Shown piece after piece: positions 1 to 64,000 of a stretch of DNA of 64,000 bases. A model generated the notes under the pieces. The model was not told the DNA's origin. It did not search any database and saw nothing but the letters and a program-made list of their open reading frames with translations. The first letter of the stretch is position 1. Each line of letters starts with the position of its first letter. Position numbers and translations under genes: made by a program. The stretch is from Candidatus Endolissoclinum faulkneri L5 (GTDB taxonomy: Bacteria; Pseudomonadota; Alphaproteobacteria; Thalassobaculales; Thalassobaculaceae), in contig NZ_CP006745.1 in NCBI RefSeq assembly GCF_000510265.1, forward strand, positions 1-64,000, read 5' to 3'.

Positions 1-313
1 TTATCCACTAGTTATTAACAGAGTTATTAACAATATAAATTTTAGTATTAATTTGGGAGTAAGTTTATAAAAAACATTTTATCTCCTTTAAAAATAACTA
101 TAAATTTATGAATTGAGCTGTGTGAATTGCGTGGAAAAAATCACTTTTTAATAAATAATTAATGTCATTCTATGGTGTGGATAATTATTATCCACAATGG
201 GATAGATTTGTGCAATGAATAGGGTAACTTTTAAGCAATCTCTAATTTAGTATCAATTATGTTTGACTTATCCCCATATTTAAAAAATTTTCCACAGCCT
301 TCTGTGAATAACT
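1..313. other. oriC: Probable chromosomal replication origin (oriC)
   Basis: Two perfect DnaA boxes (TTATCCACA) lie head to head, at 176-184 on the minus strand and 188-196 on the plus strand. A third consensus box (TTATTCACA) is at 303-311 on the minus strand. Near-matches occur at 1-9, 12-20, 24-32, 268-276 and 288-296; the first three are spaced 11-12 bp apart. The region is AT-rich and abuts the PDRP/DUF299 gene. In Caulobacter and Rickettsia the origin lies between hemE and this same gene, which supports the call. The window opening on a DnaA-box-like sequence suggests the chromosome was linearised here. hemE would lie to the left and is not visible. Unwinding and activity are inferred. 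Confidence 0.85.
148..162. promoter_or_regulatory. CtrA-like half-site pair in oriC
   Basis: TTAA, seven bases, TTAA matches the core CtrA recognition pattern found in Caulobacter and Rickettsia origins. In such AT-rich DNA the match may be chance, and I cannot see whether ctrA exists in this genome. Confidence 0.25.
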
Positions 314-1135
314 GTGTCTAATCCTCTTTGCCTACATTTAGTATCTGACGCTACTGGAGAAACTAATTATCAAATAGTCAGATCTTGTTTGGTTCAGTTT
401 GAAAATATTAAAGTAAAAGAATATGTTTGGTCGCTTGTGCGTACTCATAATCATCTTGAGAAAGTAATTGCTGCAGTTAAAGAAAATCCTGGTCCTGTCT
501 TATTTACTTTAGTAGATTCTTTTTTACGAGAACGGTTAGAGGGAGTTTGCCAAGCGCTTGATATACCTTGTTTGCCAGTGCTTGACCCAACGGTTAACGC
601 TTTAGCTAAATATATAGGTAGAGATTTTCACCCTCGGCCTGGCCTTCAGCATAAAACGGATGCTGCATACTTTAATCGTATAGAAGCTATTAATTACACA
701 TTAGCTCATGATGACGGCAGAAATATTTACGATCTTGATAATGCAGATATAGTAATTATTGGTGTGTCGCGGACTTCTAAAACTCCGACTTCGTTATATC
801 TTGCTAACCGTGGTTATAAAATTGCAAATATACCTATCGTTCCTAACGTTCCTCCGCCAGATGAATTGTTTCATTTGAAACAATCTTTTATAGTTGCTTT
901 TACTGCCGATCCAATTCGTTTAGTGGAAATACGTCGCAATCGTATTTTAAGAACGAAGCATTGCAAGGAAATTGATTATTTAGCAATGGAGGAGGTTCGT
1001 AAAGAGGTTGCTTTAGTTCGACGAATGTTGGCAAGGAATAATTGGCCTATCATAGATATTACTCGGCGTTCGATAGAAGAGACTTCTGCAGCTGTATTGC
1101 AGCACTTAGATGCTTGGAAGAATAATCATGTTTAA
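314..1135 (+). CDS. ppsR: Pyruvate,phosphate dikinase regulatory protein (PDRP, DUF299)
   Basis: This is a bifunctional enzyme of the PDRP/PSRP family. It switches pyruvate phosphate dikinase (or PEP synthase) off by ADP-dependent threonine phosphorylation and on again by phosphate-dependent dephosphorylation. The N-terminal family motif VSDATGET is at residues 10-17 and the P-loop-like GVSRTSKTPTS is at 150-160. The length of 273 aa is normal. The GTG start lies three bases after a DnaA box and has no clear Shine-Dalgarno sequence. It is the first gene of a tight run (PDRP-maf-coaE-dnaQ), and its position beside the origin is the usual alphaproteobacterial one. Which dikinase it regulates cannot be seen here. 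Confidence 0.9.
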   Translation: MSNPLCLHLVSDATGETNYQIVRSCLVQFENIKVKEYVWSLVRTHNHLEKVIAAVKENPGPVLFTLVDSFLRERLEGVCQALDIPCLPVLDPTVNALAKYIGRDFHPRPGLQHKTDAAYFNRIEAINYTLAHDDGRNIYDLDNADIVIIGVSRTSKTPTSLYLANRGYKIANIPIVPNVPPPDELFHLKQSFIVAFTADPIRLVEIRRNRILRTKHCKEIDYLAMEEVRKEVALVRRMLARNNWPIIDITRRSIEETSAAVLQHLDAWKNNHV

Positions 1136-1769
1136 CACTAGAGCTATTTATCCTTTAGCTAATGAAAATTGTTTAGGATCAGTCATTTTAGCATCTAGTA
1201 GCAAGTCACGTGCAAGATTGTTATGTAATGCTGGTGTGCCTTTTAGTATAAAAGCACCAAATATTTCTGAAGAATCTTTGCTGAAATCTTTGCGAACAAA
1301 AGGGACAAAAACAGAAGAAGCTGCTATATTTTTAGCAGAAGTAAAGGCTATTCATGTTTCATATAAATATCCTAATGCTTTGGTTATTGGTTCTGATCAG
1401 ATCTTGGATTGCCTTGGTTCGTGGTTTAGTAAACCACTTGATAGGGTTAATGCACGGGAAACTTTAAGATATTTGTCGGGTAAGAGCCATCGTTTAGTTA
1501 CATCTGTTGTTGTTGCTAAAGCCGGTAAGAAAATTTGGCAAACGATTGATGTTGTTACTATGTCAATGCGAGAGATGTCAGAATCATTTATCGATACATA
1601 CTTGGATGCTGTAGGCAATGAGATTTACAATTTTGTTGGCGTTTACAAGCTTGAGAGTTCTGGAATTCAACTTTTTACTAAATTGGATGGCGACTATTTT
1701 ACGGCACTTGGCTTACCTTTGTTTCAAGTATTAGAGTTTTTGCGCGTTCAGGGGTTGCTGTTACGATGA
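1128..1769 (+). CDS. maf: Maf/YceF-like nucleotide pyrophosphatase
   Basis: Maf-family house-cleaning pyrophosphatase that hydrolyses non-canonical or methylated NTPs. The family signature ILASSSKSRARLL is near the N-terminus and the GSDQIL motif is in mid-protein. The SDQ form resembles the YceF type (7-methyl-GTP) rather than the YhdE type (dTTP/UTP), so that specificity is inferred. I chose the ATG at 1128, which overlaps the end of the PDRP gene and has GGAAG seven bases upstream. An upstream ATG at 1110 has no such site. The 3' end overlaps coaE by four bases (ATGA), so translation is probably coupled. In many alphaproteobacteria aroE lies between maf and coaE; it is absent here. Confidence 0.88.
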   Translation: MFNTRAIYPLANENCLGSVILASSSKSRARLLCNAGVPFSIKAPNISEESLLKSLRTKGTKTEEAAIFLAEVKAIHVSYKYPNALVIGSDQILDCLGSWFSKPLDRVNARETLRYLSGKSHRLVTSVVVAKAGKKIWQTIDVVTMSMREMSESFIDTYLDAVGNEIYNFVGVYKLESSGIQLFTKLDGDYFTALGLPLFQVLEFLRVQGLLLR

Positions 1770-2431
1770 TCATTATTGGTTTAACCGGTTCCATAGGGAT
1801 GGGAAAGACTACAACAGCTAGAATGTTTCGTCGATTTCGCATTCCAATACATGACTCCGATTTTGCAGTTCATAGTATGATGGGTCAGGATGGAGAGGCG
1901 GTAGCTTGTATTGAGCGAGCATTTCCTGGAGTGGTGAAAAATGGTGTTGTAAATCGCAATGTCTTAAGTTCTATTGTCTTTAAAAATCCTGAAGCTTTAT
2001 TTTTGCTTGAATCTATAGTTCATCCAATAGTTGCCAATCAAATTATTCTCTTTTTAAGAAATTGTCAGCGTCTTCGTTGCCCGATTGTTGTGTTAGATGT
2101 TCCACTATTGTTGGAAAAAGATCTTCACTTCATTTGTGACTTGGTTGTAGTAGTTAGCGCACCTAGTTTTATTCAGCGGCAGCGTGTGTTGGCGCGTCCA
2201 GAGATTACACAGGAGCTTTTAGTAAAAATTTTATCGAAACAAATATCGGACTATAAAAAGCGTCAATTCTCTGATCAAATTATTTATACTGGACTTGGTA
2301 AAGCTTATGCTATGCGTTTAGTTAAGCAAAAATTGATTAGGATTTCGCAAAATAAGCGTAAAAGACAGCTTAGTAATTATAAGAGAAGTAAATGCGAGAA
2401 ATTGTACTTGATACGGAAACAACGGGGTTAA
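1766..2431 (+). CDS. coaE: Dephospho-CoA kinase
   Basis: Catalyses the last step of coenzyme A synthesis, ATP-dependent phosphorylation of dephospho-CoA. The Walker A motif GSIGMGKT is at residues 8-15. HDSDF follows at about 29-33 and the family motif DVPLLLEKD is in mid-protein. At 221 aa it is slightly longer than average. The start overlaps the maf stop, and the last 40 bases overlap dnaQ, so the poorly conserved lysine/arginine-rich tail doubles as dnaQ leader. Part of the origin-proximal PDRP-maf-coaE-dnaQ run. Confidence 0.92.
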   Translation: MIIIGLTGSIGMGKTTTARMFRRFRIPIHDSDFAVHSMMGQDGEAVACIERAFPGVVKNGVVNRNVLSSIVFKNPEALFLLESIVHPIVANQIILFLRNCQRLRCPIVVLDVPLLLEKDLHFICDLVVVVSAPSFIQRQRVLARPEITQELLVKILSKQISDYKKRQFSDQIIYTGLGKAYAMRLVKQKLIRISQNKRKRQLSNYKRSKCEKLYLIRKQRG

Positions 2432-3102
2432 ACCCAGAAATTGGGGATCGAATCGTTGAGATAGGTTGTTTGGAGCTGATTAATCATATTCCTAGTGGAC
2501 ATACTTTACATTATTACTTTAATCCAGAACGTGATATTCCGGAGGAAACGTTTCGCGTTCATGGTTTATCTTCTGAATTTTTAATCGGATATCCAGTCTT
2601 TGCGGAATTAGCCGATAAAATTCTTGATTTTTTAGGTGATTCACCATTGATCATTCACAATGCAAGTTTTGATATGAAATTTTTAAACAATGAGTTACGG
2701 CTTATTGGTATTCCAGAAATACCAATAAGCCGAGCATTGGATACTTGTGCCATGGCTAGAAAAAAATATCCTGGAGCTCATGTTAGTTTAGATGCTTTGT
2801 GTCGTCGTTTTGACATCGATAATTCAAATCGTGATTTTCATGGCGCTTTAATTGATGCAAATCTTTTAGCTTCTATTTATTTAGAATTGATTGGTGGATG
2901 TCAGCCAGATTTAATTGAAAACTTATCTAATAAATCTAATAATTTATCTACCACTTCTAGTATTTCAGAAATTATTGAAAAAACGAACTTTGTGTATAGA
3001 AGTCCTCGTCCTCATACACCGAGTTCTGATGAGATAGCAGCGCATGATGCATTCTTACAGAAAATCAAAAATCCTATCTGGAAAAATTCATATCGTGATT
3101 AA
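2392..3102 (+). CDS. dnaQ: DNA polymerase III epsilon subunit (3'-5' proofreading exonuclease)
   Basis: Proofreading exonuclease of the replicative polymerase core. The DnaQ-fold catalytic residues are all present: Exo I DTET (D7, E9), Exo II HNASFD (D94), and Exo III HGALID (H150, D155). The length of 236 aa is usual. The C-terminal tail with an AHDAFL segment resembles the alphaproteobacterial polymerase-binding end. It starts inside coaE, with AGAAG just upstream, and ends 13 bp from the convergent secB. An unusually long perfect inverted repeat (2698-2732) lies inside the coding sequence. An intact dnaQ means that accelerated decay here is not explained by loss of this proofreader. Confidence 0.93.
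   Translation: MREIVLDTETTGLNPEIGDRIVEIGCLELINHIPSGHTLHYYFNPERDIPEETFRVHGLSSEFLIGYPVFAELADKILDFLGDSPLIIHNASFDMKFLNNELRLIGIPEIPISRALDTCAMARKKYPGAHVSLDALCRRFDIDNSNRDFHGALIDANLLASIYLELIGGCQPDLIENLSNKSNNLSTTSSISEIIEKTNFVYRSPRPHTPSSDEIAAHDAFLQKIKNPIWKNSYRD
2698..2732. repeat. 15-bp perfect inverted repeat inside dnaQ
   Basis: Arms 2698-2712 and 2718-2732 are exact complements around a 5-nt loop. The repeat lies within coding sequence (residues near RLIGIPEIPI), so it is not a terminator. It belongs to the window-wide set of perfect hairpins. Confidence 0.85.
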
Positions 3103-3115
3103 TAATTTGTTGATT

Positions 3116-3568
3116 TCAGGGAGATTGTATTTTTTGTTGATACATTGCACTAAAATCTATTGGTTGTATTACTAGCGGCGGAAAGCCACCATTAATTGTA
3201 GTATTAGCTAGGATTTCCCTTGCAAATGGGAACAGTAAACGAGGGCATTCTGTCAAGAGTAATGTTTTAGTATCCGTTTTCTCAATTTTTTGAAGTTTAA
3301 ATATTCCAGCGTAAGATAGGTCAGCTAAAAATAAAGGACTTTCTAACGTTTTAGCGTTAGCTCTTATTTTTAAGATAACCTCAAATATTTCTTCATTATT
3401 GTAAATTTTATTAGCTTCTACATCAACATTTACTTTAATGCTCGGTTGTAAGTGTTGTAATTTTAAGCTAGTTGGCGCTCTGGGATTTTCAAAAGAAAAG
3501 TCTTTAATGTATTGTGCACTAATATTTAATTGTACTCCTTGATTAAGATGGATGAATGATTCAGACAT
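3116..3568 (-). CDS. secB: Protein-export chaperone SecB
   Basis: Tetrameric cytosolic chaperone that keeps preproteins unfolded and hands them to SecA. The N-terminal segment AQYIKDFSFENP and the C-terminal segment PFAREILANTTINGGFPPL are strongly conserved family features. At 150 aa it is full length. AAGGA precedes the ATG at 3568. The convergent dnaQ-secB pair beside the origin is typical of alphaproteobacteria. SecB fits with the intact yajC-secD-secF genes and with lolA later in the window. Confidence 0.93.
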   Translation of the reverse strand: MSESFIHLNQGVQLNISAQYIKDFSFENPRAPTSLKLQHLQPSIKVNVDVEANKIYNNEEIFEVILKIRANAKTLESPLFLADLSYAGIFKLQKIEKTDTKTLLLTECPRLLFPFAREILANTTINGGFPPLVIQPIDFSAMYQQKIQSP

Positions 3569-5144
3569 TAAAAAATCCTTTTATATTAAAAAAATTATAT
3601 AAATATTATTATTTCAAATAATTTTTTATTTAATGATTACTAGATAGTAAGTGTATAGTATGTGTTAAAAATTATGATCTATAATGGTAAGATTTAGTAG
3701 AATAAGGATCTATAGTATTTGCTAATGTTGTTTGGGATTTTATGCGATGAAGTAGGTTTATTATCGCTGACTCTGCTTTGATTACATTGGATCTAGCCTT
3801 TTATGAATAGGCATACTGTAATAATATTAGGAATAATTTTTATAAAAATATTTTTTTCCTTCAATATGCTATTAACCAATAGAGCATCATTGTTTTATAC
3901 TTAAAAGCTATTAATGCTATACATTGTATATATAAATTATTTATTTTAATTTGCGAATAAAGTATCTTATGTTTTTAAAATAATTAGAGTATATTTTCAT
4001 GTACTTTTTATTAATTTTTAATTCTTTTATAAAAGAATATTTTTAAGGGGATGAATTATCTAATGATTATTAGTCTTTGCTATACTAGTCTAATTTATTG
4101 TATATTCTATTGTTTTTTTATACCTGTATTTTACAAAAAGAATTTTTATATTAAAAGGTAGTATGTGCTTAATTTATAATGTTATTATTAATAGTGCAGT
4201 TTTATTGTGTAATATATACTTATGTTTTGTTTTTGCTTATAGAATTAGATCATTAAAATGATTTTTATTAATTATATGTTTTATTAACTAGGTTTTAATA
4301 AATAATACCTGATTAAACATTTAAAAATGTTTCAATTGAAAAAATCAAAGAAATTCAGTTTTGTAAAATGGATTATCCTAGCCTACGGATACAATATTTA
4401 TTTTTAATCAATAACTAAGTTGATTAAGTACGACTTAGTCTTGTATAGGAGATTACGCTTGTAAGTATTATTACTATAACGATAAAAGTAATTTTCAGTA
4501 GTTTTATTTAAGCGATATTAGTTTTTATGGTATTTATTATTAAATATCAGGTTATTTTTTTTTAAAAGCAACAATAAAGTTAAAGTAGTTTTTTACTTTT
4601 TTTTAATTTAAATTAACATTGGTAATATCAGAGAAGAGGAAGTATTATGTTTATATCTAATTTAATATATAAAGTCGATAATATTTAAATATTATAAATT
4701 TTACTAAGATTATGCTTATGTGCTTAATATTACTTTTCGATTAATGTAAAAAGAATACTTTTTATTAATTGATTGATAATAAAGATTAGAAGGCATATAG
4801 CTTAGTGTATATAATATTTAGCAAAGCTTTGCTTTTTCTTTTTAGCTTATAGTACTCTTATTTCCTAATAATACAGCGGTATAGCACTGTATACAAGTAT
4901 TGCATATTTAAATTTTACAAAGAATATCTTAATTATTCCTCTTAAAAATTAAATAAAATATTACTTAAGCAATATTTTATTTTTGCATAATAGTATTTTT
5001 ATTTGTTAAATATTAAAGATATGCTTATATAACTTGGATTTAACTAATAATTTGTAAACAGTTAGATTGTAATCTTTGACTTCGGTGGATTGTTCATTTA
5101 TTTGCCAATTATTGTTGTTAGGATATTCAACTAGAGTTACTGTT
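3569..5144. other. Long AT-rich spacer, mostly eroded
   Basis: About 1.6 kb with no intact gene. It must contain the secB promoter. At 3706-3920 a faint timA-like reading can be followed (separate entry). The mltA and smr genes that often follow in relatives could not be recognised. The rest is homopolymer-rich sequence. Confidence 0.6.
3706..3920 (+). pseudogene. timA: Possible remnant of timA (Tim44-domain adaptor)
   Basis: In relatives a Tim44/TimA-family gene often lies just beyond secB, divergently oriented. One broken frame here reads IVFANVVWDFMR, resembling the N-terminal membrane segment. After a deletion it continues ALITLDLAFYE, stop, AYCNNIRNNF, resembling the conserved helix 'ADPxFDxxxFLNGARxAFE'. 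There are internal stops and no usable frame. The match is short and partly guided by expected gene order, so confidence is low. Confidence 0.3.
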
Positions 5145-5157
5145 AAGGAGGGTAGAT

Positions 5158-6447
5158 ATTTCGGATTTTATTACGTCAGCAATTAGCCCTAGCAAAGGTT
5201 TATTGATCACAGCCTTAGCGGTAAAATTAGGCACCCCATTTTGGCTTTACGATGTATCTATCATAAAGCGTCAAATTCAACGTTTGCGAGGATTTGATAT
5301 TATTCGTTATGCTCAAAAGGCTAATGGTAATATTAGTTTGCTACGAATTATTCGTCGCAGTGGAGTAAAAATTGATGCGGTCTCTGATGGAGAAATTGCT
5401 CGTGCTTTAGCTGCTGGTTATCGAGCAGGAGGTAACGATCTTGTTTTTGTATCTGATGTATTTGATAGAACAACTTTGGAGCGAGTGGTAGACCTCTGTA
5501 TTCCGGTTAATTGCGGTTCAATTGACATGATAGATCAGCTTGCTAAGCTTAGCCCTGGTCATAAAATATGGTTAAGGATTAATCCTGGTTTTGGTCATGG
5601 GCATAGTAAAAAAACTAATACTGGTGGACCATTATCTAAGCATGGTATTTGGCACGACCAACTTTCAGAACTTGGTCCTAAAATTAAGGCAACTGAACTT
5701 AATTTAGTTGGATTACATATGCATATTGGGTCTGATGTAGAATATAAACATTTGGGGAAAGTATGTGATGCTATGATTGAGTCTTATATGAAGCTTGGTA
5801 TGCAGGTTAGGGCAATATCTGCTGGTGGAGGCTTGTCAGTTCCTTATCAAAATGATTATCAAAATGCTGCCATAAATCACTATGTCCAGCAATGGAATGC
5901 TGCTCGTTTAAAAATTCAGGAAAGTCAAATGATACCGGTGCAAATTGAGATTGAGCCAGGGCGATTTTTAGTTGCTGCAGCAGGATGTTTGATTGCTGAA
6001 GTGCGAGCCGTTAAAAAAGTAGCAGAAAGGTATTTTGTTATAGTAGATGCTGGATTTAATGATTTAGTTCGCCCTGTGATGTACGGCAGTCATCATCACA
6101 TTTGCTTCATTGATTCTGCTTCTAAGCTAGTTACTGGTGCGTCGCATCAGGTAGCAGTTGCTGGTCCTCTTTGTGAAGCTGGTGATGTTTTTACGCAAAA
6201 CAAAAATGGCACGATTGAATTTGAAGCTTTACCACTGCCTAAGGTTGGTGATTTTTGCGTCTTTGCTGACGCTGGTGCCTATGGTTCAACAATGTCATCT
6301 AATTACAACTCTCGTACGCTAATTCCTGAAGTTATTATTGATGGTTCGGATGTTCATCTTGCTCGGCGACGACAAACTATTAAAGAAATGTTGTGCCTTG
6401 AAAATGATAATCATAGATATTTTTTAAATATTCACAAGGATAGCTAA
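5158..6447 (+). CDS. lysA: Diaminopimelate decarboxylase, E. coli-type
   Basis: PLP enzyme of the fold-III family that makes L-lysine from meso-diaminopimelate. It shows YAQKANGN (the PLP lysine), GFGHGHSKKTNTGG, MHIGS, SAGGGLSVPY, EPGRF, GPLCEAGDVF and SSNYNSR. As I remember the sequences, these match enterobacterial LysA almost word for word, unlike the usual alphaproteobacterial form. Start: the only standard start is TTG at 5203 (414 aa), with weak AAAGG upstream. A strong Shine-Dalgarno AAGGAGGG at 5145-5152 instead points to ATT at 5158. From there the N-terminus before 'GTPFWLYD' has the same length as in E. coli LysA. I list the ATT start; it is unproven. The gene is convergent with gcvP. 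Confidence 0.9.
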   Translation: MSDFITSAISPSKGLLITALAVKLGTPFWLYDVSIIKRQIQRLRGFDIIRYAQKANGNISLLRIIRRSGVKIDAVSDGEIARALAAGYRAGGNDLVFVSDVFDRTTLERVVDLCIPVNCGSIDMIDQLAKLSPGHKIWLRINPGFGHGHSKKTNTGGPLSKHGIWHDQLSELGPKIKATELNLVGLHMHIGSDVEYKHLGKVCDAMIESYMKLGMQVRAISAGGGLSVPYQNDYQNAAINHYVQQWNAARLKIQESQMIPVQIEIEPGRFLVAAAGCLIAEVRAVKKVAERYFVIVDAGFNDLVRPVMYGSHHHICFIDSASKLVTGASHQVAVAGPLCEAGDVFTQNKNGTIEFEALPLPKVGDFCVFADAGAYGSTMSSNYNSRTLIPEVIIDGSDVHLARRRQTIKEMLCLENDNHRYFLNIHKDS

Positions 6448-6478
6448 TAATTTATTATTTAAAAAAATAATAAATTAT
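6447..6478. terminator. AT-rich hairpin between convergent lysA and gcvP
   Basis: A 14-bp perfect stem (6447-6460 with 6465-6478) and AAAA loop overlaps the last base of the lysA stop codon. It may serve as a weak bidirectional terminator between the convergent genes. It contains only A and T and has no proper T-run. Confidence 0.4.
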
Positions 6479-6594
6479 ATAAAAGATCGTGTAATTAATT
6501 ATTGATATAGGATATAGGTTATACTAATTTGTATTTTTGATATAAAATCTAGCAGTTAGTTAAAAGTACCAGGTAAAGTAATTAAAAAAACATA

Positions 6595-9489
6595 CTATTC
6601 TATATCTTTATTTTGATAACTTTCAATCGGAGGACAGCAACAAGAAACGTTGCGATCACCATATACGTTATCAATTCGCGATACTGGTGGCCAATATTTA
6701 GAAACTTCCATTCCTTTTAACGGAAAGGCTGCTTCATGACGACTGTATGGTCTATTCCAGATATTATTCATCAAACTATAGCTAGTATGTGGTGCATGGC
6801 GTAAGGCTGAGGATTCTATATCCATAACACCTGCCTCGATTGCTTGAATTTCTTTACGTATTGCAATCATCGCATCACAGAAACGATCAATTTCTTCTTG
6901 GCTTTCGCTTTCAGTTGGTTCTATCATTAATGTGCCTTCTACCGGAAATTCTATAGTCGGAGCATGAAATCCGTAATCCATGAGTCTTTTAGCAACGTCA
7001 TCAACGCTGACACCGCAGGTATTTTTAAAAGGACGCAAGTCTATAATACATTCATGGGCTACGAGTCCGTTAGGCCCAGAATAAAGTATTCTGTAATAAT
7101 TAGATAGCACTTTTTTTATATAATTAGCGTTCAGAATAGCTACTTGAGTTGCTTTTTTTAACCCGTAAGCTCCCATCATGCGTATATATGCCCAACTGAT
7201 TGGAAGAATACCAGCACTACCATACGGAGCAGATGAAACAGCACCGATAGATTCATCATTATGGTTATATTCTTTTGTAGTAGGCAAAAATTTGATTAGA
7301 TGTTGAGCTACGCCAATTGGCCCAACCCCAGGCCCTCCTCCACCGTGCGGAATACAAAAAGTTTTGTGTAAGTTCATGTGACTAATATCAGAGCCAAATT
7401 CATGTGGCTTGCATAGCCCGAGAAGGGCATTTAGATTGGCACCGTCGGTATATACTTGACCTCCGTTTTCGTGAATAATTTGACAAATTTCCTTAATCTT
7501 AATTTCGAATACACCGTGAGTAGAGGGGTATGTTATCATTAAAGCAGCTAAATTGCTTGCATTGGCTTCTGCCTTATTTGTAAGATCATTAAGGTCGACA
7601 TTCCCTTTATCATCACATGCAACTACAACTATACTCATGCCTGCCATTGCGGCTGAAGCGGGGTTAGTGCCGTGAGCAGAGGATGGTATTAAACATATGT
7701 TACGATGTGCTTCACCTCGCGAACGATGATAGGCGCGAATTACTAGCATGCCAGCATATTCTCCTTGAGCACCAGAATTAGGCTGAACGGAGACGCTTGA
7801 ATATCCGGTTGCATTTGCAAGCATTTGCTCAAGTTCACCGATCAAACGCAAATATCCTTGTGTTTGATCGGAAGGAGCAAAAGGATGAATATTAGCAAAT
7901 TCTGGCCAAGTAATTGCTGTCATTTCTGTGCTAGCATTTAGCTTCATGGTGCATGATCCGAGCGGAATCATTGAGCGATCGAGTGCAATGTCTTTATCTG
8001 ATAGTTGACGCAAATAGCGCAACATCTTGGTTTCAGATCTGTATTTTTTAAATACCGAATGTGTCAAAAAATCTGATTCTCGGCGTAGTTCAACAGGAAG
8101 AGTATCTTTGCTAGTTGCATCGAGTTCATCAAACGTGAATTTAGTTTTGTAATTTTGATAAAAACAAGACCATATATGTTCGACTGTGTTTTGGTTTGAG
8201 GTTTCGTCTAAGCTAATTCCGATGGCGTTTTTCAATAAGCGTAGATTTAAAGCTTCAGATTTAGCCTTTTTCCAGATAGTAGTTGCTTGATGTTCTGTCG
8301 TATTAACTGCTACAGTGTCAAATAAATTATTGCTATCTAGTTTGCAGTCTAGCTGTTCAAGTCCTGCGACTAAAATTGCAGCAAGTCGATTTACTCGCTT
8401 AGCAATTCGAGTTAGACCTTCGGCACCATGATAAACCGCGTACATAGACGAAATAATTGCTAACAGCACTTGAGAGGTGCATATATTAGAGGTGGCCTTT
8501 TCTCGGCGTATGTGCTGCTCACGAGTTTGTAGAGTGAGGCGATATGCAGGATGACTAGTGGCATCTAGCGATACACCAACGAGACGTCCAGGCATTTTAC
8601 GTTTATGAATATTCCGAGTAGCAAAATAAGCTGCATGCGGACCTCCAAAGCACATTGGTATTCCAAAACGCTGAGTGGTGCCGATTGTTATGTCGGCATG
8701 CCATTCCCCCGGCGGAGTAATTAAAGTTAAAGCTAGAAGATCGGCAGCAACTACTACAATAGCTTTTTGAGCATGAACTTGTTGGACAAATTCTCGGTAG
8801 TCTTCTATTACTCCACGTGTCGTCGGATATTGTAGCAAATAACCAAAGGCTTTAGAAGGTAATTCAGCGAATTCATTCCCAACTTCTATATTGATTCCGA
8901 TTGGCTCAGCACGATTGCGAAGCACGGCAATAGTTTGTGGATGCACCCCGCTAGAGACAAAAAATACCTTGCTATGATGATTTATTGTTATTTTGCGTGC
9001 AAGCACCATGGCCTCTGCTGCTGCCGTACCTTCGTCGAGCAGAGAAGCATTCGCAATATCCATACCAGTAAGATCGGTTATCATGGTTTGGAAGTTTAGC
9101 AATGCTTCAAGTCGACCTTGGCTAATCTCTGCTTGGTATGGTGTATATGCAGTATACCAAGATGGATTTTCTAATACATTTCTCTTGATCACCTCGGGCA
9201 TAATCGTATTGTAATATCCCATTCCGATCAATGAGGTCGAGATTTTGTTAAGCGATGCTATTTCGGCCAATTCGTTAATAGTTTCATACTCTCCCTTAGG
9301 TGAATCAAGGTCAAGAGATTTTGTTAAATGTATTGATTGAGGTAGAGCAGCAGCAGTCAATGAGTCCAGGCTATCATATCCTAGGAGTGCTAGCATCGTA
9401 GAGATCTCTTTTTTGCTCAGGCCGATATGCCGTCTAATGAAAGCATTGTGCTCATATAAATGGTCAATCTTTTCTCTGTAATGGTTCAT
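6595..9489 (-). CDS. gcvP: Glycine dehydrogenase (decarboxylating), P-protein
   Basis: PLP-dependent P-protein of the glycine cleavage system. It decarboxylates glycine and transfers the aminomethyl group to the lipoyl arm of GcvH. At 964 aa it is the fused single-chain form (E. coli is about 957). The PLP lysine lies in MNLHKTF near residue 710, followed by [14 protein letters not shown]. The N-terminal half has [13 protein letters not shown]. No frame breaks were seen. It is the last gene of gcvT-gcvH-gcvP, 37 bp after gcvH. Together these genes yield methylene-THF, CO2, ammonia and NADH; the L-protein (lpd) is not in the window. Confidence 0.96.
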
Positions 9490-9526
9490 GGTGCTCTTTG
9501 CGTTAATTTAGCTTGATGGAAGCAGA

Positions 9527-9892
9527 TTAGCTTGTAAAATTTTTATAGGCAATTTCGTCCATTAGAGTGTTGATTTCTTCTGTATTGGATATTTTAATCT
9601 TAAATATCCAACCCTCGCAGAGCGGATCCGTGTTAATTACGCTTGGCGTATTGGTTAATAGATCATTGATCTGAATGATTTCACCGCTAAGTGGAGCATA
9701 GATTTCGCTAGCCGCTTTTACAGATTCAACCACGCAAGCTTCATCCCCCTTGCTAATTATCTTGTATAAATTAGGTAACTCTACAAAAACTACATCTCCC
9801 AAATGTTTTTGGGCATGATCAGTAATACCAACAGTGCCAATATCATTATTAATAGAAACCCACTCGTGGTCTTTACTATATTTTATAAACAT
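9527..9892 (-). CDS. gcvH: Glycine cleavage system H protein
   Basis: Lipoyl carrier of the glycine cleavage system, shuttling the aminomethyl arm between P-, T- and L-proteins. The lipoylation motif is ESVKAASEIYAP, with the modified lysine at K59. At 121 aa it is a normal size, and DHEWVSI at the N-terminus is typical. It sits between gcvT (27 bp upstream) and gcvP (37 bp downstream), so the three are almost certainly one transcript. Confidence 0.96.
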   Translation of the reverse strand: MFIKYSKDHEWVSINNDIGTVGITDHAQKHLGDVVFVELPNLYKIISKGDEACVVESVKAASEIYAPLSGEIIQINDLLTNTPSVINTDPLCEGWIFKIKISNTEEINTLMDEIAYKNFTS

Positions 9893-9919
9893 AATACTTT
9901 GTCCTAAAAGGAATTTGTT

Positions 9920-11017
9920 TTAGCGTTTATATCCAGGAGTGATAAAAGGCATTTCAACTATAATTGCTGGAATTAAATTGTCTCGTATCATTAAGAATAC
10001 GACTGTATTTATTGTCGCATATTCTCTAATAACATAACCCATGGCTATAGAGCTTTGGACGCTTGGGCCAAAGCAGCCGCTAGTTATTTTTCCTATAAGC
10101 TTGCCATTTTGATCAAGAATTTTGCAACCTCGACGAGCTAATGCACGGCCTTTCGTTTTTATACCAACTCTTTGGCGCGAGATACCTTCAGTAATTTCTT
10201 TTTGGATGCGATTTGCTCCAGGAAAATCAGCATTCTTGCGCCGACGTTTACTAATAGACCAAAGTAAAGCCGCTTCTACTGGCGAGGTGCTAATGTCGAT
10301 ATCTTGACCATAAAGACATAATCCTGCTTCCAGGCGTAAGGAATCTCGTGCGCCAAGCCCAACAGCTTCCACTTCGTGAGAAGTGAGTAATTTGCGCGCT
10401 AAGCATTCTGCATTTTCTGCCGGAACTGAGATTTCATATCCATCCTCTCCAGTATATCCTGAACGTGTTACAAAGCAATGAAATCCCCCTACCTCCATTG
10501 CTGCACCGGTCATAAATGTTAGGTTAGCAGCGCTTGGTGCTAACCTAACAAGCACATTGACAGCTACAGGTCCTTGAAGGGCTAATAACGCACGATCATC
10601 GAGTATTCTGAGCTCATTACCGAAAGCGGATTTCATAATTGCAATATCCTGTTCCTTACAGGCTGCATTAACTACAACGAATAGATGATCAACTGCATTG
10701 GTTACTATTAAATCATCAAGAATGCCTCCATCATCATTAGTAAATTGAGTATAACGCATACATCCTGTATCTAATCCTCTAATGTTACCTGGTACTAATC
10801 TCTCAAAAATTTTTGCTCCATCTTTTCCATAGATCTGCAGTTGTCCCATATGAGATACGTCAAACAAGCCAGCTTTTGTACGTGTGTGTCTATGCTCCTT
10901 AAGTATTCCCAGAGGAAATTGTATAGGCATATCATAGCCGACGAATGGCACCATTGTAGCACCAAGCTCATGATGGAGAGCGTTAAGGGGGGTGGTTTTT
11001 AGTGTAGCGTCGCTCAT
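9920..11017 (-). CDS. gcvT: Aminomethyltransferase (glycine cleavage T protein)
   Basis: Transfers the one-carbon unit from lipoyl-GcvH to tetrahydrofolate and releases ammonia. GLFDVSHMGQ near the N-terminus and SGYTGEDGYEISVP and GLGARDSLRLEAGLCLYGQD in the middle are family hallmarks. At 365 aa it is full length. It is the first gene of the gcvT-H-P operon, reading away from the spacer shared with ispH. I found no glycine riboswitch in the leader. A 13-bp perfect inverted repeat lies inside the gene at 10517-10550. Confidence 0.95.
   Translation of the reverse strand: MSDATLKTTPLNALHHELGATMVPFVGYDMPIQFPLGILKEHRHTRTKAGLFDVSHMGQLQIYGKDGAKIFERLVPGNIRGLDTGCMRYTQFTNDDGGILDDLIVTNAVDHLFVVVNAACKEQDIAIMKSAFGNELRILDDRALLALQGPVAVNVLVRLAPSAANLTFMTGAAMEVGGFHCFVTRSGYTGEDGYEISVPAENAECLARKLLTSHEVEAVGLGARDSLRLEAGLCLYGQDIDISTSPVEAALLWSISKRRRKNADFPGANRIQKEITEGISRQRVGIKTKGRALARRGCKILDQNGKLIGKITSGCFGPSVQSSIAMGYVIREYATINTVVFLMIRDNLIPAIIVEMPFITPGYKR
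10517..10550. repeat. 13-bp perfect inverted repeat inside gcvT
   Basis: Arms TGTTAGGTTAGCA at 10517-10529 and its exact complement at 10538-10550, with an 8-nt loop, lie inside the coding sequence. It is one of several in-gene hairpins of this kind. Confidence 0.85.
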
Positions 11018-11701
11018 TCGATATTCCGTAAAGTAAGATTATGTGTTAGGCTTAGAAATTAGACTAAACCTCCATTTGCTATCTTTTAAGGTTTAAATTA
11101 CTAAATCTGGATATAATGTCATTTTTTTAATCTTAGTGAAAGTAATTATTAAAAGCAATAGCAAGATTAGAGACATTTTCTGATAGTTTTTTTAATTTTA
11201 ATATATAGAGTGTATAAAATACCTAAAGCAAATATTATTGTAAGCAAATCTGATTTATTTAAAATAATTCTTAAACATGAAAATAACATTATCGACTAGG
11301 GGCTCATTAAAACGTAATTTTTACTACTTAGGGGTCGTTATTTATAAAAAATCGCTATATACATCAAGAAGCTAGCTATATACACAAGAATAATTTCTTT
11401 TAATTGGGGTTGATTGCTTGATAGTCATTAATGGAGGTAGTTTTTTAGTGAGCAATGTAATTATTAATAGTTGCCATAGTTGGATTTTTTTACTAATTAG
11501 GTAATGGCTACAATTATTATTTTTTAAATAAGTTTTCTTTTTACTCGGGCGTGTGTAATTTCTGAGAATTAAGAATACCCTAATGTTACCGAAGTAATTT
11601 TTATTGTTTAAGCCTACAACACACTTAACTAGCGCGAAAATTATAGAGGAGCTTATTTTTGTTATTTAGAAAACTTGATGATACTACAGGAAAGACCAAA
11701 C
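11018..11701. other. Divergent AT-rich spacer, gcvT / ispH
   Basis: About 680 bp that should hold promoters for both gcvT (-) and ispH (+). I see no riboswitch, repeat or gene remnant that I can support. Confidence 0.5.
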
Positions 11702-12658
11702 ATGCTTACAGTATGTCCAAAACAACCAATAACTGTAGTGCTTGCGTCTCCCAGGGGTTTCTGTGCTGGTGTTGAGCGTGCGATTAATATTGTTCAGCAA
11801 GCTTTAGCTAAATGGGGTTCTCCGATCTATGTCCGCCATTGGATTGTGCATAATCAATGTGTGGTAGAAAGTCTAGAAGCTCAAGGAGCTGTCTTTGTTG
11901 AAGACCTGGATGAATGTCCTGTCGATCGACCAGTTATGTTTAGTGCTCACGGTGTACCGCAGTCGGTAATTTTTGAAGCAGAGCGTCGCCAGATCACATA
12001 TATTGACGCTACTTGCCCGTTGGTAAGTAAGGTGCATCTAAAGGCCAAGCGCTATCATCGTTTAGGTAGTCACGTAATTTTAATTGGACATGCCGGGCAC
12101 CCGGAGGTCATCGGAACCATCGGTCAGCTTCCTGACGGAGCAATTAGCTTACTAGAAAACGAAACACAAGCAAAGGCTTTTATTAAACCAAAGGGTAGTG
12201 ATAGTCTCGCCTTAGTTACCCAAACTACTCTTTCGGTAGACCATACCGCTCGTCTTATCAGGATATTGCAGCAGCGTTTTCCAGAAATCGCTCTTCCTAA
12301 GAATGAAGATATTTGCTACGCAACCACCAATCGGCAGAATGTCGTGAAGTTAATCGCATCGACTTGTGATGCGGTTGTAGTAATCGGTGCGCAAAGCTCA
12401 TCTAATTCTAGACGCTTAGTTGAAGTTGCTAAAGCATGCGGCTGTGAAAAATCTTTGTTGATTCAGAGAGCATCGGATTTAGACATAGGATGGTTGATTG
12501 GAGTGCGTCGACTTGGTCTTACTGCCGGTGCTTCCGCACCAGAGCATCTAGTGGATCAGCTGATTGCTGTTTGTCGTTTGCATTTTACCGTAACTTTGGA
12601 GGAGGTAGAGCTTGTGCGAGAAGACGTTCACTTTAGACTACCATCTTTGGTTGCTTAA
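11702..12658 (+). CDS. ispH: 4-hydroxy-3-methylbut-2-enyl diphosphate reductase
   Basis: Iron-sulfur enzyme of the MEP isoprenoid pathway that makes IPP and DMAPP from HMBPP. The three cluster-binding cysteines are visible in SPRGFCAGV, DATCPLV and ICYATTN. The HGVP and TQTTLS segments are also typical. I prefer the ATG at 11702 (318 aa) because AGGAAAG lies about 8 bases upstream. The frame stays open to an ATG at 11675. It provides precursors for quinones and the undecaprenyl carrier, linking it to the ubiH and murJ genes here. In many relatives thrB follows directly; here about 870 bp of spacer follow. Confidence 0.94.
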   Translation: MLTVCPKQPITVVLASPRGFCAGVERAINIVQQALAKWGSPIYVRHWIVHNQCVVESLEAQGAVFVEDLDECPVDRPVMFSAHGVPQSVIFEAERRQITYIDATCPLVSKVHLKAKRYHRLGSHVILIGHAGHPEVIGTIGQLPDGAISLLENETQAKAFIKPKGSDSLALVTQTTLSVDHTARLIRILQQRFPEIALPKNEDICYATTNRQNVVKLIASTCDAVVVIGAQSSSNSRRLVEVAKACGCEKSLLIQRASDLDIGWLIGVRRLGLTAGASAPEHLVDQLIAVCRLHFTVTLEEVELVREDVHFRLPSLVA

Positions 12659-12948
12659 TGCTGCAAAATATATTACTTTAGCGTAATTTAGAGTTTATTG
12701 TATATAAATTAACAGCGTTTTTAACATAAACATATTAACTTGGAACATTGACTAATTTTAGCTTTTATAAAGCATTAATTTGATTGTTCTTGTTATTATA
12801 AAAATAGCAATATTCTTATTGTGGCATAACTTAATCAAGTTCATGCAACTTATAAAATATTTATAATATACCGCGGTTTATTTTCTTTGATTACCTTATA
12901 TTGATATTTTCTTATTTTAAATTAGAATATTAACAATTCCTGCTGCTT

Positions 12949-12998
12949 TTTAATTTAAAACTAAACTTATTTAAAGATAAGTTTAGTTTTAAATTAAA
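12949..12998. repeat. 22-bp perfect hairpin
   Basis: Arms 12949-12970 and 12977-12998 pair perfectly around a 6-nt loop. It lies 290 bp after ispH and 530 bp before rnhA. It is AT-rich, with no T-run directly after it. Confidence 0.85.
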
Positions 12999-13097
12999 TG
13001 AGGTTTGTTTTTGTTTGTATTATCCTTATGTCCATGCGCTAATGATTCTTTGATGCTTTACAGATTTTTACGATTTACGATCCTGTATCATACAATA

Positions 13098-13133
13098 TTG
13101 TAATCTGCTATTTTACAAAATAGCAGATTACAA
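13098..13133. repeat. 17-bp perfect hairpin
   Basis: Arms 13098-13114 and 13117-13133, separated by 2 nt, form a near-continuous palindrome. It is the second perfect hairpin in the ispH-rnhA spacer and is unrelated in sequence to the first. Confidence 0.85.
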
Positions 13134-13531
13134 ATCTATGCTATATCATATAATAAAATTGAAGTTTATATTATTTTTTTTTGTAACTATAAATTTTTAT
13201 TTATAAATACAAATCTTTATGACTTATCATTTTTTTTAATCAGTTGTTTTTAGATTTGAATTGAACGATTTCTTTAAGCGTTTCTTTCTTTCAGGTTAAT
13301 TAAAAAATAATTAATTTTATAGATAAATTGTTTCTTTTAGTTATAAGAAATACAAGTATTCCCCAACTGTAGAATAAGCAGGATGATATTTATATTATTG
13401 CTGGTCTAATTGACTTCATATTGCCCTGAATGAGTATTCAAATAATAATGTAAATAATTTTTTAGTAGATGACAATGAGTTTTATTTTTATTTGAGGAAT
13501 AAATATTTTGCTCGTTAGAGGCTTGTAATGA

Positions 13532-13969
13532 ATGGAGAATAAAGTTGAAATGTTTACGGATGGCGCTTGTATTGGCAACCCAGGACCAGGAGGGTGGGCT
13601 GCTATTTTACGCTGGCGGGGCAAAGTAAAAGAGTTATCTGGGGCTGAAGTTAAAACTACTAACAATCGCATGGAATTGATGGCAGTAATTTCTGCTCTGG
13701 CAGCATTGAATAGGTGTATGGCAGTAGAACTAACTACAGATAGCATCTATGTCCGTGATGGAATTACTAAATGGATAAATCTTTGGAAACTTGGTGGTTG
13801 GAAAACGGTAAACCAAAGACCTGTAAAAAATCGTGATTTGTGGGAAATGCTCGATCTTGCCGTTCATCGTCACGCTATAAAATGGCATTGGGTTAAGGGT
13901 CATACTGGTTGTACGGAGAACGAACGTTGTGATGAGCTTGCTCGTGCAGCAATAAAGGATATAAGTTAG
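13532..13969 (+). CDS. rnhA: Ribonuclease HI
   Basis: Cleaves RNA in RNA-DNA hybrids, removing primers and R-loops. The four catalytic acidic residues are present: FTDGAC (D10), RMEL (E48), TTDS (D70) and ERCDELA. At 145 aa it is standard. The loop reads [11 protein letters not shown] where E. coli has GHAGHPENERC, so the flexible-loop histidine is a cysteine. This may lower turnover, but such changes are tolerated in the family. The ATG at 13532 has GAGG upstream. In relatives it is the third gene of ispH-thrB-rnhA. Confidence 0.94.
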
Positions 13970-15359
13970 GAATAATCTTTAAAACAAAGCTTAACAGAGT
14001 TTTTGATATTTCTATAGTAAATAGAATAAAATTTAACAATTTTGTGCAACAAAATATAAATTAACGAATTGATTATTTTTTTTATTTGGAAATTTTGAAT
14101 TTTGCTGTGTAGATTGTTTCCCACTATATTAGATGGAAAATTTTTCTGATGAAGAAAATAGTATTTTATTACATCTAGTAGTATACTAGTAATCTTATCT
14201 TAATTAAAAGTTTATTTTGTTCTAATTTGAATGCAGAGTACTCCTTAAATTCAAGGAAAAATTTTCTTGAAAAAATCTTTATAATAAAATGTATAAGCAT
14301 TAGTTAAGTATTTCTTTTGTCGTTATATTTGCTTATTTATTGCGTTTTTATTAGTATCTTTAGGGTAACGAGATTTTTCTATACGATTAATCAAATTTTA
14401 TACCAAATTCAATAAATGAATATGTAAGAAAATACATCTCGTTTTTTACAATTTGATGGCTTTGTAAGAGTAGATATCGCCGTAAATAGCAGTTTATATG
14501 TTTTAAGCTGCTTAAATTATGTGATTTCATTAAGATCCTTGGTTACATTTAGCATCTATGCTAAGAAGAAGTATTTCACCTCAATGTTAATTGATCGCAT
14601 TGTTATGAATTATCAGTATGGAGTTAAGTTGATTATTTTTTAATTTCTATGTGCTAATAAATAGCCTAAATAATTTTTATTATGACATATTGAGAAAACA
14701 ACAATGTTTGTTAGCTGTAAATTCTTAGCAAGAGATTAGGATAATATCGCATCTCTTGCTATAAAAATAATTATACTAACTATTTTAATTAATTTCTTGA
14801 GGCAATGAAGAGAGGAAGAATTGTCTATGTATGAAATTTTAATACGTCAATTTTTAAAAACTAATATTTACTTAAGTAAAAGATTAGCTCGCGGTAAACA
14901 ATGCTGTTATGCTTTATCATAAAAGAGCGTTTGTGTATTTGTAATTAATTCTTAGTGTTTTTAACGAAAATTAACTAAGATTTTAACAATTAGGCTTTAT
15001 CTCTTTTGCATTGTAGTGTATAATTGCTTTATTATTTAAAGTATTTCGCATAAAATAAAAATTTAATTACTAATGTATATCTTAACCATTATGTGACTCA
15101 TTTGTTTTTTATGGTTGAGATTATATTCATTTGTATATTTAGGCTAATTTTATCTAATTATTTACTAATATTTTCAAAGCTACTTTTTATTTTATGTTAG
15201 TGGAGCATGAACTTTGTCAATATAATATATGAGATCAATATGAGAATAAAATCTCGCTTTATAAAAGTATTGTTACTAATTAACAATACTTTTGGTAGAA
15301 TTAATTCTGAGATTAATTTTTCTGAGCCTTAATTTGATCATCTATAATAACAGTTGTTT
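13970..15359. other. 1.4-kb gene-free spacer between convergent rnhA and ubiH
   Basis: There is no readable gene. A 31-codon frame at 14827 preceded by AGAGGAAG could be the start of a lost gene, but I cannot name it. Imperfect or short hairpins occur at 14726-14761 (11-bp stem) and 15263-15293. No remnant of the peroxiredoxin gene sometimes found after rnhA was recognised. Confidence 0.5.
15263..15293. terminator. Hairpin downstream of ubiH-like gene
   Basis: A 13-bp perfect stem (15263-15275 with 15281-15293) flanked by A-run and T-run, 67 bp past the stop codon of the minus-strand monooxygenase gene. It could stop transcription from the right, or from either side. Confidence 0.5.
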
Positions 15360-16562
15360 TTATAGCTCCTTTCCATTTAGTAGCCTAGGGAGGGTACTAA
15401 TGATACCCATAGCATGCAACATAGTAATATTTTTTAGTGGTTTAATATGATTCATAGCAGACAATCCAAAACAACGAATTCTTTTTAATGGAATAAAATC
15501 ATTAGAGAATAGCCGAGTTAATAAATCAGTGGCAGCTCCCATGCTCATAATGTCAATTCGTCGATTACGCTGGTATTTTTCTAGAACTGGAATGCTACCG
15601 ATGTCTAGTCCTAACCTTGCTGCATCCACAATTACTTCTGCGATTACAGCAATATCTCGTACGCTTATGTTGAAGCCTTGGCCTGCTATAGGATGTAAAC
15701 AATGGAATGAATCACCAATGAGCGCTAATCTTTTGGAAATTCCTGACTGCGCTATAGTTATTGCTAGCGGATATACAGCTCTGGGTCCTATTGACTTTAA
15801 AATTCCTCTAGAATCACCTAATCGCTCTTTTAGCGCCAAAGAAAAAAATTCATCATCTAGATTAGCAATTTTTTCAGCTACGGCATTACGCTCAGACCAA
15901 ACCATAGCAGAGTGATTTTCTTGTAACGGCAGCAAGGCTAAAGGGCCACCTGGAAGGAAACGTTCGTATGCTACATTATGATGTCTTTTTGAATGTTGGA
16001 TGGTATCCACTATGGCGCTTTGATGGTAATCCAAAGTGGTATATCTTATCTCGGCTAAAGTTCTTACTCGTGAATTACGTCCGTCTGCAGCAATTACAAG
16101 CTTAGATGCAATGACTTTCCCGCCCTCAAGGGTGAGTAACACTTGTTCTTTTTTTATCTCTAATGCTATAACTGATCGGTTATCAACAAAACTCACAAAA
16201 CTTGAGTGGTTTTCTAATTGAGTTAATAACGATTCTTTTAGAGTGCTATTATTAACGATATGACCCATTGGTTCGGAGCCGATAGTACGGTAATCGTAAT
16301 GTAGAGTACTGCTCGATCCCGCTTCAGAAACCAATATATCATATATAGGGTAAGCACTATCGGCGATCTTTTGCCATACGTCTAGTACAGTGAATAAGCG
16401 TCGTGAAGATAAAGAGATAGCTGTGGTACGTATGTCGTTTTTGCTTGCTAGAGCTTCGTATGGATTAATTTTGTCAACTAGCAAGCTAGGCAATCCGGCT
16501 TTAGCTAAAGCTAAAGCCAAAGTTAGCCCGGACAACCCAGCTCCAACAATAGTTATATCCAT
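15360..16562 (-). CDS. ubiH: UbiH/UbiF/Coq6-family FAD monooxygenase (ubiquinone synthesis)
   Basis: Flavoprotein hydroxylase of the UbiH/F/I family, which adds ring hydroxyls during ubiquinone synthesis. The FAD dinucleotide motif GAGLSG is at residues 7-12. The DG motif AADGRNSRVR is near 158-167, and GDSFHCLHPIAGQGFN is at 283-298. At 400 aa it is full length. Which ring position it modifies cannot be told from sequence, since alphaproteobacterial members are often broad in regiospecificity; the symbol is therefore approximate. There is no clear Shine-Dalgarno before the ATG. A decayed pnp fragment lies just upstream. Confidence 0.85.
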   Translation of the reverse strand: MDITIVGAGLSGLTLALALAKAGLPSLLVDKINPYEALASKNDIRTTAISLSSRRLFTVLDVWQKIADSAYPIYDILVSEAGSSSTLHYDYRTIGSEPMGHIVNNSTLKESLLTQLENHSSFVSFVDNRSVIALEIKKEQVLLTLEGGKVIASKLVIAADGRNSRVRTLAEIRYTTLDYHQSAIVDTIQHSKRHHNVAYERFLPGGPLALLPLQENHSAMVWSERNAVAEKIANLDDEFFSLALKERLGDSRGILKSIGPRAVYPLAITIAQSGISKRLALIGDSFHCLHPIAGQGFNISVRDIAVIAEVIVDAARLGLDIGSIPVLEKYQRNRRIDIMSMGAATDLLTRLFSNDFIPLKRIRCFGLSAMNHIKPLKNITMLHAMGIISTLPRLLNGKEL

Positions 16563-17249
16563 AGTTTATTAATTTTGGTTGCTTAAATAGCAATTCATGA
16601 CTGTTTCTATAAGATAAAGTTACATGTAAGCTTTCAAAAAAAATTTTTCTCTTAAAATTAAACATCTAAGCCGAGCTTCTATTTCTTGCATAGACTATAA
16701 ATTATTATTTAATATTAGTTGATAGATTATTACCAGTATTCTGGTCTATAACTTTCATCGATGGTTTAACTTTGCCGCGATCCTCAAAGCAAATAACTTC
16801 AACTTGATTATTTCTTTAATTATTTCGAAAATAGTTTTATTTCTTTGAAATTTAAATTTCTATTATTATAAAAATCAAACAACAAATTATTTACATTTAT
16901 TGTTATAATTAACTTTTCAAATTAATTAAAAATTAAGTGATATTCTATCAATAATCAATTTATAATCCCAAATTGGTTATATGTGTATTCTTTATAGAGA
17001 AAAGGTATAATTTTGCTATTGCAAAACTTTAACTTAACTAGTAAGTAACTTTAAGATCTAAATGCACTTTTATTATTTATTTTTTAATCTAATCAATAAT
17101 TAATTATGAGCAATAAGGCTACTTTGTTATGAGATTAATTAACTAAAATATACTCGTAGATATATTCACATCTTCTTAAGATAACTCTAGATCAAAATCT
17201 GATTATTTGTTTTTTTTGATTATAAAAAGTGATCATTTTAATTTTTATA
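16563..17249. other. Spacer upstream of ubiH-like gene
   Basis: About 690 bp of AT-rich DNA. The only recognisable content is the decayed pnp 3' fragment (16670-16850). The remainder (16851-17249) is featureless A/T-rich sequence. Confidence 0.55.
16670..16850 (-). pseudogene. Decayed duplicate of the 3' end of pnp
   Basis: Read on the minus strand, 16705-16803 encodes FEDRGKVKPSMKVIDQ followed by NTGNNLSTNIK and a stop. The real pnp C-terminus reads [27 protein letters not shown], stop. By hand, 84 of 99 bases and 23 of 32 residues match. Similarity continues past the stop into about 35 bp of pnp 3' flank (to about 16670). It also continues upstream, with indels, to about 16850 (pnp 'TVSEVVKE' region). 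Because the 3' flank matches too, it is a piece of duplicated chromosome rather than another S1-domain gene. It has no start and cannot be functional as protein. Confidence 0.85.
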
Positions 17250-17465
17250 TCATATAATCTTTCTTGCATCTTCTACTAGCATAATTGGAATACCATTCCG
17301 AATTGGAAAGGCAAGGCCTGCATGTTCGCTTATGAGTTCTTGCTTTGCTTTATCATATACTAAAGCTCGTTTTGTGACAGGGCATACAAGAATATCTAAT
17401 AGCTTGTGATCAAGTTCTATGGTATCGTATTCATTGATTGATACTGGCATATCTGAGTTTTGCAT
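17250..17465 (-). CDS. Trm112/UPF0434-family protein
   Basis: Small YcaR/Trm112-like protein of 71 aa. [16 protein letters not shown] and the later [19 protein letters not shown] are the family signature. Only one cysteine (C28) of the zinc-ribbon pair remains, which is normal for the alphaproteobacterial branch. Eukaryotic Trm112 activates methyltransferases; the role of the bacterial protein is not settled. A strong site, GAGGGGAG, precedes the ATG. It is divergent from murJ. In relatives a Lon-like protein gene often precedes it, but none is seen here. Confidence 0.88.
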
Positions 17466-17573
17466 AAATTTCTCCCCTCAAAAACTACACAGCAACTATA
17501 ACGTAGTTAATTACCATAGGTCATGTTTACTATGATAATTCGTAATAATTTTCTTTTGACATAGTTTAATTAA

Positions 17574-17611
17574 ATTATTATGTCATTAATTAATTATTAT
17601 GTCATTAATTA
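17574..17611. repeat. 19-bp tandem duplication
   Basis: Two adjacent 19-bp copies of a unit containing TTATGTCATTAATTA, with a period of exactly 19 bp. Confidence 0.75.
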
Positions 17612-17829
17612 AAAATATGTTTATGTATTCAGAATACATATATTATCGAGAAACTTTAAGTAGATAAATATTATAACTTTAGTCCAATCAGAAGCCATAC
17701 CCTTTTGCGGAAAAGCATGGCCATTGTAGTGTAATCTTTACAATATTTATAAACGCATCACTCGTAAAAATTTTTTATTTACTAAATATCCTTGAATCAA
17801 AATATACTCGATAAATTTTTAATTTTTAT

Positions 17830-17883
17830 TCTATAAAGTTATAGATTATTAAAAATCTCTCTATAAAGTTATAGATTATTAAA
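17830..17883. repeat. 30-bp period tandem duplication
   Basis: The 24-bp word containing CTATAAAGTTATAGATTATT occurs at 17830-17853 and again, exactly, at 17860-17883. Partly matching sequence lies between the copies, which is consistent with a recent 30-bp slippage duplication. Confidence 0.85.
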
Positions 17884-18012
17884 TAATCTCATAGATTTGT
17901 ATTATAGTACATAATTTAATGCATTAATTCAGGATTGTTAATTTAACAAATTAATATGTAAAAGAATTTAGCATTATTTGTATAATCTTAATTGTAGAAT
18001 TATCTACTACTT

Positions 18013-19560
18013 ATGAATTTTGCACGAAATGTTGTTGCTGTTGCTGGCTATACCATGATAAGCAGAGCAACAGGTTTTTTGCGCGACATGCTAATCGCTT
18101 CTATTGGAGGCGCTGGCCCGGCTGCGGACGCTTTCTTTGTAGCCTTTCAAATTCCAAATTTCTTTCGTCGTCTGACTGGCGAAGGTGCTTTAACAGTTGC
18201 TTTTGTCCCGATGTTTGCCGAAATGATTGAATCTCGAAACAACCAATTAGCTATTGCCTTTGCAGCTCAAGTACAATCTATATTGCTACTCTTTCTTTTA
18301 ATTTTATTGGCATTGGCTGAATTTACTACGCCTAATCTGATTATTTTACTTGCTCCTGGTTTTGTTGGAGATGATAATCGTTGTGGCATGGCCATCGAAT
18401 TAACTAAAATCATTTTTCCTTATTTGCTGTTAATTTCACTTGTGGCCTTGTGGGGTGGGATGTTGAACAGTATAGGTAAATTTTCAGTGATGGCAGCAGC
18501 ACCTATACTACTAAATCTAATTATGATAGCTTCCCTAATATTTCCGCCTGGAATTTTGGAAACGCCAAACCATTCATTGGCTTGGTCTGTTACGATTGCT
18601 GGTTTTGTCCAAGCATTTTTTTTAGCTCTAGCCTGTCATCGAGAGAGTATATTACCACCATTGTTGCTTCCGCGCTTGACGCCTGAGGTAAAGCGATTAT
18701 TAGTATTGATTATACCAGCTGCTCTTGGTGCGGGTATAGTCCAATTAAACGCTTTTATTGGCATCTGGCTAGCTTCATTATTACCAACTGGTTCCATTTC
18801 TTACATCTATTACGCAGATCGAGTTATGCAGCTTCCTTTGGGCGTTGTTGGTGTAGCGATTGGTACCGCCATATTGCCTATGCTGGCTCGCCAGGTACGT
18901 ACCGAGAACACCCGGGGAGCTTTGCTAACTCAGAATAAAGCCATAGAAGTTGGACTACTCTTGACTGTACCCGTCGCTATGTTTCTCTATTTGCTCGCTG
19001 ATCCATTAATAGCTTTACTATTTCAACGTGGTGCTTTTTCAGTCGTGGATAGCGATAAAACTGCTAGCATTCTTGCGATTTATGTGGCTGGTTTACCTGC
19101 TTTCGTACTAATCAAAATACTTCAACCAGGTTTTTTTGCTCGTCAAGATACTTCTACTCCTGTTAGGATCGGAATTGCGATTACATTTGTTAATGTTTTT
19201 TGTAACATTATGTTTATACGAATATTTAATCAAATTAGCATTGCTCTTGCGAGCGTAATATCTTCCTGGATAAACGTGATTATGCTTGCTACTTTGCTTT
19301 ATAGGCGTAGACACATTTTGATAGATAAGTGTTTGTTTGTTAGGACGCTGCAAATATTACTATCATCTGTGACGACTGCTTCTATAGTTAGTTTTTTGAT
19401 AAACAAAATTGATCATCTACTTATTGGCACTAAACTTGAGCAGGCCATAGCTATTATCAGTTTATTTCTATCTGGTACCGTAATATATATTATCCTTTGT
19501 CTGATGATGCATATAATCTATATAAGAAATTATTCTCTTATATGGCGTAATTGCAGATAA
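18013..19560 (+). CDS. murJ: Lipid II flippase MurJ (MviN family)
   Basis: Integral membrane flippase that moves the peptidoglycan precursor lipid II across the inner membrane. At 515 aa with roughly 14 hydrophobic segments it is full length. SRATGFLRDMLIA and FFRRLTGEGALTVAFVPMF near the N-terminus are the classic MviN signature, and YYADRVMQLPLGVVGVAIGT is the central conserved stretch. The ATG at 18013 lacks a clear Shine-Dalgarno. Its presence with lysA/asd (DAP synthesis) suggests the cell still makes peptidoglycan. In relatives the order is glnD-murJ-trpS; trpS follows here after 1.3 kb. Confidence 0.95.
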   Translation: MNFARNVVAVAGYTMISRATGFLRDMLIASIGGAGPAADAFFVAFQIPNFFRRLTGEGALTVAFVPMFAEMIESRNNQLAIAFAAQVQSILLLFLLILLALAEFTTPNLIILLAPGFVGDDNRCGMAIELTKIIFPYLLLISLVALWGGMLNSIGKFSVMAAAPILLNLIMIASLIFPPGILETPNHSLAWSVTIAGFVQAFFLALACHRESILPPLLLPRLTPEVKRLLVLIIPAALGAGIVQLNAFIGIWLASLLPTGSISYIYYADRVMQLPLGVVGVAIGTAILPMLARQVRTENTRGALLTQNKAIEVGLLLTVPVAMFLYLLADPLIALLFQRGAFSVVDSDKTASILAIYVAGLPAFVLIKILQPGFFARQDTSTPVRIGIAITFVNVFCNIMFIRIFNQISIALASVISSWINVIMLATLLYRRRHILIDKCLFVRTLQILLSSVTTASIVSFLINKIDHLLIGTKLEQAIAIISLFLSGTVIYIILCLMMHIIYIRNYSLIWRNCR

Positions 19561-20489
19561 TATGACTTATTTTGTGCCATGCTTGTTATCGAGCAAGAGT
19601 GTTTACTTTAAGTAAGTACAATAATATTAATTTTTATCTAAATTTTTTCATAAAGTTAGCCTATATCATTAATCACCACTCATGGGTGAATAATTAGTAT
19701 AAACATTGCACTACTTAGTTGTACGCGCTAATAAACTATCTTTAATTTATATATTTGGTTTAATATCGATAGAGTCATAATTTTATTGATATTTTATTAC
19801 TATACTAGGGAAGCTGCTAATCTTCTTAGGCGCCATAATAATAGATTATTATGGGATTATTATGGCTAATTTTTTAAAAAATTATTAGTTTTATACTTAG
19901 TAATTATCTTTAAAAATTCTCTTTGAGATTTTAGTTATGCTGAAATTTAAGTGATTAATTTCTATACGATTATAGTAAGCGAGGATTGCAAATAGGATCG
20001 CAAAGTCTAATATGTACTATTAGACTATTTTCAGCCAGTAAGCTTATTTTATTAACCAATAAACTAAATATAAATATTTGGAAAGCACAAGGGTAATTTG
20101 TAGATCAGTGTATTTTTAATTGCTTGTGCCTAAAATCCATAAACGCAGTATTTCTTATTGATGTTATTATTTTTTTATAATAGTAGAGGATTTTTTATAT
20201 TTAGTTAATATAAATCCTAAGCTTAATTAGAATGACTAAGTAACATTTAATTAATTTATTAATATGTTGACAATTCAATTAACCATTTCCGGTTAGCTTG
20301 CTAAACATTTTTCTTAACTATTGGCATTTTAAGTAGATAGTTTTTACTTTCTTTCTTATTAAGCTAGTTAAAAATTTTGTCCGTTTGTTTTGTATGAGTG
20401 ATTTTAATAATAATTTTCTATTATATAGCTCCATCAAGTTTATTTTGGTAAGTATATAAATCAATATTGGCATTTTAATTAGTTTATTA

Positions 20490-20523
20490 TAGATTATTAC
20501 GATTAATAGATTATTACGATTAA
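20490..20523. repeat. 17-bp tandem duplication
   Basis: TAGATTATTACGATTAA occurs twice, back to back, without a mismatch. Confidence 0.85.
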
Positions 20524-20835
20524 TTGATAATTTTTATATGATTTAATAGGTTCAACAAATTCGTAAAAGCAATTTACGTCTTGTGCAGCTGATGTAGATT
20601 TAAACATTAATATTTTGCTTATGTATCTTTTTGTTAAGAGTGGAGATAAATTCAGTTTTAAAACTAATACAATGTAATCTCAATTACCTTAAAATTTTCG
20701 ATTAATTATTATAAGTAATTTCAGTAAATTTTACGCTTATATTTGCTTAGATTAATTGCAAATTTTTCTTTTTTGTTGTTATATAGCGATTATGTTAAGA
20801 GTAGTGCTTTTTGAGTACAGTTTTGCCATTTAGTC

Positions 20836-20880
20836 AACAAATTCAATATACATTATTTTATAATGTATATTGAATTTGTT
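20836..20880 (+). promoter_or_regulatory. 20-bp perfect hairpin in the trpS leader
   Basis: Arms 20836-20855 and 20861-20880 pair perfectly around TTTTA. The stem ends 20 bases before the trpS ATG. A mini-hairpin (AGCG-AGTAA-CGCT, 20881-20893) follows directly. No T-run and no Shine-Dalgarno lie between hairpin and start, so it is not a simple terminator. A role in trpS expression is only inferred from position. Confidence 0.5.
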
Positions 20881-20900
20881 AGCGAGTAACGCTTTAGTTT

Positions 20901-21905
20901 ATGAAACGTATATTCTCTGGTATCCAACCGACTGGAAATATAACTTTAGGCAATTATCTTGGGGCTATTCAAAACTGTGTAAAGCTCCAAAATGAGGCAT
21001 CGTGTGACTGTATTTTTTGTGTGGTTGATCAGCATGCAATTACTGTTCGGCGTAATACAGGTGCATTAAAACGATCAACGCAGGAGACAGCAGCTTGCTT
21101 GATATCAGCCGGTATAGATCCAAAAAACAGTATTTTATTTAACCAATCGCAAGTTGAAGAGCATATAAAGCTTGCTTGGGTGCTTGGCTGCTTAACCAGA
21201 GTTGGTTGGTTGAATCGCATGATTCAGTTCAAAGATAAGGTTGGTAAGAGTAAGGATAACGCAAGTGCTGGTTTGTGGTGTTATCCTATTCTGATGGCTG
21301 CTGATATTTTGGCCTATAAAGCTACACATGTGCCAGTTGGCGATGACCAGAAACAGCACATAGAGCTTGCTAGAGATATAGCTCATTCTTATAACTTTGA
21401 GTTTGGCACTGAGTTTTTTCCTTTACCGAAAGCAGAAATTTTAAGTAAATCATTTCGTATAATGAGCTTGTGTGATGGGAGGAAGAAAATGAGTAAATCA
21501 GATTCTTCTGATATGTCACGCATTAATATAACTGATAATGTTGATACGATTGCTTATAAGATTAAAAAAGCTAAGACTGATTCATATTCCTTGCCAAGCG
21601 AGGCATCGGGCTTAACTGGAAGAGCTGAGGCGCAAAACTTGATTACTATTTACGCTGCTCTATCAAACAAAAGCTTGGATGCAGCCATATTAGAATATGG
21701 TGGGTGTGGTTTTGGCCGGTTGAAGCAGGACCTAACTGAATTAGCAATAGAGGTGATAAGACCGATAGGCCTGGAAATAAGTAGGCTTATGTCTAATACT
21801 GATTATATAGATAATGTACTTGAAAAGGGGAGCGTACGTGCTCGCGCACTTTCCAAACCAATTGTTAGGGAAGTTTATGATACTATTGGTTTTTTATCTA
21901 CTTAG
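20901..21905 (+). CDS. trpS: Tryptophanyl-tRNA synthetase
   Basis: Class I aminoacyl-tRNA synthetase charging tRNA-Trp. GIQPTGNITLGNYLGA at residues 7-22 carries the HIGH-type motif as TLGN; threonine in place of histidine is also known from Bacillus TrpRS. KKMSKSD at about 194-200 is the KMSKS loop. At 334 aa it is normal. The ATG has no recognisable Shine-Dalgarno and is preceded by a long perfect hairpin, an unusual initiation region. In relatives trpS is followed by a universal stress protein gene and nfuA; a decayed nfuA is visible about 170 bp downstream. Confidence 0.95.
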   Translation: MKRIFSGIQPTGNITLGNYLGAIQNCVKLQNEASCDCIFCVVDQHAITVRRNTGALKRSTQETAACLISAGIDPKNSILFNQSQVEEHIKLAWVLGCLTRVGWLNRMIQFKDKVGKSKDNASAGLWCYPILMAADILAYKATHVPVGDDQKQHIELARDIAHSYNFEFGTEFFPLPKAEILSKSFRIMSLCDGRKKMSKSDSSDMSRINITDNVDTIAYKIKKAKTDSYSLPSEASGLTGRAEAQNLITIYAALSNKSLDAAILEYGGCGFGRLKQDLTELAIEVIRPIGLEISRLMSNTDYIDNVLEKGSVRARALSKPIVREVYDTIGFLST

Positions 21906-23428
21906 TTTTATCTATTTGCTTCGATGATTCTAGCATATACTGATCATTTTTAAATTTGAATAAAATTCCAGATTTATTTTTACTTAATTCTTTTTGAAGA
22001 AGCTTGTTTTATTATTAATGGACCGTACAAGCAACGCTTATATTTAACACTATTGCTGAGTGTATAACATGCATGTTGATCTGTCAAACAAAATCTTCCA
22101 TGCTGACTAATGTAAACTTGTACCATCTGTGTATATATTATAAATTTCTAGTATGGAGAAATACGAGTATGATTTTTGTCCTCTAATAATAGGAAAATTA
22201 CAAACAGCCCTAGTCTGTCAAATATTATTGATCAGTGATTGAGTATGGATAAGCGTCATTTTTATTGGTTTATGGTTGCTTCTACATTTATATTCGCTAT
22301 AGTTTAGCATGTTTTAATTATTTAGGTTAATATCGGATCAGATTCACTTGATTACAAATCTGCGTTATTATACTAAGTTCAACTGCATGCTATAATTTTT
22401 TAAGTGTACATGGTAAATACTTGACTGAGTAGCAAATTTCTCTTGTTAGATGATACCACATTCTAAATAAATTATCTTAATTTTGATCAAACTTATGATG
22501 TTATTAACTTAATGAGATTAAGTTAAGGATATTAATGATGAGATAATGAATGGACAGAGATGGAACTTTAGAGTAAAAATATTATTTTACTTATTCTTTA
22601 ATGTTTGATTGCTTTAAATGCTTCATTTAATACATTAAATATCATAGCTTTTGTTACGCAGTCTAGCTTTTTACTCAACATAATCTTATCGTTTCTAGAC
22701 TACAGTTAATTTTATTAAATTTGTGGTTTTCAAATCAAAACGCTATCACTCATAAAAAGCTTAAAGCTCAGGCAAGTAATGATAATTGTAAGCTATTTTA
22801 ATTTGCTTGCGCGAGTAATTAACGTTTAATTAAACATAGCACAAAGCATGCTTGTTAATATAAAAGTTATATATTAATTGTGATATTGATCAGCAAGTTA
22901 AAGTTTACTTTTTGTTGTAAGCAATCTCAAGATAATTAATGGTAGTTTGATAAAAATTTTTACAAATGAAGACCAAATAAAGTTATTTATACATTATTAC
23001 TAAAGTATAAGCTTGGAGCGGTAATCTTTATTTAGTTTAAAGCGTTGTCAATATTGTATGTAAGTTATTATATTTGATTACATAATTATAATAGCCTCGA
23101 AGTGCTATATTTCGCTATATATGAGATATTAAAGAATATTCAAATATATTATTTATTATAGTTGATAATATAAACACGAGTAAAGCTAAACTAGTATTTA
23201 TAAAAACTTAGTGTGTATTTAGTAACTTTTCATTAATTCGATAGATGTCATAATTACTCGATACTTATCTACAAACTTATTCTTGAAGAGCAATCCATAT
23301 TATATGATGATTATAATAAGCATAACTTCATTATAGTTAATTAGGTGTGATGCCTGTAATTCATAGTTTTGCTTTTGTCATTAATAAGGGTTATTAATTA
23401 ATTGAAATTATTGTGTATATAGTTAGGT
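21906..23428. other. Spacer between trpS and the SPFH gene
   Basis: About 1.5 kb with no intact gene. The left part (about 22073-22520) carries an nfuA remnant. From there to 23428 nothing could be recognised, including tsaB, rimI or fur, which can follow nfuA in relatives. Confidence 0.55.
22073..22520 (+). pseudogene. nfuA: Decayed nfuA (Fe-S scaffold, NifU-like)
   Basis: Broken frames follow NfuA in the correct order. MLICQTKSS (22073 on) resembles the 'MFIQTExTPNP' start. PLIIGKLQTALVCQILLISD, stop, V resembles 'SPLARRLFxIxGVxxVFFGxDFV'. WFMVASTFIFAIV, stop, HV at 22266 on resembles 'DWxxLKPxILxAIMEHF'. A stretch at 22348 containing LITNLR resembles the 'ELLDTRVRP' segment before the cysteine motif. 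Stops and frame changes are frequent, and the CxxC cluster site is not recognisable. The place, next after trpS, is where nfuA sits in relatives. Each piece alone is weak; the shared order makes it credible. Confidence 0.5.
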
Positions 23429-24424
23429 ATGCGAGGTTTTATGAACCATATACTCAATCTCCTCTCCGGGGAAGAGATTACTATTATCGTTTTTGCGATT
23501 GTTCTTATTGTTTTAGTAATTAAAGGTATTAGAATTGTACCGCAAGGCGAGCAGTGGACGGTAGAGAGGTTTGGTCGGTATGTATATACTTTAGAACCAG
23601 GGCTGAGTTTAATCAATCCATTGTTTAGTCGAATCGGTAATAAAGTTAATATGATGGAAAATGTACTTGACATTCCTGAACAAGATGTAATTACTCAAGA
23701 CAACGCACCTTGTCGGGTTGATGCTATTGTTTTCTATCAAGTAATAGAGGCTCGTAGGGCAGTTTATGAAGTCAGGCATTTAGAATCAGCGTTGGTAAAT
23801 TTAGCTCTGACTAACATCCGATCAGTGCTCGGAAGCACTGATCTTGATGCGGCTTTGTCTTCGCGCGATGAGATTAATAGTCATATTTTGAAGGTGATGG
23901 ATGCGGCTACCGATCCTTGGGGGACAAAGATAACAAGAGTAGAAATTAAAGATATTGCTCCACCCAAGGATTTGCTAGATGCAATGGCTAGTCAGATGAA
24001 AGCAGAACGTGAGAAAAGAGCACAGATATTAGACGCGGAGGGCTATCGAGCTGCTGCTATTCAACGCGCTGAGGGTAAAAAGCAGTCTGAAATTTTGAAT
24101 GCTGAAGGTGAACTAGTTGCTGCTCAGCGACAAGCAGAAGCGAGAGAGAGATTAGCTAGAGCTGAAGCTGAAGCTACTAAATTTGTGGCTGAAGCAATTG
24201 GTTCAACTGGCACTAATGCCGTAAAATATTTTATCGCTCAGAAATATATTGAGGCTTTGTCTAATTTTGCTAATTCACCAAATCAAAAAACTGTCTTTGT
24301 TCCTATCGAAATGTCTTCAATCGTTGCTTCTATTGGCGGTATTAAGGAATTGTTAAATACAGTTTCTACTGGAACTGAATTGTCAGCTACTCCTCCTATA
24401 TCTAACGAACTCCACCCAAAATGA
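23429..24424 (+). CDS. SPFH/band-7 membrane protein (stomatin-like, QmcA type)
   Basis: Inner-membrane protein of the SPFH superfamily with an N-terminal transmembrane segment (about residues 14-32). The band-7 domain starts at GIRIVPQGEQWTVERFGRY. Conserved LTNIRSVLG and APPKDLLDAMASQMKAEREKRA follow, then a long alanine/glutamate-rich coiled coil. At 331 aa it is normal. The next gene encodes NfeD, its usual partner, and such pairs form membrane microdomain scaffolds. The gene symbol is uncertain (qmcA or ybbK are used). A second ATG five codons in (23441) is possible. Confidence 0.9.
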   Translation: MRGFMNHILNLLSGEEITIIVFAIVLIVLVIKGIRIVPQGEQWTVERFGRYVYTLEPGLSLINPLFSRIGNKVNMMENVLDIPEQDVITQDNAPCRVDAIVFYQVIEARRAVYEVRHLESALVNLALTNIRSVLGSTDLDAALSSRDEINSHILKVMDAATDPWGTKITRVEIKDIAPPKDLLDAMASQMKAEREKRAQILDAEGYRAAAIQRAEGKKQSEILNAEGELVAAQRQAEARERLARAEAEATKFVAEAIGSTGTNAVKYFIAQKYIEALSNFANSPNQKTVFVPIEMSSIVASIGGIKELLNTVSTGTELSATPPISNELHPK

Positions 24425-24453
24425 GTAGTTAATCTTTGGATCATGTGTGCTCG

Positions 24454-24930
24454 ATGATAAATCCGGAAGCGTGGCATTGGACTACCTTAGGCTTTTTGCT
24501 AATGGCTTTAGAGATGCTTCTGCCAGGTAGTTTACTTTTATGGTTTGGTTTGTCAGGTCTTGTTCTAGGGTTTGTTCTGTCTGCAGTTGATATGATTTTT
24601 TCTTATCAGGTTGCTTTGTTTGCTTTGTTTGCTTTGTTTGCTTATTGGCCAATAAGAGTTTTTACTACTGCTCACCGATCGTGTAGTGAATTGGCAACGG
24701 TTGCAGAACTAAATCAGCGTGGTTATTCCTTGATTGGTCATCGTATAACTGTAACCGAAGCAGTGATTAATGGTTTTGGTGCTGCTAGAGTAGGTGATTT
24801 ACGTTGGCGAATTGCTTGTGAAGAAAATCTTGAAGTTGGATCATTCGTTAAGGTGATCGCAGTTATTGGTATAACTTTACAAGTACATCGACTTTCTTCT
24901 GTAATTGATGAATCTTTTAAGGCTCGATGA
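24454..24930 (+). CDS. NfeD-family membrane protein
   Basis: Small NfeD-like protein with three hydrophobic segments, followed by a C-terminal OB-fold domain (about residues 85-158, including GARVGDLRWRI). It lies about 30 bp after the SPFH gene, the standard stomatin-NfeD operon. I prefer the ATG at 24454; a TTG at 24436 is also in frame. The third hydrophobic stretch contains three exact 9-bp repeats at 24613-24639, encoding ALFALFALFA, that look like in-frame slippage within a membrane helix. The molecular role is only broadly known (partner of SPFH proteins). Confidence 0.85.
   Translation: MINPEAWHWTTLGFLLMALEMLLPGSLLLWFGLSGLVLGFVLSAVDMIFSYQVALFALFALFAYWPIRVFTTAHRSCSELATVAELNQRGYSLIGHRITVTEAVINGFGAARVGDLRWRIACEENLEVGSFVKVIAVIGITLQVHRLSSVIDESFKAR
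24613..24639 (+). repeat. In-frame 9-bp x3 microsatellite in the NfeD gene
   Basis: GCTTTGTTT is repeated three times exactly and followed by a partial fourth copy. It adds Ala-Leu-Phe triplets to a transmembrane helix without breaking the frame. Confidence 0.85.
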
Positions 24931-25548
24931 ATTTATGTTGCAAAAGAATCTTTGATTGTTTTGATTTTATAGATTAATTTGATTTTATTTACGCTCTTTC
25001 TTGATGTGAATTAATTCTATTAAGCATAAAAAAATAATATTAAATTGTTTATGTCAATTTAATATTATGAATCTTAGACTATCTTTGTTTAATTTTTGAT
25101 TATTAATCTATAAAATTAATAGTAAACAAACTTAATCTATAAATATAAGCCTTTTCATTTAGATCCGATAGATCAATCTATTCTATTTCCTCGTCTGGTT
25201 TAGCTAGGCTATAAAGATCAAACTTGCTAGAAAAATATATTTCATACAAACTTTAGCAAATAATTTATTCTAAAAATCTTAATTTATTTTTTTAACATAT
25301 GAACTTGTTGCATTAATGCTCGGCTAAGATATAATAAATTGATTATCTATGTAATATTATTTTGTAATTAATATTGAAATCAGAGTAAGACGCTGACTAA
25401 TGTAGATATATTTTTAATCTTATAGATGTTTAAGCATGAGATATTAAATAAATCGGCTGAATCCTGTAGGCAATAGGCAGTATTATTTAATATTTATAAA
25501 AATCAACAATTTATAATATTATTACTGCTTATTTAAGCAATAAGAAAA
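24931..25548. other. Spacer between NfeD gene and hemH
   Basis: About 620 bp. It holds a 14-bp AT hairpin (25034-25068, 7-nt loop) that could be a terminator for the SPFH-NfeD operon. Nothing else was recognised. Confidence 0.45.
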
Positions 25549-26607
25549 ATGAGTTATCGCACTGCTTGCCCTCCTTCTGATATACTTAATCATCCTACTT
25601 TTAAGATAGGTCTTATTGGGGTTCTATTAGTTAATCTTGGTACTCCAGAATCAACTGACATCATTGATGTGCGCCGCTATTTAGCTCAATTTTTGTCAGA
25701 TCGTCGTGTAATTGAACTTAACCCTATTTTATGGCAGATGATTTTGTATTGCTTTATTCTTCGCACACGTCCACAGAAAACTTCTAAAGCTTATCGCGCT
25801 ATTTGGATGAAGGAAAGCAATGAATCTCCCTTACGTCATTATACTCGTAAAGGGGCACTTAGGTTAAAACAACGACTTGATCCGACAGAAACAACGTTAA
25901 TTGTTGATTGGGCTATGCGTTACGGAAAACCTTCTATCGGGGATCGTATGCGTGCCTTACAGGAAGAAGGATGTGATCGAATGTTGATTGTGCCGCTTTA
26001 TCCACAGTATTCTGCTTCCACAACTGGAACAGTTATTGATGAAGTTGCTCGTGAGTTACTAACCATGCGATGGCAGCCAGCAATTCGTACTCAACCTGCT
26101 TTTTATGATGATCCAGCTTATGTCGAAGCAATTGCTATGTGTATTGAAAAACATTTATCTACTTTAGACTGGCAACCTGAGGTCATTCTAGCTTCTTTTC
26201 ATGGATTACCTAAAAGGTATCTGCTATCTGGTGATCCGTATCATTGTCATTGTTTAAAAACTGGGCGCTTATTGCGAGAAAGATTAGGATTAAACACAAA
26301 TACATTCCGTCTGGCATTTCAGTCCAGGTTTGGCAAAGAAGAATGGTTACAACCCTATACCGACGAGGTCATTGCTGCTCTATCACACAATGATGGATTT
26401 AAACGTCTTGTCGTAGTTATGCCAGGTTTTGTTGCAGATTGTGTTGAGACTTTAGAGGAGATTGGTATGCAGGGTTGCGAAACTTTTAAAAGAGCTGGCG
26501 GTACTCATTTTTCTGTTGTTCCTTGTGTTAATTATAGTGAAGCTGCGATCAATATGTTAGAAACTCTCATTATTAGAGAATTATGCGGCTGGTGGAATAA
26601 ATGTTAA
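25549..26607 (+). CDS. hemH: Ferrochelatase
   Basis: Inserts ferrous iron into protoporphyrin IX, the last step of haem synthesis. VLLVNLGTPES, FLSDRRVIELNP, LYPQYSASTTGTV, FHGLPKRY (catalytic histidine) and FQSRFGKEEWLQPYT are all family signatures. At 352 aa it is full length. In many alphaproteobacteria hemH lies near the origin beside hemE; here it is 25 kb away and stands alone between long spacers. A 15-bp hairpin 13 bp after the stop codon is a good terminator candidate. Confidence 0.95.
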   Translation: MSYRTACPPSDILNHPTFKIGLIGVLLVNLGTPESTDIIDVRRYLAQFLSDRRVIELNPILWQMILYCFILRTRPQKTSKAYRAIWMKESNESPLRHYTRKGALRLKQRLDPTETTLIVDWAMRYGKPSIGDRMRALQEEGCDRMLIVPLYPQYSASTTGTVIDEVARELLTMRWQPAIRTQPAFYDDPAYVEAIAMCIEKHLSTLDWQPEVILASFHGLPKRYLLSGDPYHCHCLKTGRLLRERLGLNTNTFRLAFQSRFGKEEWLQPYTDEVIAALSHNDGFKRLVVVMPGFVADCVETLEEIGMQGCETFKRAGGTHFSVVPCVNYSEAAINMLETLIIRELCGWWNKC

Positions 26608-26619
26608 ATATATTAGCTT

Positions 26620-26652
26620 AGATAAACTGATATCTTAGATATCAGTTTATCT
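26620..26652 (+). terminator. Probable hemH terminator hairpin
   Basis: A 15-bp perfect stem (26620-26634 with 26638-26652) with a 3-nt loop, followed by TTTAATT. It starts 13 bp after the hemH stop. Confidence 0.6.
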
Positions 26653-27053
26653 TTAATTGATATAAAAAACAATTTTAAAAGTAATACCATGATACTTTAG
26701 GATCTAAGTGATTCTTTGTGTATTTAAATCTGCTATTACGCTAGAATAAGAGAATGACTTGTTCGTCTTGAACATTGTAATACTCTGAAGTTTATTACAA
26801 ATATAGTTTGCTGATGAAATATTTTATTTTCGTTACAATCTGATCTTAGTTAAATCGCAAAAACACCTTAGTATACATTACAATCGTTATAAGCTTAGTA
26901 TGATATTAAGTATACTTAATATCAATTTTTCTTATTGAACAAATCAAAAATATCATGGTTGATAAGTGCTAGGAATATTAAGTAAACATCTAGCTACTTA
27001 TAGTATCGCTGTATTTTATTTATAAAACAAGGTGGTTAATTGATGCTAATTCT

Positions 27054-27107
27054 AAAAAACACATGAATTTTACTCAGCTAAACTTGAATAAAATTCATGT
27101 GTTTTTT
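27054..27107. repeat. Isolated 19-bp perfect hairpin with A- and T-runs
   Basis: Arms 27054-27072 and 27089-27107 with a 16-nt loop begin with AAAAAA and end with TTTTTT, like a bidirectional terminator. The nearest genes end or begin 450 and 1220 bp away. Confidence 0.8.
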
Positions 27108-28244
27108 ATTTATTGAAATGTTTAATAGCAAATTGCTCAAGAAACACTAATTTTAAGTAATTATCTAACAACGTTTATAGATGGAAAGAGCATGTTTGTT
27201 ATTCAAAATATATTATTGATTAGTGGATGCTATATTTTAATTAAAAAAACTATAATAAACTTCTTCTAAAAAGAGATAATCTGCTGTCTGTTTATTTTCA
27301 ATAAACAGACATTGTATATTTTTATTCTTTAGCCTGAAATAAAGTAAGAGCTACTTAATTAATAGCTTTGACAAGTAGTTTGGGTTTTTAAATAAATTTA
27401 ACCTGCATTAAGAAAATACGAGAATGATTTTATGACTAACTAAGTGATTAGCTTTTTTATTTAAGCTGTTTTATTTTTGCATTTATTGCGCCTGCAAGTA
27501 AGCATTAATATTAGTTATATGCAACAATATAATTATCTTTTATTTGTATCTTTGTTTGATTAAAGCGTTAATTAATTTGAGGATAAATGCAACGAGTAAT
27601 GAATCCTCTTATTAATGATAATCAAGCTAGATTGAATAATCTTTATTGATAATTGGAACTTAAGTACAAATTATTTTTACATTAGATTTATTTTTTGCTC
27701 GTATAATTAACGTAAATTAATTCAAAAATATTAATATATTTTATCAAAAGATTTCTTTTACTCAAAATTAGATTAATAATATTTAAATTACTAAACTAAT
27801 TTTTAATGATCTGTAATAGCAGAAATGGTTGTGTATTATAATTTATTATTCAGTTAATATTTAATGATTTTGCTATTTAACCAATGAACTTTATTCATTG
27901 GTACTTCTAGCTTATAACTATTTACACCTATAAAAGACAATTAGTTTCTAGAACAGGGATAGTTTAATTGTCAAGTGACTTTTGATACAATTTACATTTG
28001 CTTCTTAATAGGAATAAAGAAAATTCATAGACTATATTACTAGTGTTATTACAATTAACATAGAAGTTTTAGTTTAGTTTTGTATATCGTTGTGTCATTA
28101 ATTTTTTTACTGTTATTAATGTTTTGATTGTTGTTTACCAAGCAAATGGTGCTTGTGTCTAATTAGGTTATTTTTAATAAAACTGTTGAATTTGATTTTA
28201 TAAGAATTTTTATTAAATTACTTATGCTGTTGCGTTGATTTTTT

Positions 28245-28285
28245 TAAATATCCTAATTTACTTTTTAGGTAAATTAGGATATTTA
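28245..28285 (+). promoter_or_regulatory. 17-bp perfect hairpin in the hisB leader
   Basis: Arms 28245-28261 and 28269-28285 with a 7-nt loop, ending 44 bases before the hisB ATG. The T-rich TTATTATTGTTTTT follows, so it could terminate upstream transcription or attenuate hisB. Its function is inferred from position only. Confidence 0.5.
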
Positions 28286-28329
28286 TTATTGTTTTTCTCT
28301 TAACAATTCCAAACAATTAATAACTTTGA

Positions 28330-28929
28330 ATGCAAAGAATTGCTCAAGTTAAACGTATTACAAATGAGACCAGTATTTTTGTATGTGTAAATTTAGAAGG
28401 TTCTGGGTCTTATGATGTGTCAACGGGAATTGGGCTACTTGATCACATGCTAGAGCAGCTATCTTGTCATTCTTTGATTGATTTAACTGTGAATGGATGT
28501 GGCGATCTACATGTTGATGATCATCATACGATTGAGGATTCTGGTTATGCAGTCGGCTCTGCTGTTTCTCAAGCACTTGGGGAACGACGCGGTATTACTC
28601 GTTATGGTTATTGTATATTACCAATGGATGATGCGCTAACTCGTGTAGCTATCGACTTATCGGGTCGATCTTTCTTATCTTGGAATGTTAAATTACCAAC
28701 ACAAAAAATTGGTACTTTAGATACAGAACTGTTTAAAGAGTGGTTTCGAGCATTTACGCAAAATGTTGGCGCTACTGTACACATAGACAATCTTAAAGGC
28801 GAAAACAGCCATCATATAGTGGAAACTTGTTTTAAAGGTCTTGCTTACGCTATGCGAGCTGCAGTAGAAATTAATTTACGCAAGTCTAATTCTTTGGCAT
28901 CGACCAAGGGTAACTTAAAGATAGGTTAA
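28330..28929 (+). CDS. hisB: Imidazoleglycerol-phosphate dehydratase
   Basis: Catalyses the sixth step of histidine synthesis, using a manganese site built from paired histidine motifs. GLLDHMLEQLSCHS, DDHHTIEDSGYAVGSA, RSFLSWN and NSHHIVETCFKGLA (second metal motif) are all present. At 199 aa it is the monofunctional form without the phosphatase domain. No Shine-Dalgarno is visible before the ATG. hisH follows after 8 bp, so the two are one transcript. Confidence 0.95.
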   Translation: MQRIAQVKRITNETSIFVCVNLEGSGSYDVSTGIGLLDHMLEQLSCHSLIDLTVNGCGDLHVDDHHTIEDSGYAVGSAVSQALGERRGITRYGYCILPMDDALTRVAIDLSGRSFLSWNVKLPTQKIGTLDTELFKEWFRAFTQNVGATVHIDNLKGENSHHIVETCFKGLAYAMRAAVEINLRKSNSLASTKGNLKIG

Positions 28930-28937
28930 AGAATTTA

Positions 28938-29597
28938 ATGCATACTGTTGCTATCATTGATTATGGTGCTGGTAATTTGCATTCAGTAGCTAAAGCTTTT
29001 GAACGATCTTCTCGAGATTGCGGTATATTAATTAATATTCAAGTGACTAGCGATGTTGATATCATTGCTAAAGCTGATCGGATTGTTTTGCCTGGTGTAG
29101 GAGCGTTTCCGGAGTGTAGGGCAGGGATTGACCAAGTGCATGGATTGTATGATGTCTTAGAGAGGCGAGTAATTCACGATGCAATACCATTTCTTGGTAT
29201 TTGTGTGGGTATGCAGCTGATGGCTAAAGTTGGATTTGAACATACAATTACTAAGGGATTGTCATGGATTGACGGGGAGGTATATCGGATAATTCCGGTA
29301 GGCGAAGAAAGAAATCAACTTTACAAACTACCATTTATGGGTTGGAGTGCGCTTAAATTTTGTACTAGTTGTCACCCAGTTCTATTAGGGTTAAGAGATG
29401 GAGATCATGCATATTTTCTTCACTCTTATGCTATAAGCCTGCAAGCTGCTGATCAGCAGCTTGCAATTACTCATTATGGGGGCCCTGTATCTGCAATTGT
29501 TGGCCGGAACAACATGATCGGGACGCAGTTTCATCCGGAAAAAAGCCAGGTAATTGGGCTACGTCTTCTCGCTAACTTTATCAAATGGTCTCCATAA
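28938..29597 (+). CDS. hisH: Imidazole glycerol phosphate synthase, glutaminase subunit
   Basis: Class I glutamine amidotransferase subunit that feeds ammonia to HisF in histidine and purine-intermediate synthesis. IIDYGAGNLHSVAKA is the N-terminal signature. The nucleophile is in FLGICVGMQLM (near residue 88), and the catalytic His-Glu are in GTQFHPEKSQ near 197. At 219 aa it is normal. In relatives hisA and hisF follow directly; here 850 bp of spacer follow, so HisF must be encoded elsewhere for HisH to work. A 26-bp perfect palindrome lies inside the gene (29440-29465). Confidence 0.94.
   Translation: MHTVAIIDYGAGNLHSVAKAFERSSRDCGILINIQVTSDVDIIAKADRIVLPGVGAFPECRAGIDQVHGLYDVLERRVIHDAIPFLGICVGMQLMAKVGFEHTITKGLSWIDGEVYRIIPVGEERNQLYKLPFMGWSALKFCTSCHPVLLGLRDGDHAYFLHSYAISLQAADQQLAITHYGGPVSAIVGRNNMIGTQFHPEKSQVIGLRLLANFIKWSP
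29440..29465. repeat. 26-bp perfect palindrome inside hisH
   Basis: Thirteen-base arms with no loop, centred on TGATCA and beginning TGCAAGCTGC. It is in-frame coding sequence (near residues LQAADQQLA). Confidence 0.9.
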
Positions 29598-30446
29598 AAG
29601 ATAATTTTATGTGGTTTATAATATTTAATCAATATATTAATATGCTGAATTTGGTAATTCATAGAATGATTTGCTAGCTTTGAAAATTATATAAAAGTTA
29701 TAGCAGAAATTCAATAATTATTACGATTAGCATATTTAGAGCATATTAAGTAAAAGTATGGTTTTTTATTTGATTACTAGTTTATTTTTAATTATTAAAT
29801 TTAATTAGGTCCTTGGATTTTATCCAAGTAAGAAATAACGGTGAAATGATTTGGTTTAATCTGTCACTAGAATAGATAGTTTTTTTTGTTTATTAAAGTA
29901 ATTACATATCGTCTATTGATCAATAATCCCTTTATATTGCTTCTATTTTAGTGCAACTCAATTCAGCAAGCATTATTCTTAGTTAATGTTTCTAACAATA
30001 GCAAATAATCTGTAACTTATTAGTCATAGGATATATTATTTATATAATATTTAATCTATGATTTACATAACAGCTTTTAACTTGGCTTGATAATGTTTAA
30101 TCATAGCTTGATTTTGGCTTTTAAGCTGTAAAACTTTAAGAAGTGCTTTGACTACGCAGGATAAAAACGATACATGTTATTCTTTTAGAATAATAAAATA
30201 ATAGGGGGTGTGATTACTTAGTGCGTTATTATTACTTAAATTTTCTAGTATTTTATTGGTGATTATTAGCTTTATGTCAATCAAGCTATTCTTGTATTTT
30301 GCTATTTTAGTATTAAATTGTATTGTAAGATAATAGATGGATTTTAATTAAGTTATCGTAATTGCATTTGCAGTCTAGATAAACTAATTAATAAGGCTGA
30401 TAATTATTTAGATAATATCCTTGTCAGGTATATTCCACCCTCGATT
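29598..30446. other. Spacer between hisH and tRNA-Ser
   Basis: About 850 bp where hisA would be expected. No HisA/HisF barrel motif could be read. A short hairpin (CTTGGAT/ATCCAAG) is near 29812. Otherwise featureless. Confidence 0.45.
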
Positions 30447-30538
30447 GGAGGGGTGGCCGAGAGGCTGAAGGCGACGGTTTGCTAAACCGTTTTAGGATTT
30501 AACTCCTAACGTGGGTTCGAATCCCATCCCCTCCGCCA
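30447..30538 (+). tRNA. tRNA-Ser (GCT anticodon)
   Basis: Complete class II tRNA. The acceptor stem GGAGGGG pairs with CCCCTCC and is followed by G and an encoded CCA. The anticodon stem-loop is CGGTTTGCTAAACCG, with anticodon GCT. A long variable arm (TTTAGGATTTAACTCCTAA region) and the T-loop GGTTCGAATCC are present. It reads serine AGC/AGU codons. No other tRNA gene was found in the window. Confidence 0.97.
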
Positions 30539-30986
30539 TCTTTGATGGGTTGTATACTAATAAATCTTTTTGTTTTGATTTTAGATTGTTTCATGCTATA
30601 CATCAACCATTGCTATTAGATTTATTCTAATAGCAATGGTTGATGTATAGCATCATTGATAATACAGCATATAATATAGTTTTAGGCAATTTGTTTATTT
30701 TTTGATTATATTTTAAAATAAACTAGAAGATATTTCTCAACACTGTCTCCAATACTAAATATTGATTTCAACTAAAATTGAAATTGATCTATTGTAATAA
30801 AAATAAGGATAATAGATCAAACTATATTTTAAGTTAAGCATAATTGTAGATTCAAACAATATAAAATCATCATAATTGTTTTGCGTAAACAGCAAATCTG
30901 CCATAAGTTTCGATTGAAATAATCTGAAGGAAGTATTTTATACTATATGCTGTATTCTTGTTGTTTATTAGCGCATAAGCCTTTAC
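30539..30986. other. Spacer between tRNA-Ser and ychF
   Basis: About 450 bp, dominated by a 28-bp perfect hairpin (30593-30653). Nothing else was recognised. Confidence 0.5.
30593..30653. repeat. 28-bp perfect hairpin after tRNA-Ser
   Basis: Arms 30593-30620 and 30626-30653 pair without a mismatch around TTTAT. It is the longest such element in the window and begins 55 bp after the tRNA. No T-run follows. It might end or process the tRNA transcript or the facing ychF transcript. Confidence 0.85.
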
Positions 30987-32090
30987 TCATATATTAAACC
31001 GAAAATAAAATATATCCCCTTCTTGTACGATGTATTCAAAACCTTCAATTCGCATTTTTCCTGCTTCTTTAGCCGCTCGTTCTCCACCTGTTTCTACGAA
31101 GTCAGCGAAAGATATTGTTTCTGCACGGATAAAACCACGCCGGAAATCGCTATGAATTTTACCAGCTGCTTCTGATACATTAGTACCTTGTCTTAGAGTC
31201 CATGCACGTACTTCTTTAGATCCTACCGTAAAGAATGTTAGCAAATTTAACAGCTTATAACAACTGCGAATTACCTTAGTTAAACGAAATTCATCGAGAT
31301 TTAGACTATATAAAAAGTCTTTTTTTTCCTCTGCATTAGAGATCTGTGCAATCTCCGCTTCAATAGCAGCCGAAATTACGAGAGATTTAACATTTTCATC
31401 TGCAGCCTTATCTGCCATTCTAGTCGATAGTAGATTACCAGATACAGCATTATCCTCTTCTACATTACATAAGTAAAGCATTGGCTTAGCAGTAAGAAGC
31501 TGCAATTGTTTAAGGAGGATGCTTTCTTCATTGTTTAGTGTGGAAAGGATTGATCTAATTGCTTTTCCCTCACGGATGATATTGAGCAATTTTTGCATAA
31601 GTGCCATCATTTGAATACTATTCTTATCTTTGCTTCGCATGGCAGATTCAAGTATTAAAATGCGTTTTTCCAGGTTGTTTAGATCAGCTAGCATTAGCTC
31701 AGTGTTCACTATTTCTGCATCCCGAATAGGATCAACTGATCCATCAACATGAGTAATTTCACCTTCAAAACATCGCAGTACGTGAATAATCGCATGAGTA
31801 TTACGAATATTATCAAGAAACTGGTTGCCAAGACCTGCACCACGAAAAGCACCTTTGACTAACCCAGCTATGTCAATAAATTCAACCCTGGCAGGTAAAA
31901 TTTTAGAAGAATTTGCAATATTAGCCAGGATATCTAAACGTGGGTCGCTTATGGCTATGCTAGCTGTGTTAGGTTTGATCGTACAGAATGGGTAATTTGC
32001 AACTTCTGCAGCAGCAGTGGAGGTTAGCGCATTAAACAGCGTTGACTTACCAACATTTGGCAATCCAATTATGCCACAGCTAAATCCCAT
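30987..32090 (-). CDS. ychF: Redox-regulated ATPase/GTPase YchF (OBG family)
   Basis: Ribosome-associated P-loop NTPase, the bacterial Ola1 homologue that prefers ATP. The G1 motif GLPNVGKST is at residues 9-17 and DIAGLV is the G3 motif. A coiled-coil insertion follows, and a C-terminal TGS domain includes FFTVGSKEVRAWT and HSDFRRGFI. I chose the ATG giving MGFSCGIIGLPN (367 aa), which matches the family start; a TTG four codons upstream is possible. It is the last gene of the prs-rplY-pth-ychF block, a standard alphaproteobacterial order. Confidence 0.95.
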   Translation of the reverse strand: MGFSCGIIGLPNVGKSTLFNALTSTAAAEVANYPFCTIKPNTASIAISDPRLDILANIANSSKILPARVEFIDIAGLVKGAFRGAGLGNQFLDNIRNTHAIIHVLRCFEGEITHVDGSVDPIRDAEIVNTELMLADLNNLEKRILILESAMRSKDKNSIQMMALMQKLLNIIREGKAIRSILSTLNNEESILLKQLQLLTAKPMLYLCNVEEDNAVSGNLLSTRMADKAADENVKSLVISAAIEAEIAQISNAEEKKDFLYSLNLDEFRLTKVIRSCYKLLNLLTFFTVGSKEVRAWTLRQGTNVSEAAGKIHSDFRRGFIRAETISFADFVETGGERAAKEAGKMRIEGFEYIVQEGDIFYFRFNI

Positions 32091-32139
32091 TTTTATGCTC
32101 AATTTATTAAATCAAATGTCTTTTTGGTTAATTACTAAC

Positions 32140-32757
32140 TTACTTGATTCTAAAATCAGTTAGCTTTATTAGCCGAGAAAATACTGCATTAGAGACTTTA
32201 TTCATAAAGTTAATTTCTTCATCACGCATAAGCATGTCTATTTCATTAGCCACAGTATCAACAAGGGTAGTTAACCAGGCATTTTTTTCTTCTTTGGAGA
32301 AGTTCGATAAAACATAATTGTTAACTTTGTTCTTATCACCAGGATGTCCAATACCAAGCCGAATTCGGCGATAGTTGTTTTTAATGTGCTGATTTATATT
32401 ACTAATGCCCTTGTGCCCGCCGCTGCCACCTCCGCGCTTTAGTCGTACTTTTCCTGGGGATAAATCTAATTCGTCATAAAAAACTGAAACGTCCTCTGAA
32501 AATAAATTAAAGTACCTAACAGCCTTGCTAAGTGAATAGCCGCTTTGATTCATAAATGTCATTGGTTTTAAAATTATTATCTGTTTACCGGCAATTATAC
32601 CTTCGCTGATAATACTTGGGTAATGCGTTTCCCATGGACTAAAGTGATAGAGATCGAAAATCTTGTCAATTACCATAAACCCAATGTTATGGCGATTGCA
32701 CTGAAACTGTAAACCAGGATTGCCTAAACCTACAAATAGCATCATTGTTAATAGCAT
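32140..32757 (-). CDS. pth: Peptidyl-tRNA hydrolase
   Basis: Frees tRNA from prematurely released peptidyl-tRNA. VGLGNPG at the N-terminus, NRHNIGF (catalytic histidine), FMNQSG, FYDELDL (aspartate), and RGGGSGGHKGISNI with RIRLGIGHPG cover the family signatures. At up to 205 aa it is normal. Three in-frame ATGs (32757, 32745, 32742) are possible, and homologues favour one of the later two. It lies between rplY and ychF in one block. Confidence 0.95.
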   Translation of the reverse strand: MLLTMMLFVGLGNPGLQFQCNRHNIGFMVIDKIFDLYHFSPWETHYPSIISEGIIAGKQIIILKPMTFMNQSGYSLSKAVRYFNLFSEDVSVFYDELDLSPGKVRLKRGGGSGGHKGISNINQHIKNNYRRIRLGIGHPGDKNKVNNYVLSNFSKEEKNAWLTTLVDTVANEIDMLMRDEEINFMNKVSNAVFSRLIKLTDFRIK

Positions 32758-32866
32758 ATTTTAAATACATGGTATAAATTGTATACGATAGACTAAACAT
32801 TCTTGTCAATGATTGATGATTATGGGCATATGTCTGTAAATTTTTATCTTACTAGGAGAGTCCAAT

Positions 32867-33484
32867 TTAGCTTTTTTTATTTTCTTCTTGAAGATCTTCT
32901 ACATTAATATCAGTGAGTAAGATTGGTGGAACAATGGTTGCGATGCTAAAGTAGGGATCGTTGATCGTGTGCTTTACGTTATTAGGGAGAGAAATTAAGG
33001 AAATATGTATAGAATCACCAAGTTTAACATTACCTAAGTCAACGGTAAGCTTATCTGGGATATTTTCTGCCTGGCAGCAAACTTCAATTGAATGGCGCGT
33101 AATGTTTAGCACTCCACCACTTTTTATACCAGGAGATATGTTTTTATTGATAAATTCTATCGGCACTGCAACTGTTAGAACAGCGGTAGCTGAGACGCGT
33201 AAAAAATCTATATTCCATGGCAAATCGCTGACTGGATGTCTTTGCAGATCACGTAGCAAAACACGATAATCTTCTGCACCAACTTTTAAGCAAATCAAGC
33301 GCGAAAAAAATCCAGGCTTATTCAAAATTTTATCAAGCTCCTTCCGAAGCACTTGGACTGCAATTGGATTTTTTTTTTCACCATAAATAATAGCTGGTAC
33401 AAATCCTTGGCGACGTGCTGCACGAGCTGATCCTGTACCGACTCTTTCTCGTAAGCTAGCATTTAAAATGGCTACTTTTCTCAT
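32867..33484 (-). CDS. rplY: 50S ribosomal protein L25 (TL5/CTC type)
   Basis: 5S-rRNA-binding ribosomal protein of the long CTC form: an N-terminal L25 domain with a C-terminal beta domain. The start ATG at 33484 (205 aa) has GAGGA upstream and begins MRKVAILNASLRERVGTGSA, the usual alphaproteobacterial N-terminus. An upstream extension to 33529 lacks conservation. RRQGFVPAIIYGEKK is the 5S-binding signature. It is the second gene of prs-rplY-pth-ychF, linking nucleotide supply and translation genes. Confidence 0.94.
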   Translation of the reverse strand: MRKVAILNASLRERVGTGSARAARRQGFVPAIIYGEKKNPIAVQVLRKELDKILNKPGFFSRLICLKVGAEDYRVLLRDLQRHPVSDLPWNIDFLRVSATAVLTVAVPIEFINKNISPGIKSGGVLNITRHSIEVCCQAENIPDKLTVDLGNVKLGDSIHISLISLPNNVKHTINDPYFSIATIVPPILLTDINVEDLQEENKKS

Positions 33485-33603
33485 TTGCTGTTCCTCTAAG
33501 TAAAAGAATTCAATTTCTAAATAAAGCACGCTAAAACTAAAATTAAATTTATAAAAATTATTCTTCTATTGCCATAGAATTTTAGGTGGTCAACGACTTC
33601 ATA

Positions 33604-34554
33604 CTACTTGAATAAGCTGGATACTGAGCGTTCTTCGCTAATACGATGGATTGCTTCACCAAGCAGTGGAGCAATTGTCAATTGGCGTATGTTTTGCGTT
33701 ACTCGAATTACTTCAGTAGCTTGTATAGAATCTGTGGTGAGAAGAGATCTTAGTGGTGATGATGTTACGCGTGCTATAGCACCACCAGACAGCACACCAT
33801 GAGTAATGTACGCGTCGACGGAGATTGCACCTGCATCCATTAGCGCTTCTGCCGCTTTGCAAAGTGTGCAACCGCTATCGACAATGTCATCAACCAGTAG
33901 GCAGCGGCGATTATTCACTTTCCCTATAATCTGTATAACCTCAGATATGCCAGCGCGTTCGCGGCGTTTGTCTATAATAGCAAGATCTGCATGGATTTGT
34001 TGAGCGATTGCGCGCGCACGTACCACACCACCGACATCTGGAGATACGACGATTAAAGGATCATTCTTTTCGTAGCGTGTCTTAATGTTATCGATAAATA
34101 CTGGAGCTGCGAATAGATTATCTGTTGGGATATCAAAGAAGCCTTGTATTTGCCCAGCATGTAGGTCGATAGTGAGGATGCGATCAGAGCCCGCTCTAGT
34201 AATAAGGTTTGCAACTAGTTTAGCTGAGATAGGTGTACGAGAACCAGACTTGCGATCTTGACGGGCGTAACCATAATAAGGAATGACTGAAGTGATACGA
34301 CGAGCTGAGCTACGGCGCAAAGCGTCTAAAGTAACTAACAATTCCATTAAGTTATCATTAGCTGGATAACTAGTAGACTGTATTACAAATACATCCTTAC
34401 CACGTATATTCTCTTGAATTTCAACAAAAACTTCCATATCGGGGAAGCGTAATATGTTAGCTTTAATTAAAGGTAGATTTAAATAAACAGAAATTGCTTC
34501 AGCTAGTGGTAGATTAGAGTTACAGGCTAAGATTTTCATAGAAGATTTAGACAT
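33604..34554 (-). CDS. prs: Ribose-phosphate pyrophosphokinase (PRPP synthetase)
   Basis: Makes PRPP from ribose-5-phosphate and ATP, feeding nucleotide, histidine and tryptophan synthesis. [45 protein letters not shown] and the PRPP loop [13 protein letters not shown] are all present. I chose the ATG at 34554 (316 aa, close to the E. coli length) with GGGTGA upstream; the frame extends to 34578. It heads the prs-rplY-pth-ychF operon. A 14-bp hairpin (34603-34632) lies in its leader. Confidence 0.96.
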
Positions 34555-34578
34555 GAAATCACCCAAAATAACAAACAA

Positions 34579-34948
34579 ACAACCATAAGGTTAAAAAGTT
34601 CTAGTATAGATAATAATTTTATTATCTATACTGGTTTAAGTTTTTATTAAACTAGCATTTTAATTTTTTTTGTAAGAATAATAATTGATTTGTTAAACTA
34701 TTTAGATTAATTAGCTATCCAAAATTTCAAATGCTGGAGCAATAACTAACCTTAATTCTAATATCTTGAAACCTCTGTCAATCAACAAAAAGATTTTTAA
34801 TAATTAATTTTAAAACTAAACATGAATTGCCATGTAGTATTAAGGCAACGATTGCTGCTAGTTTAAATTATCGCATTATATCAGAATCAATATATAACTT
34901 AAAATCAAGAGGCCGACGTATCCAAGATAAAAAACTTAACATATTATC
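34579..34948. other. Spacer between prs and proC
   Basis: About 370 bp containing the prs leader and the end of the proC transcript. Apart from the hairpin at 34603-34632, nothing was recognised. Confidence 0.5.
34603..34632. repeat. 14-bp perfect hairpin upstream of prs
   Basis: Arms 34603-34616 and 34619-34632 with a 2-nt gap lie about 50 bp upstream of the prs start, in the leader of the prs operon. Confidence 0.7.
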
Positions 34949-35788
34949 CTAATAATCAAGAATTTTTGAGCGTGCAGTAGCTGCAGCGATAGCAGTGTTG
35001 AAAATGGGCTGAATGCCTGTGAGATCGGCCATTAATATTTTTAAGGCTTCTGCTGTCGTGCCGCCTGGACTAGTGACGTTAAGACGTAATTGTGAAACTT
35101 CTTGAGAGGACTCTCGTATCAATAACTCACAAGAGCCGATAACTGTCGTGCGCGCTAATTGCATAGCCATTTTCTCTGGTAAGCCTGATTTCACACCGGC
35201 TTTTGCAAGGGTTTCGATTAACAAAAAGACATAGGCTGGTCCACCACCCGAAAGAGCAGTGACAGCATTAATTTGCTCTTCGTTATTAACTTCGATCGCT
35301 TCACCGACTGTTTCAAGCAATTGTCTTATTTGGATTTTTTGATTACTTGCGACATTACAATTAGCAAAATAGGCTGTTATTCCACGCCCAATCGTAGACG
35401 CAATATTTGGCATTGCACGCACAATCGGTATAGTATTGCCAAGTTTATTTTCAAAATAACTGATGGTTTTACCTGCTGCTACGGAAAGAAAACAGGCTCC
35501 TAAATGGGTAAATTTCACCAATGACACTATTGCTTTGTTCATCATTTGTGGTTTCACGGCCATGATCACGAGAGCTGGTACAAAATGTTCCGGTATTTCT
35601 TCAACTCGAGGATAAATTTTGACGCTGTAGCGCTGAGATAGAATCTCTAAATCTTGAGTATTAGGATCCACGATATGAATATTATCAGCTGTTAGACCTT
35701 TTTCTAGCAATCCAGTCAACAATGCTTTACCCATTCTGCCGCAGCCTATTAGTAATAGTGAATTAAATATTTTATTTATTGAGCGCAT
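34949..35788 (-). CDS. proC: Pyrroline-5-carboxylate reductase
   Basis: NADPH-dependent last step of proline synthesis. The Rossmann motif LLIGCGRMGKALLTGLL is near residues 12-28. MAVKPQMM, RAMPNIASTIGRGITAY and the C-terminal TALSGGGPAYVFLLIE and VTSPGGTTAEAL signatures are complete. At 279 aa it is normal. It stands alone, divergent from rarA. A ybjN-like gene often precedes it in relatives; none is recognisable. Confidence 0.95.
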   Translation of the reverse strand: MRSINKIFNSLLLIGCGRMGKALLTGLLEKGLTADNIHIVDPNTQDLEILSQRYSVKIYPRVEEIPEHFVPALVIMAVKPQMMNKAIVSLVKFTHLGACFLSVAAGKTISYFENKLGNTIPIVRAMPNIASTIGRGITAYFANCNVASNQKIQIRQLLETVGEAIEVNNEEQINAVTALSGGGPAYVFLLIETLAKAGVKSGLPEKMAMQLARTTVIGSCELLIRESSQEVSQLRLNVTSPGGTTAEALKILMADLTGIQPIFNTAIAAATARSKILDY

Positions 35789-36620
35789 AAGTAAAACTAT
35801 TTTGTAATAGACTTAAATATATAAAAAGCAATAAAGCTATCAGTTTATTTTGATTAAAATTAGTAAATTATAGTTCTTTTAGTTGCCTTTTGTTACTTTG
35901 CAATCTTGATAAATTTGATTTAGTTAAATATTTAATTTGTAGGCTAGATTGGATTTTAACAAAAAAACTATGAGTTTAGTAATTAACGTGACTAGTGAGA
36001 ATAGTTTGTGGATTATTAGCGCTATATTTCAATGTATTGCAAGTAAAAATCATTTTGGTGATTTAACTCTGATTGTCGGTAAAAGAACAAGGTTAGCCTT
36101 CTATAAATAAAAAACCGTAAAATTAATTTTAGCGCGACGTTACTATAAATATCGATTTAGATTCAATAAAGTGCTTCTTGCATCATATTGTTTTATATTA
36201 CTAATTGGCGATAGCTTAAAGTATCTCTTAACACTTTAAGCAAAATGCTGTAATCATCACCGTGAGTTTAAGGACAGCTAGATATTTCTAGCTAATTAAT
36301 AGTTTATTTGGATAAACTATTAGGATTTAATTTGGATTCTACTATAGTCGTAGAATTACAATTGCAGATTCTTTATTAAACACAAAAGAAAATGAATTAT
36401 GCAACAAATTATTAATTAAACTTAATTCTATTATACAAAATTATGATGTTTTTATGTAATGTTACCGATAAAAGTGTAATGTCTTATGCAAGTAGGGCTT
36501 TTTAATCGTGAGAATAAATAGCAATTTTAATGAGTGTATCGGCAGTAAAGTTAATCAGCGTTGAGCCATGGTTGCTTATCAAACTGATGGTTATTCTAAC
36601 ATTAAGATAAAATCTTCTTT
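35789..36620. other. Divergent spacer proC / rarA
   Basis: About 830 bp. It includes a 46-codon plus-strand frame (35970-36110) of unknown meaning and an 11-bp hairpin at 36297-36322. No ybjN or serine-protease remnant could be supported. Confidence 0.45.
35970..36110 (+). CDS. Small unidentified ORF (46 aa)
   Basis: ATG to TAA, starting MSLVINVTSENSLWIISAIF and ending GDLTLIVGKRTRLAFYK. It has no Shine-Dalgarno and no family that I recognise. Its mixed composition is less biased toward lysine, asparagine and isoleucine than random AT-rich frames. It could be a fragment of a lost gene or chance. Confidence 0.2.
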   Translation: MSLVINVTSENSLWIISAIFQCIASKNHFGDLTLIVGKRTRLAFYK

Positions 36621-37916
36621 ATGAGCTTCCTCAAAAACCAATTTATTTGTTCGCTTGCTGATCGATTGCGTCCAAAACAACTAGATGAAGTGGTCGGTCA
36701 GGATCATCTACTGGGTCAATCAGGCCTAATTAGCGGTATGCTAGCCAAAGGACGTTTGGCCTCAATGATTATGTGGGGTCCGCCCGGATGTGGAAAAACC
36801 ACAATCGGTTTGTTGCTTTCAAAAGAAGTTGGATTGGAATTTATGTCACTGTCAGCTGTGTTTTCTGGTATTTCCGACATAAAGAAAGTGTTTACAAAAG
36901 CTCGAGATTTGCGTGCTTCTGGGAACAAAGGTATTTTGTTATTTATTGATGAGATTCACCGTTTTAATAGAGTTCAGCAGGACTCTTTGCTTCCCGTAAT
37001 AGAGGATGGTGTAGTTACCCTAGTTGGGGCTACAACAGAAAATCCTAGTTTTGAACTCAGCGCAGCGCTTCTTTCTCGCGTTCAAGTTTTTGTACTTCAT
37101 CAACTTGATGATGCTGCTTTAGATTTATTGCTCAGTCGTGCTGTTCAAGACGAGGGAAGAAAACTACCTGTAACTGAGGATGGTAAAGCCGCTTTGCGAG
37201 CAATCTCTAATGGCGATGGCCGTTGTTTATTGAACATGATTGAAGAAGTATTTGAGCTTTCTCCGAATCAGCCGTTAGATTCCTCTGGAATTATATCAAG
37301 GCTACAATCTCATGTTTCAGTCGGCTGTAAAAAAAACCGAGAAGAGCGGTACAATTTGATCAGCGCGTTGCATAAGTCAATGCGTGGATCAGATCCAAAT
37401 GCGGCATTGTATTGGTTAGCACGTATGCTTAGAAATGGCAAGGATGCAGCATATATTTTGCGTAGACTTACGCGCTTTGCTGTGGAGGATGTAGGTATGG
37501 CCGATCCCACAGCTATCACCACTGCTATTGCTTGCTGGGATGCCTATAATCGACTTGGTTCACCAGAAGGTGATCTAGTGATTAGTTATCTTGTTGTACA
37601 TCTTGCGACCGCAATTAAATCAAATGCTACGTATAAAGCTCACGAAGCTGCTAAGCACTCAGCACAACAAACACATTCGCTAATGCCTCCAAAGCATATT
37701 CTTAATTCATCTACTAGATTAAAGAGAGAATTGTCGTATGGGGTAGGTTGCTCTTACGATCATGACGTAGAGAATGCTTTTTCTGGTCAGAATTACTTTC
37801 CAGATGGAATGGTTCGTCAGCGTTTTTATAATCCTGTAAAAGTTGGCTTCGAGCTAGAGATCAGCAATAGATTAGCTTATTTTGATAACTTGCGTTGCAA
37901 ACGCCAGAATAAGTGA
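36621..37916 (+). CDS. rarA: Replication-associated recombination ATPase RarA (MgsA)
   Basis: AAA+ clamp-loader-like ATPase acting at stalled replication forks. LADRLRPKQLDEVVGQDHLLG is the N-terminal signature. Walker A is GPPGCGKTT (about residues 53-61), Walker B LLFIDEIHRF (about 110), and the sensor is GATTENPSFE. The C-terminal part has SLHKSMRGSDPNAALYWL-like and YHYPHD-region features. At 431 aa it is full length. In relatives crcB and rluC follow; rluC does so after 620 bp and crcB is missing. A 22-bp hairpin lies 30 bp after the stop. Confidence 0.94.
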   Translation: MSFLKNQFICSLADRLRPKQLDEVVGQDHLLGQSGLISGMLAKGRLASMIMWGPPGCGKTTIGLLLSKEVGLEFMSLSAVFSGISDIKKVFTKARDLRASGNKGILLFIDEIHRFNRVQQDSLLPVIEDGVVTLVGATTENPSFELSAALLSRVQVFVLHQLDDAALDLLLSRAVQDEGRKLPVTEDGKAALRAISNGDGRCLLNMIEEVFELSPNQPLDSSGIISRLQSHVSVGCKKNREERYNLISALHKSMRGSDPNAALYWLARMLRNGKDAAYILRRLTRFAVEDVGMADPTAITTAIACWDAYNRLGSPEGDLVISYLVVHLATAIKSNATYKAHEAAKHSAQQTHSLMPPKHILNSSTRLKRELSYGVGCSYDHDVENAFSGQNYFPDGMVRQRFYNPVKVGFELEISNRLAYFDNLRCKRQNK

Positions 37917-38535
37917 CCTTAATAACCTGTTACTTTAAACAAACAGACTAATACTATTAAACCCCTCCTTTTGGAGGGGTTTAATAGTATTAGTAATGAC
38001 TAGAAGCTGCATAGTCAATGAAGTCAATAGCGCAAGATCTATCTAGATATACAAGTGGAATATATGATTGCTTTGTTGCTTTTATGGCCTAATCGGTCTG
38101 CTACTGTTCTAATTATTTATGTTTTGTCATTGATAATATTCAGAATTCCTTGCAAAAAATCATTTTATTAAAAACATTAAATTTATAGATTAATTAATAT
38201 TATTGCGTGTTAATTAAACTTATTACTTCATGTGAACAATTTAGCGATAAAACTTTTATCGGGTTAAGTTGTTGTAGAAATAATTGTCGATTAAAATAAA
38301 AAATTATAAGATAAAGTTACTGTATCTTAGCAGACTAGATAAATACAACTCTTGTATCTAAAATATTAAAATACGTAAAGTAGCGCTACTGAATAATAAT
38401 GGTAGTTATTCTTGCGTTCTGCGTGATTTTTTATGCAATAGCATTTTGTGTTAAGTAAGCCAATCTAATGTATTAGTTATTTTACACCTTGATAAATTAA
38501 CTTTTAAGTTAAGCATAGTAAAGCGAAACATTTTT
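37917..38535. other. Spacer between rarA and rluC
   Basis: About 620 bp, large enough for the crcB gene found here in relatives, but no CrcB motif could be read. It contains the rarA downstream hairpin (37947-37994). Confidence 0.5.
37947..37994 (+). terminator. 22-bp hairpin downstream of rarA
   Basis: Arms 37947-37968 and 37973-37994 pair perfectly around TTTT, with a GC-rich core (CCCCTCC/GGAGGGG). It lies 30 bp after the rarA stop and is probably a terminator. No T-run follows the stem, so efficiency is uncertain. Confidence 0.6.
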
Positions 38536-39528
38536 ATGAGTTGGTATATAGAAATTCGTACGGTGACGATTGATGAAGTCGATCAGCGGTTAGACCGCTG
38601 GTTTAGTAAACATTTTCCCACTATTCCACACGGTAAAATCTCTAAACTATTGCGTACAGGTCAAATCCGTGTTGATGGCAGGCGCGCGAAAGTAAACTAT
38701 CGCTTGATGCTAGGCCAAACAATACGTATACCTTCATTATTTAATGGAGTAATATATGAAAGTCACTCTACTAAACCATTTCAACAAGATGTTATGACTG
38801 GAGATAAACTAGTTAAATCTGTGCTGTATCGTGATGAAGAAATAATTGCAATTAATAAACCAGCCGGGCTTGCAGTGCAGGGTGGTTCAGGGCTTACTAA
38901 GCATGTGGATGGAGCACTTGACATGCTTCGTTTCGAAGCAAATGAAAGGCCAAGACTAGTGCATCGTTTAGATAAGTACACCTCAGGTGTACTTATCTTA
39001 GCTCGTCAACGCAGTGCTGCTCGACGCTTGATTAATGTTTTTCGTGCCAAATCGGCGATAAAGATTTATTTAGCATTAGTAATGGGAGAGCCCCAGCCTA
39101 CATTTGGTCGGATCAATCTGCCTATTGCTAAAGTACTTAACAAGGTACGTGAAAAGATGATGATAGTTCAAGAGAATGGCAAATCCGCCTTTACTCGTTA
39201 TGTTACTCTAGAAAAGTTATCCTGCCACGTAACTCTTGTCGCTCTTTTCCCTGTTACAGGTCGCACTCATCAGCTTAGAGTGCATATGGCGGCTATAGGC
39301 ACACCTATTCTTGGAGATCGTAAGTATGGAGGTGCAAAAGCTTTCTTGAGGAATGACTTAGTTAGTAAAAATATACACCTACATGCCTGGGCTATTCGTA
39401 TTCCGAGTTATGGTGGAGGTAAGCTAGAAGTAACTGCTCCTTTGCGAGATCACATGATGAGGTCTTTGCACTTTTTTGGGGTAAAACCAGAGAGATATAA
39501 ATTACCATTCAGCTTTTTTGGTTGTTGA
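38536..39528 (+). CDS. rluC: 23S rRNA pseudouridine synthase, RluC/RluD family
   Basis: Converts uridines to pseudouridine in 23S rRNA. An N-terminal S4 RNA-binding domain (about residues 12-60, LDRWFSKHFPTIPHGKISKLL) precedes the catalytic domain. The catalytic motif HRLDKYTSGVLIL has its aspartate near residue 146; GRTHQLRVHMAAIGTPILGDRKYG follows. At 330 aa it is normal. RluC rather than RluD is inferred from the rarA neighbourhood and from remembered similarity. A 14-bp-arm palindrome covers the catalytic codons (38970-38998). Confidence 0.9.
   Translation: MSWYIEIRTVTIDEVDQRLDRWFSKHFPTIPHGKISKLLRTGQIRVDGRRAKVNYRLMLGQTIRIPSLFNGVIYESHSTKPFQQDVMTGDKLVKSVLYRDEEIIAINKPAGLAVQGGSGLTKHVDGALDMLRFEANERPRLVHRLDKYTSGVLILARQRSAARRLINVFRAKSAIKIYLALVMGEPQPTFGRINLPIAKVLNKVREKMMIVQENGKSAFTRYVTLEKLSCHVTLVALFPVTGRTHQLRVHMAAIGTPILGDRKYGGAKAFLRNDLVSKNIHLHAWAIRIPSYGGGKLEVTAPLRDHMMRSLHFFGVKPERYKLPFSFFGC
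38970..38998. repeat. Near-perfect 29-bp palindrome inside rluC
   Basis: Fourteen-base perfect arms (38970-38983, 38985-38998) around one base, overlapping the codons of the catalytic DKYTSG motif. Confidence 0.9.
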
Positions 39529-40417
39529 TTGTATTTGGTTTATAGGTTTGTGTTTTTTATTAACATAGCATGAATATATAGTTATTAGTATTGTGATATT
39601 GTTTCGATCAATCTGAGATTTCATATCAGATTGATAATATTTGTCAATGAATAGAAATATTATGCTAAACTCATAGTCTTTCATCCTTAATAATAATTTA
39701 AGCTTGTTGTTATATAACAATATTCAAGTTTTGAATCTGAGTAGTGTCGAATACTTACACGCTTATTAAACGGAGTTATTGTTCAGATATTACAATGATA
39801 TAAAATGTTTTTATAGTATCTTATACTCATAAGTTTAATGAATGCTAAAATAATTATTTGGGTTATTTCAAAATACAATTACTGAGTGTAAATAATTAAT
39901 ACAAGTGATGGGGTATATTTTACAATAATGTTAATAAGCAAATATATATAATAATAATAAAATATTTTTTGTTTATTGTAAGTAAGAATTTTAATATTTT
40001 TTAGATGATTTTTATCTTTAGCTTTAGACAACTTTAATTACTACTAAGTAATTTTTAGTAATGTACTTCAGCAAGGGTTAACACAGAATATTAATACTTA
40101 CCGAATACGCTTTGTTAGACTCAATATATGTAGTTTCTATATGGTGCCTTTAAAATAAAGTATTTTATTTTCCTCTAGTAATAATCGTGCCGTAGCTACC
40201 TATTCAAGGCAATGAGCGTTTGTTAAGATTTAAAAGGTGATTTTAAAAATTTACATTAAAAATTGCTATTAGCTATATATTCATTAGTTATAAATTATAT
40301 ATTTTAATAGCTATCATTTAAGCTATAAATTTAGTTGTAGAATATAGCAAGAATTACTATAAGTTTATTTTAGCGAAGATTGGTAGAAATATCTTTATAG
40401 TAATTAGTGAATACAAA

Positions 40418-40495
40418 ATGATTATTTTGATTGGTGGATTAATTATTACTATTATGCTGTTTATTGGACTTATAAAAATGATAACGAAAAATTGA
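40418..40495 (+). CDS. Possible 25-aa single-span membrane peptide
   Basis: Reads MIILIGGLIITIMLFIGLIK then MITKN and a stop: a short hydrophobic helix with a positive tail, like small membrane subunits. There is no Shine-Dalgarno and no recognised family. Random AT-rich frames also give I/L/F-rich peptides, so this is weak. Confidence 0.2.
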   Translation: MIILIGGLIITIMLFIGLIKMITKN

Positions 40496-40569
40496 AGGTA
40501 TCGTTGTGCTATTAATTCAATAAGATTTGGTTTATTTGAATAAAAAATACCGCAATAATTGATTCGATG

Positions 40570-40609
40570 AATAATCCTAGGCTATATTAGAATATAGCCT
40601 AGGATTATT
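40570..40609. repeat. 19-bp perfect hairpin
   Basis: Arms 40570-40588 and 40591-40609 with a 2-nt gap and CCTAGG in the stem. It is the first of two hairpins 75 bp apart upstream of pdxJ. Confidence 0.85.
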
Positions 40610-40683
40610 ATTTGCAGAGTTGCAAGCTTTTCTAAAACTTAGATTTTCTTCACAAAGAAGAAGAATTAAATTAGCAGATATTT

Positions 40684-40729
40684 AATATCACTGCTATCTT
40701 GCTAATTATAGCAAGATAGCAGTGATATT
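40684..40729 (+). promoter_or_regulatory. 21-bp perfect hairpin plus T-run abutting the pdxJ ribosome-binding site
   Basis: Arms 40684-40704 and 40709-40729 pair perfectly around ATTA. T's at 40728-40733 run directly into the Shine-Dalgarno GGAG (40734-40737), five bases before the pdxJ ATG. It has the form of an intrinsic terminator placed on the leader, so it could stop read-through or attenuate pdxJ. No antiterminator was identified. Confidence 0.6.
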
Positions 40730-40742
40730 TTTTGGAGTTAGC

Positions 40743-41495
40743 ATGATTGCACTTAGTGTTAATCTTAACAAGGTAGCTACTCTTCGTAATACTCGTACAT
40801 ATAATTACCCATCTGTAGTGCGTGCAGCTCGTACAGTGCTAGATGCAGGGGCTGCTGGTATTACTATCCATCCACGGCCTGATGCACGCCATATTCGTGA
40901 GCAAGATGTGTTAGATTTGGCTGAGTTAATGGAAGAAGCAAACTACAACAAAAAGGAGTTTAACATAGAGGGATATCCGAATGCACGTTTTTTAAGTCTT
41001 GTTAAACGAATTAAACCAAATCAGGTAACTTTGGTGCCTGATTCACCAGATCAACTAACATCAGATCATGGCTGGAATTTACTAAATCAAAATAGTTTTC
41101 TCTTTCCTATAGTTACTGAGCTAAAAAATATAGGTTGTCGAGTTTCATTATTTTCTGATGCTGTGCCAAATTTTGTTGAGGAAATAGCTAAAATAGGTTC
41201 TGATCGGATCGAGATTTATACTGGTTATTATTTTAATACGTTTCGTACGCCACAAAATGCATCAGTTCTTAAGACAATTGTCGATACTGCCAAGGCTGCG
41301 CGTAATTGCGGTCTTGGTGTTAATGCTGGGCATGATCTAACGCTAAAAAATTTGCCTACTTTAGTAAAATCTGTACCCTGGCTAGACGAAGTTTCTATAG
41401 GGCACCACTTTATTGGTGAAGCATTATGGATGGGTCTAGAAGAGGTTGTACAAGCTTATAAGGATAGACTTGTACTAGCAAATACCATATCGTAA
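40743..41495 (+). CDS. pdxJ: Pyridoxine 5'-phosphate synthase
   Basis: TIM-barrel enzyme that closes the pyridine ring of vitamin B6 from 1-deoxyxylulose-5-phosphate and aminoacetone phosphate. LSVNLNKVATLRNTR at the N-terminus, GITIHPRPDARHI, FNIEGYPN, VTLVPDS and AGHDLTLKNLP are family signatures. At 250 aa it is normal. I chose the ATG at 40743 with GGAG upstream, because the longer frame from 40722 starts inside the hairpin. B6 is needed by several enzymes here (LysA, GcvP). Neighbours seen in relatives (acpS, lepB, rnc) are absent. Confidence 0.94.
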   Translation: MIALSVNLNKVATLRNTRTYNYPSVVRAARTVLDAGAAGITIHPRPDARHIREQDVLDLAELMEEANYNKKEFNIEGYPNARFLSLVKRIKPNQVTLVPDSPDQLTSDHGWNLLNQNSFLFPIVTELKNIGCRVSLFSDAVPNFVEEIAKIGSDRIEIYTGYYFNTFRTPQNASVLKTIVDTAKAARNCGLGVNAGHDLTLKNLPTLVKSVPWLDEVSIGHHFIGEALWMGLEEVVQAYKDRLVLANTIS

Positions 41496-42323
41496 AGCTA
41501 TTTAATTAAATATATTTTAAGTAAGTCATTTATTTGATGAATATCATCAGGACTATTTTATTCTAAATTATTATCAAGAGATCCTCTTAAAGCAATAATT
41601 GTAAATTCAAAAAAAACATGTTTCAGTTCGTGTACGCTTTATTTACTTTAGATTATTTTTCGTTGTAATTCTAACAGAATAGTTCTATGCAAAAAAAAAA
41701 TCATAGCAAAATTGCTATATTGACTAATTTCCAGTAAAGAAATTAGATTTCATCGTAGTGTTTTTATAGAGATACTCAACTTTTATAAATATAATAAAAT
41801 CATTTTTAGTATTGATTATAACTATCATTAAATTCAAAAACTATTTGACCGATCGCCGAAGAGCTACTTTGATCTTTGTTGTTTATTTAGGAATAAATAT
41901 CCAGAAAAACAAAAATATCTGAAGATAGAGCAAAACAGCTAACTAATGTCAATGTTATATAGTAGAAAAATTAAATAATATATAATTTTTTAGATGTACT
42001 TAAATTATTGTTCACCCACTGTTCTGTTTTTGCTAAAGTGTAAGAGTATATTTTTGCGTAAATTATGAAACTATATCTAGATTTTTTTAGATTAAATTCG
42101 TGCTAATTATATTGTAGATAATAGCAAAGTTATTGGATATGTTTGTTAATCTAACATTATAGCACCTTAATAATTTGATCTCTTGGGTATTGCATACACG
42201 GATGAGATCACATATTAGTAAATAAAACATAAATAACTTGCTTTTTAATTAAAGCTACTGAAGGTTAAGTGGATTGTTCTATATTAATCATAATATGTTT
42301 TTATTTTATCTACAATTTTCCCT
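41496..42323. other. Spacer between convergent pdxJ and flavin reductase-like gene
   Basis: About 830 bp, including a run of ten A's near 41691-41700 and a small hairpin ATAGCAA/TTGCTAT beside it. A less AT-rich stretch near 41845-41875 hints at lost coding sequence that I cannot identify. Confidence 0.45.
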
Positions 42324-42938
42324 TTATGGGCGAAGCATTTCAAATACTTCAGTGATTGTAGCATAATCGTAGTAACCTAGTCGCGAAATTGGTTGCCACA
42401 AAGTTACATCTGCTTTGCCATTGACGATTACCTCCTCAGAAACATGAATACCGATTACTGTCCCGATCAACGCGTAGTTTTTTTGCGTACTATCCCAGCT
42501 TTCCATGTCAATTGTTTGGCGATAAACGCACTCAAATGCGATCGGCGCTTTAGCAACCCAAAGCGGCTTTACAAGGTGCGAAGCTGCACCCTCTATTCCA
42601 ATCGATTCAAATTCGCTTTCGCCGTAAGGCAGGGCAATAGAAGTAGCATTCATGTCTTCTTTAAGTGCATGGCCAACAATACTAAGAGTAAACTGACCTG
42701 TATCTTCTATATTGCGCTGACTGTCTTTTTTACTTCCATCCCGCCGACTACCACTTCCAAATATTATTTGAGGAGGATTCGAAGCCATAGCATTAAAAAA
42801 GCTGTATGGGGCAAGATTTGTACGACGATGATTATCGATCGAACCAATCCATCCAATTGGTCGTGGACTGCAGAAAGCTTTAAATGGATCTTGACTAAAT
42901 CCGTGTTCTTTGTGTTGTCCGGGTTCGTAAAAAATCAT
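42324..42938 (-). CDS. Flavin reductase-like domain protein (FMN-binding split barrel)
   Basis: Flavoprotein of the flavin reductase-like/DIM6-NTAB family. SPRPIGWIGSIDNHRRTNLA, YSFFNAMASNPPQIIFGS, DSQRNIEDTGQFTLSIVG and FECVYRQT lay out the FMN-binding split barrel. At 204 aa it is normal. A role as flavin reductase or flavin-linked oxidoreductase is likely, but the substrate is unknown. AGGAAAA precedes the ATG. It stands alone between two long spacers. Its retention in such a reduced set suggests a needed function. Confidence 0.85.
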   Translation of the reverse strand: MIFYEPGQHKEHGFSQDPFKAFCSPRPIGWIGSIDNHRRTNLAPYSFFNAMASNPPQIIFGSGSRRDGSKKDSQRNIEDTGQFTLSIVGHALKEDMNATSIALPYGESEFESIGIEGAASHLVKPLWVAKAPIAFECVYRQTIDMESWDSTQKNYALIGTVIGIHVSEEVIVNGKADVTLWQPISRLGYYDYATITEVFEMLRP

Positions 42939-43326
42939 GTTTTTTCCTAGCGTAATCTATACTGACGGTTTGCTGGCTATTCACTATATCTTATTCGATA
43001 ATGAGAGAGTAAAAATAATTTTTAAATATATTGAGTGATCATCATAAATGTGATACAAACTACTTATAGCTAAGGAGTGGCTATTATATACACTTAAAAG
43101 TCATTTTATTTCTAGTTTGTGTATGTCAAGAATTCTTTATTTATTCTCTTTTTATGCGCTAGTATAATTCATCCCATCATTCAATAAGCTTACTAGTGTA
43201 GTACGAATTGAGTGGTATGTGCCTGTGTATAATGAAGTTAAGGCAAAATACCTTGATTTTTAAGGTGTTTATCTCATAGATTTTTTTTATATACATCGAC
43301 TTTCCTGCTACTCTAATCGCTGATTT

Positions 43327-43373
43327 ATAATAACAAATATTGCTCTTACATTAAGAGCAATATTTGTTATTAT
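43327..43373. repeat. 22-bp perfect hairpin
   Basis: Arms 43327-43348 and 43352-43373 with a CAT loop. It is isolated, about 390 bp from the flavin reductase start and 840 bp from yajC. Confidence 0.85.
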
Positions 43374-43431
43374 CGTAGCGAAGATATAGCTTTTATAAAC
43401 TAGATGGATCTTACGTGCCGCGATTATTATA

Positions 43432-43486
43432 TAAGTATATTACCGAAGAACAATTAGCATAAGTATATTACCGAAGAACAATTAGT
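43432..43486. repeat. 28-bp tandem duplication
   Basis: A 28-bp unit containing TATATTACCGAAGAACAATT is present twice, back to back (43432-43459 and 43460-43486), without mismatch over 27 bases. It is a recent slippage duplication in non-coding DNA. Confidence 0.9.
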
Positions 43487-44216
43487 TTACCACTGTAAAT
43501 TTATTTTTATTCATCTTCTTGATAAACCTATTAACTTATAGACAAAATTAAACTAATGATCTGATAAAGATAATTAAAAACCGTTAAAATTTAATACAAT
43601 CAAATCAGATAATATCTTTTGATATAATGAATATTTTTCATAATTCTAAATTTTATTTACCTGACAGGTCTTAACTTCGTAAGTAGTGGTAGGTAACTAA
43701 TTATTTGTATACTTATTTTTATAGTAAAAATGCTAGCCTAGGTTTATGAATTTAGAAAGCTATACATGCTAGCTCTAAGATAAAACACATCATATGAGAG
43801 TAATATTAGGAAGCCTCCTAATTACTAAAAAGTTTAATTTAGCTCTTTTGTAGAGTAAATCAACTAAGATATTAATGAAAACGATGTGACAGATGTAATT
43901 GCAGAAGAATCATTAGTGTTGTATATTAATACTAATGGATTTTGCATTGTTTAGTCTTGTTGAACTCTAAGAGAATAATTAGTAATCTATGCTAAATCTA
44001 AATAGCACTTTCTAGTTAGCTATAATCATGGGTTTAAAAATTATATTAATGTATTACAGTGCAGTTCATCTAGGTGTATTTGTTACTTATTAAGTGAGTC
44101 GTTTTAAATTATCGCATCGTTATTTTTACGCCACTATAAAACTTAATTTCAGCAATTTCGTTCCGCTTTATGTTCTGCAATAGAAGCGACCGAACGCAAT
44201 TTGAGGAGAATTGCTT

Positions 44217-44633
44217 ATGCTCATCTCGACAGCTTACGCGCATTCTTTCGACGGTAGTATTGCATATGTTATCCAAATTCTACCTCTAATTCTTATTTTT
44301 GCGGTATTTTATTTCCTATTGATTCGTCCGCAGCAAAAACGCATTAAACAGCATAAGGCAATGGTCGCGAATGTACATCGAGGAGATCAAGTGATTAGTA
44401 ACGGTGGTTTGATTGGTATAGTTACTAAGGCTAATATCACAAGTGATATGTTAACTGTTGAGATTGCTCATGGTGTGCGTGTACAGATTTTACGTTCAAT
44501 GCTGGCAGAAGTTAGAGGAAGAAACGAGTTGGCGGATGTTTATCCTAATAAAGATGAAATCAATGCTAGAACTACAACAAAAATAACTGAAGCTGATTCA
44601 CTTTCGGCAATGATTGATGGAAATAAAATTTAA
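44217..44633 (+). CDS. yajC: Preprotein translocase subunit YajC
   Basis: Small inner-membrane protein of the SecDF-YajC complex. One transmembrane helix (about residues 20-40) ends in FYFLLIRPQQKRIKQHK, the family signature, and is followed by GDQVISNGGLIGIV. GAGGAG lies 8 bases before the ATG at 44217 (138 aa); an upstream TTG at 44211 is less likely. It is the first gene of yajC-secD-secF, with secD 57 bp downstream. Confidence 0.94.
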   Translation: MLISTAYAHSFDGSIAYVIQILPLILIFAVFYFLLIRPQQKRIKQHKAMVANVHRGDQVISNGGLIGIVTKANITSDMLTVEIAHGVRVQILRSMLAEVRGRNELADVYPNKDEINARTTTKITEADSLSAMIDGNKI

Positions 44634-44690
44634 AATTTTTTGATTTGCCAGGTGTTGTACATCAATAAAAGATTATCGTAGAATTTACTC

Positions 44691-46235
44691 ATGATGCAGT
44701 TTAAAGCTTGGAATGCGATCATTGCTATGTTTGTTTGCTTGATTGGGATCGTGTATGCAATGCCTAACCTCATGGATAGAAAAATTGGTGCTGGATTGCC
44801 AATAGGTTTTCCAGGCAAGCAGATTAACCTTGGACTTGATCTTCGGGGTGGAGTCCACTTGTTATTGGAGGTTGATGCTAATGTTCTCATTCAAGAGCGA
44901 TTAGAATCTATCTTGGGATCTGTTCGTCAAGTTTTACGTGATGCAAAAGTTGGCTATGTTGGTTTAGGAATACGTGACAATGTTATTAGGTTCACTTTGC
45001 TTAGTCAGATAGATAAAACAGTTGTGCAAAAAATTACCAATAGTCTTAGTAGTGACTTGATAATTGATAAGAATAGTAATAACATTTTACTATCGATACA
45101 GAAGAAAACAATTCGCCAAATTAAGATTAACGCGACGCAGAAATCCATCGAGATTTTGCGTCGTCGAATAGATGAAACAGGTACGCGTGAGCCTTTAATC
45201 CAGCGTCAGGGCATCAATAGAATACTTATTCAAGTTCCTGGTGTCAATGAACCAGAAACGGTCAAGAACTTAATCGGTAAAACTGCTAAACTGACTTTTC
45301 ATTTAGTTGCTATCGGCCGTGAAGCTAATCAGCAATTTTCGAGTATACTTACTCTGCCTATGTTAAAGGGTGGTAATATTGCGATAGATCGTCGAGTGTT
45401 GGTTAGCGGTGAAAATTTACTAGATGCTAAACCTTCCTTTGATCAAAATCATCAGTCCACAGTTACTATCCGTTTTGATAGTTCTGGCAGTTATAATTTT
45501 GCAAGGGCAACCACAGAAAATGTAGGAAAGCCATTTGCTATAGTACTAGATCGAAAAGTGATTTCTGCTCCGGTGATACGCGAACCGATTCTTGGTGGTT
45601 CTGCCCAAATCAGTGGAGATTTTACTGTTCAGGAAGCAAATGAACTTGCCTTGTTGTTACGTGCGGGTGCGTTACCTGCACCACTAAAAGTATTAGAAGA
45701 GCGCTCGATCGGTCCTGGCTTGGGTCTGGATTCAGTTAATGCAGGTAGGACAGCAGCTGTAATTAGTCTAATTTTAATTGTTACTTTTATGATAGGTTTT
45801 TACGGTTTGTTTGGACTATTTGCTAATGTTGCTCTATTTTTTAATATTATTTTAATTTTTGGTGCATTGTCAGCTTTACAGTCTACTCTGACGCTGCCTG
45901 GTATAGTAGGTATTGTGTTGACTATTGGCATGGCAGTAGATGCTAATGTGCTTATTTTTGAGCGAATGCGCGATGAAAATAAAGCTGGTAGCCAGCATCT
46001 TCTCCAAGTTTTAGATGCTGGCTACAGGCGTGCTTTAAAAGCTATTGTAGACAGCAATGTAACAACTTTATTGGCTGCTCTGTTTCTTTTTGCACTTGGA
46101 TCAGGTACAATAAGGGGATTTGCCGTAACTTTAAGTATCGGTATCGTTACATCTATGTTTACAGCTATTATGATTACGCGAATGTTCATTGTTGGCTGGG
46201 TGCGATATTGTAGGCCGACTAGGCTACCTATTTAA
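44691..46235 (+). CDS. secD: Protein translocase subunit SecD
   Basis: Proton-driven RND-type membrane component that pulls secreted proteins through the Sec channel. The periplasmic P1 start GLDLRGGVHLLLEVD (D1 motif) is followed by RRRIDETGTREPLIQRQG, then LLLRAGALPAPLKVLEERSIG. A C-terminal six-helix block includes GIVLTIGMAVDANVLIFERMRDE (D4). At 514 aa it is normal. secF starts 6 bp later. A 13-bp perfect inverted repeat lies inside the gene (45988-46025). Confidence 0.96.
   Translation: MMQFKAWNAIIAMFVCLIGIVYAMPNLMDRKIGAGLPIGFPGKQINLGLDLRGGVHLLLEVDANVLIQERLESILGSVRQVLRDAKVGYVGLGIRDNVIRFTLLSQIDKTVVQKITNSLSSDLIIDKNSNNILLSIQKKTIRQIKINATQKSIEILRRRIDETGTREPLIQRQGINRILIQVPGVNEPETVKNLIGKTAKLTFHLVAIGREANQQFSSILTLPMLKGGNIAIDRRVLVSGENLLDAKPSFDQNHQSTVTIRFDSSGSYNFARATTENVGKPFAIVLDRKVISAPVIREPILGGSAQISGDFTVQEANELALLLRAGALPAPLKVLEERSIGPGLGLDSVNAGRTAAVISLILIVTFMIGFYGLFGLFANVALFFNIILIFGALSALQSTLTLPGIVGIVLTIGMAVDANVLIFERMRDENKAGSQHLLQVLDAGYRRALKAIVDSNVTTLLAALFLFALGSGTIRGFAVTLSIGIVTSMFTAIMITRMFIVGWVRYCRPTRLPI
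45988..46025. repeat. 13-bp perfect inverted repeat inside secD
   Basis: Arms GTAGCCAGCATCT (45988-46000) and its complement (46013-46025) with a 12-nt loop, within coding sequence. Confidence 0.85.
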
Positions 46236-46241
46236 CTCTAG

Positions 46242-47150
46242 ATGAAGCTGCTTCGTATCGTTCCTTCGAACTCAAATATTCCATTTATTAAATACCATTT
46301 AGTCACTTTTTTACTGTCGGCTATGATGTTAATAGGCTCGATTTTTGCGATATTTAGCATTGGGCTGAGTTTTGGCATCGACTTCAAGGGTGGATTAGTA
46401 GTCGAAGTAGAAATTAACGATTCAACTGATATCGCTCAGCTTCGTTCAGACTTAAATAAACTTGGATTAGGTGGAGTTATTTTGCAGGAGTTCAGTGCAG
46501 AGCGCGCGATATTGATTCGTGTCCCTTATCAAGGAAGCGATAAAAATGAACAAACCAATACTATTAAGAAGATACGGCAGGTGATGCCGTCCAATATTAA
46601 GTTTCGCAGAACTGAGTTTGTCGGTCCAACTGTTGGCAGAGAGATGATTAATGCTGCTGTATTGGCTATAGTCTTGGCTTTATTGTCAATCATGATTTAT
46701 ATATGGTTTTGCTTTGAATGGCAATTTGGCTTATGCGCTATTTTAGCACTGGTTCATGATATAATTTTGACTATAGGTTTATTTTCTCTGATCGAACACG
46801 AATTTAATACATCAACGGTTGCTGCATTGTTGGCGATAGCTGGTTCATCTATCAATGATACTGTAGTGATCTATGACCGAGTGCGAGAAAACCTACAGCT
46901 GTACAAAAATATGTCACTATCTAAGCTGTTAGAATTATCTATTAATGAAACATTATCGCGAACTACTACAACTTCATTTACTACATTATTAGCGCTAGCC
47001 AGCGTGTATTTTTTTGGAGGTGCTGGATTAACAGATTTTGCACTTGCAATGATTTGGGGGATATCTGTAGGTACTTATTCATCCATCTTCATAGCCGCGC
47101 CACTACTTTTATACACTGGTGTGTGTGATAAAAGGATAGCCAGTAGCTAG
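46242..47150 (+). CDS. secF: Protein translocase subunit SecF
   Basis: Partner of SecD in the proton-driven SecDF complex. SFGIDFKGGLVVEVE is the D1-like motif near residues 41-55. RRTEFVGPTVGRE and the C-terminal AGSSINDTVVIYDRVRENL followed by LSRTTTTSFTTLLAL are hallmarks. At 302 aa it is normal. It sits 6 bp after secD and 26 bp before the Mth938-like gene, all one transcript. Confidence 0.96.
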   Translation: MKLLRIVPSNSNIPFIKYHLVTFLLSAMMLIGSIFAIFSIGLSFGIDFKGGLVVEVEINDSTDIAQLRSDLNKLGLGGVILQEFSAERAILIRVPYQGSDKNEQTNTIKKIRQVMPSNIKFRRTEFVGPTVGREMINAAVLAIVLALLSIMIYIWFCFEWQFGLCAILALVHDIILTIGLFSLIEHEFNTSTVAALLAIAGSSINDTVVIYDRVRENLQLYKNMSLSKLLELSINETLSRTTTTSFTTLLALASVYFFGGAGLTDFALAMIWGISVGTYSSIFIAAPLLLYTGVCDKRIASS

Positions 47151-47176
47151 AGCTAATAGTAAAAGGAAAGAAGATA

Positions 47177-47581
47177 ATGATTAACGTCACGCCCATGCTA
47201 ACTGATAACATGCACATTATTCATTGTTGTGCTGAAGATAAGTTCACTATTAAAAATACTAACTACACTGGACCTATCCTAGTATCTCGGGAGAATATTC
47301 AGCAATGGGACATAGAAAGTGATGTTTTATGGTCAAAGTTTGATCTTTTAACTTTGGCTCCAGTTTTTGCGGTTGAACAAAAATATGATATTCTTCTCAT
47401 CGGTACTGGAAGCAGACAGGTTTTTTTCCCACCTTCTTTGCTCTGGCGTATTCGAGAGCAAGGTCCTGTTGCGGAAGTGATGAGCACGGATGCAGCTTGT
47501 CGTACTTTTTCATTATTGTTGGCTGAAGGCCGACGAGTGGCGGCAGCTTTATTGCCAATTGGTTGGCTAACAAAGGTTTAA
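47177..47581 (+). CDS. Mth938/NDUFAF3-like domain protein
   Basis: Small Mth938-domain protein of 134 aa, homologous to human complex I assembly factor NDUFAF3. LVSRENIQQWDI, YDILLIGTGSRQVFFPP and MSTDAACRTFSLLLAEGRRVAAALLPI are characteristic. AAGGAAAG precedes the ATG. It follows secF by 26 bp; the secDF-Mth938 adjacency is conserved in alphaproteobacteria. The bacterial role is not established. A link to respiratory complex I is inferred from the mitochondrial homologue and from the NDUFAF6-like gene nearby. Confidence 0.85.
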   Translation: MINVTPMLTDNMHIIHCCAEDKFTIKNTNYTGPILVSRENIQQWDIESDVLWSKFDLLTLAPVFAVEQKYDILLIGTGSRQVFFPPSLLWRIREQGPVAEVMSTDAACRTFSLLLAEGRRVAAALLPIGWLTKV

Positions 47582-47786
47582 GCATTTAAAGTCATTAGCG
47601 ATTTGTTCATAGCTAGATGAATTTTTAATTTACTTACTAATTGATTTAACTAAATAAATAGTTATTAGTTTATAGATTAATAACTGTAATCTTGGCAGAT
47701 TATCCTTTTTATAGTCTTTTTTTTGGGAAAATGGTAACTTTCAATGTAACTACAATCAATCATAATTTAACCTCACAAATTTTTAC

Positions 47787-48953
47787 GTGCTAGGAAACTT
47801 GACCAAGTATAATTATCAGACTCACTTCTGCTGGAGCAAACCAACAAGCGGTATTATGCCATATCAGGAGATTAAGCGAATGATTAAAGGCGGTCAAATC
47901 AAGTGCGCTATCCCTTTTGATTCTTCACAAATTCAGCCAGCTAGCTTAGATTTACGTCTTGGCAGATTAGCCTATCAAGTACGTGCAAGCTTTTTGCCCG
48001 GTTTAAGCGCTGCGGTCATGGACAAAATTGCTCAACTAGACGGAGGAGATCCAGTACTGGATTTGCTTAAGGGCGCTGTGCTAAAACGTGGTTGTGTTTA
48101 TATTATTGAAATATTAGAAACGCTCAATTTGCCACATGATGTGGAGGCGTTGGCTAATACCAAAAGCTCGATTGGCCGCCTTGACATATTGACACGCTTA
48201 ATTACTGATGGATGTATAGCTTTTGATCGAATTGATAAAGGCTATAAAGGTAGGCTATTTTTGGAGATACTATCATTATCATTCAATGTAGTTGTTAGTT
48301 ATGGATCTCGCTTAAATCAGCTACGTTTTCAGCGTGGTGTAAGCAAGATTTCCTCTAAGGAGGTGCGCAAGCGTCACGCTCTTGGTCATTTTGCTAAGGT
48401 TGATGCTGGAGATATACTAATATCGCCGCGCGGTACACTATTGCCATGTTCGATCGACTTGCAAGGAGCGGGGAAAGGAACGATAGTAGGATATAAAGCT
48501 AGGAAAAATACTTGTGTCATTGATGTTGATCGTAAGTATACTTATCCCGCTAGTAAATTTTGGGAGCAGCTTTATTGGGATCATGGGCAATTGATATTAG
48601 AAAAGGATGAGTTTTATATTCTTGGTACACGTGAAGAATTAGCTGTACCGCCTGATTTAGCTGCTGAAATGCTTCCCTTTAACAATCAATTTGGCGAGTT
48701 TCGTGTTCATTACGCCGGCTTTTTTGACCCCGGTTTTGGTTGGGCCAATGGTCAAGCTCAAGGAAGTCGAGCTGTACTTGAGGTTCGATCTTATGGTGCA
48801 CCTTTTGCATTAGAGCATGGACAAATCGTTAGCTGCTTAGATTATCGTCGTATTGCTAGCGGTAAAACTAAAATCATTTATGGTACAGCATTGAAGTCTA
48901 ATTATCAAGGTCAAAAAATGACGCTTGCTAAACATTTTGTCATCGATATTTAA
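47787..48953 (+). CDS. dcd: 2'-deoxycytidine 5'-triphosphate deaminase (long, two-domain type)
   Basis: dUTPase/dCTP-deaminase superfamily protein of the long alphaproteobacterial type. It makes dUTP for dTTP synthesis. QIQPASLDLRLG (residues about 49-60) is the active-site signature. NTKSSIGRLDILTRLITDG follows, and the second domain includes AGFFDPGFGW and VLEVRSYGAPFALEHGQIVSC. The GTG start at 47787 gives 388 aa; homologues begin nearer GIMPYQEIKRMI, so an internal start near 47856 is possible. In relatives I know, this gene is not between Mth938 and the phytoene synthase-like gene, so its place here looks like an insertion. Confidence 0.88.
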   Translation: MLGNLTKYNYQTHFCWSKPTSGIMPYQEIKRMIKGGQIKCAIPFDSSQIQPASLDLRLGRLAYQVRASFLPGLSAAVMDKIAQLDGGDPVLDLLKGAVLKRGCVYIIEILETLNLPHDVEALANTKSSIGRLDILTRLITDGCIAFDRIDKGYKGRLFLEILSLSFNVVVSYGSRLNQLRFQRGVSKISSKEVRKRHALGHFAKVDAGDILISPRGTLLPCSIDLQGAGKGTIVGYKARKNTCVIDVDRKYTYPASKFWEQLYWDHGQLILEKDEFYILGTREELAVPPDLAAEMLPFNNQFGEFRVHYAGFFDPGFGWANGQAQGSRAVLEVRSYGAPFALEHGQIVSCLDYRRIASGKTKIIYGTALKSNYQGQKMTLAKHFVIDI

Positions 48954-48997
48954 AGATTAATTTTGATTTAATATTTTAAAGGACTGTCGAGTTTATC

Positions 48998-49837
48998 GTG
49001 AGGCAGAGTACAGAATGTGCAAGAATTGTGCGATGCTATGACCGCGAGCGGTATCTTGTATCTCTTTTCGCCCAACCGGAGATGTGTGAAGATTTATTTA
49101 CTTTACTCGCTGTTAATCATGAGATAGCTAAAATTGCTGATATAGTAAGTGATCCAGCAATTGGCTTTATTCGTTTGCAGTGGTGGCAAGAATCATTTGA
49201 CGCGATTGAATCGGGTATTCCTAGTTCTTATGGAGTACTCTTGTCATTAGCTAGATTAGCTGAACGCTATCCGATCGTCTTGGATGATTTGCGTAGAGTT
49301 GTTAGTGCGTATGAAGAAGATTTATCAGAAAGATTAATACCAGATCTGGAATCACTTGAACATTATGCTGCTATGACGGGAGGAGAAATAACTAATGCCA
49401 TGGCGCGTATTCTTGGAGTTAAATTAGAAAATGCTAAAGAGCTTGGTACTTCTTGGTCTCTTATTAATTTAGTGCGCGCGATGCCAACAAAAAATAAAGT
49501 AAGAAAAGTTATGATACCAGAATCGATCCTTGATAAAAACCGCATTAAAGCCTGCAGTTTAACAGATCATCCTTTATCAGTTAATTTTATCTCGCTATGT
49601 CAGCCAATCATTGAATGTAGCAAAATTCATTTGAATGCTGCATTGTCAGGTACTGCGTTAATGCACAAATCAGCACTTGTAATGTGGCTGCTAGCAGCAC
49701 GAGCAGATGATATATCGCGTGCCATTGAACGTGCATACTATAATCCGCGAATTTTTCCTGTCGCTAAGATTCCTACAGGTCTTATTTGGCGCCATGTTTT
49801 GCGATCAGTTTGGTTTTGTTTGCGTTCGCAGTTTTAA
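48998..49837 (+). CDS. Squalene/phytoene synthase-family protein (NDUFAF6-like)
   Basis: Member of the trans-isoprenyl diphosphate synthase fold. FIRLQWWQESFDAIESG and LEHYAAMTGGEITNAMARILG are visible, but the aspartate-rich pair needed for true phytoene synthesis is incomplete. This branch matches NDUFAF6, a mitochondrial complex I assembly factor, more than carotenoid enzymes. The start is GTG at 48998 (279 aa). It lies 44 bp after dcd in the secDF-Mth938 neighbourhood, so co-transcription is likely. There are no other carotenoid genes in the window. Confidence 0.75.
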   Translation: MRQSTECARIVRCYDRERYLVSLFAQPEMCEDLFTLLAVNHEIAKIADIVSDPAIGFIRLQWWQESFDAIESGIPSSYGVLLSLARLAERYPIVLDDLRRVVSAYEEDLSERLIPDLESLEHYAAMTGGEITNAMARILGVKLENAKELGTSWSLINLVRAMPTKNKVRKVMIPESILDKNRIKACSLTDHPLSVNFISLCQPIIECSKIHLNAALSGTALMHKSALVMWLLAARADDISRAIERAYYNPRIFPVAKIPTGLIWRHVLRSVWFCLRSQF

Positions 49838-50029
49838 TAATCGATATAGGATATTCTGCTTTAATCAGCAATTATTTAAGCAAACAACATAATAATTATA
49901 ACTATAGGTAAGTATTTTGTGCTTATCTTAACTTAGCCAATTATTTTTATATTTATTAATATGGCTTTATTTTGTAAGCAATTGTTTTATTAAGCATAAT
50001 TAAATTATTAACAAAAATTAATCTAGCGT

Positions 50030-50083
50030 ATAAAGCTCTATATCTTTATTTTGTTTGCTAAAAATAAAGATATAGAGCTTTAT
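50030..50083. repeat. 23-bp perfect hairpin
   Basis: Arms 50030-50052 and 50061-50083 with an 8-nt loop, 190 bp after the phytoene synthase-like gene. It could terminate that operon, but no T-run follows. Confidence 0.85.
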
Positions 50084-51576
50084 CGAAGGCAATCATAATT
50101 TTGGTAACTTAAATACTTTTATCAAAGTAAATATCTGTATGTATAAACATAATGTAGATATTCTTCTAATAGAATAGTCTTTTTATATGATATTTAAAAG
50201 CCGAATTCAGCTGCGAATGTAAATTTTACTACTTATGCTAAAGGTTAAATTTAGTTGTAGAACTTACTATGTCTGTTTAAGCTTTAATAACGATAAAGTC
50301 TCTATTTTGCATCTCGAGCGGATAATATTTTGAGTGAATCGAGATTTGACTTAACTTGAATTTGCGGATAGAACACTTGTTATTCCTATTATACAGCGAA
50401 TGATTTTGTTACTTTTATATTTATTAATATAAGGGCATTTTAGCTGATTATGTATGTTAGATGAAGTCTTAATTGCTTGATTAATAATACTGTCTAGTGC
50501 TTTTACATGACGCTCATCATTAACTTACCTTTAAGGTAAACGAGGAAATTATTTTTATAAAATTTCTTCCTAATCTTATTAATCTTTTAAGTAGTCGCAA
50601 AATTCAGCAATAATAGCGTTGGTTTTATTTAGAGCAATCATTAGTATTTTTATTCTAACAAAATGGATGGTAGTAAAATTAGCACATACAATATAAGAGC
50701 TTTAGTATGCGGACTATTTCGTGTTAATCATAAAATATTCTATGTTTTATAACAAGCGCAATAATTCAGTATATTCTCATACTGGAGGGCATAGTCTATA
50801 ACACGCAAGAAAATCTTTAAATTATATATAGATAACCTAGCAGATTTGCTATTGTAGTGTATTATGTAGTTTATAAAATTCATTATTAATTGAATCCGAT
50901 TTTGTTTATAAATTATCCCTGCACAATAGCTATAAAGCAAAATTCTTTTATTTCTCGTGTACTAGTAACTCTACTTCTACTGCAGAGATCGGTATTGCTA
51001 TCTCATAGCAGGCTATCTCTACGTGTTTTGTAGTGTTAAGTTGTTTAAACTTTGCTCATTTACGAATTTTTAAATTAAATATCTTTAACGATTAATATAC
51101 AATATTTTGGGCAATAAATTATTATCTTTTATTTATTATTCGTCAATACTAATCTTGGGAAAATTTTTTAATAAGTAAACTTAGTCTGTTGCTGAATTGA
51201 TTTATGTGATGGTATATTTATTGTACTAAAATTAAATTAAGAATTATTATTCATCAATTTTGCGTTTTTATTTAGTAGAATATACTAATAAATGTTTTTT
51301 ATCTTTATTAGAAGATTTTTAATCTTTTTAAATTTCATTACTAAAAGTTTATTTTTATCTAAATTTGTATTTATTTTCTAAATCATGCTCTTGATCAAAA
51401 AATTATTGGTTTTAAGCTAGGAGTTGCTCGTTTATATTTTATATATATTTGTAATATTTTAGAGGATTAAAGTGCATGGCATGTGTGTCTTGCAACAATA
51501 GTAAAGCAATATTTTGCGTTTTACATTGTAAGGTACAGTGCTATATACATGCGAAGAGCAAGTCTGCAATTTGAAT

Positions 51577-51632
51577 TTGACTGATGAGCTAGGTATTATT
51601 ACCACTGTAATAATACCTAGCTCATCAGTCAA
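51577..51632. repeat. 26-bp perfect hairpin
   Basis: Arms 51577-51602 and 51607-51632 pair without mismatch around a 4-nt loop, with GAGCTAGG in the stem. It lies in decayed DNA upstream of or within the lost ftsK N-terminal part, with no gene within 1.7 kb. Confidence 0.88.
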
Positions 51633-51929
51633 CAATACTAATCGAGCTGAGAAGATTTATCAGCATCGTGATTATACTACTCCTATAGATAAGTAGATTA
51701 ACGGACCTACTATCTATGAAGTAGCAAGTGCTTACCTTTTGTCATTTCTCCCTTCTACTGCACGGTATCGTATCTTTTAGATTAAGTATGTGAAAGAAAA
51801 ATATTGATTTTAGTTTGCTAATACGTTGTAAAAGCGTACTAGAAGTAAAGTAGATGAAGAATAATCTTTACTTCTAAGAAAGGAGAACAAAATACACGCT
51901 CTGGTTGATCAAGTCTCTCAATTTGTCAT

Positions 51930-53455
51930 ATCCGCTTAATTGATTAGAAAAAATATCAAATATTTTTTAGCACTTATAAGGTGAAGCAGATAACTTGTTA
52001 ATGCTTCTCAAAATTTATCACAAATAAGAAAATAAAGTATGAAAATAATGTAATTTTGCTGAGTCCTTATTGGTTGATTCTTGTATCAATTGTACTACGA
52101 TAAAGTAGGCTTTGGAGCAGTTTTTATCATTTCATATAAAGTAAATCTACTATTGTACGAAACTATCGCGTATTATAGAGCTATCTAAATTATATTACTC
52201 ACTTCGTAAGCTTGGTTTCATTTAGCGTTGATGTAATTGCAGACTGCAAGATAGTGGTATTAAAATACTAAACCTTCAACGTAAAAATATATATATTTTC
52301 AATATGTTATAGAATCCAGGCTATGCAATCATCAGCATACAACTTGCCTATCGCGCTTGGTAAGGATATAGAATGGAGCTAATAGTATTTGCTCTTATTA
52401 CTATACCAGATCTTTTTATGTGTAGACTACCGGATCAAAAAAATCTATATTATTTTCTCAGAATGATATTTGCACTACTTTACAAATTTATCTCTTGAGT
52501 GCTACCGTTGATCATGATTGATTCAAAAATGCTGGAATTATTAGTCTATGAAGGTATGCCTTATCTTTTATAATGGGTTCTTTATGAAGTCTCATAAAAA
52601 GGAATTGTTAGATTAAAATGGGGGATTTAAAAGATAAAGAATCGATAAGTTATTATGCTCCAATCTTGATATTAGGAACATCGAGGTTATAATGCCTTAA
52701 TTAATTGAGGATAAAAAGATTATGCATTAAAGCGTTTTACGTAAGCACGATTGGACGTAGATAGTAATAAATCAAACCTACCGCCTTGGTAACGCTCTCT
52801 TAATATTGTTCTCATTTTCACAAAGATCACTCATCTACTGATAATTGCTGGGAAAGCGATTAAGGTTGCTGTTTAACGCCTTACTCAAACGATAGCATGA
52901 TTTTCTTAGTGTATTTAGCTTATTAGAGCAAATTAAGTTCCATCGTTTGATGTAATTATCGTTTTTATTAAAAATAAGGATAATTTTTTTGTTCGTATTT
53001 TATTTTCTTTTGCTTAAAAATTGATAGCCGGAACATTTTTGTGATATGAGGCAATAACAGCTTTTGTGAATAAGCGATATGCTTGACATCTAGTGTGTGG
53101 ATAAATTACTTAAAGTGGATGGTGCATTTTGTTCCGATAAAGAATATAAAAGAGATAGTGCGTTAGGTAAAGCTGATGCTGGTAGTTTTTAGATACGCAA
53201 AAATTTATCAATTAGTATAGTTTATCATAGGATGTATAGACTTATTTGAAGATAGAGAATTTAATTGGATGAATACTATTGTATGTTTAGGTTATTGCCA
53301 TTGTTTTAGGTAATAGTGAATTATAGAATAGCTTAATACAACGCTGCCTAAAAATTATTTATTGTCGAGCAACTGTATTTATCAAATAAATGAAGTATAA
53401 AGGAGTAATCAACACAAGTAATCATGTAGGCAAACTTGAGTTTTTAGTTGATAAA
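51930..53455 (+). pseudogene. ftsK: ftsK pseudogene (DNA translocase), frameshifted and stop-ridden
   Basis: Pieces of FtsK appear in correct order across shifting frames. LPIALGKDI is at 52344. A wrecked Walker A TTGSKKS (for GTTGSGKS) is at 52426. MIDSKMLELLVYEGMPYLL at 52514 stands for MIDPKMLELSVYDGIPHLL. Then come a KKxIVRLKW segment near 52600, NIVLIFTKITHLLIIAGKAI near 52802 (Walker B region IVVIVDEMADLMMVAGKDI), and KIDSRN near 53017. VDGAFCSDKE follows near 53115. At the gamma end are LIQRCLKIIYCRATVFIK near 53332 and GVINTSNHVGKLEFL at 53402. Many stops and at least four frame changes exclude function. lolA follows 120 bp later, the standard ftsK-lolA order. Confidence 0.93.
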
Positions 53456-53574
53456 GCATTGCCTTATTAAAATTAGAGATACTGAGTAGTATACGCTCTG
53501 TGTTGTAAATAGTAAATTTGTTATAAACATTCTTAGTTAGAGTTCACCGTTGGGGTAAAATTTAATAAATTTTT

Positions 53575-54210
53575 ATGCTAAATAAATTTTATTGGTTTTT
53601 TGTTATTTTTTTTATTGCATTGACAAGAACTGCTGCTTCTGCTCTTGGTGAAACTATGACGGCAAAACAGACGCAGGAGATTAAGCGTATCGAAAATTAT
53701 TTTAATCAGCTTACTACTATGCATTCAGATTTTTTACAAATTAACTCTAGCGGTTCAATTGCTCGTGGCGTGGTATGGATTGAGCGGCCAGGTAAAATGC
53801 GTCTTGAATATGATCCGCCCTCTCCAGTACTGATTACCTCTGATGGTGGTTGGGTCAATTACCAAGATAATGAACTGAAACAAAGCACTCAAATTCCTTT
53901 AATAAGTTCACCACTCTCTGTTTTACTTTCTAAATACATTAGCTTTGCAGACGATTTGGTGATAGAAGATGTGCACAAAAGTTGTAATATGATTTCTTTA
54001 CAGCTTTATCAACGGGGTGATTCAGGACAAGTTAAGATAATATTTGCCTTTCAAGCTAATCCTTTATTGTTGAAACAATGGAGTATCATTGATAATAACG
54101 GTTCAGAAATTAGAATTGTGTTGCTTAATCCTGTCTTTGGTATAAGTTTACCTTCTAAGCTTTGGCTTCCGAAAGATTTTGGTCAAAAATTTGGTAGACC
54201 GGAAGACTGA
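53575..54210 (+). CDS. lolA: Outer-membrane lipoprotein carrier protein LolA
   Basis: Periplasmic chaperone that ferries lipoproteins from LolCDE to the outer membrane. An N-terminal signal peptide (about residues 1-24, KFYWFFVIFFIALTRTAASA) is followed by RIENYFNQLTTMHSDFLQ and GVVWIERPGKMRLEYDPPSP, the LolA core. At 211 aa it is normal. It follows the dead ftsK, as the live pair does in relatives; the xth gene that often comes next is gone. Its presence implies an outer membrane with lipoproteins. Confidence 0.93.
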   Translation: MLNKFYWFFVIFFIALTRTAASALGETMTAKQTQEIKRIENYFNQLTTMHSDFLQINSSGSIARGVVWIERPGKMRLEYDPPSPVLITSDGGWVNYQDNELKQSTQIPLISSPLSVLLSKYISFADDLVIEDVHKSCNMISLQLYQRGDSGQVKIIFAFQANPLLLKQWSIIDNNGSEIRIVLLNPVFGISLPSKLWLPKDFGQKFGRPED

Positions 54211-54846
54211 AAGATAAATATGTTATTTTAATTTAACGTTTATATATTTAAATATAAAATAATACTCACAATATTCCACTATACTATTTTTATAGATTAT
54301 CATTTTATTTATTAGCTTGAATATAAAATTTTGTAGTATTTATCTTGTGGCTAAATTAATGATTATAAATAAAATATTTAATGCATTATATTCATACAAA
54401 TCAAAGCCTAACACTAAAACAACGCACTAAAATTATTTTTATTGACTTTACTTAAGTAAAAATATTATTTCTGCTACATTTAATTAGAATGTATCCTACA
54501 TATAAATCTTTATATTGTTTTTTATTTTAATTTACTATTATCTAATCTTAGTGGATATTTAGAATTAAGTTTAAAATTCATCTTAACATAATATTTCATT
54601 ATATTTTATATTCTTTTCAATTAAAAATGAAATCAATCTATTATAAAAATTAGTCTATGATATCTAACGGATGATTATATAACATTATAATCTATTGATA
54701 TTATACGAAAATATATTGACAAAATTTTTGATGATAATCGATCAATAGTTGATTGATACAATTTGTGTTATATGTAAAGTATAAATTCTTATTACAGCAA
54801 ATCGTTAGTTGTCTTTATTAATTTTTATAACATATTTATTAAATAA

Positions 54847-54872
54847 TATTTGAGTTATGCATAACTCAAATA
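54847..54872. repeat. 26-bp perfect palindrome
   Basis: Thirteen-base arms with no loop, centred on ATGCAT, in empty spacer DNA. Confidence 0.85.
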
Positions 54873-55004
54873 GCTGTTTGAGGAGTTTTTGCGGATAATT
54901 AGTTTGTTGATAGATGCTCTTAGCTTTCGTTGGTAGGGATTATAGCATATCATTTAACTCAATAATATTTGTTATGCAGATGATTGCATTTTTGATTACG
55001 TGCC

Positions 55005-55032
55005 CGTAATAATAAAAATTTTTATTATTACG
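55005..55032. repeat. 28-bp perfect palindrome
   Basis: Fourteen-base arms with no loop, CGTAATAATAAAAA and its complement, in empty spacer DNA. Confidence 0.8.
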
Positions 55033-56453
55033 TACTGCTTTAATTATTATTTTGATGAAGCACTTTGCATTTTATTATCATGGTATTAAAATACCAGTAG
55101 TATTTTAATTAATATTTTAATTAGGCTATTTTTTACTTATCGTATTATTTTATATAATAATAATTTATTTTCTTATGCTTATTGCTAATAAATATAAGCA
55201 AGATTCATTGTAAAATATTACAGCATCTTTGAGTAAAACCTAAAAATTACGGCGAGTATTTTTAATTATTGTACAGATAATATATTGCAAAATAGATGAT
55301 GCACTTAAGTACTCAATGGCTATTTCTGATAGCTGTTTATTGCATAATAATTTGTTTTATAGGCTAACATAGATAAGGATTACCTGCATGATAGATTCTT
55401 TTAATCGCTTACTACAGATTTGTAAGTATTATATAGTTAAGATCATTGATCTGCTCTTTAGTTAGATTGATCTATTGCGTGTGGCTTTAATTGGTAAATG
55501 ATAAATGTTTGATTGCTTATGAACTTAAGCGGCTAGCTGAATTATTCTTAACATTTAATAGGATAGCATAAAATTTAGCTCAGTCGTTGAACAAATATTA
55601 TCCTAAGCATTTTCCCTCTGACTGAGGAGGCAGTGTTTTTAACAGTCGATGTTAATAGCTAATAATGCTATAGCATATTCTGATATATATTCGTTTACAT
55701 TTTAGGTTTTATAAATTAAAACTAAGATAATAGTAATTTATTGACTATAGATTATCTAAATTATTATTATCTTAGTGGGCAATTTAATTGATCTAAACGC
55801 TATATTCTGTTTTTTATTTTTATAAAATATTATACTGAGAAAATGTTGTCTATGCAGAATAGATCTTCTACAACATTAATTGTGTGTTATTTGCGTATTG
55901 ATTATTAGCAAGATATTATTTTATCTAATTAAAAAATTATATGAAGTGCAAAGACTTACCTGATTTTAGTTTATTGGCTTGCTATTAGTTTTTAAGCTAT
56001 TTCTTGGCTTAATCAAAGAATAATAAATCTCATTTATCCTCTATATAAGCTAAAAATTAATTCTTCTCTTTCGTTATGCGATCATACAATCTATACTGCG
56101 CTAATATTGTTATTTGTTTTATATTTAATGTACAGAAAATATTAATTTTTTGCATAGTCTGTTTGATATAAACTTATAACCTCTTCGAGTTATATTCGAT
56201 GTTTTTAAGATAGTATATATGAAATATAGTGTATTTTATATGATTTTGGTCTAAAGTAGTTATTTTTCGCTTATATACGTACAATGAGTTTAATGAATGG
56301 ATTAAGATAATGCGCTAATGTGGTTACTTACTAGACTAATCATACTATTAATATAGTACTTATATAATTAGAGTCGTAGATAGGTTCATCTTGAACCATT
56401 GAGTGCGTTTTGCTGTTGTGATGTTTAAATTAAGCGTTGGGTAGGATAGCATT

Positions 56454-57728
56454 TTGAGTAAACTTTCTTTACCAAGCATGCATGTAACTACACTTGATAA
56501 CAAACTGACTGTAGCTACCGATTCTATGGTATCTGTAGATACTGCGTCTGTCGGTTTATGGATTGGTGTAGGCACTCGTCATGAGAAATCTTCCGAAAAT
56601 GGCTTAGCTCATTTAATTGAGCATATGTTATTTAAGGGTACAGTCAAGCGCGATGCGGTGACTATTGCTCGTGAGATTGAAAATGTTGGTGGTCATATAA
56701 ACGCTTATACTTCGCGCGAGCAAACTGCCTACTATGCAAAAGTACTATCTGGTGATGTTCCGTTAGCAGTAGAGTTACTAGCCGATATAGTACAGAATTC
56801 TGTTTTTGATATATCGGAACTTGATTGCGAGCGATCAGTTGTTGTGCGGGAAATAGCTCAGATTAACGATACTCCTGATGATGTTATTTTTGATTATTTT
56901 CAGGCTGCAGCATTCCCCAATCAAAGTTTAGGACGTCCTGTGCTTGGTAGCGTGGAAGTAGTACGTTCAATAAAACGCCAATTGCTCCTAAATTACATAG
57001 CACGGATGTATGGGTCGGAATCTTGTGTTTTAGCGGTGGCTGGTCTAGTTGATCATGAAAGATTGGTTGATATAGCAGCAGAATGCTTTACTGCTTTACC
57101 AAAAATAACGACGAAAGCACTAGATTTTTGCCATTATGTTGGTGGCGAAATAAGAGTAGAACGTGAATTAGAACAGCTTCACATTATTCTTGGATTTAGA
57201 GGAACTTCTTTTTTTGATCCAGATTTTTATACTATTCAGCTTTTATCAGTAATTTATGGCGGTGGTATGTCTTCTCGTTTGTTTCAAGAAGTGAGAGAGA
57301 GGAGGGGTCTTGCCTACTCTATTTATTCTTTTACTTCTGCGTATTTAGACGATGGCTTACTTGGTGTTTATCTTGGGACTGGTGTTAAGGAAGTGGTTGA
57401 TGCAATTCCAATAGTTTGTGATCAGCTTATGTCAATTCCAGATACTTTAAATGAAAGCGAGCTTGCTAGAGCAAAGGTTCAAATCAAGTCATCATTGCTA
57501 ATGAGTCGGGAAAGTACTAACTCACGTAGTGAGCATTTAGCAAACTATTTTATTATACATGGCAAAGCTCCTAATTTAACAAATATTATAGATAATATTG
57601 AGGCGGTAGATCAATCTTCAATACGTCGAATGGTAAGGAGGTTGCTTAAAAATCCCCCAACGCTTACTTCAATTGGTCTTACAAAGACGCTTGAAAATTA
57701 CGATAAGATTTGTGCGCGACTAAGTTAG
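56454..57728 (+). CDS. M16-family zinc protease (pitrilysin/MPP-like)
   Basis: Zinc metalloprotease of the M16B group, related to the mitochondrial processing peptidase beta subunit. The inverted zinc motif HLIEH (H53, E56, H57) is followed 76 residues later by E133 in VVREI, as required for activity. GGHINAYTSREQTAYY and the glycine-rich GGGMSSRLFQEVRERRGLAYS are typical. At 424 aa it is normal. The start is TTG with AGGA eight bases upstream. Substrates are unknown. In relatives thrC often precedes it; none is seen. Confidence 0.9.
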   Translation: MSKLSLPSMHVTTLDNKLTVATDSMVSVDTASVGLWIGVGTRHEKSSENGLAHLIEHMLFKGTVKRDAVTIAREIENVGGHINAYTSREQTAYYAKVLSGDVPLAVELLADIVQNSVFDISELDCERSVVVREIAQINDTPDDVIFDYFQAAAFPNQSLGRPVLGSVEVVRSIKRQLLLNYIARMYGSESCVLAVAGLVDHERLVDIAAECFTALPKITTKALDFCHYVGGEIRVERELEQLHIILGFRGTSFFDPDFYTIQLLSVIYGGGMSSRLFQEVRERRGLAYSIYSFTSAYLDDGLLGVYLGTGVKEVVDAIPIVCDQLMSIPDTLNESELARAKVQIKSSLLMSRESTNSRSEHLANYFIIHGKAPNLTNIIDNIEAVDQSSIRRMVRRLLKNPPTLTSIGLTKTLENYDKICARLS

Positions 57729-58381
57729 TTTTTATATATGACATATTGTTTGTTTTATTATAATACGTTAAAGCTAATCTAGTAGTAGAAGCACGATTTA
57801 TTTTGCTCTTTAATACAATTTTAGTGATTTATTAAAAATAATTCATCTGTTATGCCTAAAAGCTGATTTTTAAGTAATAGTGGTATTGTCATCTATTAAG
57901 CAATTTGTTTTTATGCATAGATAGTTATGCTATAATTATTTATGTTTTTTGATTACCTAAATAAACTAAATAGCCGAGCATTAGTGCTCGGTTAAAAATT
58001 AAAGCCGTAATAGTTTAAAATTTCTGCTATAATTAGTTTTTATGCAGTTAAATATAGGCTAGGGTTTTTATCTATTTCTTGACTATAGATCTTAGCCCAA
58101 GAAATAGTTGTTATTATTATCGATAATACCTGATAATTTGCTTATTTTATTATTGAGATAACTAATTCTAACTTGTTTTAGTCGACATATTAATCTACCT
58201 ATTTATATTTCTTTAACGTAAAACTTACAATTAAGTTGGTAAATAGGGAAATATCTGATCTGTTGTTTCCTAGATTAATTTCTCTAAATGTTACATCTAT
58301 AAAACTTTTGTACAATAGCGGTAGTTATTATATTCTTTAATTGCTAAATTATTCCTCTAAGGAAGGCTTAATTGAAACGAA
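57729..58381. other. Spacer between convergent M16 protease gene and asd
   Basis: About 650 bp with a compact GC-rich hairpin at 57971-57994 and a looser one at 58072-58107. No gene remnant was recognised. Confidence 0.5.
57971..57994. terminator. GC-rich hairpin, possible terminator
   Basis: A ten-pair stem (one G-T) including GCCGAGCA/TGCTCGGT around TTAG, followed by AAAATT. It lies between convergent genes, 240 bp after the M16 gene and 390 bp beyond the asd stop codon. Confidence 0.45.
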
Positions 58382-59407
58382 CTAAGGATTTTTTTTTAAA
58401 AAGTTAGCTGCCAGATTTTCAGCAATCTGAACGGCGTTTAGTGCAGCACCCTTTCGGAGGTTATCACTAACGCACCACAGCACTAAGCCATTATTTACAG
58501 TAGGATCTTTACGCAAGCGACTGACATAAACTGCATCCTTGCCTGCGCTATCTAGCGGCGTAGAATAGCTCGCTTCTGATGGGTTGTCAACTACTACTAA
58601 GCCAGGAAAAGATTGCATAGCTTGACGAGCTGATTCAGGATTAATTGGCTTTTTGGTTTCAATGAAAATTGCTTCGGAATGGCCAATAAAAACTGGAACA
58701 CGTACGCAGTGAGCAACAACTTCAATATCTTGATCAAGGATTTTTTTTGTCTCAAACGTCATTTTCCATTCTTCTTTAGTGAATCCGTCATCCATAAAAT
58801 TATCGATGTGAGGAATGACGTTGAAAGCAATTTTTTTAGTGAAAGTTTTGGATTTAATTGGGTTATTTAGATAGATTGAGTGAGATTGTTTAAATAATTC
58901 ATCTATTCCGTCATTACCAGCGCCTGAGACTGATTGGTAAGTGGCAACAAGTACTCGTTTTACGCAAAAAGAGTCGTGTATTGGTTTGAGCGCCACGACC
59001 ATTTGAGCTGTAGAACAATTTGGATTAGCTATTATATTCTTCTTGTCATAGTAAGACATTGCTTCCAAGTTTACTTCTGGTACTATTAGTGGTACTTCTG
59101 GGTCCGTGCGAAATGCAGAGCTGTTGTCAATTACAACGCAACCAGATTGACTAGCCTTTGGTGCATACTCAAGAGAAATGTTCTTACCTGCAGAGAACAA
59201 TGCAATATCTATTTTAGAAAAGTCAAATTTTGCTAATTTTTCGACAACTAAAGTTTTATTCTCTCCATAGGATACTAGATTTCCAGCAGAATAGTCCGAA
59301 GCTAGGGCAATAACTTTGTTAGTGGGAAAATTACGCCTAGCTAGCGTGCTTAACATTTCACGACCAACAGCGCCCGTGGCCCCTACAACAGCAATTGTAT
59401 AGTTCAT
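58382..59407 (-). CDS. asd: Aspartate-semialdehyde dehydrogenase
   Basis: Makes aspartate semialdehyde, the branch point to DAP/lysine, threonine and methionine. The NADP-binding VVGATGAVGREM is at residues 6-17. The catalytic cysteine is in NPNCSTAQM and the histidine is in HCVRVPVFIGHSE. I chose the ATG at 59407 (341 aa) with AAAGGA upstream; the frame runs on to 59473 with no conservation. Together with lysA it supports DAP for peptidoglycan and lysine, while thrB is missing from its usual place. Confidence 0.95.
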   Translation of the reverse strand: MNYTIAVVGATGAVGREMLSTLARRNFPTNKVIALASDYSAGNLVSYGENKTLVVEKLAKFDFSKIDIALFSAGKNISLEYAPKASQSGCVVIDNSSAFRTDPEVPLIVPEVNLEAMSYYDKKNIIANPNCSTAQMVVALKPIHDSFCVKRVLVATYQSVSGAGNDGIDELFKQSHSIYLNNPIKSKTFTKKIAFNVIPHIDNFMDDGFTKEEWKMTFETKKILDQDIEVVAHCVRVPVFIGHSEAIFIETKKPINPESARQAMQSFPGLVVVDNPSEASYSTPLDSAGKDAVYVSRLRKDPTVNNGLVLWCVSDNLRKGAALNAVQIAENLAANFLKKNP

Positions 59408-60421
59408 TTTATTTCCTTTGGAATATCTGGTGCTGCTATTACGCAATGGTATTAGCTTTTTTTTGATTAACATACCTTGCAGCTGACATTGAAGCGGAGG
59501 AAAAATATTTTATTATTATAGGTGTTTCAGAACGGTAAGCGTAAAAATGTTGTTTGTTGAAATAAATAACACAAGAATTGAGTCATAAAAATTATTGTTT
59601 TAAATTAAGGAAATTGTAAGTAATATTTTACTACTTTAAAAGATTAATTTAATGAATAAATAACACGTTGTTTTAGTATTTACCTGTTAAAAATTACTAG
59701 CTAATACTTTTGATCTGAATTTGCTTACTTACTAAATGTGGTATATTGTAAAAGCCTAAATAGCTTAAATTAAACAAATATAAAGAATATTTTGTGACGC
59801 TAGTTTTTTGTTTAAGATATCTTAACATTAATCTTAATTGGGATTCATTATACACCTCTAATCAAACTGTTTATAAATACTGATAATGAATTATATTTCT
59901 GTGCACTAATTGACTAAGAAGATATTCTTCTTTGGTAAAAATACTACTTTAGCCTTTTTAAGTTGGAGGTGTTAGGATAATAGAATGGCGATATTCATAA
60001 TCAGTCCATCGACTTATCAATCAAAAATGGATAGTGTCATATGTCATAGTTTATGCGATCAGTAAGTTAATGGTTAAATTAATTAATATTTTGTAACTTC
60101 TGATAAAGTTATCTTAAAACGTAGTAATTAGCATAATTTTTTTGATTAAATTTGTTAAAAGTTTTATTCAAATTAGCGAATTTTCAGTAATCTAATAGAC
60201 GTGCGAAATAAATAAAGTTTTTTACTAATAAAATTAGCAAGAGGAACATTGCTAAATGTATGTTCTAAGCTAATACTAATCATTATGGTCAATTGTTAAT
60301 AGTACAATATACTATTAAATTCAAGCTTACCGCCGTAGAAATTGGATTATTTAATGCCCTTTGATATTAATAATTTTATTTATTATTAATATCAATTTTT
60401 TCCTAAAAATATCCATAGATC
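59408..60421. other. 1-kb gene-free spacer between asd and ppa
   Basis: Holds the asd promoter region (the frame extends to 59473 without homology). I see no gene, RNA or repeat that I can support. Confidence 0.5.
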
Positions 60422-60961
60422 TCATGGAGAGTTTTTATTGCTAGCAGATTTAATTCCATCGCTTATAAATTTAAAAGCCTCTTCTACTCCTTTCCAGCGA
60501 TCGATGCGTACCCATTTCTCAGGTTCAAGATCTTTGTAGTGAGTAAAAAAATGCTTTATTTGTTCTGTTAAAATCGTTGGCAAGTCTGTCCATGAAATTA
60601 CATTCGTGTAATAAGGATGTAATTTATCAGTCGGTACAGCAAGGATTTTTTCGTCCATGCCTTCCTGATCTTCCATGATTAATAGACCAATCGGGCGAAC
60701 GTTAACTATTGCTTTTGGCATAATCGGGCTGTTAGTTACCACCATCACATCTATAGGATCTTTATCATTAGCCAGAGTGTGGGGTATAAAGCCATAATTA
60801 CAAGGATAGGTCATTGCTGTGTGTAGGAAACGGTCAACGAATAAAGCTTGGCTTTCTTTATTAAATTCATATTTTATGGGATAGGAACCAAGAGATATCT
60901 CGATTAGTACATTTATGTCGTGAGGCGGGTTTTTACCAATAGGAATTTGAGATATACGCAT
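60422..60961 (-). CDS. ppa: Inorganic pyrophosphatase (family I)
   Basis: Hydrolyses pyrophosphate from biosynthetic reactions. The metal-binding signature NDKDPIDVMV and the segments MTYPCNYGFIPHTL and DQEGMDEKILAVP are complete. WVRIDRWKGVEEAF is the C-terminal signature. At 179 aa it is standard. GGAGA precedes the ATG. It stands alone between spacers. Confidence 0.96.
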   Translation of the reverse strand: MRISQIPIGKNPPHDINVLIEISLGSYPIKYEFNKESQALFVDRFLHTAMTYPCNYGFIPHTLANDKDPIDVMVVTNSPIMPKAIVNVRPIGLLIMEDQEGMDEKILAVPTDKLHPYYTNVISWTDLPTILTEQIKHFFTHYKDLEPEKWVRIDRWKGVEEAFKFISDGIKSASNKNSP

Positions 60962-61610
60962 AATTTAATTCTCCAAAATAAATCAGGATAGCTAGTAAAA
61001 TATAGTACATAAAAACTATTGATCTGTTGGTCTAGAAAAGTATCCTCTCTCTTGTAGAGAGAACTATATAAATATAAATAGTCAATATACGTATAAGCTA
61101 TAATGCATATTATTTTACTATAATTAATTTTTTGTAAAGACTGCAATGATAAAGATTAAAATAGTTGTTGTTATTTAATATCTTAAGAATTAATAATAAA
61201 TTAGAAATTCAGTTATATTAAATCTTTTGATTTATATTGATATTAACGAGAATTATAGATTACAGAAAAATGTAGTTGCATTTTTATGCGACCATAGTAA
61301 CTAGTAATATATTATAGATTGCAGCCCAAAATACCTAAAATCCGTAAAACACATTTTAGGTATTTACTAAAAACATGGATTAATAAGATGTATATATCTT
61401 AATATATAGGCAAATAAGCATATGCAAGCTATTCTTTGTATTATCTTTTGCCAGCGCATTTAACAATAGATTAAGCGACAAACTCAGTAAAATTAAACTA
61501 CGATTAAGCTATAAGGGCTACTTTTGTAAAAATGATGCTTTACTACCACAGTGGGGCAATGTCCTATTATTTTAATGTCGCGCTTTCATTTCTTGTTATA
61601 TTATAAATGA
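60962..61610. other. Spacer between ppa and pnp
   Basis: About 650 bp. A 13-bp hairpin at 61329-61365 (11-nt loop) may be the pnp terminator. About 35 bp directly after the pnp stop (61576-61610) match the duplicated fragment at 16.7 kb. Confidence 0.5.
61329..61365. terminator. Hairpin downstream of pnp
   Basis: A 13-bp perfect stem, AAATACCTAAAAT (61329-61341) with 61353-61365, with an 11-nt loop. It lies 245 bp beyond the pnp stop on the minus strand; distance makes the link uncertain. Confidence 0.4.
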
Positions 61611-63725
61611 TTATTTAATATTATCTGCTAAATCATTACCAGTATCCTGGTCTATAATTTTCATAGAAAGTTTAACTTTGCCGCGATCATCAAAGCCAAT
61701 GACCTTAACTTTAACTTTGTCACCTTCTTTAACTACTTCGGAAACAGTCTCAGGACGCTTCCCTCGCGTTAGCTGACTGATATGAACAAGACCATCCTTT
61801 GAGCCAAAAAAGTTTACAAAAGCACCAAAATCAAGTGTTTTAACTACTTTACCGTCATAGACTTTACCTATCTCTGGCTCAGAGATGAGTGAATAAATCC
61901 AGTTATGCGCAGCCTCCAGTGCGATCTTATCTACTGCAACAATTTTAACGTTGCCATCGTCTTCAACATCAATTTTAGCACCGGTAGTTTCGCAAATTTC
62001 GCGAATTACTTTACCACGTGAACCAATGACATCGCGTATTTTATTTACTGGAATTTTAATCGATCTCATCTTTGGTGCCGTTTTTGATACATGTTCACGA
62101 GCAATCGGTAAAATCTTATTCATCTCGTTGAGGATGTCCAGCCTACCGTTCTTTGCCTGCTCTAGCGCAATCTTAATGATTTCGATTGTTATAGAGGTGA
62201 TTTTGATGTCCATTTGTAGAGCAGTTATACCTTTGTTAGTGCCGGCAACTTTTAAATCCATATCACCCAATTCGTCTTCGTCACCTAATATGTCAGATAA
62301 AACAACGAATTCTTCACCTTTTTTTATTAGTCCCATAGCTATGCCAGCTACAGGACGAACTAAAGGCACACCAGCATCCATAAGAGATAAGGATGCGCCG
62401 CAGACAGTTGCCATCGAAGAAGAGCCGTTTGCTTCAGTAATTTCAGATACCACTCGTAAGGTGTACGGAAAATGCTCTTTGCTAGGTAATAAAGGTTTTA
62501 GAGAACGCCAGGCTAGTTTACCGTGACCAACTTCACGACGCCCAGGAGGGCCCATGCGCCCGACTTCGTTTACTGAAAACGCTGAGAAATTATAATGAAG
62601 TAAAAAGTGTTCTCGATATTCTCCTTCTAAGGCATCGACTATCTGTTCATCATGACTACTACCCAGGGTGGTAATCACCATAGCTTGTGTTTCACCGCGA
62701 GTAAAAAGAGCGGATCCATGAAGTCGTGGAAACAGCCCAATTTCAGCAGCTATTGGGCGAATAGTGGAGGTATTGCGCTCATCGATACGTTTACCGGTAT
62801 TTAATATGCGACTGCGCACAATATCAGATTCTATATTTTTCAATAAAGTATTTGCTACTTCTTCTTCTAGCAAATCATCAATTGACTCAATAGCTTTTTT
62901 CTTAGCGTCTATAATTTTATTTTGTCGTTTAATCTTGTTAGGCTCGTCATAGGCAGTTTCCATCATAGCTTTACCAGAAGCTTCTAGTTTTCTTCGTATT
63001 GCCTTGATATCTAACTTAGTTTCTGGTAGATCCATAGGATCTTTTGCGCAAGCTTCAGCAAGTTCTATTATTGCGTCGATCATTGGCTGAAAACTTTTAT
63101 GCCCAAAATTAATAGCATCGAGCATTACTTTTTCAGACAACTCATATGCCATAGATTCTACCATAAGCAGCCCTTCTTGAGTGCCGGCAAGTACTAAATC
63201 AAGCTCGCTTTTCTTAGCAGTATCTATCGTTGGGTTTAAAATATATTGACCATCACTGTAGCCGACACGGGCAGCTCCAATCGGGCCTAAAAACGGCGCG
63301 CCAGACAAACACAAAGCGGCAGAAGTGCCGAGCATTGCAACAATATCTGGATCATTTTTTAGATCATGAGCAAGCACTGTACAGATAACTTGCACTTCAT
63401 TTTTAAATTCATTGACAAATAATGGACGTATCGGTCGGTCAATTAAGCGTGATGTGAGTGTTTCTTTCTCGTTTGGACGTGATTCTCGCTTGAAGAAGCC
63501 ACCAGGAACTTTACCTGCGGCATAAGTTTTTTCCTGGTAATGCACTGATAACGGGAAAAAATCTATATCATGGCGTTGAGTTTTATTTATGACCACAGTG
63601 CATAGAACGGCAGTATTTCCATAGCGAGCAAGAACTGCACCATCTGCTTGGCGTGCAATTTTACCTGTCTCAAAGGAGAAGGTTCGATTACCCCATTCAA
63701 TTTCCTTACGGTATACTTCAAACAT
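61611..63725 (-). CDS. pnp: Polyribonucleotide nucleotidyltransferase (PNPase)
   Basis: Phosphorolytic 3'-5' exoribonuclease of the RNA degradosome. Two RNase PH domains are complete, with [27 protein letters not shown] in the first and [16 protein letters not shown] in the second. A KH domain ([15 protein letters not shown]) and a C-terminal S1 domain ([19 protein letters not shown]) follow. At 704 aa it is full length. AAGGA precedes the ATG. The final 30 or so codons and 3' flank exist again as a decayed copy at 16.7 kb. rpsO, the usual upstream neighbour, is not found in the 275 bp left in the window. Confidence 0.97.
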
Positions 63726-64000
63726 ATTTATTATCCTTTAGTTTCAAATATGAATATACAATATTTTTACCTCTTCTTACTAGTAAAACCGTATCGGAGG
63801 AATGCTAGTAAACGAAGTAGGCAACAAAATTTCACTGCATGCTACACATAGGTTAGCTAAAGGAAACTCGAGACTAAATTTGCGATGAAGAAAAAAGATA
63901 AACGCTTCTTGCACCATAATCCAGAAATTACAGATACGATTCTTGTATTTTAATTTATGCATGCGTATTTTGCAATGGATAGTAATTTAGTCAAGCGCAT
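63726..64000. other. Spacer upstream of pnp, to window end
   Basis: 275 bp holding the pnp promoter and leader. A 60-codon minus-strand frame here resembles no protein that I know. There is no rpsO. Confidence 0.45.

Follow-up and report, generated by a model that had tools for sequence, protein, structure and literature searches.

A Decayed Copy of the pnp 3′ End in a Non-Coding Gap of the Candidatus Endolissoclinum faulkneri L5 Genome

Introduction

How does the end of an intact gene come to lie a second time, in non-coding DNA, in the reduced genome of a symbiont? This question is raised by a short segment in the first 64,000 nucleotides of the Candidatus Endolissoclinum faulkneri L5 contig NZ_CP006745.1, a stretch referred to here as the window. 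The segment resembles the 3′ end of pnp, whose intact copy lies about 45 kb away on the same strand. The published account of the L5 genome describes the loss of recA, finds no evidence of mobile elements, and lists few pseudogenes (PMC3851785). What was copied, when, by what means, and whether the copy has any function are considered in turn.

The Copy and Its Source

The intact pnp gene of L5 (61611–63725, minus strand) encodes a 704-aa protein with RNase_PH, RNase_PH_C, PNPase, KH_1, and S1 domains. A BLAST comparison of the window with itself aligned 61579–61748 (minus strand) with 16672–16835 in the same orientation, with 78.9% identity over 171 columns. The latter segment is the decayed ectopic copy; it lies on the minus strand, in the sense orientation as in pnp, and the outer limits of its alignment are at about 16665–16838. 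The matched content comprises the last ~46 codons of pnp, including the stop, plus 32 bp of 3′ flank. The presence of this flank in the match indicates that it is the DNA of pnp itself that was copied and not a related S1 domain. The copy and the pnp region align locally with a score of 161, while the highest score among 1000 Markov (dinucleotide) shuffles is 37.

These results bear out the initial annotation, which had reported a decayed copy of the pnp end in the same orientation some 45 kb from its source. Its core figure of 84/99 bases is close to the 83 identities found in the best 99-column stretch of the present alignment; its extent of 16670–16850 is slightly too long, since similarity to pnp stops near 16838, and its term “segmental duplication” is too large for an ectopic copy of ~170 bp. 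Extension into the right flank was equalled by 0.63 of 500 shuffles, giving no clear extension, and that into the left flank by 0.064, a borderline value not clearly beyond chance.

Is the copy one member of a larger set, or better matched to another gene? With window positions 16600–16900 as the query against the 1,518,636-bp L5 genome (40 of 52 first-look candidates scored), the DNA search returned two places at E ≤ 0.001: the query itself and 61579–61748 (+), the latter with 79% identity and an E value of 1.6e-34. The converse query, the 1001 bases of 61300–62300, returned itself and the copy, with the next-best match at an E value of 0.016 (39 of 39 candidates scored). A better source gene and a repeat family had both been named beforehand as outcomes that would overturn the annotation; in these genome-wide searches pnp is the only source found, and there is one copy plus that source.

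That only a gene end is left is what might be seen if a second complete pnp, or a paralogue with an S1 domain, had eroded in place. A remnant of this kind is, nevertheless, highly improbable: the match takes in 32 bp beyond the gene and does not continue past ~61748, the next ~200 bp of pnp have no recognizable counterpart in the rest of the gap, and the distance of the copy, on the scale of that between L5 and its sister strain L2 (given below), may also speak against it. The segment is a real, single, ectopic pnp fragment, apparently non-functional. Events of its kind are ordinary, and its location is mildly surprising.

The Locus and the Sister Strain

The copy is situated in a non-coding gap between two genes on the minus strand. 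Just downstream of it on that strand is a FAD-dependent monooxygenase-type gene (FAD_binding_3; 15360–16562), presumably a UbiH and called UbiH-like here, and its other neighbor encodes a Trm112-like protein (trm112; 17250–17465, ends read from the sequence). Both flanking genes are aligned between L5 and Ca. Endolissoclinum faulkneri L2 (NC_019566.1, 1,481,191 bp), whose pnp protein is 89% identical to that of L5. When window positions 15360–17500 were compared with L2, the alignment ran to query base 1257 and resumed at base 1669. The L5 block thus left without a BLAST-aligned counterpart (16617–17027) holds the copy and measures 411 bp versus 43 bp in L2.

Looking for the same copy in a sister strain was a check proposed with the initial annotation, and in L2 no copy was found. 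The syntenic L2 gap holds no trace above chance of L2 pnp, L5 pnp, or the copy, since 25%, 40%, and 11% of 500 shuffles, respectively, scored equally well, and a second pnp end was not found elsewhere in L2 (15 of 20, 7 of 63, and 40 of 45 first-look candidates scored). Of the 411 L5 bases left unaligned, the copy accounts for ~174, so that ~237 others stand opposite 43 in L2. Because the copy makes up only part of the extra L5 sequence, L2 does not offer a clean empty site; it may have lost the copy or may never have had it.

The gap itself is an old rearrangement point. The trm112 and UbiH-like genes point in opposite directions in seven of seven relatives’ loci and share one orientation in both L5 and L2, two genomes described as almost entirely syntenic apart from two small inversions (PMC3851785). 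Furthermore, a GBBH-like_N (PF06155) gene adjoins trm112 in both of the free-living relatives searched. A profile search for PF06155 gave no match in L5 or L2 (the 14 control genomes likewise gave none), and a relative’s protein from the PF06155 gene, used as a query, found no remnant in the gap.

This history invites a reading in which the copy is a by-product of the older rearrangement, that is, filler at an inversion breakpoint, possibly laid down while recA was still present. The flipped orientation and the absence of the PF06155 gene from L5 and L2 do place the copy in a breakpoint interval, and its age is compatible with an event before the L2/L5 split. The coincidence may mean nothing, however, depending on the frequency of such gaps across the genome, and a copy of an NMT1_3-type gene made in L5 after the split (described below) indicates that such copies arise later too. 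The breakpoint reading is considered unlikely, although it carries more weight than the other alternatives discussed here.

Age of the Copy

Alignment with L5 pnp gives 165 comparable sites, 31 of them different in the copy, and alignment with L2 pnp gives 31 differences in 166. That many differences from the source cannot stem from the joining of the same reads, so an assembly artefact, conceivable for a genome assembled from shotgun metagenome reads (PMC3851785), is exceedingly improbable. At the sites where L2 and L5 pnp differ from each other, the copy agrees with L2 at seven, with L5 at seven, and with neither at two. If the copy had been made in L5 after the split, agreement with L5 should dominate; for a copy made half-way along the L5 branch, with equal rates, the probability of at least seven L2 agreements in 14 is 0.04. 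The equal distance to pnp of both strains thus dates the copy to about the L2/L5 split.

A comparison of branch lengths gives a similar estimate. The copy branch is 0.16 by Jukes–Cantor (JC) and 0.16–0.21 by maximum likelihood (ML), and the per-lineage L2/L5 distance at 4-fold sites (625/2281 sites, 17 window genes) is 0.170 (JC) or 0.176 (K2P). The ratio of copy age to the age of the split (copy branch over per-lineage 4-fold distance, JC) is 0.95, with a 95% range of 0.58–1.40. The split has been placed at 6–31 million years (PMC3851785).

Which side of the split the event falls on is a finer matter. At one site where the L2 and L5 genes are identical, the copy instead matches all seven outgroups, which leans toward a pre-split origin, and if the event was that early recA may still have been present. 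Tree tests with two alignments and three models, based on seven outgroup loci from among the relatives’ pnp loci fetched, favored the topology joining the copy with L5 (post-split) in six of six runs, by 0.33–1.36 log units over the other two; none of the three was rejected, as all fell within the 95% set every time. The clock is coarse because 165 sites cannot separate a pre-split from an early post-split origin. Hence, of the “dated decay clock next to an intact original” that had been proposed, the intact original stands, while the clock is weak, with a wide range around 0.95 and inseparable topologies. Judged from these alignments, the copy was probably made near the L2/L5 split.

Decay and the Question of Function

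Compared with pnp, the copy has a 7-bp deletion and 22 changes at sites where the L2 and L5 genes agree. Between the deletion and the stop, 14 of 36 codons have changed relative to the inferred ancestor, 11 of them with a change of residue, with the proviso that the alignment is uncertain beside the deletion, where the first two changed codons lie. The 21 changes counted on the copy branch comprise 13 GC>AT, five AT>GC, and three of other kinds; the count leaves out the 22nd copy-only site, at which all seven outgroups have the same base as the copy. The changes in the copy look like neutral decay with an AT bias.

A copy retained for function might act as a promoter, a leader RNA, or a small peptide upstream of the UbiH-like gene. 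Its position, in sense orientation ~100 bp upstream of that gene, and the persistence of its last ~33 codons plus stop in one frame would suit such a role. Nonetheless, the high share of residue-altering changes gives no sign of purifying selection on a peptide, and no promoter- or terminator-like sites were found inside the copy. Across 16500–17300 there are five promoter-like sites versus a shuffle mean of 7.0, and no terminators versus 0.1. With sister strain L2 also lacking a detectable copy, retention for function is very unlikely.

Mechanism of Copying

The enzymes that might be held responsible were sought by profile in both strains and in 14 control genomes. RecA has no match in L5 or L2 today (0/2), whereas all 14 control genomes match; Ku has none in either strain versus one of 14 controls, and the reverse transcriptase RVT_1 has none versus three of 14. 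With RVT_1 in 0/2 genomes a retrocopy was rejected or at least disfavored, as was Ku-type joining or filler from non-homologous end joining (NHEJ), with Ku in 0/2.

A mobile or repeat element was likewise rejected, given one copy plus its source only and no direct repeats at the ends above chance. The longest word shared by the two ends of the copy is 8 bp, and 32% of 300 shuffles did equally well, although decay could hide short repeats. The check for short direct repeats that had been suggested with the initial annotation thus came back empty, and its view that no mobile element is involved agrees with the lack of a repeat family and of end repeats, as well as with the finding of no mobile elements in the L5 genome (PMC3851785). 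The longest word shared at each junction is 4 bp, and the junctions are blurred by decay. As no microhomology or terminal repeat is discernible, the mechanism is not readable from the junctions.

The explanation preferred here is that the ~170-bp 3′ end of pnp was written into the non-coding UbiH–trm112 gap at about the time when L2 and L5 separated. The agent would have been illegitimate recombination, probably independent of RecA, and the route may have been template switching at a replication fork or the capture of a short single strand. Such an event would need no mobile element, Ku, or reverse transcriptase. Afterwards the copy would have drifted, apparently neutrally and with an AT bias, and L2 would have lost it or never had it. 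Taken as a whole, this account of a dead pnp-end copy, made near the split by illegitimate recombination of a probably RecA-independent kind and then neutrally eroded, is given a probability of roughly 75%.

Other Gene-Fragment Copies in L5 and L2

The initial annotation had called such a copy unusual in a repeat-poor, reduced genome. To survey for similar fragments, 391 proteins from open reading frames (ORFs) of at least 90 aa were compared with 331,387 noncoding bases in an L5 sample of 742,637 bases (48.9%). With SEG masking only the pnp copy was found. With masking off there were two matches at E ≤ 1e-3 (the pnp copy and an NMT1_3-type gene fragment) and two more at E ≤ 0.05, while a control with reversed proteins gave none at E ≤ 1e-3 and one more at E ≤ 0.05. 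With both masking and composition adjustment off, four matches were obtained at E ≤ 1e-3 and none with reversed proteins. The two stretches added by this last setting were left uncounted as gene copies: 641174–641356, which matches an end domain of a very long ORF and is perhaps a short carrier-protein gene, and 376546–376695. The L2 sample of 476,001 bases (32.1%), with 263 proteins against 219,018 noncoding bases and run without the reversed control, gave one match at E ≤ 1e-3, an amidase fragment, and one more at E ≤ 0.05.

Cross-strain comparisons at 1e-3 gave six rows for L5 proteins on L2 noncoding DNA and seven rows for L2 proteins on L5 noncoding DNA. Apart from the three copies and an ftsK remnant, these rows look like genes cut by the edge of a stretch or by ORF calling. 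The remnant, at 52256–53467 of the window, is a decayed gene matched by an L2 ORF (50000–51724) that is truncated at the edge of its stretch. The position of the remnant identifies it as the ftsK/SpoIIIE pseudogene listed in Table 2 of PMC3851785.

Comparison of each DNA sample with itself gave 25 pairs in L5, where overlap with ORFs was checked for 18 of the stretches, and 11 in L2; one pair is tRNA-Ser. Among the long pairs of the L5 sample, those with the highest similarity belong to a local repeat at 133452–133984, outside ORFs of at least 90 aa, with two nested pairs of 112 and 154 columns that are 98–99% alike. In the window, a 36-bp inverted pair (3819–3854 and 50546–50581) is 89% alike with 6% G+C, and is probably of low complexity. 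For distant pairs, about a quarter of the pairings in L5 and a tenth in L2 were covered (the squared sampled fractions), and the counts of copies are lower bounds for this reason.

The NMT1_3-type fragment of L5 (713214–713284) is a 71-bp, inverted copy, 93% identical to its source 3 kb away at 715952–717043, a gene that is presumably a TAXI. It agrees with the L5 source at six sites, with that of L2 at none, and with neither at two, and has three changes of its own. The age ratio is 0.43 (0.09–0.88), and a copy as old as the split would show zero of six L2 agreements with a probability of 0.016. The flanks of the site align in L2, where 20 bases stand in place of ~160 in L5, and the only match to the fragment in L2 is the L2 form of the source gene. 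This fragment was made after the L2/L5 split. The amidase gene fragment of L2 (81911–82238) is 328 bp long, inverted, and 70.6% identical to its source 3 kb away at 84417–85844. It shares its state with the L2 source at 22 sites, with that of L5 at 20, and with neither at eight, and there are 76 changes of its own in 339. Its age ratio of 1.8 (1.4–2.2) makes it older than the split, although it might be an old paralogue instead of a copy. No trace of it was found in the matching gap of L5.

The copies found range from about 70 to 330 bp, occur in both orientations, and lie 3–45 kb from their sources. The pnp copy is uncommon, as had been claimed, but it is not alone: the sampled fractions of L5 and L2 yielded another two partial copies of genes.

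Relation to Known Systems

Short-patch double illegitimate recombination (SPDIR) copies short genomic segments to ectopic sites without RecA, and the segments are mostly shorter than the pnp copy. The two are alike in short, ectopic copying, for the pnp copy probably without RecA, while no microhomology is demonstrable for the pnp copy. That illegitimate recombination yields short variable segments is already known (PMC2884548). The small variable segments described there are likewise short, without a known mobile element, and attributed to illegitimate recombination; the pnp copy is distinguished from them by a known donor, a gene still intact 45 kb away in the same genome, by a genome without a RecA match, and by an age set against a sister strain.

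Within Ca. E. faulkneri, the pseudogenes of Table 2 in PMC3851785 are also decayed coding sequence in the same genome. These decay in place, whereas the pnp copy is a relocated piece whose parent gene remains intact, and that table does not include it. The string “duplicat” occurs once in the main text of PMC3851785, about duplicate BLAST hits. A count of repeats over 50 bp that takes in Ca. E. faulkneri is described in work on another tunicate symbiont (PMC5698493); the portions of PMC3851785 and PMC5698493 cited here contain no report of the pnp copy. For comparison, the whitefly symbiont Portiera is similar in its low coding density, and one genome tabulated in work on its repeats carries 23 direct and 17 inverted repeats (PMC7821994), whereas the Ca. 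E. faulkneri copies are single and come from different genes. For Buchnera, the recombination events known are reported to be few (PMC5698493).

Implications

The handful of comparable copies from other genes hints at slow and leaky copying in this sea-squirt symbiont. It is possible, though put forward only tentatively, that a symbiont that lacks recA and is losing genes continues at a slow pace to insert short copies of its own genes into dead DNA, with ages that span the split of the two strains. What gives the pnp copy added value is that it stands with a few others, differing in age, in a pair of genomes without recA. If the reading is true, a series of copy ages across two dated strains would make RecA-independent copying measurable on a scale of millions of years. 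Fragment copies of this kind are neutral sequence with a known starting state, usable for rate estimates, and through them illegitimate copying could be measured over evolutionary time. Reduced, recA-less symbionts have been described as structurally stable; these relatively dated fragments suggest that short sequence is still gained.
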